Position numbers and translations under genes: made by a program. DNA of 33,761 nucleotides from Chloroflexota bacterium (GTDB lineage: Bacteria > Chloroflexota > Dehalococcoidia > Lucifugimonadales > Lucifugimonadaceae), in the NCBI GenBank assembly GCA_022562515.1, contig JADFPB010000005.1:1-33761 (forward strand), written 5' to 3'. Shown here one piece after another: positions 1 through 33,761 of this stretch. Each line of letters begins with the position of its first letter. Within the stretch, counting starts at the first letter, position 1. Below the pieces are notes generated by a model. It searched no databases and was not told the origin of the DNA. It worked only from the letters and a program-made list of their open reading frames with translations.

Positions 1-1
1 G

Positions 2-544
2 GAGGCGCTGAAGCGGCCGGGCCGGTTCCCGGAGTCATACGATGTCAATCCCTACGACGGCTATGACAGCGTCGACGCGTCTCCGCTCTATTTCGAGGGA
101 GAAACCGATGGCCGGCTGCCGGCGAACGCAAGAGTGCTGACAGTGGAGAGCGGCGATGAGACCGTTGCGTATCCGTTCACATTTCTGGAAACCCGCCTGG
201 TTTTGAACGATCGCGTTGGCGATCTCGATCTTGCGGTGTTCTTCGACCCTGAGACGCTGTCGGGATTTCAGAACGCTGGAAGTAGCGAGAGGGTTGCGGG
301 TTCGACGACGGTGTTCGACCGGGCGGTGGCCGGCATGACGCTGACGTTTGAGGCGGCCGATGGCGGGTTCAGGGACGAGGAGACAGGATCGCTATGGAGC
401 CTGGGCGGCGTCGCCATCTCCGGGCCGCTGACCGGGCAGCGGTTGACGCCGGTCCTGCATGCGAACCACTTCTGGTTCGCATGGGCGGTGTTCAAGCCTG
501 AAACGGTGATCCGGGACCGGCCTGAATCGCTGTCGGCCGGGTAG
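2..544 (+). CDS. DUF3179-like domain protein, C-terminal part (5' truncated by window)
   Basis: Frame is open from base 2 (EALKRPGRFPESYDVNPYDGYDSVDASPLYFEGETDGRLP...) into the 134-544 ORF; motifs VLTVESGDETVAYPF, STTVFDRAVAGMTLTFE, LTPVLHANHFWFAWAVFKPET are DUF3179-like. Confidence 0.75.
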   Translation, partial: EALKRPGRFPESYDVNPYDGYDSVDASPLYFEGETDGRLPANARVLTVESGDETVAYPFTFLETRLVLNDRVGDLDLAVFFDPETLSGFQNAGSSERVAGSTTVFDRAVAGMTLTFEAADGGFRDEETGSLWSLGGVAISGPLTGQRLTPVLHANHFWFAWAVFKPETVIRDRPESLSAG

Positions 545-579
545 GTCGGCTCAGGCGGATAAACAGCGTCACCGGGGCA

Positions 580-1005
580 CTACCCCTGAACACTATTCGC
601 CAGCCAGGGAATCGCCACGCCGAAAAGCCCCACGAACAGCACGTACTCGAATAGCACATGCAATCGAATCGGCCGCAACAGACCCAGCGCGACTGGCGCG
701 GTGCTTACGGCGAATATCAAGATAAAGATGAAATAGGGGATGCTCGGTATCGGGTCGAACCCGGTTCCTGCGAAATCCTCCAGCACCGTCGATAGCAGGG
801 CGAGCAGCGCGCCCGCTACACCCAGCCCCGGGACGATCGCGGCAGTGCCCAGGAAAACCACGCGGGGAAGCGCGGTCGCATCGGCGTTGCTGAACCGCCG
901 CTCGATAGTATCCGGCATGAAGTAAACCACCGCGTACGTCATGTGGCCAACGAAAACCAGCCCCATGATGAGGCCGAGCAGCGCCCCCGAAAGCGCCACC
1001 TGCAT
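580..1005 (-). CDS. small multi-pass membrane protein, unknown function
   Basis: Hydrophobic segments (MQVALSGALLGLIMGLVFVGHMTYAVVYF...). Start ATG at 1005-1003 overlaps the ispE stop as TGATG; the longer 1101 start would overlap ispE. Confidence 0.6.
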   Translation of the reverse strand: MQVALSGALLGLIMGLVFVGHMTYAVVYFMPDTIERRFSNADATALPRVVFLGTAAIVPGLGVAGALLALLSTVLEDFAGTGFDPIPSIPYFIFILIFAVSTAPVALGLLRPIRLHVLFEYVLFVGLFGVAIPWLANSVQG

Positions 1006-1892
1006 CAGGAGTCGCCGCCAGAATTCTCGCTGCGCTCGTCCGGCCACCACGCCCTGGTGAGCGTCGCATTCCAGCCCCGGCTCTGCAGCAGCAGTTGCCA
1101 CGCAACGCCAAGTTCCCGGCTATCCGCAACCGCGTACAACGTTGGCCCCGCGCCGGAAAGAATCACCTCCGCCGCGCCAACCCCGCGAAACCCTGTCCGG
1201 TACTCATCCATCCCCGGAAACGCCTCGTCTGCGACCTGGTCGAAGGCGTTGAAGAAAAACTGCGGTGGCACGTCGCCACCACCGCGTATTCGCCCCGCCA
1301 GTTTGTGGGACAGAGTCCCGCGAGTATGGTTTCCGGCCGTGAGCCGCGAAAACAACGCGCCGGTCTTGTTTTTCAGGTGCTCCGGGCGAATATGCGGCGA
1401 CAGCAGCACGAACCATTCCAGGTCCGCCTTCGGCAACGGCGTTACGTCCTCGCCCCTGCCCTGTACCAGCGCCGTACCGCCCCGCAGCAGATAAGGCACG
1501 TCCGAGCCGATCGTCAACGCCAGCGACGATAGCTCGCGCGCGTCCAGGCCCGCCTTCCAGAGCCGGTTCAGGCCCTCCAATACCGCCGCCGCGTCGGCCG
1601 AGCCGCCGCCCAGCCCCCCGGCCGCGGGGATTCGCTTCCGCAGCGTGATGTGGACGCCATCGGACGTGCCAGCCACGTCCCGCAGCGCCTGAGCGGACTT
1701 CACGACGAGGTTATCGCCGCCGGCCAGCTCCGGAACGTCACAGTTCAGGCTGATGCCGTCCGACGATTCTAGTTCGATCTCGTCGTGCAGATCGATCGTC
1801 TGCAACACAGACACCAGGTTGTGATAACCGTCATGCCGTTTGCCGAGGACTTCAAGCGTGAGGTTCAGCTTCGCGTGCGCTTCCAGCTTCAT
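1005..1892 (-). CDS. ispE: 4-diphosphocytidyl-2-C-methyl-D-erythritol kinase
   Basis: AHAKLNLTLEVLGKRHDGYHNLVSVLQTIDLHDEI; KRIPAAGGLGGGSADAAAVL GHMP-kinase motif; LSGAGPTLYAV. Confidence 0.95.
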   Translation of the reverse strand: MKLEAHAKLNLTLEVLGKRHDGYHNLVSVLQTIDLHDEIELESSDGISLNCDVPELAGGDNLVVKSAQALRDVAGTSDGVHITLRKRIPAAGGLGGGSADAAAVLEGLNRLWKAGLDARELSSLALTIGSDVPYLLRGGTALVQGRGEDVTPLPKADLEWFVLLSPHIRPEHLKNKTGALFSRLTAGNHTRGTLSHKLAGRIRGGGDVPPQFFFNAFDQVADEAFPGMDEYRTGFRGVGAAEVILSGAGPTLYAVADSRELGVAWQLLLQSRGWNATLTRAWWPDERSENSGGDS

Positions 1893-2731
1893 TACGGCTC
1901 ACCGGCTTCCAGCCACGCCTCGTACAACCCTCGCCAGTCGTCCATCGACAGGGTTGCCGGGCGCTGCGACGGATCAAGCCCGGCCTTCTCGATTATCGGC
2001 GCGTAGACGGCTGCCTTCCCCCTGAACCCGACCGCCAGAGAGTTCGGCAGCATCTTGCGCGGGGCGGCGAACCCGGCGCGCGCCAGCGTGAAAAATTTTC
2101 CGGTGGGCCCGCCGCCGATCGACGGCTCCGCACGCAGAGCGAGATGGACTACCGAAGAGTGAACCTTCGGTTGGGGCGAGAACGCCCGCGGCGGCGCGTG
2201 GCACACTATTCGCGCCTCGGCGTAGAGTTGCGTGGCTACCGATAGAAGGCCCATCTCACCCGGCTTCGCCGTCATCTCCCTGGCGACCTCACGCTGCACC
2301 ATGACAACGGCCTCAGTCGGTGGCGCCTCGTTCTCGAGCAGGTTCCGGACTATCGGCGACGCCGCGTAGTACGGCAGGTTGCCGACGACCTTGTACGGAC
2401 CCTCGGCCATCTCCGGAACGTCACTGGGCGACAGTGTCCGGGCGTCGGCGTTCACCACGCTGACGTGGGGCTGATCGGCAAACTTTTCCGATAGATCAGC
2501 GGCGAGCGCATCATCGTACTCGACGAGCACGAGGCGGCCGGCCGCTTCAGCAAGAAGTCCCGTAAGGGCGCCGCGCCCGGGGCCGATCTCTATGACCGTA
2601 TCCTGGCCGCCTTCGAGCCGTGCTGCACCGACGATTCGCTTCACAATCGAACGGTCGCGCAGGAAATGCTGCCCCAGTGACTTGCGCGGCTTTCGCCGGC
2701 CTGATGAAGACGTCCCAGATGAAGCAGTCAT
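1892..2731 (-). CDS. rsmA: 16S rRNA (adenine1518-N6/adenine1519-N6)-dimethyltransferase
   Basis: RKSLGQHFLRDRSIVKRIV, VIEIGPGRGALTGLLAE, VVGNLPYYAASPIV, QREVA. Track start is 2761; 2731 (MTASSGTSS) or later is preferred because 2740-2761 matches the 3' end of the SRP RNA. Stop overlaps ispE start as TAATG. Confidence 0.92.
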   Translation of the reverse strand: MTASSGTSSSGRRKPRKSLGQHFLRDRSIVKRIVGAARLEGGQDTVIEIGPGRGALTGLLAEAAGRLVLVEYDDALAADLSEKFADQPHVSVVNADARTLSPSDVPEMAEGPYKVVGNLPYYAASPIVRNLLENEAPPTEAVVMVQREVAREMTAKPGEMGLLSVATQLYAEARIVCHAPPRAFSPQPKVHSSVVHLALRAEPSIGGGPTGKFFTLARAGFAAPRKMLPNSLAVGFRGKAAVYAPIIEKAGLDPSQRPATLSMDDWRGLYEAWLEAGEP

Positions 2732-2738
2732 AAATGTG

Positions 2739-3008
2739 AGCCGTGCACCCCCGTTCGTCATGGCGCCGAAGATATGCTCAATCCCGATCGCTCAGACCAG
2801 GCTGGCCTGCGGCACCCGAGGGATCTCGCATACCGCTGCTTCCTTCCGGACCTGACGGGGTTCACAAGGCCTCGCCGCGCAGGACCCGGTCCTCAACACG
2901 ATCAATAAAGAGCAGGGAACTTTGACGCGCATGCCTCCGGGGGGAGTTCAACCCCGCTATAGCGGATTGCGGGTTCAGGGCGCCGCTACTTCCCCGTCTA
3001 GCACGACC
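2739..3008 (-). ncRNA. ffs: large bacterial signal recognition particle RNA (Alu plus S domain)
   Basis: Minus strand reads GTCGTGCTAGACGGGGAAGTAGCGGCGCCCTGAACCCGCAATCCGCTATAGCGGGGTTGAACTCCC (Alu domain, like Bacillus scRNA), then GGGTCCTGCGC...GTGAACCCCGTCAGGTCCGGAAGGAAGCAGCGG...GGTGCCGCAGG (S domain with GGAA tetraloop), ending GGTGCACGGC. 5' GTCGTGC pairs with 3' GCACGGC (helix 1); TGCTC/GAGCA and GATCG/CGATC pair in helix 5. Confidence 0.93.
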
Positions 3009-3014
3009 ACACCA

Positions 3015-3044
3015 ATCGTATGTATGCCACAGAACGGGTGTCAA
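3015..3044 (-). promoter_or_regulatory. sigma70-type promoter for the SRP RNA
   Basis: Minus strand TTGACA (3044-3039), 18-nt spacer, TACGAT (3020-3015), ~7 nt before the predicted RNA 5' end. Confidence 0.7.
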
Positions 3045-3108
3045 CGAGCCAGGCTGCCAATCTAACGCTCAGATCGGCGCAATCCGCGCACCCGTAGAAT
3101 GTCCCCGG

Positions 3109-3987
3109 ATGTCTAATTCACTCGAAACCGCAGTAATTCCGGTAGCCGGCTTCGGCACCCGGTTCCTGCCCGTGACACGCGCCGTCCCCAAGCCCCTGCT
3201 TCCCGTCGTCGACACGCCCCTGATCCACAGGTCGGTCCAGGAAGCCGTCGAAGCCGGATTCAAGCGAATCGTGCTCGTAATGTCGCCCGGCATGGAACCG
3301 ATCGCCGACTACTTCAGCCCGAAGCCGGCACTTGAGGCCGCCCTTGAGCAGAGCGGGAAAGACGATCTTCTGGCCCAACAGCACGCGATAGCCGGGATGG
3401 CCGACGTGACTGCGGTAGTCCAGCACGAAGCCAGGGGCCTCGGCCACGCTGTGCTACTGGCACGCGACGAAGTAGGCGATGCGCCATTTGCCGTCTTCCT
3501 CCCGGACGAGCTCCTCTGGGGCGAGAAATCGGCAATCCAGCAGGTGAAAGAGCTCTGGGAACGCGTTGGCGGCAACGTCTTCGGAGTGGTCGAGGTGCCG
3601 GATCAGGCTGTCCCGGCACTGGGAATCGTGGCCGGAGAGCCTGTCGATGCCAACGCATGGCGGGTGACCGGGATGGTCGAAAAGCCGCTGCTGGATGAAG
3701 CGCCGAGCAACCTGGCCATCGTAGGGCCATACATCCTGACCCCGGCCATCTTCGACTCAATCGAGGCCACCGCGCCCGGCGCAATCGGCGAAATACAGAT
3801 CACAGACCCCATCGCCGCACGCATAGACGCCGAGGGTGTCCACGCCCGAATTCTTCACGGAATCCGCATAGACGCGGGCACTCCGGCGGGCCTGCTCGCG
3901 GCTAATATATTTGAGGCACGCAGGAACAGCTCGCTATACGAGCGCGCAATGCAGATTCTCGATGATGCGGAGCAGTCTCGGGAGTGA
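3109..3987 (+). CDS. galU: UTP--glucose-1-phosphate uridylyltransferase
   Basis: TAVIPVAGFGTRFLPVTRAVPKPLLPVVDTPLI, GLGHAVLLARDEVGDAPFAVFLPDEL, VGPYILTPAIFD, GEIQITDPI. Confidence 0.9.
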   Translation: MSNSLETAVIPVAGFGTRFLPVTRAVPKPLLPVVDTPLIHRSVQEAVEAGFKRIVLVMSPGMEPIADYFSPKPALEAALEQSGKDDLLAQQHAIAGMADVTAVVQHEARGLGHAVLLARDEVGDAPFAVFLPDELLWGEKSAIQQVKELWERVGGNVFGVVEVPDQAVPALGIVAGEPVDANAWRVTGMVEKPLLDEAPSNLAIVGPYILTPAIFDSIEATAPGAIGEIQITDPIAARIDAEGVHARILHGIRIDAGTPAGLLAANIFEARRNSSLYERAMQILDDAEQSRE

Positions 3988-4020
3988 GCCGGCCGCGAAA
4001 GACTCGAACTCGCTCATCAC

Positions 4021-4449
4021 ATGAACGCAATCTCTACAGGCCCCCGGCATGAGGCCAGCCGTCTCAGATGGCTGTTCGCCCTTGCCGCGCTGACCGCGAT
4101 GCTGGCGCCGCTTGCAGGCGCCGCGCTCGACCACGACTTCGCCGAGCGGCAGCCCGGCCATACGCATGTCTACTTTGGTGGCGCCGCCGCCGTTGGCGGA
4201 GACGAACACGCATACACGGCAGATCACTCCCATGACGTTCAGAGCGTAATCGCCGTTAGCTCCAACGACGTTCTGGTCAGCGCCGCGCCATCGCAGCCTC
4301 CGCTCTCAAAACTCGTCGTATCTATAGGACGAACAAGCGGCGAGCACAGTAGTCCTGGCCGGGCATGGAACCACCTGCGTCCGCCAGGCGACGATGCGGC
4401 CCCAGATACATATTCGAACGAGGTAGAGCCCGACCCGCCGCGCGCGTAA
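4021..4449 (+). CDS. small secreted/membrane-anchored His-rich protein, unknown function
   Basis: N-terminal hydrophobic signal (LRWLFALAALTAMLAPLAGAA) followed by His-rich stretch (DHDF, HTH, DEHAYTADHSHD); upstream of and codirectional with the copper-type genes. Confidence 0.5.
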   Translation: MNAISTGPRHEASRLRWLFALAALTAMLAPLAGAALDHDFAERQPGHTHVYFGGAAAVGGDEHAYTADHSHDVQSVIAVSSNDVLVSAAPSQPPLSKLVVSIGRTSGEHSSPGRAWNHLRPPGDDAAPDTYSNEVEPDPPRA

Positions 4450-4515
4450 CTCCAACACCAACCGATAACGGTCGTGCGAACCGGTTTTCCGATCCGCCAT
4501 TCTTGGGAGTTACCG

Positions 4516-5553
4516 ATGCACATCAAAGTCACTTTTTTACTTCTGCTCGCGCTGGGCCTCATCGCGGGCTCATCCAGCGCCGCTCTGGCGCACGAAACGC
4601 GCGAGCTGGGCGGCGTCAAGATAGAAATCGGCTTCGAGACCGAGCCGCCCCTTGAAGGCCTCCCCAATGCCATAGTTATAGTCGCCGTCAGACCGGCCGA
4701 TGACTCTTCCATGGAGATGGACATGGGTGAGACAACGGACATGGGCGCCGCTTCAAAACTTCAGCTCCACGGGGAAGTATTCGGGTCGGGCACCATCGCG
4801 ACGGGGGCCTCATTCAGGTATGCGGTGACGCATGAATTTGAAGGCCAGACGATTCCGTTTCACAACCACCTGAACCATGACGCGTTCGGCGAAATACAGG
4901 TGACGCCGGATGCCCCCGAAGCAGAGTCCGTGACCATCGTGATCGGCGCGAATGGGTTCTACAAGCCGCCCACCGTGACGGTCAGGCCGGACACCTTCGT
5001 GATCTTCACGAATACCGACGACTCCCCACAGACCGTCATTAGCGGCCCCCCGAGCAGCAGCCCGGACTTTGCCACCGACGCCGAGGCCGGCTTTGTACCT
5101 GTGATCGGGCTTGAAGGTGATCTCCGCATCGAGATCACCCACACGGAGTCAGGGATCACCAGAGAACTGGTTCTTCGGCCGGTATTCGGACAGCCGGGCA
5201 AGTACCTGGCGCCGCTGATACCGACCGCTACGGGCCAGTACTCGGTGCGCCTTTTCGGCACGATCGGGGAGACCGACGTCGACGAAACCTTCGTCTCAGG
5301 CCCCGGCACGTTCGATGACGTGGTGCCTGCAACATCGATTCAGTTCCCCAACCAGATACCGTCCGGACGAGAGCTCATAGGCGCGGCGCGCGGCGCGCAG
5401 GAGCAGCTCGCAGCAGCGTTCGACGCCGCCGACGACGCGGACTCCTCCGCAACCACGGCGCTGATAGTCGGCATCATCGGCCTGGCCGTCGGTTTGACCG
5501 GCCTCAGCATGGGCGGATACGCCGTTTTTGCGACGCGGCGCAGGGCCCTGTAG
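4516..5553 (+). CDS. secreted membrane-anchored protein: YtkA-like domain carrying an inserted cupredoxin-like domain
   Basis: SD-like GGGAG 7 nt before ATG 4516; signal peptide; LGGVKIEIGFETEPPLEGLPNAIVI ... IGLEGDLRIEITH...RPVFGQPGKYLAPLIPTATGQYSVRLFGTIGETDVDETF flanks FHNHLNHDAFGEIQV and GFYKPPTVTVRPDTFVIFTNTDDSPQTV; C-terminal TM helix. Confidence 0.8.
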   Translation: MHIKVTFLLLLALGLIAGSSSAALAHETRELGGVKIEIGFETEPPLEGLPNAIVIVAVRPADDSSMEMDMGETTDMGAASKLQLHGEVFGSGTIATGASFRYAVTHEFEGQTIPFHNHLNHDAFGEIQVTPDAPEAESVTIVIGANGFYKPPTVTVRPDTFVIFTNTDDSPQTVISGPPSSSPDFATDAEAGFVPVIGLEGDLRIEITHTESGITRELVLRPVFGQPGKYLAPLIPTATGQYSVRLFGTIGETDVDETFVSGPGTFDDVVPATSIQFPNQIPSGRELIGAARGAQEQLAAAFDAADDADSSATTALIVGIIGLAVGLTGLSMGGYAVFATRRRAL

Positions 5554-5571
5554 GGACGCCAGGAGAACGCC

Positions 5572-5820
5572 ATGCCCAAATTTCCCAAGATCCTCAGATT
5601 GTTGAACAGGGCCGGACTCCGGCTCCGCTCCACGGCGCCTGTCCTCGCTCCCGCGCCGCTGCTCCACTCTATTGGCGGCGGCGGAAACTGGGACGAGATC
5701 ATCGCCTTCGCGGTGATCATCGGGTTCCTCGTCGCGCTGGCCGGATTCGGCTACTACAGCGGCCGGCAAAAGAACAAACGGCGCGCGCGGAAGCGTCGGC
5801 GGAGGTCGGCGAAGAGGTGA
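5572..5820 (+). CDS. small single-TM protein with extremely basic C-terminal tail
   Basis: NWDEIIAFAVIIGFLVALAGFGYYSG TM segment then RQKNKRRARKRRRRSAKR; stop overlaps the next start. Confidence 0.55.
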   Translation: MPKFPKILRLLNRAGLRLRSTAPVLAPAPLLHSIGGGGNWDEIIAFAVIIGFLVALAGFGYYSGRQKNKRRARKRRRRSAKR

Positions 5821-8129
5821 TGCGCCACTGGTTGACGCGGGCGTACGGGCGCAAGCCGATCAGCGCGGCCGCGACAGTTCTGCTCGCCGCGCTCTTCGCG
5901 CTCGCCGCCTACATCGGCTCTCCGCCGCTCCCGGCATCCGCTCACGCCAATGTCGAGGTCGCCAACCCGCAACCCGAGTCGGAATTAGAAGACGCGCCAG
6001 ACCGCATCGTCATCCAGTTCACGGAGCCACTGGAAGCCCGCTTCAGCGAGATCACGCTCCTCGACGCCAACGGGGTCCGCGTCGACAACCAGGACAGCAA
6101 GATCGACCTGACAGACCCCACCACCCTGGCCGTCACCCTGCCGCCGCTCGAGAATGGCACGTACACCGTTTCCTGGAGCAACGTCTCGACCGTGGACGGC
6201 CACCGCGTGAACGGCGCATACGTCTTCTCCGTGGGCGAGCCGATCTCCGGCGGTGCGGTGGTTGGCGGCGAATCGACCCTCCAGTCCCAGGGCGAGCCGT
6301 TCTTCCGCTGGATAGTCCTGCTCGGCGCGCTCGCGGCAGTTGGCGGCCTGGCATTCCAGGCGCTTGTCGTCCACCCCGTTCTGTCTCGCATCAGCGGCAA
6401 TCCCGCCGTGAAACAGGCGCGCGATGCGATGCTGCGGCGCGGTGACGTCGCGATCTGGGCCGGGCTGGGCCTGTTCGCCATCGGCTCCGTGCTGCATCTC
6501 GCGCAGCAGGCGGCAACGACCTTCGACGTATCGTTCTGGAACGCCATCGGCAGTGAAATGGGAACGATTGTTACGGATACCGACTGGGGAAGCGACTGGC
6601 TGCTCAGGGTTTCTCTAATAGGCGTCATGGCCGCGCTTCTGACCGTGGCAGCGCGCGTACCCAACCGCGAAATGCTGCTCGCCGGCGACATCCGCCTCGG
6701 CCAGGCTCTCCGTTATACCGCTCTCCTTCCAGGCGCAGCCGCGCTCTTAACACTGGCCCTCATCAGCCACGGCGCAGGCACGGCAGGGCTGACCGGGACT
6801 GCGCTCGCCGCCGACTTCGTACACTTGCTGGCGGCCGCTCTATGGGTCGGCGGACTGGTGCAGCTCTTCGCCGGGCTGCCAGTCCTGATCGGGGCGTCAC
6901 GGGAAGGCGTTTTGCGCCGCATCCTGCAGCGCATGGTCCCCCGCTTCTCCGTTGTTGCGCTCATCAGCGCGGCGACCCTGATCCTCACCGGCGCGTTCAG
7001 CGCCTGGGCGCAGCTAAGCGCATGGGAGGCGTTCACTACCGCATACGGATACGCCCTCATCGCCAAGCTGCTCGTTCTCATCCCGCTCCTGGCGGCGGCG
7101 GCGTTCAACCTGCTCTGGCTGCGGCCGAAGATCCAGACGGCGACCGGCCGGGCTGCAAGGCTCATGCGGCGCTTCGTCGCACTCGAGATCGCCTCCCTCG
7201 TTCTCGTCCTGCTGGCCGTCGGATACCTGACCGCGCTCGAGCCCGGCCGGCAGGTAGCCTCACGCGAAGCCGCTGCCAGAGGGCCGAGCTTCACTGAAAT
7301 AGCCGAGGGCGCAACGATCGATACCCGCTTCGAGCACTCACGCGTCGGGCCGAACAACATCACGATCACCATCACGGACAGGCGCGGCAACCGCATCGAG
7401 AACGCCAACAACGTGGAAGTGATAATCGTCGGGCTGAGCGCTGGACTCCCGAGCGATCTCGCCCGCGCCGTGGACCAGGGCAACGGCGAGTGGCTGATCG
7501 AGGACTACCGGCTCAGCGTGGCCGGCGAGTGGCAGATCGAGACGGTTGTCCGCAGGCCGGGCAGCTTCGACGCCCGCACCGCGTTCCGCTTCGACATCGG
7601 CGGCGTCGGAGACGGGGGAAGCTCCCTCTTCGCCCCCAACCCGGACACCGCGGGCCTGCTGTTTGGCGGCGCGGTAGCCGCCATCGGCCTCATGATCCTC
7701 TTCGCAAGCGTTCCGCTCGGCGCCGTTTACACGCGCTCCGGCATATCCATCGCCGCGCCCGGCCTGGCGGCGGCCGTGGTGGGGCTGGTGATCATCGGAA
7801 ACGCGGTTGCCACGACGAGCGCCGATACCTCCGGCCTCCGCAACCCCTTCCCGCCAACAGCTGAATCCGTGGATATCGGACGCGATGGATACGTGCAGAC
7901 CTGCTCTGCCTGCCACGGCGAAGAGGGCCTCGGCGATGGCCCGGCAGCGCCCAGGCTCACTGCCGATCTCACCATCCACGTGCCGCTCCACAGAGATGGC
8001 GATCTCTTCACCTTCATGAGAGACGGCATATCCGGCACCCCCATGAAATCGCTCAGCAACGTCCTCACCGAAGACCAGATGTGGCACATAGTCAACTACG
8101 TTCGGACGCTGGCGCGGCCGGGGGGATGA
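5820..8129 (+). CDS. CopC-CopD-cytochrome c fusion protein
   Basis: CopC: SAHANVEVANPQPESELEDAPDRIVIQFTEPLEARFSEITLLD; multi-TM CopD region; YtkA/FixH-like region; C-terminal c-type heme motif CSACHGEEGLGDGP with downstream GTPMKSL. GTG 5817 is an alternative start. Confidence 0.88.
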   Translation: MRHWLTRAYGRKPISAAATVLLAALFALAAYIGSPPLPASAHANVEVANPQPESELEDAPDRIVIQFTEPLEARFSEITLLDANGVRVDNQDSKIDLTDPTTLAVTLPPLENGTYTVSWSNVSTVDGHRVNGAYVFSVGEPISGGAVVGGESTLQSQGEPFFRWIVLLGALAAVGGLAFQALVVHPVLSRISGNPAVKQARDAMLRRGDVAIWAGLGLFAIGSVLHLAQQAATTFDVSFWNAIGSEMGTIVTDTDWGSDWLLRVSLIGVMAALLTVAARVPNREMLLAGDIRLGQALRYTALLPGAAALLTLALISHGAGTAGLTGTALAADFVHLLAAALWVGGLVQLFAGLPVLIGASREGVLRRILQRMVPRFSVVALISAATLILTGAFSAWAQLSAWEAFTTAYGYALIAKLLVLIPLLAAAAFNLLWLRPKIQTATGRAARLMRRFVALEIASLVLVLLAVGYLTALEPGRQVASREAAARGPSFTEIAEGATIDTRFEHSRVGPNNITITITDRRGNRIENANNVEVIIVGLSAGLPSDLARAVDQGNGEWLIEDYRLSVAGEWQIETVVRRPGSFDARTAFRFDIGGVGDGGSSLFAPNPDTAGLLFGGAVAAIGLMILFASVPLGAVYTRSGISIAAPGLAAAVVGLVIIGNAVATTSADTSGLRNPFPPTAESVDIGRDGYVQTCSACHGEEGLGDGPAAPRLTADLTIHVPLHRDGDLFTFMRDGISGTPMKSLSNVLTEDQMWHIVNYVRTLARPGG

Positions 8130-8162
8130 TCCCATCGTCGTCACCCAAACCGGGCGTTAGCC

Positions 8163-8207
8163 CGCCATCCTGAGATTCTCCTGAGCCTGTCGAAGGGCAG
8201 GTCGAAG
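8163..8207 (+). repeat. intergenic repeat, copy 1
   Basis: TTCTCCTGAGCCTGTCGAAGGGCAGGTCGAAG, matching the reverse complement of 28986-29032; in a convergent gap. Confidence 0.6.
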
Positions 8208-8358
8208 CGTGGGGGCGAGTGGCGCCTCACGGGACTGGCGGGGCAAGCCGCCGCGCCTATCAAAAGTTACAGGAATTCCCCTCCCACCTGAGGCAACTCA
8301 TCCACGAATCCGGCCCCCAACGCACCAAATCCTCATGTGGGTACAGGGGACACCCTGC

Positions 8359-10182
8359 TCACTTATCCAGCGACAGGATCGCCATGAAGGCTTCCTGCGG
8401 AACCTCTACCGACCCGACTTTCTTCATCCGCTTCTTGCCTGCGGCCTGCTTTGATAGAAGCTTCCGCTTGCGGGTCACATCGCCGCCGTAGCACTTCGCC
8501 AGAACGTTCTTGCGAAGCGCCTTCACCGTCACCCTGGAGATCACCTTGGAGCCGATCGCGGCCTGTATAGGCACCTCGAACTGCTGCCGGGGGATCAGTT
8601 CCTTCAGCCTCTTCACCAGGCTTCTGCCCTGGTTGAACGCGTTATCGCGGTGGACGATCAGCGAAAGCGCATCCACGGGTACCTCGTTCACCAGCACATC
8701 CAGCTTCACAAGATCGGCAGCCCGGTACTCGTCGTGCGAATAGTCCATCGAGGCATAACCCTGGGTCTGGGATTTCAGGGCGTCGTGGAAGTCGATGAGG
8801 ATCTCGGAGAGCGGAATCCGGTAGTCCAGCAACACCCTTGCGTCGCCCGTGTCCTGCGCCGACTCGCCCTGCAGATACTCCATCCGGTCGAACTCGCCGC
8901 GGCGGCCTGTGACCAGCTCCATGATCGAGCCGATATAGCGGTCGGGAGCGATGATGTTCAACTTCACCCACGGCTCCTCGATCGCCTCGATCTCGCCCAG
9001 GTTTGGCAGTTCGGACGGGTTATTGATCTCCCTATCTTCCGAATGCTGCATCCGCACGTTGTAGCGCACGCTGGGCGCCGTCGCTATAAGGCTCAGGTCG
9101 TACTCGCGCTCCAGCCGCTCCTGGACGATGTCCATGTGCAGCAGGCCAAGAAAGCCGCACCGGAATCCGAAGCCGAGGGCGGCCGAAGTCTCAGGCTCAT
9201 ATACCAGCGATGCATCGTTAAGCTGGAGCTTGGCGAGCGCGTCCCGGAGTTCCGGATAATCGTCGCCTTCCACCGGGAAGAAGCCGGTATAGACCATCGG
9301 CATGATCGGCTCGTAAGCAGCCAGGGGTTTCGCCGCGGGGGCTGCGTCCAGCGTAATCGTGTCCCCAACGCGGCAATCGCGCACGTTCTTCAACCCGGTG
9401 GCAACGTAACCGACCTCGCCTACAGTCAGCGACTCGACACTGCGCGGCTCCGGAGAGAAGTAGCCAACCTCCAGAATATCCGCCGTCTTTCCGGACGACA
9501 TCAGCCGGATCCGGTCGCTCTTCTTCACCGACCCGGCGGCCACGCGAACGTAGGCGATGACGCCCTTGTAAGCATCGTATTTCGAGTCGAATATCAGTGC
9601 GCTCAAAGCGTCATCGCCGCGGGCCTGTGGCGGTTCGGTCAGGAACGCGATCGCTTCAAGAATCCCGTCGACGCCGTCGCCGGTCTTGGCGGAAGCACGG
9701 ATGATCTCGCTGTCGGCAAACCCGAACGTCCGGGTCAGCTCCGCCGCCACCCGGTCCGGCTCCGCCAGCGGCAGGTCAATCTTGTTGACGATGGGAATGA
9801 TCGCCAGATCGAGCGCCATGGCGAGGCGAACGTTGGCCAGCGTCTGCGCCTGAATGCCCTGCGTGGCATCGACAACCAGCAACGCGGCCTCGCACGCGGC
9901 CAGGCTCCGTGACACCTCGTACGAAAAGTCCACGTGGCCGGGGGTGTCGATCAGGTTGAACTGATACTCGATGCCGTCGCTTGCGGTATATGCGAGCCGC
10001 ACCGCCTGGGCTTTGATCGTGATGCCGCGCTCACGCTCCAGGTCCATGCTGTCCAGGATTTGCTCCGTGAGATCCCGATCAGAAACAGTGCCGGTGGCCT
10101 GCATAAGGCGGTCGGCGAGCGTCGACTTTCCGTGGTCTATATGGGCGATGATGCAAAAGTTGCGAATTCGGGATGAATCCAT
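8359..10182 (-). CDS. lepA: elongation factor 4 (LepA)
   Basis: [89 protein letters not shown]-terminal [25 protein letters not shown]. Start set to 10182 rather than 10275. Confidence 0.97.
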
Positions 10183-10317
10183 AGCCTTCAATCGTACACC
10201 GCAGGCGACGCCGCAGTCGCACCGGGAACAGGCGGCATGGATGCCCGATTCAGCGCGTGCCCGACGAACAGCCACACACTGGTCGGACGAGCTCGGAACC
10301 GTTTGCGACTGGATGGG

Positions 10318-11292
10318 TCAGAATCGCCGGCCAGCTATCCCACCCGAGCCGGAAATCCGGAAAAGAGCCCTTGCAGACGCTCTATTGACGACCGGCCTTG
10401 CGTTCAGAGCCACAAGCAGCAGCCCGACGAGCACCAGGTCATTGAAGTACGTCAGCGGCAGTGCCCGGTGACCCAGCAGCACCAGCGCGAGACCGGCCGC
10501 CAGGACAGGCTCATCGCGCCTGATAGCACTCAGAGACATAGCTGCAATGACCCAGAGGGCTAACACGTAAACCGGGTATGGCAGAGACAGCGATAATCCA
10601 AAGGCCCACGTTGCGATCAGAGGAACCGAATCAGCGCGACCGAGCAACATTCCCAGCGCCATCATGGCAATCAGTCCTGCCAGGACGGCGGAACGCCGGT
10701 CAAGGTATCCTCGAAGGGACATGCCGAGCGCGAGGATTCCACCGACGGCGAGCCATTCCCCGTAGCCGTAGAAGCCTGCGGACCATGCTCCCGTTCCGTT
10801 GGCGAGGCCGTATCCCTTGTAAGCGTAAAGCGATATGTAGGATGCGCCGGTGGCGGCGACGAAGACCATCGCCGGCCAACCTATTGACCTGCGCGCAGCC
10901 ACTGCCGCGATTGCCAGCACCACCCCCGTTGAGGCGGCGAAATACGCGAACGATAACGCCTGTCCGCTCAGGCCAACCATCAGCAGCGCTCCGATCATGG
11001 CGACGGCTGCCGTTGCCGCGCCAAGCGCGCCATAGGCCAACCCGCCGCGCTGCCTCCAGAGATTAACCGCGGTAAGCGCCAGCACCAGCAGGGCAACCGG
11101 CGCCGCGAAGTTGAACAGGACGTTGCCCAGAAACACCAGTGACGTATACCCGGTGGTCATCAGCCACGGAGTTTCCTCGTCGATAAAATAGACGCCGCCG
11201 CGAGCGAAGATCCTGAACAGGAGCGTCTCAATCAGAACCGAAAGCGCGAGCAACCGCACCAGCAACGGGACCGCCTTTACGGCGTCACTCAT
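10318..11292 (-). CDS. polytopic membrane protein, last gene of the molybdoenzyme operon
   Basis: 324 aa with many hydrophobic segments; start overlaps the stop of the TorD-like gene by 4 nt. Confidence 0.75.
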   Translation of the reverse strand: MSDAVKAVPLLVRLLALSVLIETLLFRIFARGGVYFIDEETPWLMTTGYTSLVFLGNVLFNFAAPVALLVLALTAVNLWRQRGGLAYGALGAATAAVAMIGALLMVGLSGQALSFAYFAASTGVVLAIAAVAARRSIGWPAMVFVAATGASYISLYAYKGYGLANGTGAWSAGFYGYGEWLAVGGILALGMSLRGYLDRRSAVLAGLIAMMALGMLLGRADSVPLIATWAFGLSLSLPYPVYVLALWVIAAMSLSAIRRDEPVLAAGLALVLLGHRALPLTYFNDLVLVGLLLVALNARPVVNRASARALFRISGSGGIAGRRF

Positions 11293-11939
11293 GCTGGCGG
11301 AGGCTCCGAGGCTGCGGTAATCCGCGTGCCCTCTGCGGAGATGAAGTCCTGGAGTGCGGTTGCGGCTGCGCTGAACACTCCGCCCTCGAGCGCCATCTTA
11401 ACGAGAATCTGGCACATCATCGGCACCCAGCCGACGATGTGGGATTCCAGGAACTCGCTGACGGCTCCATCGGTGATCTCCGCCCGCTCGGCCCAGCCGC
11501 GCTCCTGCGCGTATGCCTGCTTAAGGAGCAGCATGCGGACAAACTCAAGCTGCGCACCGATGAAATCGGGACGCTCGCCCGCACCGTAAGCCATCTCAAA
11601 GCCAAACGCTTTATAGAAGCCCGCGACATCGGCCAGCCGTTCTGTCATGCTGAAGCTGAGCCGCTCGTAATCGTTCTCGTTAGTGCGGCATAGCCCTGCC
11701 CCCGTGAACAGGCGGCTGTACTCGTTCCGGTATCCGCTATAGTCGATACCGCCGACCACAGACCGGAACGCCTCCAGCGAGCGTCGTCCTTTTGCGTCCA
11801 GACAGATGCCATCCAGAGTCGCCACGCGCCCTTTCAGAAGCTCGAACACCTCCTCATCCGGGTATCGGAAGAGAAGCGAAAACGCCTCGTAAAGAGCGCT
11901 CCGCTCCATCAGGGAGTCAGTCAGACTCACACCGGTCAT
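11289..11939 (-). CDS. TorD/DmsD/NarJ-family molybdoenzyme maturation chaperone
   Basis: RSALYEAFSLLFRYPDEEVFELLKG, EYSRLFTGAGLCRTNENDYE, ADVAGFYKAFGFE; position in the operon. Confidence 0.8.
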   Translation of the reverse strand: MTGVSLTDSLMERSALYEAFSLLFRYPDEEVFELLKGRVATLDGICLDAKGRRSLEAFRSVVGGIDYSGYRNEYSRLFTGAGLCRTNENDYERLSFSMTERLADVAGFYKAFGFEMAYGAGERPDFIGAQLEFVRMLLLKQAYAQERGWAERAEITDGAVSEFLESHIVGWVPMMCQILVKMALEGGVFSAAATALQDFISAEGTRITAASEPPPA

Positions 11940-13046
11940 CTACTCGCCTCCCACTGACGAACTGTTTCTTCTGCGGCCCATCGCGACGTATACGCCTGGA
12001 ACAATTACCGCCACGGCGCCCAGCGCGATCAACGCGCCGATCACGGCCCAGATGATCTCGCCATCGTCGTCGACCCTTATCGCGGGCGCTGCGCCAACTG
12101 CACCGCCGCCAACAGGCGCCGCGCGGCCTTCGGGCGGGGTAGCGCCGTCCGCTGCCACAGGAAGTTCCTCGACGCCGACGTTGATCCACGCCGACACCGA
12201 CTTCTTGCCGTTCACGTCCCGTTCTTCACCATTCCAGACCGCGAGAGCGACCGGCGTCTCAATGCCCGGCTCGAACTGCGCATCCTGTGGATCTGCCGTG
12301 ATCAGGGGGCGGGCGATCACCACGCTCCACTTGCTGCCGTCCCATTCGCCCCATCCCGTCACGTCCACGCTCTCCTGCGATTCCAGCGTCCCATAGCCGG
12401 TCGCGATCAGATCTTCTACGGGCGATGGATAGACCGAAGCGGATAGTGGGTTTCCCGCCGCGCGCGCTGTAGTAAACAGAGGGTCTGATGCCTGGTTATA
12501 GATATTTGCAAACGCGTTGGGGAAGATGTCAGAAATACTCAGAGGGCCATCTTCGATACGGCGTTGGAAATCGGCGCGCCAGTGGAGGATGTTGACCTCC
12601 GAGCCGATGAACCCCATGCAGACAAAGGGCTCCCCTCCGTGGACCGGGAACTGAAGCGCTACCGAATCACGGTAGTCGGCAGACCCTCCTCCGATGTCCT
12701 TCGAATCGTCATCCCACTCCATCCGGAAGGCAATCCAGCCGCCGTTGTGCAGAGATTTCGTCCTTATCGTGTCGATCGAGGTGTTGATGTTGAATGGAGC
12801 GGTGATGTTCTGGCCGCTCAACGGGACTTCCACCTCCGGCGCGCTGTCCCAGAGAGAACTCGACGGGTCGCCGATAGGCAACTCGGAATCGACATAGACC
12901 GATGTCAGGTCGATCTGAGCGGCGCTGACAAGCGAGCCGCGCCCAATGGTCACCAGCAACGCGACTGCGAATAATGCCAGCACCAGTCCGTAGACGGTGG
13001 TTCTGCCTCGCTCCCAGGTCCGCCAGCTCAGAAGATGATTCCGCAT
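11940..13046 (-). CDS. ethylbenzene dehydrogenase-type gamma subunit (heme b-binding), with C-terminal TM anchor
   Basis: WDSAPEVEVPLSGQN, GGWIAFRMEWDDDSKD, DSVALQFPVHGGEPFVCMG, WGEWDGSKWSVVIARPL; C-terminal IIWAVIGALIALGAVAVIVPGVYVAMGRRRN. Confidence 0.82.
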   Translation of the reverse strand: MRNHLLSWRTWERGRTTVYGLVLALFAVALLVTIGRGSLVSAAQIDLTSVYVDSELPIGDPSSSLWDSAPEVEVPLSGQNITAPFNINTSIDTIRTKSLHNGGWIAFRMEWDDDSKDIGGGSADYRDSVALQFPVHGGEPFVCMGFIGSEVNILHWRADFQRRIEDGPLSISDIFPNAFANIYNQASDPLFTTARAAGNPLSASVYPSPVEDLIATGYGTLESQESVDVTGWGEWDGSKWSVVIARPLITADPQDAQFEPGIETPVALAVWNGEERDVNGKKSVSAWINVGVEELPVAADGATPPEGRAAPVGGGAVGAAPAIRVDDDGEIIWAVIGALIALGAVAVIVPGVYVAMGRRRNSSSVGGE

Positions 13047-13074
13047 TTAGTTTCTACCTCAAGATGCCGGGTCG

Positions 13075-14193
13075 TTACGGCTCATTAATCCGTTGAACGT
13101 CAAACCTGGTGTCGAACTCTTGTCGGATGAAGACCGGCTCGTCGAACGGCATCCGGGCAATCTCCTGCCCCTTTTCGTCCCAGCCAACCGCTTCGTCGCC
13201 TTTTACCTCGAACTTCGCGATGATCTGCTGCTGCGTGCCGAACAGCCGCAGCAGCCCGAACAGCGTGTCATCCGGGTGTGTATAGGTCTCGATCGCATCT
13301 TCCACACCCGGTCCGAAAAGCTGCTTCAGGAATGACCGCGGCGCCCAGCGCGGAGGAATGTAGTAAAGGTTCGGCTCAGTGCCGAACTGCGGGTAAAGCG
13401 GCAGCGCCACCTTCGCCACGTGGACCAGGTAGTCGAGCGGATTGGATGGATCCGCCTTGTCGGGCGGACTTATCCAGCCCTGCATCCGGATCTTGCCGAC
13501 GCAGGCCACAACACAACGCGGGGCTAGGCCCTGCTCAATCCTGGGGTAGCAGCCTATGCACTTCTCCGTGATCGATGTATTCGGCCGGTACATCGCCTTC
13601 TTGTACGGGCAGCCCTCTACGCACTTCCGATAGCCCCGGCAGCGCTCCTGGTCAACCAGGACGACTCCGTCTTCCGGCCGCTTGTAGATCGCCTGCCGCG
13701 GGCAACTGGCAAGACAGCCCGGATAGGTGCAGTGGTTGCAGGTTCGCTGCAGGTAGAACATCCACGGATTGTGCTCCGGCAGCTCCGTCCCCTTGTCCAG
13801 CGTTCCCGCCGGGGTGTCCTCATACATGTTCGGATACGCCCAGTCATCATCGGAAGGCATGTGGCCGAGCACCTTCTCGCCCGTCGGCGCCTGCTCGAAT
13901 ATCGTCTTCCCGTCGAAGGTGTCGCCGTTCCACTTACCCGGGCCGAGCAAGTTCAGCAGCTTTATGTCCCAGTGCCGCGGGTAGCCCCCGTACGGCTTCG
14001 TCTCAACGTTGTTCCACCACATCTGCTCCTGGCCTTCACTGAAGGTCCAGGTGTTTTTGCAGGCCATGGTGCACGTCTGGCAGCCGATACACCGGTTGAT
14101 GTTCAACGCGATCGCGAACTGCTTTTCGGGCCGGGCCTCCTCGAACGGATAGTCCATCTCCCGATTTAGCTGCCAGTTGAAAACTTTCGGCAT
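13075..14193 (-). CDS. type II DMSO reductase-family beta subunit (iron-sulfur)
   Basis: MPKVFNWQLNREMDYPFEEARPEKQFAIALNINRCIGCQTCTMACKNTW; CNHCTYPGCLASCPRQAI; CRGYRKCVEGCPYKK; EKCIGCYPRIEQGLAPRCVVACVGKIRMQG. Tyr in CRGYRKC implies one 3Fe-4S cluster, as Trp does in NarH. Confidence 0.93.
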   Translation of the reverse strand: MPKVFNWQLNREMDYPFEEARPEKQFAIALNINRCIGCQTCTMACKNTWTFSEGQEQMWWNNVETKPYGGYPRHWDIKLLNLLGPGKWNGDTFDGKTIFEQAPTGEKVLGHMPSDDDWAYPNMYEDTPAGTLDKGTELPEHNPWMFYLQRTCNHCTYPGCLASCPRQAIYKRPEDGVVLVDQERCRGYRKCVEGCPYKKAMYRPNTSITEKCIGCYPRIEQGLAPRCVVACVGKIRMQGWISPPDKADPSNPLDYLVHVAKVALPLYPQFGTEPNLYYIPPRWAPRSFLKQLFGPGVEDAIETYTHPDDTLFGLLRLFGTQQQIIAKFEVKGDEAVGWDEKGQEIARMPFDEPVFIRQEFDTRFDVQRINEP

Positions 14194-14212
14194 TCGGTAT
14201 CGGTCTCCCTGG

Positions 14213-14572
14213 CTAATGCCCGGAACTGCGACGTGGATACACGCCGGTCCGCGCAAGCCGTTCTCTGCAATCCGCTATCAACTCGTTTACGAACTCTTCG
14301 CCATGCCGCTTATAGACGGGGTAGAGCCCCATGTAGAACGGCTTGCGGAACATCTGCAAAAGCATGAAGTCCGTGTAACCCATCGTTATGTACTCTTCGA
14401 TAAAGCAGCGGACCGCCTCGATGAAGCCCTGCTCCGGGTCATCGAAAGGCACCCGCATCGCCACCGGATCGAACGGGTCGTCCAACTCCACTGGCTTCTC
14501 GGCCGGAGTTGCCACTGGATGGCCGTTAAGCCATCCAATCGGGGCCCCTGGGCCTGGCCTGTCAGGAGCCAA
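14213..14572 (-). CDS. conserved-looking 119-aa protein of unknown function between alpha and beta subunit genes
   Basis: TTG start at 14572 preceded by AGGAGG; overlaps the alpha stop; EAVRCFIEEYITMGYTDFMLLQMFRKPFYMGLYPVYKRHGEEFVNELIADCRERL. Confidence 0.65.
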   Translation of the reverse strand: MAPDRPGPGAPIGWLNGHPVATPAEKPVELDDPFDPVAMRVPFDDPEQGFIEAVRCFIEEYITMGYTDFMLLQMFRKPFYMGLYPVYKRHGEEFVNELIADCRERLARTGVYPRRSSGH

Positions 14573-17500
14573 TGAACCCTCCTGCCAGGAACCTTTTCAT
14601 GTCCTCGTTCTCGTTTCCCGGAGTGAATCCGCTTGTTGCCGGCGCCCATGTCCCGACGCCACCCCGGCCGCCCGGCTCGGCGAGGGTGATCTTCACCATC
14701 ACTTCCTTTGGCGCGCCCGTTGGCGTGTGCGTGTCAACGGTGTAGCCCTTCAGGATCTTGCCGGTGAAAAAGTCCTTGTGAGCCAGAGACTCTGTCATCT
14801 GCAAGGGCTGCAGCCACGATCGGACGGTGCTTTGCTGCGACCCGTGCCGGAACGTCGCGATGTACCCCGTGTCCGTTACGGCTGACCCGTCTGCGTTCTC
14901 CTTCTGTGCCTTCACCGAGCGGTGCGTAGCAGCATTCCCGCCGTGAATGATCATCGTCATGCCGCGTGGAAGCGACGGGTTGTAATGAGTTCGGAGCATC
15001 AGGCGCGTAATCTCGACCATCTCCGGATGATTCTGATGGCCTTCGAACGGACGGTCATCCGGGTTCGCGTCCACCCATACGTAGTCACCGTCATTGACGC
15101 CCAGCTCTTTGGCATCATCCGGATTTATATCTATCTCTTCTTCCGCCACCCACGGAGAGCGAGTGTCTCTCCGGTACGGATCACCGAAGTTGCTCGACCA
15201 GATCGCGTTCCAGTCGCTTGTGCTCCACGAAGAGTGCGTCCGGTGGCGGGGCTTCGGGGTGGACAGCGTGAATTTCAGGCCCTTGGCGAGCAATGGGTTG
15301 GTCGTTGCGAGCATCTCGGACGTCGTGGACACTCGGTTGAACAGCGTCTTGGCGTCCGACGTGTCCTCCGGCGGAATGCCGTAGTCCTTCGGATTGACGG
15401 CGGCCATGTCCGGCGGCGCCACGATCACCCTGGGCTGATATGGCGTCGCCTCAATGGGCTCCCGGTGAACAATCAGGTTCTCGCCCTGGCTGATCCACTC
15501 GTCCTCTTCCCGGTACAACTCCAACCGGCCGGTACGGGTAAAGAATGGCCTGCTCTCCTGGATCTGTTCCCAGCCGGGAATCCGCGGGTACGTCCTGAAC
15601 AGTGTCAGGAAACCCTTATCGGCTGCGATCATCTCCCGCGCGTTATATCCCCGCAGGGTCGAGCTCGCATCGATGATCCGCTGGAGATACACCTCAACGT
15701 TGTCTTCTTCGACGAACTGCCAGTGCCGGGCGAATCTCTCATCCCCCGTCCTGTCGCCCAGCGCCTTCGCCACCGCCGCGAACACCTCGATGTCCTGGCG
15801 GGTGTCATGCAGGCGCTTGATGCCGCCGCGCGGGAACATCTGCACGAACGGGTTTGTACATGAGGCCGTCATGTCCGGGCGTGAGAATTCAACCCAGGAA
15901 TCGACCGGGAACACCACGTCCGCGTACTCGCAGTTCATGTTCCATTCGTAATCCTGCGCTATCCAGAGCTCCTGCTTGGGCAACACGTTCATGATCTGGT
16001 TGTAGTGCCACTTTGCCACGCCAAGCAGGTTCGCGTTCACCGCCCACACGACTTTGGTCGGGCTGGGCATATGGCTCTCGCCCGTTAGCACTACCCGGCC
16101 GTCGGACGGCGTTTCAATAATTAGCGGCTTATCACCGTGGTCCCAGAAGTGGACAGACTCGAACTTGATCGTGTTGCGCTTCTTGATATCGCGCCCATCA
16201 ACATCTGGATCCATCGTCTGGTCAAAGGGATCCTCTGAGATGTAGGAAGGCAGCCCGTTGAAAACCGGCGCCTTGTAGTTCCCTGCATAGCTGCCCACGT
16301 TGCCGCCCAGCTTCCCGACATTGCCGGTCAGCGTGGCCACCAGATACTGGGAGCGGTTGATCAGGTCGTTGTGGAAGTACATGTTCGAGCCCATGCCGGT
16401 GAGAAAACCGACAGACTTGGCCGCAACGATGTCGTCCGTGAGACGCCGGATGGTCGCCTGGGGTATGCCCGTTATCAGTTCGGTGTTTTCGAGGGTGTAC
16501 TCCTCGGTCAGCTCCAGATAAAGATTGAAAACCGTCCGGGCCTGAACCGGGCCGTCTTTGGTCTGGACCTCTCCGGACCAGTCCATCTCTATGTCGGACA
16601 GGCTAAGGCCATTGTTGGCAAGTCCCGTCTCGAAATTCTCTCCAACGCCGGTCCTTGAGGCTGCGATAGGGTTGCCGGCCTTCGTCATCAGGACCGGACT
16701 GGTCTTCAGCTCCTGCGGGACCGTCTGGACAGGCGCGCCTTTCTCGTCAAGCCAGGTCTCGCCGGGGTCGATCAACGGGGCTGACGGCACATCCTCCGCT
16801 CGCAACACTTTGTGGGTGTCGGTCCTGACCAGCGTCGGAAAGTCGGTGAACTTCTTGACGAAATCGTCTTTGTAAGTCCCTTCCCGCATGATCAGTCCGG
16901 CCGTTCCAAGGTTGAGGGCCGTGTCCGTGCCCTGCCGAATCTGGATCCAGTAGTTGGACTTGGGCGCCGATGCGCTGTATTCAGGCGAGATTACGACGAT
17001 CTTGCCGTCGCGTTCGATCAGAGACTGCCACCAGATCGGGTCTGCCATCTTGTTGGATACCAGGTTCAGCCCGGTCATCACGATCAGGTCTGAGTTCCAG
17101 AAGTCGTTGAACTCCTGGTCGAAGGTCTGCACTCCGTGGACCATCGGGTGGCCGGGCGGCAGGTCCGTATGCCATGCGTAGTTGTCAAAACAACGCGAGC
17201 CCATCGACTTATCCGGCCCCTTGCCGCGGATATGGTCGTCCAGCAGCGCAAGCATGTTTCCGAACCGGTAGGCCGCGACCAGCCGTGTCGCGCCCAGGAA
17301 TGCCATGCCGCCGCGCATTTTGATCGTTCGGATCCCCGCGTAGTCCCCGTCTGGATCCTTCAGAGTGTCGAGCATCTCTTCTGGATAGCCCTGGTCCCGC
17401 AGCCACTGCGCGCCCTGCTCCCCGCTATAGCTGGTGGCGATGTTCTCTATCCCCTCAGCAACCAGAGCGGTCAGCTCATCCCAGCCCATCTGGACCCAAT

Positions 17501-18005
17501 CGTCCTCGCCGCGCTTGAAATACTTCCTGTCCGCCGTGCCGTCGTCCCTTCGGGGAAATCCGTCTTCCACCCACTGCTTCCATCCGGCCCGCACCACCGG
17601 GTGCTTGATGCGAGACGGGCTGTATACCCGGCGTGAGTACGCCAGTCCCTTAAGGCAGCCGCGTGGATTCCAGTTCGCGGTCGCGTGATTGCCGTCGAGG
17701 TCTTCGTAGGTGGCGATGTCGTATGGCTGCTCAATCCGCGTAATCACGCCGTTCCGAACCGTCGCAGTCAACCGGCAGTTGTGTGTGTCGTTTGGAGCGC
17801 AGACGAAGCTGAACGACCTGTCGATCCGGTGCTGGTCTCGGTAGATCGTCTCCCAATCGCGATTCGGATAAAATGCCAGCGGATTATCAATTGCCGTCGA
17901 TGGCGCGAGGAAGCCATATTGCTCCGCCATAATTGCAGCGCCAATAGCAGCTGCGGACGCACCGCTAAGCTTCAGGAAATTACGTCGAGAGAGTTCTCTG
18001 GCCAT
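14562..18005 (-). CDS. type II DMSO reductase-family molybdopterin catalytic (alpha) subunit, Tat-exported
   Basis: MARELSRRNFLKLSGASAAAIGAAI Tat signal, SD-like GGAG upstream; FVCAPNDTHNC...PRGCLKG; HTDLPPGHPMVHGVQT...WNSDLIVMTGLN; WNMNCEYADVVFPVDSWVE; TRSPWVAEEEIDINPDDAKELGVNDGDYVWVDA. Confidence 0.93.
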   Translation of the reverse strand: MARELSRRNFLKLSGASAAAIGAAIMAEQYGFLAPSTAIDNPLAFYPNRDWETIYRDQHRIDRSFSFVCAPNDTHNCRLTATVRNGVITRIEQPYDIATYEDLDGNHATANWNPRGCLKGLAYSRRVYSPSRIKHPVVRAGWKQWVEDGFPRRDDGTADRKYFKRGEDDWVQMGWDELTALVAEGIENIATSYSGEQGAQWLRDQGYPEEMLDTLKDPDGDYAGIRTIKMRGGMAFLGATRLVAAYRFGNMLALLDDHIRGKGPDKSMGSRCFDNYAWHTDLPPGHPMVHGVQTFDQEFNDFWNSDLIVMTGLNLVSNKMADPIWWQSLIERDGKIVVISPEYSASAPKSNYWIQIRQGTDTALNLGTAGLIMREGTYKDDFVKKFTDFPTLVRTDTHKVLRAEDVPSAPLIDPGETWLDEKGAPVQTVPQELKTSPVLMTKAGNPIAASRTGVGENFETGLANNGLSLSDIEMDWSGEVQTKDGPVQARTVFNLYLELTEEYTLENTELITGIPQATIRRLTDDIVAAKSVGFLTGMGSNMYFHNDLINRSQYLVATLTGNVGKLGGNVGSYAGNYKAPVFNGLPSYISEDPFDQTMDPDVDGRDIKKRNTIKFESVHFWDHGDKPLIIETPSDGRVVLTGESHMPSPTKVVWAVNANLLGVAKWHYNQIMNVLPKQELWIAQDYEWNMNCEYADVVFPVDSWVEFSRPDMTASCTNPFVQMFPRGGIKRLHDTRQDIEVFAAVAKALGDRTGDERFARHWQFVEEDNVEVYLQRIIDASSTLRGYNAREMIAADKGFLTLFRTYPRIPGWEQIQESRPFFTRTGRLELYREEDEWISQGENLIVHREPIEATPYQPRVIVAPPDMAAVNPKDYGIPPEDTSDAKTLFNRVSTTSEMLATTNPLLAKGLKFTLSTPKPRHRTHSSWSTSDWNAIWSSNFGDPYRRDTRSPWVAEEEIDINPDDAKELGVNDGDYVWVDANPDDRPFEGHQNHPEMVEITRLMLRTHYNPSLPRGMTMIIHGGNAATHRSVKAQKENADGSAVTDTGYIATFRHGSQQSTVRSWLQPLQMTESLAHKDFFTGKILKGYTVDTHTPTGAPKEVMVKITLAEPGGRGGVGTWAPATSGFTPGNENEDMKRFLAGGFIGS

Positions 18006-18064
18006 TGGGGTCTCCGGCAGGCTTTGGGCGCGTTCAAGTTCGAAGAATGAACCTGGAACTGAGT

Positions 18065-18082
18065 CTGTGATAGTTTTCACAG
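18065..18082. promoter_or_regulatory. CRP/FNR-superfamily-type binding site
   Basis: CTGTGA TAGTTT TCACAG: perfect 6-6 inverted repeat with TGTGA-N6-TCACA core, 60 bp upstream of the alpha-subunit start. Confidence 0.6.
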
Positions 18083-18252
18083 GCTCCCGCATGGATTTTC
18101 ACTGGTCCCGACTCATCTGGCGTGAGAATTTCGTGAGATCTCACCTGGGCGAGCGGCCATGGCCACGCGGTGCTAGCATCAGAACGCAGTGTCAGAACCC
18201 CGGAAACGATCACGACAGGAGGCCAGAAACGCCAGAATCGAACGCGTTTGAA

Positions 18253-18750
18253 ATGCCAGAATCCGTGAGCGCCGAGGCACCCGTTCCGATTCGCATCACA
18301 GTCGATAACGACTACCCGCCGGGCGCCTGGGAACGCGTCGTGGAGGCGCTCGCCGTCAAGCTCGACGTTCGTCTCTCCACCGGCGTGCCGCACACCTTCA
18401 CGAATTCTGGCGATTCTCCCTGTATCGTCGTCGCATCCGGCGCTCGCTCCATCCTTGAAGCCTGCTCAAAAGCTGCAGCTTCACCAGAAACGACGCGTGG
18501 GCTGGTGCTGATTTCCGGACTGCCCGCAGCGGGCACGGCGCGGCCCGCGGTCCCAATGCTACTGGTACGCGGCAGGCAGAGTGCCCGCGTCACGCACGAG
18601 GCTGGAGTTTCCGCCTTTGAAAATCTCCCACTGGGCCGAATCGTGGAGCTCGAGGGGTGTGGCGACGAACCTCACGCCGAACAGCCGGATGCGCTCGCGT
18701 CAACGATCATCTGGTTCGCCGAAAACCTGCCCGAAACCCGTCGGGACTGA
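18253..18750 (+). CDS. small alpha/beta-hydrolase-like protein, possibly degenerate
   Basis: MPESVSAEAPVPIRITVDNDYPPGAWERVVEAL...SPCIVVASGARSILEACSKAA...TRGLVLISGLPAAG...VPMLLVRGRQSARV; start ATG 18253 avoids overlap with the molybdoenzyme promoter region. Confidence 0.5.
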   Translation: MPESVSAEAPVPIRITVDNDYPPGAWERVVEALAVKLDVRLSTGVPHTFTNSGDSPCIVVASGARSILEACSKAAASPETTRGLVLISGLPAAGTARPAVPMLLVRGRQSARVTHEAGVSAFENLPLGRIVELEGCGDEPHAEQPDALASTIIWFAENLPETRRD

Positions 18751-19060
18751 ATCTCACCGCTCTATCAAATACCCGCCCGATAATCGGGAATACGCGACGG
18801 ATATATGGCGAATATCCCGCCGGCGCGATGCATCCCAGGCACGGGGCGGCATCGTATTTTCTCCTGGCGCCCAACATCCCGGCAGGCCTTCGACAAACCT
18901 TCAGAAATCCTGCGCGCCCGCCCACCTGCGAGGGCATCTAAGAGAAGGAATCAACAGGGGGCTGGTCCCCGCCACTGACCATCTAACGTATCGATTCCAG
19001 CGTTAAACCAACGGCAAAACCATCCACTCAACACACCCCACACTTTTCTGGAGGTCCACC

Positions 19061-19741
19061 GTGACCGGAATACTCGACGCCATGGCGCCAAAAGGATCGT
19101 TCAGCCGGCTGTTCAGACGCCGGCGATCACTCCTATTCTTGACGGGCCTGATCGCGGTCGCAGCAATTGCGTGCGGCGGATCTGATGACTCTACGCCCGC
19201 CGCATCCGCTTCGACCAACTCGCCGCCATCCGGGGTCGTATCAAGCAACGCCAGCGGTACAGGCTCGGTATCCCTGCAGGAAATATCAGACAACCTGCCG
19301 TTCGACTTCGAAATCGAGGTCTACCAGAGAGAAGACATCGTGGGCGGCCACAACCTGATGTTTTCGGAGATCCTGGCCCAGGGCAAGCCGGTAGTACTCA
19401 ACGCATGGGCGGGCCTGTGCCCACCCTGCCGCGCAGAGATGCCGGAACTGCAGGCGGTCTTCGAGGAGTTCCAGGACCACATGATCCTGTTCGGCCTCGA
19501 TCTCGGACCGTTCACCGGGCTGGGCAACAGGGAAGACGCCATTTCGCTAATCGAAGAGATCGGCGTCACCTACCCCGCCGGCAACACCACGCAGGCACAG
19601 GTAGTGCCCAAGTACAAGATCCTGGGCATGCCGTCCACGTTCTTCATCAAGCCCAACGGCGAAATTCTCCGAAACTGGACCGGCGCCATCAACGCAAGCA
19701 AGCTCCGGGAGCTTGTAACAGAATTGATCGCGGCTTCGTAA
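19061..19741 (+). CDS. TlpA/thioredoxin-like lipoprotein
   Basis: GTG start; lipobox-like LIAVAAIACGGS; GKPVVLNAWAGLCPPCRAEMPELQAVFEEF; GMPSTFFIKPNGEI. Confidence 0.88.
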   Translation: MTGILDAMAPKGSFSRLFRRRRSLLFLTGLIAVAAIACGGSDDSTPAASASTNSPPSGVVSSNASGTGSVSLQEISDNLPFDFEIEVYQREDIVGGHNLMFSEILAQGKPVVLNAWAGLCPPCRAEMPELQAVFEEFQDHMILFGLDLGPFTGLGNREDAISLIEEIGVTYPAGNTTQAQVVPKYKILGMPSTFFIKPNGEILRNWTGAINASKLRELVTELIAAS

Positions 19742-19782
19742 CAGACGCAGACCAGGCAACACCAAGTTTCCGAATTACAGGC

Positions 19783-19809
19783 AAACGCCCGCCATCCCGG
19801 CGGGCGTTT
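19783..19809 (+). terminator. intrinsic terminator hairpin
   Basis: AAACGCCCGCC-ATCCC-GGCGGGCGTTT: 11-bp perfect stem with 3' T run, 40 nt after the TlpA stop. Confidence 0.8.
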
Positions 19810-19964
19810 CGCGAGCCGAATCCTCACGGCGTCCGTACTACCCCGGGAACCACCACGGCGTAAGATTACCGAGGCCCCGGACCCACGACTATCGAGACCG
19901 GCAACGACCCGGGCAGTGCCGGCGGGATGGCTGTACGGGAATACGATCGCCACAGGGACATCTA

Positions 19965-20618
19965 ATGACGTCATCCGAACAAGACCCCGCTATCGCCACG
20001 GCCACCGCTTCGGAAGGCAGCGCCTCCGGCCGCAGAAAGTGGTTCATACTGGTCGGCGCGTTCGGCCCGCTCGCGCTGGTTGCGGCGCTGCTCGTATGGG
20101 GCACGATTCAGGGCGGCGGCAGGCCCGGCGGCATCTTCGTGAACAAAACCCCTAGCGATGTTTCCATCAACCGCTCGCAGGCGCCTGATTTCGTCCTCAC
20201 GACATTTAACGGCGATAGCGTGACGCTCTCAGAACACCTCGGCAAAGTCGTGTTCATCGACTTCTGGGCATCGTGGTGCGCACCGTGCAGACAGGAAGCG
20301 CCGGTGCTGAAGGCGGTATCGGACGCCATGGTGGGAGAAGACGTAGCGTTCATTGGCATCGACGTGTGGGACCGGCCCGGCGAGGGCCGCACCTTCGCCC
20401 GCAGATCGGGCTGGAACTATCCATCAGGCATCGACCAGAACGGCGCCATCACCATCGAATACGGCGTCAAGGGCCTCCCAGAAAAGTTTTTCGTCGATCA
20501 GAACGGCAATCTGGTAAAGAAATTCATCGGCCCGATCACCGTCGATAGGCTGACGTCGATCATCAATGAGATGCTGGCGAATCCGCCAGCAGAGCCGGCC
20601 GCGCTGCGGCGCAATTAG
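19965..20618 (+). CDS. TlpA-like thioredoxin-fold protein, membrane-anchored
   Basis: N-terminal TM; RSQAPDFVLTTFNGDSVTLSEHLGKVVFIDFWASWCAPCRQEAPVLKAV; GLPEKFFVDQNGNLV. Confidence 0.9.
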   Translation: MTSSEQDPAIATATASEGSASGRRKWFILVGAFGPLALVAALLVWGTIQGGGRPGGIFVNKTPSDVSINRSQAPDFVLTTFNGDSVTLSEHLGKVVFIDFWASWCAPCRQEAPVLKAVSDAMVGEDVAFIGIDVWDRPGEGRTFARRSGWNYPSGIDQNGAITIEYGVKGLPEKFFVDQNGNLVKKFIGPITVDRLTSIINEMLANPPAEPAALRRN

Positions 20619-20742
20619 CCGCCGGGAATTCTTCCCGCTTGCCGCACGGCGGATCGCGTCGTAACGTTCCCTCCGTTCACCGAAACCCCCGTTCCTGAAC
20701 AAACGCGGGAATCATCCGGGCGTGAATTTCAGGGGTCCATAA

Positions 20743-22512
20743 ATGCCAGACGCCGCCGCGCAGTCGAGATCCACGGTCCAGTTCAACGTGTCCGTGCCAA
20801 TGCGCGATGGCGCCACCCTACCGGCCGACGTCTATCTGCCGGACATCCCCGGCCCCCATCCAACGCTCCTGACCCGCACGCCATACGACAAGTCCGGCCT
20901 CACCGGCCCGCGCTTCTCCGGTCTGGACGCGCTCACTGCTACCCAGCACGGCTTTGCCGTCGTGGTGCAAGACGTTCGCGGCAGGCACAACGCGAACGGC
21001 GAATTCATCACCTTCAAGCACGAATCCAGCGACGGCTACGACGCTATCGAATGGGCCGCGAAGCAGAACTGGTCAAATGGCAGGATCGGCACCTACGGCG
21101 CCTCGTACCTCGGCGCCACCCAGTGGCTCGCGGCGAAGGCATCCCCGCCGCACCTTGCCGCCCTGGCACCCCGCGTGACCGCGTCCGACTACCACGAGGG
21201 CTGGACCTACCAGGGCGGCGCGTTCAGCCTGGGCTTCAACATCTCGTGGTCGCTGGCCGCGCTCACTGCCCGCAACCACCGGCAGCTCACGCGCTCGCTC
21301 GATCTGCCCCCCGAGCGTTTCGCGACGATGCGGGACGCGGTAGATGACACGGATAAAGCCTTCGCTCACCTGCCGCTCACCGACAACCCGTGGCTTCCGA
21401 AAGAACTCGCTCCGTATTACTACGAATGGCTCCAGCATCCCGCGCTGGACGACTACTGGCAGCAGTACCGAATCGAAAACTCTTACGCAAACATCACCGC
21501 TCCGGCGCTCAACATCGGCGGCTGGTTCGATATCTTCCTGCTCGGCACGATTCGTAATTTCATGGGCCTGCGAAACGAAGGCGGCAGCAAGGCCGCGCGC
21601 TCAGGGAGCCGGCTGCTGATCGGCCCGTGGAGCCACACCACGCTGGGCCAGAACCAGACAGGCGCCACCGACTACGGGATGATCGCCTCGCAACTCGGTC
21701 TGGACCTTGACGAGCTGACTTTCAACTGGTTCGACCGCTGGCTGAAAGACCCTGTTTCAGGCAATGGCAACTCTGGCGACGGCGGCGCGCCGATAACGAT
21801 CTTCGTCATGGGCGAAAACGTCTGGCGCGATGAGAACGAATGGCCCCTCTCCCGCGCTACCCACACTCGCTTCTACCTGCACAGCGATGGCCGCGCCAAC
21901 AGCCGCAACGGCGATGGCGTCCTCTCCACCGAACCGCCCGCCGGAGAGCAGCCGGACCAGTTCACGTACGACCCCATGGACCCGGTGCCGACAAAGGGCG
22001 GACCGCTCTGCTGCAGTCCCACGTTCATGCCGTCAGGCCCCCAGGACCACTCCACAAAAGAGGAGCGCCCGGACGTGCTCGTCTACTCAACACCGCCGCT
22101 CGAGCGCGACGTGGAGGTGACAGGCCCGGTCAGGCTGGTGCTGCGCGCCGCCAGCTCGGCCGTCGATACAGACTTCACCGCGATGCTTCTCGACGTCGGA
22201 CCGTGCGGCTGCGCCCTGAACCTGTGCGACGGCATACTGCGCGGCCGGTACCGCAACGGCCCCGCAGCCGAAGAGCTCTTAGCCCCGGGGGAGCCGGCCC
22301 TGTTCGAGATCGACCTGGTCGCCACCAGCAACGTCTTTAAGAAAGGCCACTCGATCAGGCTCGAGATCTCGTCGAGCAACTTCCCCCGCTTCGACAGGAA
22401 CCTCAACACGGGCGGGGGTTTCGAGAGCGACGAAGTGGTCGTGGCTACGAACACCGTATTCCATTCGTCCGAGATGCCCAGCTACCTGGAACTTGACATA
22501 ATCCCCCGCTAG
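20743..22512 (+). CDS. CocE/NonD family hydrolase (X-Pro dipeptidyl-peptidase-like)
   Basis: VPMRDGATLPADVYLPDIPGPHPTLLTRTPYDKSG; VQDVRGRHNANGEF; RIGTYGASYLGATQWLAA; C-terminal ERDVEVTGPVRLVLRAASSAVDTDFTAMLLDV. Confidence 0.93.
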   Translation: MPDAAAQSRSTVQFNVSVPMRDGATLPADVYLPDIPGPHPTLLTRTPYDKSGLTGPRFSGLDALTATQHGFAVVVQDVRGRHNANGEFITFKHESSDGYDAIEWAAKQNWSNGRIGTYGASYLGATQWLAAKASPPHLAALAPRVTASDYHEGWTYQGGAFSLGFNISWSLAALTARNHRQLTRSLDLPPERFATMRDAVDDTDKAFAHLPLTDNPWLPKELAPYYYEWLQHPALDDYWQQYRIENSYANITAPALNIGGWFDIFLLGTIRNFMGLRNEGGSKAARSGSRLLIGPWSHTTLGQNQTGATDYGMIASQLGLDLDELTFNWFDRWLKDPVSGNGNSGDGGAPITIFVMGENVWRDENEWPLSRATHTRFYLHSDGRANSRNGDGVLSTEPPAGEQPDQFTYDPMDPVPTKGGPLCCSPTFMPSGPQDHSTKEERPDVLVYSTPPLERDVEVTGPVRLVLRAASSAVDTDFTAMLLDVGPCGCALNLCDGILRGRYRNGPAAEELLAPGEPALFEIDLVATSNVFKKGHSIRLEISSSNFPRFDRNLNTGGGFESDEVVVATNTVFHSSEMPSYLELDIIPR

Positions 22513-22525
22513 CAACCCAAAAACG

Positions 22526-23131
22526 ATGAACGCCCAGGCGCAACACCCCCGGCAACACATATCCATCCTGGTAAGCGCGAAGGATGTCAGCAAGGCCGTG
22601 GAGCGGGTCGCCAGGGAGATTGCCCCTGAGATTGCCGGGGACGCCGATGTAACCGGCACTCAGATGGTGACGATCATGCTGGGCGGCCTATGGTTCAGCA
22701 CCGCCTTGCAGCGATCTCCCCTACTCGACGGTCACATTGCCCGGGAACACCGGGTAAGGGCGCAGCGAACAATGAGGGACGGGAAGCTGGGCCCGGTACG
22801 GATCGCGCCGGAATTCGAAGAGAGGGTTCTTCCCGAACTCGCCAACGCACCCGTCCTGCTGGTTGACGACATCCTGGATGAGGGCAAGACATTGCAGGCT
22901 CTGGCGGGACTGATCGCTCCGGTCGCGAGCAGCCTGCAAACCGCCGTGCTGATCCGGCGAACGCGGCCCGAAGGCCACGCCATCGAGCCGGACTACGTGG
23001 GGCTGGAGACCGACGAAACAGGCTGGCTGGTCGGCTGCGGCATGGACAGCGAGGGCCGATACCGAGACCTGCCATACATCGGAATTCGGGGGATCCAAAC
23101 AATAAGCGGCGCAAAGGACCAACCCGAATGA
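22526..23131 (+). CDS. phosphoribosyltransferase-domain protein (hypoxanthine phosphoribosyltransferase-like)
   Basis: TMVTIMLGGLWFSTALQRSPLL; PVLLVDDILDEGKTLQALAGLI; PDYVGLETDETGWLVGCGMDSEGRYRDLPYIG. Confidence 0.85.
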   Translation: MNAQAQHPRQHISILVSAKDVSKAVERVAREIAPEIAGDADVTGTQMVTIMLGGLWFSTALQRSPLLDGHIAREHRVRAQRTMRDGKLGPVRIAPEFEERVLPELANAPVLLVDDILDEGKTLQALAGLIAPVASSLQTAVLIRRTRPEGHAIEPDYVGLETDETGWLVGCGMDSEGRYRDLPYIGIRGIQTISGAKDQPE

Positions 23132-23946
23132 GCGAGCTCTGGGAGCTCATGGCGCGGACGGAAACCCCCTCCACGCGAGAGACAATCGCCGCCGATCTCC
23201 GCGCCCTCGGACTGGCCGCCGGTGACAACGTCATCGTCCACTCGTCCATCAAGTCGCTGGGCTGGGTGGTCGGTGGCGCTCCAACCGTCGTGCAGGCCCT
23301 GATAGATGTCGTCGGAGACGGCGGCACCATCGTGACCCCGTCCCACTCGTACGGCCACACAGACCCGGCCACATGGACCAACCCGAAGGTAAGACAGGAC
23401 TGGATCCCGGTAATTCGAGACGCGCTGCCGCCGTTCGACCCGGCGACAACTCCCACCACACACATGGGCCAGATAGTCGAGGTATTCCGGACCTGGCCCG
23501 GCACCCTGCGGAGCCGCCACCCGGATGTGTCCTTCTGCGCGCGCGGCGCCAACGCTGAATTCATCACAGGAGACCATACCTACGAGATGTCGCAGGGGGA
23601 TGGCTCACCCCTGGCGCGCCTCTACGATCTCGACGGCAGAGTGCTCTTCATCGGAGTCGGCTACGACCGGAACACATCGTTCCACCTCGCCGAGTACCGC
23701 ATCGATGAGACGCCCCTGCGCTCCGCGGCGACGCTCATCGAGGAAGACGGCGTCCGGGAGTGGAGGGAATTTCAGCAGATAGAAAACATGGACGATGCAT
23801 GGCTCCGTGAACTGGGTGCCGCGTTCGAGAAAAACAACGCGGTGAGCATCGGCAAAGTCGGCCTCGCTGAATGCCGCCTCTTCTCGCAGAGAGCCGCCGT
23901 CGATTTCGCGGTCGGATGGCTCAGAGAAAAGTGGGCGTCGGAATGA
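23128..23946 (+). CDS. AAC(3)-family N-acetyltransferase, copy 1
   Basis: LGLAAGDNVIVHSSIKSLGWVVGGAPTVVQALIDVVGDGGTIVTPSHSY; FDPATTPTTHMGQIVEVFRTWPGTLRSRHPDVSFCARG; overlaps upstream stop (ATGA). Confidence 0.88.
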   Translation: MSELWELMARTETPSTRETIAADLRALGLAAGDNVIVHSSIKSLGWVVGGAPTVVQALIDVVGDGGTIVTPSHSYGHTDPATWTNPKVRQDWIPVIRDALPPFDPATTPTTHMGQIVEVFRTWPGTLRSRHPDVSFCARGANAEFITGDHTYEMSQGDGSPLARLYDLDGRVLFIGVGYDRNTSFHLAEYRIDETPLRSAATLIEEDGVREWREFQQIENMDDAWLRELGAAFEKNNAVSIGKVGLAECRLFSQRAAVDFAVGWLREKWASE

Positions 23947-24794
23947 CCGGCTACGAGTCGCTCTTCGCGGCGACGGATAAGCCGGCTACGCGGCGGTCCA
24001 TCGCCGAAGACCTGGAGGAACTCGGCCTGGCCGCGGGCGATACGGTGGAGGTTCACTCCTCCCTCAGCTCCCTTGGCTACGTAGTCGGGGGCGTCGTTTC
24101 AGTGGTCGACGCGCTTATAGACGTCGTCACCGACCAGGGCAACATCGTCATGCCCACCCAGACCGCGAACTTCAAGCATCCCACGAGGGCGCCGCTGCCG
24201 CCCGTCCCGGACGAGTGGGTGCAGCCGATCATGGACGCAATGCCGGCTTTCGACCCCGCAACATCGCCAACCCAGCGCATGGGCGCGGTCGTCGAGTACT
24301 TCCGGACCCTGCCCGGCACGTTCCGTAGCAACCACCCTCTCTACTCTTTCGGCGCATGGGGAAAAGATGCCGAAGAGATCGTCCGCAGCCAGCCCCTCGA
24401 GATGTCGCTCGGCAAAGGCTCACCCCTGGAAGCGATCTACGAGCGCGATGGAAAGGTCCTGCTGCTCGGCGTCGGCTACGTCCGCTGCACAACCTTCCAC
24501 CATGCCGAGTACAGCGTTGGGGCAACGTCCTTCGAATCGCCTCTCGTGCCCGTCCCGGTTAGCCGCGGCAACACCCAGAGAGCCGTGCAGTGGCGGCCGG
24601 TGCGCGAGATCTGCTTCATCGACGACGAGACGATCACCGCCCTTGGCGAAGCGTTCGAAGCGGACAACCCCATCGCCATCGGCAAGGTCGGCAACGCCGA
24701 CACGCGCCTGCTATCCCAGAGGCGCGCAGTTGACTACGCAATCAAGTGGCTCGAGCGGGCCTACGAAGAAGGCAGGGCGAGCAACAACTGCTAG
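23943..24794 (+). CDS. AAC(3)-family N-acetyltransferase, copy 2
   Basis: LGLAAGDTVEVHSSLSSLGYVVGGVVSVVDALIDVVTDQGNIVMPTQTA; FDPATSPTQRMGAVVEYFRTLPGTFRSNHPLYSFGAWG; ATG 23943 overlaps copy-1 stop. Confidence 0.88.
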   Translation: MTGYESLFAATDKPATRRSIAEDLEELGLAAGDTVEVHSSLSSLGYVVGGVVSVVDALIDVVTDQGNIVMPTQTANFKHPTRAPLPPVPDEWVQPIMDAMPAFDPATSPTQRMGAVVEYFRTLPGTFRSNHPLYSFGAWGKDAEEIVRSQPLEMSLGKGSPLEAIYERDGKVLLLGVGYVRCTTFHHAEYSVGATSFESPLVPVPVSRGNTQRAVQWRPVREICFIDDETITALGEAFEADNPIAIGKVGNADTRLLSQRRAVDYAIKWLERAYEEGRASNNC

Positions 24795-24941
24795 CCTCCA
24801 GAACCACGCTCCGGGGGAGCCAGGGCCTCCTACAAAACCGTGAGACCCCTGGCGGGCGCCCTCGCCATGACCTGGCCAAAAACACCCCGATCCCGAGAAA
24901 GTCCAGAGACATCTGGCCGGGGGAAGGTGCGGGTGTACCTG

Positions 24942-25160
24942 CTATTCACCGCCGTGGGTCAGGTCGTCGAAGACCACGAACTGGCCGTGGGCATGGCGCT
25001 CTGCCGGATGACGATGCTCCCTCAACGCGCTCAACACGCTGATCTTCTCCTGCCACGGATCCGCCTCGACGAGGAAAGACTCGGCGCAGGGCACGACCGG
25101 GCATTCGCCGCGCCAGACCGTCGCGTAGGCAGGGCTGGAGTGTCGCTCGATAGCCGGCAA
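24942..25160 (-). CDS. orphan 72-aa protein, unknown function
   Basis: TTG start with AGGGGA 7 nt upstream; TTGACC-N17-TAAACT promoter-like motif at 25236-25208 in an AT-rich region. Confidence 0.4.
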   Translation of the reverse strand: MPAIERHSSPAYATVWRGECPVVPCAESFLVEADPWQEKISVLSALREHRHPAERHAHGQFVVFDDLTHGGE

Positions 25161-25207
25161 GTCGATTTCCCCTATTGCAAGAATCAGTTTGATAAAAATT
25201 TCACAAT

Positions 25208-25236
25208 AGTTTAATCACTTGATCGCTAACGGTCAA
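25208..25236 (-). promoter_or_regulatory. promoter-like element with overlapping inverted repeat
   Basis: Minus strand TTGACC (25236-25231), 17-nt spacer, TAAACT (25213-25208); inverted repeat ACTTGA-N10-TCAAGT (25217-25238) covers -35 and spacer. Confidence 0.45.
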
Positions 25237-25395
25237 GTTAACGGCGTTTTGCACTTTGTACTAATAAGCGAATAACGAAAATCGTACATACAGTGGCGGA
25301 TGCCGTCGAGGAAGCCTGATATCAGGCTGAAACGAGGCACAGCTTCGTTGAGGTGCACAGTCAAACGATCCGGGGGTGCAGGCGCGTCCGAGAAT

Positions 25396-26733
25396 CTAAT
25401 TCGGTGAGAAGTCCGCGAGGCTGAACCCGCGCTCCTCATCGATTATGTTCAGGCTGTAGTCGATCCAGGCCTCCGCGGGATAGCCCAGCACCGGGTCGTA
25501 AGTTACTCGCACTCGCGCCGCGTTACGGTCGAAGCCGTCTTTAATGAAACCGAACAGGCCTTCCACGGTCATGTACTTTCCCAATTCCGATGGCTCCAGC
25601 AGAGCGTCGGAGTTTTCCGGCCTCACGCTCACGATGGCATTTCGCCGCACCTCGATCTCGACCGAAACTCCGGCCCCGAGGCCACAAAAACAGTGCCACT
25701 CAAAGACGAATTGGTAGTTGCCAACGCCCTCCTGCCACAAAGTGCGCGCCGCAAGGAGATCTGCCTCAGAGCTATCACCCAGGAAACCGTCGCCGCCGAT
25801 AAGTCCCGAAACCTCAAACTTCAACTCTTCGTCACTCGCCACCTGCACATAGTCGAAGAAAGCCGACACGGGATAACCGAACGCCGTGTGATACTCCACC
25901 TCGATCACGTCGGCGTCGCGATCGATCGCGCCCTGGACAAGATCGAAAAGCCCCTCGACCGGCAGGTAGTCTGAAATGCTCGGCGGGTCCAGCTGCAACT
26001 CCGAACCAGGCCGGCTGACCGCCTCAACCTGTCCGTACCTGACCTCAATCAGGACCGGCTGGGTAATCTCCTGCGGGCAGAAGCAGAGTTGCTGGAAAGT
26101 AAACGAATAGCTCCGCAAATCTGCCGCCAGCCAGAGGCCGCGCGCTGCCGCAAGCTCGTCGGCTGCCGTGTTCCCGAAAGCCGCCGCCGTTATCTTCTCG
26201 ATGGTGAACCCATGCTCCTCGTCGGCAATATTGCTGACAAAGTCGACAAATACCGACTCCGGATAGCCATGCTCCGGGTGATAGATAGCGGTAATGCTGT
26301 GCGCCTCTTGTTCAATCGCATCGGCGACGAAATCGAACAGCCCCTCCACGGTCCTGTATCGCTCGAGGACGATTTCAGTGTTGACGTCAGAGCCAGCCGG
26401 GCGCACACCTCGCGCGATCACTCCGTCCCGGACCTTCAGGTCGACCATCTTGCTGACATTCAGCGGGCAGAAGCATTGCAAGCTCATCGTGACGTCGTAG
26501 TCCGAAATATCAAGCGCAGCCCACCGCGCACGGGCCAACGCAAGCTGCCCCGCATCAGTAGTCGGATCGGCCGGAGGTGGGTCGCCGGCAGGCGGCAGAT
26601 CGGAAACCACCGTTCCCGTCGGTGCCGGAGTCGCGGTCGGGGAAGACGACGGCTCATCCGTACCGCACGCAATCGCAACCAGCGCGATCACGACGACTCC
26701 CAGAAAGGCTATCCGCTTATTCCAATAACCCAT
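25396..26733 (-). CDS. lipoprotein with three tandem DUF6174-like domains
   Basis: Lipobox VIALVAIACGTDEPSS; three repeats each with a CxC motif (QCFCPL, LCFCPQ, HCFCGL) and a VEGLF(D/G)...GYP..(V/A)..DY block. Confidence 0.75.
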   Translation of the reverse strand: MGYWNKRIAFLGVVVIALVAIACGTDEPSSSPTATPAPTGTVVSDLPPAGDPPPADPTTDAGQLALARARWAALDISDYDVTMSLQCFCPLNVSKMVDLKVRDGVIARGVRPAGSDVNTEIVLERYRTVEGLFDFVADAIEQEAHSITAIYHPEHGYPESVFVDFVSNIADEEHGFTIEKITAAAFGNTAADELAAARGLWLAADLRSYSFTFQQLCFCPQEITQPVLIEVRYGQVEAVSRPGSELQLDPPSISDYLPVEGLFDLVQGAIDRDADVIEVEYHTAFGYPVSAFFDYVQVASDEELKFEVSGLIGGDGFLGDSSEADLLAARTLWQEGVGNYQFVFEWHCFCGLGAGVSVEIEVRRNAIVSVRPENSDALLEPSELGKYMTVEGLFGFIKDGFDRNAARVRVTYDPVLGYPAEAWIDYSLNIIDEERGFSLADFSPN

Positions 26734-26878
26734 AACGTGACGTCTCCGCGACTGCAGGCTATATCACCACACTATTAATGACGCCGGTTCGACGACTTCT
26801 GTTCCCGGCCCCAGACTTGCGCACCGACCCAATCAAGAGTAGAAACCACGTCGCGATTACTTCCTGGACAGGAGTCAC

Positions 26879-27640
26879 ATGACCGACTACGAGACGATCA
26901 CAGCATCCCGCACCGACGGCGTCGGCCTCATCACGCTGAACCGGCCAAAATCCCTCAACGCCCTCAGCTCCACCCTGTTCGGCGAGTTCTACGCAGAGTT
27001 CGAGTCGATGGATGCCGACCCCGACGTGCGAGCCATCGTCGTCACCGGCGCCGGCGATCGCGCCTTCTCCGCCGGGGCAGACATCAAGGAGATGAAGCGC
27101 CTGGCCGACGAAGGCAAAACGCCTCCCAGCGGCCGATTTACCGAAAACAGCTGGAACCTGGCCAACTCCCGCACTCCCACCATCGGCGCGCTCAACGGCC
27201 TCTGCTACGGCGGCGGCGCCCTGATGGCGTCGTCATTCGACATCCGCATAGGCTGCGAACGCACGAAATTCCGCTTCCTCGCCGTGACCTACGGCCGCCT
27301 CAACGCAACATGGACGCTGCCCAACGTCGTCGGAATGGCCATCGCCAAAGAGCTCATCTTCACCGGCCGCGTCGTCGAGCCCGAGGAAGCGCTCGAATAC
27401 AGGCTGCTGAATCGCCTGGTGGCCCCAGAGCAGGTCTTACCGTCGGCACTGGAAATCGCCACAGCCATCGCCGGCAACGACCCACGCATGGTGCAGGGCG
27501 CGAAACGGCTGCTTCACAAAGGCATCGGCGCCGGCTACAGAAGCCAGCTCGACAACGAACGCAACGCCGGAGCCAACGAACTCAAGGCAACATCCATCGA
27601 GGAGGGCTTCAAGGACTTCATAGAGCGAAAAGGCCTCTAG
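26879..27640 (+). CDS. enoyl-CoA hydratase/isomerase family protein
   Basis: GVGLITLNRPKSLNALSSTL; RAIVVTGAGDRAFSAGADIKEM; GGGALMASSFDIRIGCERTKF. Confidence 0.93.
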   Translation: MTDYETITASRTDGVGLITLNRPKSLNALSSTLFGEFYAEFESMDADPDVRAIVVTGAGDRAFSAGADIKEMKRLADEGKTPPSGRFTENSWNLANSRTPTIGALNGLCYGGGALMASSFDIRIGCERTKFRFLAVTYGRLNATWTLPNVVGMAIAKELIFTGRVVEPEEALEYRLLNRLVAPEQVLPSALEIATAIAGNDPRMVQGAKRLLHKGIGAGYRSQLDNERNAGANELKATSIEEGFKDFIERKGL

Positions 27641-27711
27641 GCTTGACCGAACACGGCCGAATGTACACTCTGCGCGAACGATCAGCCCCCGTCCACTTGA
27701 AAGGACAAACA

Positions 27712-28926
27712 ATGGCTCACTGGACCGATGGCTTCAAAGACAGCGACGGCGAAGGCCCGCTCGATGGCATCCGCGTGCTGGACCTGGGCCGCTACCAGGC
27801 CGGCCCCCGCTGCGGGCTGGTCTTCGCCAGGCTTGGCGCCGACGTCATCAAGATCGAGCCGCCCGGCCGCGGTGACGAGAGCCGCCCGAACTCGCCCCAC
27901 GTCAGGGGACAAAGCGCCTACTGGGTCCAGTACAACTCCGGCAAGCGCAGCCTCACCCTCAACCTCCGCACCGAAGAGGGCAAAGCGGTCCTGCGCGACC
28001 TGATCAAACAGGCCGACGTCCTGATCCAGAACTTCCGGCCCGGCACGATCGACAAGATGGGCTTCGGCTACGACGTTCTCAAATCGCTCAACAAGAAAAT
28101 CGTCATGGTCAACGTCTCGGCATATGGCCAGTACGGCCCGCTGAAAGACAGAGTCGGCTTCGATCAGGTCGGCCAGGCCATGAGCGGCCTGATGTCCCTC
28201 AACGGCGACGCCGACGGCGAGCCCGTTCTCGTCCCGTTCCCGCTGGTCGACCGCATCACCTCGCTCCACGCCACCATCGGCGCGCTCGCCGCAATCCGCG
28301 AGCGCGAGATCTCCGGTGAGGGGCAAGCTATCGAGGTCTGCCTCGCAGACTCCGCATACACCACGGTCGAGATACCGGTCTCCGCATATCTTGGTGACGG
28401 CCAGGTGCCGCGCCGTCTGGGCAACGAATACAACCTTGCCAACATGTACGAGACTGCCGACGGCCGCATCTATCTCGCCAGCTACGGTAGCAACAACATC
28501 TTCCCCCGGATTGCTCGCGCGCTGGGCCACGAGGAGTGGACCGAAGATCCCAGGTTCGCGGATCGCGCCGGCCGCTCGGAAAACAACGGCGTCGTCCAGG
28601 CAGTACTGGTCAACTGGTTCCTCGCGCGGCCAACTCAGGAAGCGGTCGACACGCTGAACGACGCCGGCGTGCCGTGCGCGCCCGTGAACGACATACCGCA
28701 CTCGGCGAGAGCCGAGCACCTCAGCGCGCGCGACGTGATGGTCGAGGTGCCGGACGCTCAAGCCGGCACGATGCACGTCACCGGCCGCGTAATCAAGTTC
28801 AACCGCTCCGGAATGCCCGTCGGCCACGCCCCCACAATCGGCGAGCACACGGACGAGATCCTCACCGGCCTGCTCGGCAAGTCGGAAGAAGAGATCGCAG
28901 CGCTTCGCGAAGCCGGCGTGGTCTAG
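27712..28926 (+). CDS. CaiB/BaiF family (class III) CoA-transferase
   Basis: LDGIRVLDLGRYQAGPRCGLVFARLGADVIKIEPPGRGDESR; GKRSLTLNLRTEEGKAVLRDLIKQADVLIQNFRPGTIDKMGFGYD. Confidence 0.95.
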   Translation: MAHWTDGFKDSDGEGPLDGIRVLDLGRYQAGPRCGLVFARLGADVIKIEPPGRGDESRPNSPHVRGQSAYWVQYNSGKRSLTLNLRTEEGKAVLRDLIKQADVLIQNFRPGTIDKMGFGYDVLKSLNKKIVMVNVSAYGQYGPLKDRVGFDQVGQAMSGLMSLNGDADGEPVLVPFPLVDRITSLHATIGALAAIREREISGEGQAIEVCLADSAYTTVEIPVSAYLGDGQVPRRLGNEYNLANMYETADGRIYLASYGSNNIFPRIARALGHEEWTEDPRFADRAGRSENNGVVQAVLVNWFLARPTQEAVDTLNDAGVPCAPVNDIPHSARAEHLSARDVMVEVPDAQAGTMHVTGRVIKFNRSGMPVGHAPTIGEHTDEILTGLLGKSEEEIAALREAGVV

Positions 28927-28985
28927 CCGGAGGGCAGGGGGCGGTGTTTATCCGCTGGAGGCTGACGGCCCCGATTACTCCGGAA

Positions 28986-29032
28986 TCTTCGACCTGCGCC
29001 CTTCGGCAGGCTCTGGAGAAGCCGGAATGACG
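28986..29032 (-). repeat. intergenic repeat, copy 2
   Basis: Reverse complement TTCTCCAGAGCCTGCCGAAGGGCGCAGGTCGAAG matches 8163-8207; in a convergent gap. Confidence 0.6.
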
Positions 29033-29192
29033 GAAGTGAGGGGGCGCGGCGCCCCTGTGAAATGTCTGTATGCAGAGGGCGTGGGGTGGGAAGGGCTCAG
29101 CAAGCGGAGCGCCTGCCAAACGACGACCGCGGCGTAGCGCGGGCTGGCCGGGTCTCAGACGCGCCCCAACCAGTGGTTCGTGTGATCCGGTG

Positions 29193-29666
29193 TTAGCCCA
29201 GCTTCGCGGCCGCCGCTTTCACCTCGTCGTAAGGTGGCTCGGTGGGGGGGCTGGGGGCTTCCCATACGTACTGGATGTCGCCCGACTTGTCGATGACGAA
29301 GACTGAGCGGGTTGCGGCGTCGTAGCCGTCCATGCCGGCGAAGTTGGACGTGACTACGTCGTATGCCCTGATCGCAGAGCGGTCGTAGTCGCTGAGGATC
29401 GGGAAGGGCAGTGAGTGCTTGGTTGCAAACTCTTTGTTTGCGAAGCGGGCGTCCACGGAAACGCCGATCACGTCTGCATTGGCGTCGCCGAGCTCGCTTA
29501 GCGAGTCCCTGAACGTGCACATCTCGGTGTCGCAGACGCCGGAGAAGACCGCCGGGAAGAATGCCAGGATGACGTTGCGGCCTTTGTGTTCGCTGAGCGT
29601 GTGGGCGTTGCCGTCCTGGTCGAGGAGTGAGAAGTCGGGCGCCGCCGTCCCTGTGCCAATGGCCAT
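29193..29666 (-). CDS. peroxiredoxin (AhpC/TSA family)
   Basis: APDFSLLDQDGNAHTLSEHKGRNVILAFFPAVFSGVCDTEMCTFRDSLSEL; AAGGAG SD upstream. Confidence 0.92.
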   Translation of the reverse strand: MAIGTGTAAPDFSLLDQDGNAHTLSEHKGRNVILAFFPAVFSGVCDTEMCTFRDSLSELGDANADVIGVSVDARFANKEFATKHSLPFPILSDYDRSAIRAYDVVTSNFAGMDGYDAATRSVFVIDKSGDIQYVWEAPSPPTEPPYDEVKAAAAKLG

Positions 29667-29741
29667 GGGTCGATCTCCTTATCGGTTATACGTGCAGATG
29701 AAGTTGGGAATCGCGATTATGGCACGCCGGGCGTTAGCGGG

Positions 29742-30707
29742 CTAATCCGGCGCCGACACCGCGATCTTGATCGAGTTATCGGCGTGGTCGGCATATACCT
29801 GGTACGCCTCGGGTATCTGGTCCCACGTCATGTTGTGGGTTTTCAGCAGGCCGGGGTCGATCCAGCCGCGTGCTTTGAGCGCGACGATCTCCCGAATCTC
29901 CTGCACCGGCTGGGACGTGGTCGCGATCACGGTTGGGATCAGCGTCACCTCTTTGGTCATCCAGTTGCGGTGGCTGATCGTCTGCCTGTCTTCCACCAGG
30001 CTGAAGCCGATGACCAGGCCCTTTTTATTGACCATGCGGATGGCTGTTTCGAGGCCGTCCGGGTTGCCGCTGGCGTCCACGACTACGTCCACGCCTCGGC
30101 CTTCGGTTATCTCTTCGAGCACCTCGAAGACGTCCTCGTTCGACGGGTTGATCGTGTGCGTTGCGCCCAGTTCGAGCGATTTCTGGCAGCGGTTGTCCAG
30201 CATGTCGAGCCCGATCACCTGCCTGGCGCCCTGCTTCTCCGCGATCATGGTGAAGGAGAGGCCGATGCCGCCCTGGCCGAGGACCGCGATGCGCTTGCCT
30301 GCGGCGTTGCCCCACTGTTTTGCGGAGTAGAGGACGGTGCCGGAGTGCTGGCACATTACCCACTCGTCAAGCGGGCCCCAGTCGGGGACGGGGATGATGC
30401 GGTCGGGCGTCTGGATCGTGTACTCGACCAGCCCGGCCACCTGGCGCGGGATGACGATGACGCGCTGGCCATTTTTGATCGCGTCGTTACGGCTCTCTAC
30501 GACTGTGCCGGCGACTTCGTGGTTGGGCGCGCCCGGGTGCAGCGGGTAGTCTTCCTCGGGCAGTTCGGGACCCCATTCCAGGATGATGTCGCTGCCGCAG
30601 ACCGAAGAGGTCTCTATCTTTATCTTTACCTCGCCGTCTTCCGGCGACGGTTCAGGTATGTCGATTTGCTGGAACGTTTTCGGCGCGGTGAGCTGCCATG
30701 CTTTCAT
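29742..30707 (-). CDS. zinc-type alcohol dehydrogenase-like protein (MDR), copy 1
   Basis: ETSSVCGSDIILEWG; GAPNHEVAGTVVES; RIAVLGQGGIGLSFTMIAEKQGARQVIGLDMLDNRCQKSLELGATHTINP. Confidence 0.9.
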   Translation of the reverse strand: MKAWQLTAPKTFQQIDIPEPSPEDGEVKIKIETSSVCGSDIILEWGPELPEEDYPLHPGAPNHEVAGTVVESRNDAIKNGQRVIVIPRQVAGLVEYTIQTPDRIIPVPDWGPLDEWVMCQHSGTVLYSAKQWGNAAGKRIAVLGQGGIGLSFTMIAEKQGARQVIGLDMLDNRCQKSLELGATHTINPSNEDVFEVLEEITEGRGVDVVVDASGNPDGLETAIRMVNKKGLVIGFSLVEDRQTISHRNWMTKEVTLIPTVIATTSQPVQEIREIVALKARGWIDPGLLKTHNMTWDQIPEAYQVYADHADNSIKIAVSAPD

Positions 30708-30722
30708 TGGCCAGGAACTCCG

Positions 30723-31697
30723 TCAGGCTACCGACATGGCGACTTTGATCACGCCGTCGGTGTGATCGGTGTACATGTCATAGGCCCTCTGTGCGTCATC
30801 GAACCCCAGGTTGTGTGATTTGAGCAGGCCGGGATCCATCCAGCCGCGCTCTTTCAGGGCCACCATCTCCCTGATCTCGTCAGTGGGCCGGTCCGTCCCG
30901 GCGATCTGGGTGGGGATGATGGTCACGGCTTTGCGCATCCAGTCGGCGTGGGTGAATGAGGAGCGTTTGCCCTCGGAGCCGGTGAGGCTGAAGCTTATGA
31001 ACGTACCGTGTCGTTTGATGATCTGGATGCAGGTCTCGAATCCCGCCGGATCGCCGGTGGCGTCGACAACCACGTCGATGCCCTCTCCGCCGGTGACCTC
31101 TTCAAGCGCTTCGACCAGGTTGTCCTTGTCCGGGTTGACCGTGTCCGTGGCGCCCAGTTCGCGGGCCTTGTCGAGTCGGTAGTCGAGAAGGTCGATGCCG
31201 ACCACCTGCTGAGCGCCCTGTTTCTCCGCGATCATTGTGAACGAGAGGCCGATGCCGCCCTGGCCGAGGACGGCGATGCGCTTGCCGGCAGGGTTGCCCC
31301 AGCGCTTGGCGGAGAACAGGACTGTGCCGGAGTGCTGGCACATCATCCACTCGTCTATGGGGCCCCATTCCGGGACCGGAATAATTCGGTCCGGGCTCTG
31401 CACGATGTATTCGGTCAGGCCGCCAAGCCCGGGGGTTGGCAGGACTATGGCGCGCTGGCCCTCTTTGATCTCATCGGTCCGGCTCAGGACTACGGTACCG
31501 GCAATCTCATGGCACGGCGCGCCGGGAGGGCGGGGATACTCTTCCTCCGGCATATGGGCGGCGAACTGGCCGTGTATGTCGGAGCCACAGGGCGAAACGC
31601 TTTCGATTCTTATCTTCGCCTGGCCATCCTCTGGCTCTGGCTCTTCGGTATCGATGAAATCGAATGTTCGGCGGGCAACCAGCCGTGCGGCTTTCAT
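30723..31697 (-). CDS. zinc-type alcohol dehydrogenase-like protein (MDR), copy 2
   Basis: ESVSPCGSDIHGQF; GAPCHEIAGTVVLS; RIAVLGQGGIGLSFTMIAEKQGAQQVVGIDLLDYRLDKARELGATDTVNP. Confidence 0.9.
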   Translation of the reverse strand: MKAARLVARRTFDFIDTEEPEPEDGQAKIRIESVSPCGSDIHGQFAAHMPEEEYPRPPGAPCHEIAGTVVLSRTDEIKEGQRAIVLPTPGLGGLTEYIVQSPDRIIPVPEWGPIDEWMMCQHSGTVLFSAKRWGNPAGKRIAVLGQGGIGLSFTMIAEKQGAQQVVGIDLLDYRLDKARELGATDTVNPDKDNLVEALEEVTGGEGIDVVVDATGDPAGFETCIQIIKRHGTFISFSLTGSEGKRSSFTHADWMRKAVTIIPTQIAGTDRPTDEIREMVALKERGWMDPGLLKSHNLGFDDAQRAYDMYTDHTDGVIKVAMSVA

Positions 31698-31870
31698 ACG
31701 GGCACATCACCTCAGTACTGGGCGTCGGAATCGCACAGCGCACAACTCTACTCTTACCCGACCGCCTCTAAAAGCCCCTGCTCGGGTGACATGGGCCGTA
31801 TACTCCCGCCGCGAGTCGGAGAGCAATGAAACCGCGCAAGAAAGAAGCAGCAGATCGTGAAGATCACCCA

Positions 31871-33082
31871 ATGAAAATCACGAAGATAGAAACCATCAGG
31901 GTCAAAGAGCAGCCGCAGATCATCTGGGTGCAGATCCATACCGATGAGGGAATCGTGGGGCTGGGCGAGACTTACTATGCGCCGACCGTCGTCGAGTCGG
32001 CGGTCCACGACTGGTTCGGTCCGCTGCTGATCGGACGCGACCCGGCGGCGATTGAGCGGCACTGGGAGGCGATGTTCCGGCTGTCCGATCATGCCGGATA
32101 CGGTGGCGCGGAGATGCGTGCCATCTCAGCGCTGGACATGGCGCTCTGGGACATCAAGGGCCAGGTCGCGGGTCTGCCGATCTACGAGCTGCTTGGCGGC
32201 GCTGTCCGCTCGAAGATCCGGGTCTACGCCACGGGATTTCCGTACGAGGGCGCGGGTGAGTTGGCGAAGCAGCACCTGGACAAGGGCATCACGGCGATGA
32301 AAGGCGGCCCGACGATCGCACTCGCGCAGGCATCGGATGGCCAGTTTTTATCGCCTAAAGAACTCGACATGGCGCTGAAGCCGATTCGGGAGATCAGGGA
32401 CGCGGTGGGCATGGAGATGCAGATCGCGAACGACGGCCACGGCAAGTGGACGCTGCCGGTGGCAATCCGAATCGCGCAGGCGATGGAGCCCTACGACATG
32501 ATGTGGCAGGAAGACCTGATGCCATTGCTGAATCCCGATGCGCTGGCCCGGCTGCAGGCGGCGACGAAGACCCCGGTGTGCATATCCGAGCGGCTGCTGA
32601 CGCGCTGGCAGTTGCGCCTGTTCATAGAGAACGGCTCGGCGCGCATCGTCATGCCGGACCTGATCTGGACGGGCGGCATATCGGAGACGCACAAGATCGC
32701 CATTCTCGCCTCCGCGCACCAGGTGCCGTTTGCGCCGCACGACGCCACGGGACCGGTGAATATATTCGCCTGCGCCCAGATCTGCATGTCGTCGCCGAAC
32801 GCGATGATGCAGGAGCACGTCAGGCCGTTTTTTGAGGGCTGGTACAACGATTTCGTCGACCCGAACCTGCCGATCGTCGACGGTTTCCTGCACGCCCCGC
32901 AAAATCCGGGCATCGGGACACGCCTGAAGGCAGGCGTGCGCGATCGGCCGGACGCCACCGTGCGTGTCAGCGACGAGCCGGGGCTGAGCGTCGTGGACCA
33001 CTATGGCCCGTATGGGGCGAGAACGGCCGAGACGCAGAAGGTGGTTGACGAGATGGAGATCGAGCGGGGGCCGCAGAGGTAG
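31871..33082 (+). CDS. mandelate racemase/muconate lactonizing enzyme family protein, copy 1
   Basis: MKITKIETIRVKEQPQIIWVQIHTDEGIVGLGETYY; AISALDMALWDIKGQVAGLPIYELLGGAVRSKIRVY; NDGHGKW, EDLMP, SERL, APHDATGP. Confidence 0.93.
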   Translation: MKITKIETIRVKEQPQIIWVQIHTDEGIVGLGETYYAPTVVESAVHDWFGPLLIGRDPAAIERHWEAMFRLSDHAGYGGAEMRAISALDMALWDIKGQVAGLPIYELLGGAVRSKIRVYATGFPYEGAGELAKQHLDKGITAMKGGPTIALAQASDGQFLSPKELDMALKPIREIRDAVGMEMQIANDGHGKWTLPVAIRIAQAMEPYDMMWQEDLMPLLNPDALARLQAATKTPVCISERLLTRWQLRLFIENGSARIVMPDLIWTGGISETHKIAILASAHQVPFAPHDATGPVNIFACAQICMSSPNAMMQEHVRPFFEGWYNDFVDPNLPIVDGFLHAPQNPGIGTRLKAGVRDRPDATVRVSDEPGLSVVDHYGPYGARTAETQKVVDEMEIERGPQR

Positions 33083-33088
33083 GCCGCG

Positions 33089-33761
33089 TTGAAGATTTCT
33101 CAGATTGAAACAATCAGGGTTGGGGAGTTTCCTGACCTGATTTTCGTGCTGGTTCATACCGATGGCGGGGTGATCGGCCTTGGCGAAACCTGGTATGCGG
33201 CCAGCACGGTTGAGACCGCGATTCACGACCACTTTGGGCCGCTGATCATCGGGAAAGACCCATCGGAAATAGAAGGCCACTGGCAGACCCTCTTTAAGCT
33301 TTCAGACCACGCCGGTTTTGGTGGCGCTGAAACGCGGGCGATCTCGGCGCTGGACATGGCGCTCTGGGACATCAAAGGCAAGGTCGCAAAGCTGCCGGTT
33401 TACGAGCTGCTTGGCGGGGCCGTTCGCACGAAGATTCGGGTCTACAACACCTGCGGCGTTTATGGCGAGATCGACGATGGCTGGGCGATCTACCGCGACG
33501 CAGGCGAGGTGGCGAAGTCGCTGCTCGGCGAGGGCATCAACGGGATGAAGCACTCGCCGACCGATTACATCGCCCGCGACACCGACGGCCAGTTCGTTCA
33601 CCCCGAGGATCTCGAGTGGTCGCTCGGGCCGATTCGGAGCATCCGGGACGCGGTCGGCAACGAGATGTCTGTCGCTACGGACGCCCATGCCAAGTGGAAT
33701 TTGCCGTCTGCGATTCGCATCGCGCAGGCGTTCGAGCCGTACGACCCGATGTGGCACGAGG
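33089..33761 (+). CDS. mandelate racemase/muconate lactonizing enzyme family protein, copy 2 (3' truncated by window)
   Basis: TTG start 7 nt after the copy-1 stop; LKISQIETIRVGEFPDLIFVLVHTDGGVIGLGETWYAASTVETAIHDHFGPLIIGKDP; open to window end, so absent from the ORF track. Confidence 0.88.
   Translation, partial: MKISQIETIRVGEFPDLIFVLVHTDGGVIGLGETWYAASTVETAIHDHFGPLIIGKDPSEIEGHWQTLFKLSDHAGFGGAETRAISALDMALWDIKGKVAKLPVYELLGGAVRTKIRVYNTCGVYGEIDDGWAIYRDAGEVAKSLLGEGINGMKHSPTDYIARDTDGQFVHPEDLEWSLGPIRSIRDAVGNEMSVATDAHAKWNLPSAIRIAQAFEPYDPMWHE

Follow-up and report, generated by a model that had tools for sequence, protein, structure and literature searches.

Does the minus strand between positions 2739 and 3008 of a contig from a Chloroflexota bacterium encode a large SRP RNA with an Alu domain, as an initial annotation proposed, and what would such a gene say about the evolution of the SRP? 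The window, meaning the whole stretch of DNA analysed, is 33,761 nucleotides (33.8 kb) long. We conclude with near certainty that this interval is the gene for the host SRP RNA in its large bacterial form (Table 1). The RNA is full length, carries an Alu domain and is a well-formed further member of a known family.

The covariance model RF01854 (Bacteria_large_SRP) matched at 185.6 bits (E 3.8e-31, gathering score 60), with an untruncated alignment across model positions 1–256 of 256. This was the sole match above any Rfam cut-off in the window, in which no tRNA was found. RF00169 (Bacteria_small_SRP) was confined to 2792–2891 on the same strand at 78.2 bits, and conserved paired structure extends on both sides of that interval, so the element exceeds the S-domain hairpin alone by which RF00169 is defined. 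After overlap removal a permissive scan kept RF01854 only and dropped four lower-scoring matches of the SRP clan (small bacterial, archaeal and eukaryotic). The initial annotation had named the two bacterial models as arbiters, and the outcome it regarded as fatal to an Alu domain, a match to the small model only, did not appear: the large model aligned over its full length and with the higher score. Both sequence marks on which it relied were located on the minus strand, namely the S-domain signature GTCAGGTCCGGAAGGAAGCAGC, with the GNRA-type tetraloop and conserved internal loops of helix 8, and the Bacillus-like Alu stretch GTGCTAGACGGGGAAGTAGCGGCGCCCTG...CCGCAATCCGCTATAGCGGGG.

Table 1 Features at the SRP RNA locus (all on the minus strand).
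Feature	Positions	Strand	Evidence
Sigma-70-type promoter TTGACA-N18-TACGAT	3015–3044	-	10/12 matches; kept in 30/54 relatives
SRP RNA gene, probable full extent, ~270 nt	2739–3008	-	RF01854 match plus two flanking helix 1 pairs; probable transcription start to end of extended helix 1
RF01854 Bacteria_large_SRP, full model 1–256	2741–3006	-	185.6 bits
Alu domain 5' part: helices 2, 3, 4 and 5' strand of helix 1	2948–3006	-	Mapped Rfam structure; compensatory pairs
Helix 3 loop AGCGG, pseudoknot side	2983–2987	-	Pairs with CCGCU
Junction motif UGAAC (most relatives UGUAC)	2973–2977	-	Count over 40 sequences
Helix 4 loop CCGCU, other pseudoknot side	2961–2965	-	Pairs with AGCGG
S domain, helix 8 and GGAA tetraloop (Ffh-binding region)	2792–2891	-	RF00169 match, 78.2 bits; GTCAGGTCCGGAAGGAAGCAGC
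ksgA/rsmA, 16S rRNA dimethyltransferase	1892–2731	-	TIGR00755 above cut-off; PF00398
ispE, one-base overlap with ksgA end, presumed same operon	1005–1892	-	TIGR00154 above cut-off

The host belongs to the Chloroflexota (Dehalococcoidia, SAR202-like). Its KsgA is 89% identical over 170 residues to that of a Chloroflexi MAG (B35T1B5) and 64–66% identical to those of bin.490 and Dehalococcoidia UBA1151, followed by SAR202 bins as the next neighbors. The host assembly is a 2.66-Mb MAG split into 261 contigs, with 83% completeness and 5.4% contamination. A profile search found Ffh encoded in it at 584 bits. No FtsY was found in the assembly, which we count against our explanation, although other members of the family have it; its absence here is probably due to incompleteness. 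The fragmentation and incompleteness of the MAG leave room for the idea that the locus is a pseudogene copy and that the real SRP RNA lies elsewhere in the genome. That idea has a negligible probability, as the match is the single one above cut-off in the genome (the next best reached 21.3 bits with RF01854 and 17.6 bits with RF00169, both below cut-off), its score is typical for the order and its structure is intact. Elsewhere in the window, a single 770-aa ORF (5817–8129, plus strand) joins CopC and CopD to a cytochrome c domain at the C terminus. Ahead of it lies a 359-aa ORF (4474–5553, plus strand) in which an N-terminal and a C-terminal hydrophobic segment can be seen by eye and which had no Pfam or NCBIfam match.

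Conservation of the structure was assessed in 40 sequences drawn from the Chloroflexota, both SAR202-like and other, with the Rfam structure mapped onto the window. Changes on both sides were seen in 68 of 100 pairs of the whole RNA against 45.2 in shuffles, with none of 500 shuffles as high, and overall pairing fell from 81.7% to below 48% when partners were slid by one to three columns. The Alu domain by itself showed 10 compensatory pairs (3.2 in shuffles) and 87.7% pairing, compared with about 50% or less for slid partners. Three compensatory pairs fall in helix 1, three in helix 2 and two in helix 4, while helix 3 is paired in all 40 sequences. The loop-loop pseudoknot AGCGG/CCGCU is kept in 40 of 40, four of its pairs being invariant and the fifth an A-U in 39 sequences and a G-C in one. 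The junction motif reads UGUAC in 27 sequences, UGAAC in nine, UGCAC in three and UAUAC in one; the UGU of the Alu junction is thus replaced by UGA in nine of the 40 overall, as it is in the window. Among the comparative pairs, outer helix 5 has many unpaired positions, which we count against our explanation. The single-sequence folding energy is weakly better than that of shuffles (z -1.95) and is weak evidence taken alone; the case is built on the covariance model and the comparative pairs.

Selection on the Alu part also bears on a simpler reading, in which only a small, 4.5S-like SRP RNA is functional and the Alu-like part is a remnant, either trimmed from the transcript or not transcribed at all. 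The small model does fit the S domain well, and Alu-less relatives occur in the same family and order, but the compensatory changes in helices 1, 2 and 4 and the kept pseudoknot indicate that the Alu part is under selection, and the promoter lies upstream of it. A small SRP RNA only was accordingly rejected on clan overlap removal, the limited extent of the small-model match and the Alu covariation, and we regard this reading as very improbable. The initial claim of a large SRP RNA with an Alu domain is borne out by the full-model match together with structure and covariation.

Helix 1 closes the 5' and 3' ends, as in the large form of bacteria and archaea. Of the seven pairs that the model gives it, six are standard here and the seventh, a U-U, fails in 38 of 40 sequences. 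Two further pairs beyond the model, G3007-C2740 and G3008-U2739, form in 54 of 54 and 53 of 54 loci, largely as invariant G-C, and extend the RNA to 2739–3008, thereby recovering the ~270-nt extent first proposed. A third flanking pair covaries, being formed in 41 of 54 loci with many pair types (0.43 expected), but is not formed in the window. The termini GTCGTGC (3007–3001) and GCACGGC (2746–2740) pair as the initial annotation had claimed, although the position given for the first of them was off by one base.

The promoter is the only one in 1.5 kb, where 0.2 were expected, and the combination of TTGAC and TANNNT at the correct spacing and in the same place recurs at 30 of 54 loci, where shuffled sequence would give 0.015. 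Given that the promoter ends at 3015, transcription is expected to start near 3008, and the 5' end of the RNA probably coincides with that start. No terminator was found in the window to separate the RNA from ksgA downstream. The probable ksgA ATG at 2731 lies nine bases past the end of the RF01854 match, and a longer ksgA ORF from 2761 would start within the RNA. With no terminator and a start codon this close, we infer that transcription runs on into ksgA, in which case the 3' end of the RNA would have to arise by processing. At four loci (L006, L010, L014 and L018) the stretch from the SRP RNA to ksgA holds no ATG, GTG or TTG in frame. For the first three, the sole in-frame ksgA starts lie within the 3' strand of the RNA (the GTG of GGTGCACG, or an ATG), and L018 has none even there, so translation of ksgA at these loci may start inside the RNA or right at its edge.

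The layout of the window locus could suggest that the element is chiefly a structured 5' leader controlling ksgA and only secondarily an SRP RNA. The missing terminator and the position of the ksgA ATG favor this, as does synteny, since 24 of the 25 loci from the order have ksgA following the SRP RNA. Elsewhere in the phylum, however, just 7 of 29 loci share this order of genes, yet the RNA persists; moreover, its conserved features are those of an SRP RNA, and SRP RNA and Ffh/FtsY are co-present or co-absent among genomes (see below). A leader as the primary role is therefore highly unlikely.

A scheme for its function can start from what is directly supported, namely the identity and structure of the RNA, its promoter, its synteny and the Ffh gene in the genome. 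Transcription would begin at the sigma-70-type promoter near 3008 and proceed through the RNA into ksgA and ispE, and processing at the foot of helix 1 would presumably generate the 3' end, by analogy with Bacillus subtilis. Ffh would bind the S domain at helix 8 and recognize signal sequences leaving the ribosome, the RNA scaffold would recruit FtsY, and helix 5 would carry the Alu domain to the elongation-factor site. There the Alu domain should slow translation during targeting, again as extrapolated from B. subtilis, whose Alu domain docks in the factor-binding site and blocks elongation (PMC8137916) and binds the GTPase center of the ribosome (PMC8881573). Bacterial and archaeal Alu RNAs share a loop-loop pseudoknot of five pairs (PMC8137916).

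The large form is not peculiar to this genome. The RF01854 cut-off was passed by 225 of 301 Chloroflexota genomes, although RNAs made up of the S domain only can exceed it too, so that passing does not prove an Alu domain; at least 149 of the 301 carried a full-length match, all at 143 bits or more. In a second test, 20 loci, most of them picked for a weak or missing large-model match, were assigned to the small family in 16 cases and to the large family in four. The RF01854 counts from the genome search may be low, given that in it the B. subtilis control matched RF00169 and not RF01854. RNA of the RF00169 type occurs in families of the phylum other than the window's, and two genomes of the order to which the window belongs also have it. 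The full-length matches and the second test together indicate that the Alu domain is widespread in the phylum and that several lineages are without it. The large form is the commonest SRP RNA state in the sampled phylum, so the window copy adds little by itself. The Alu domain is commonly summarized as a mark of Gram-positive bacteria (PMC4359368, PMC8137916). The gene in the window, a routine annotation when taken alone, corrects that summary. The initial annotation had argued that an Alu domain here would inform SRP evolution if the host was a chloroflexotan; the host is one, the significance is weaker given how many genomes of the phylum exceed the cut-off, and it is the losses among relatives that are informative.

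One such loss is seen at the same locus. A genome of another genus in the window's family (G009) has an Alu-less SRP RNA upstream of ksgA (L027, G009:C3:7771-7976), consisting of the S-domain hairpin only, with no Alu loops and a TACGAT box just upstream; the ksgA there is 52% identical. A similar Alu-less RNA occurs in G040 of the same order (L028, G040:C11:18286-18422), with ksgA-like sequence ~1.1 kb further on.

Other relatives appear to have lost the whole SRP. We surveyed 147 genomes of the class that were at least 90% complete, with the host's own added. The Ffh profile had no match at E 0.001 in 13 of the 147, and the same 13 were without RF01854. Silence of the Ffh profile implies that FtsY is missing too, because FtsY normally matches that profile at ~200 bits. 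The genomes lacking SRP RNA, Ffh and FtsY are G008, from a further genus of the window's own family, nine of family f25 (G064, G075, G084, G093, G101, G125, G141, G156 and G236), and G117, G188 and G204; they are 97–100% complete and several are single contigs. Family f25 probably includes D. mccartyi 195 and Dehalogenimonas lykanthroporepellens BL-DC-9. Tests for both RNA and Ffh/FtsY in 38 genomes found both in 23, neither in 13 and a discordant state in two (Fisher p 2e-8, relatedness ignored). Of the discordant pair, G256 has an FtsY-type match only, with an RNA fragment at a contig edge, and G212 (family f34, 99% complete, 90 contigs) has Ffh and FtsY and no SRP RNA above noise, which reflects either a gap in the assembly or an RNA that has diverged strongly.

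Search failure was rejected as the cause of these absences after the use of lenient filters, both RNA models, scans of ksgA loci, and Ffh and SRP54 profiles. The SRP54 GTPase profile yielded only Walker-A fragments of at most 22.9 bits in 12 of the 13 genomes and in G018, against two matches of 236–264 bits in each of three control genomes. Among control genes, trmD was found in all SRP-less genomes tested, ksgA in those tested and SecY in nine of nine. Masking was likewise rejected, there being no N in the first 800 kb of G064 or at the trmD locus in eight genomes of f25. Both RNA and Ffh were also missing from another nine genomes of the window's order, which are less complete; at several of the ksgA loci in these genomes, permissive scanning revealed no SRP RNA relic. 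In G026 and G034 the missing SRP RNA is probably an assembly gap, with Ffh present and the ksgA locus missing too. Two candidates were set aside: CP070729.1 (G357) was rejected as a decisive closed SRP-less genome, its ~153 runs of 100 N marking it as a scaffolded MAG, and L099, labelled Dehalococcoides mccartyi and carrying Ffh and FtsY, is 2.3 Mb and probably mislabelled.

Taken together, the large form, the Alu-less G009 at the same ksgA locus and the SRP-less G008 place all three states in the window's family. It is likely that the Dehalococcoidia, and this family within them, comprise a state with a large Alu-bearing RNA accompanied by Ffh and FtsY, one in which a small RNA that has no Alu domain occupies the same place before ksgA, and one in which RNA, Ffh and FtsY are all absent and SecY is kept, with losses having occurred repeatedly. 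If so, repeated loss makes the Chloroflexota a natural experiment on the need for the bacterial Alu domain and for the SRP, and it is the loss of the Alu domain or of the entire SRP in relatives, more than the gene in the window, that informs SRP evolution. The SRP is treated as near universal, with which an SRP-less set that includes single-contig genomes, presumably corresponding to cultured Dehalococcoides and Dehalogenimonas, stands in contrast. Cultured SRP-less bacteria would allow a direct test of an SRP-free route of membrane proteins to SecY. A survey of SRP RNAs by Rosenblad et al. in 2009 reportedly described bacteria lacking all SRP components, so whole-SRP loss may be partly known already; no statement of SRP absence in Dehalococcoidia was found in the papers searched.

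Compared with known systems, the window RNA shares with the RF01854 family its full-length match, helices 1–5 and 8, the Alu loop-loop pseudoknot and the GGAA tetraloop, and differs in its UGAAC junction, the two helix 1 pairs beyond the model and its location upstream of ksgA. With the 4.5S RNA of RF00169 it has in common the S domain and helix 8, whereas the 4.5S form is without helices 1–4 and the long helix 5. The scRNA (6S SRP RNA) of B. subtilis is ~271 nt long, and HBsu is the protein partner of its Alu domain. The window RNA resembles this scRNA in its size of ~270 nt, its Alu domain and its five-pair pseudoknot (PMC8137916), but belongs to another phylum and runs into ksgA-ispE.
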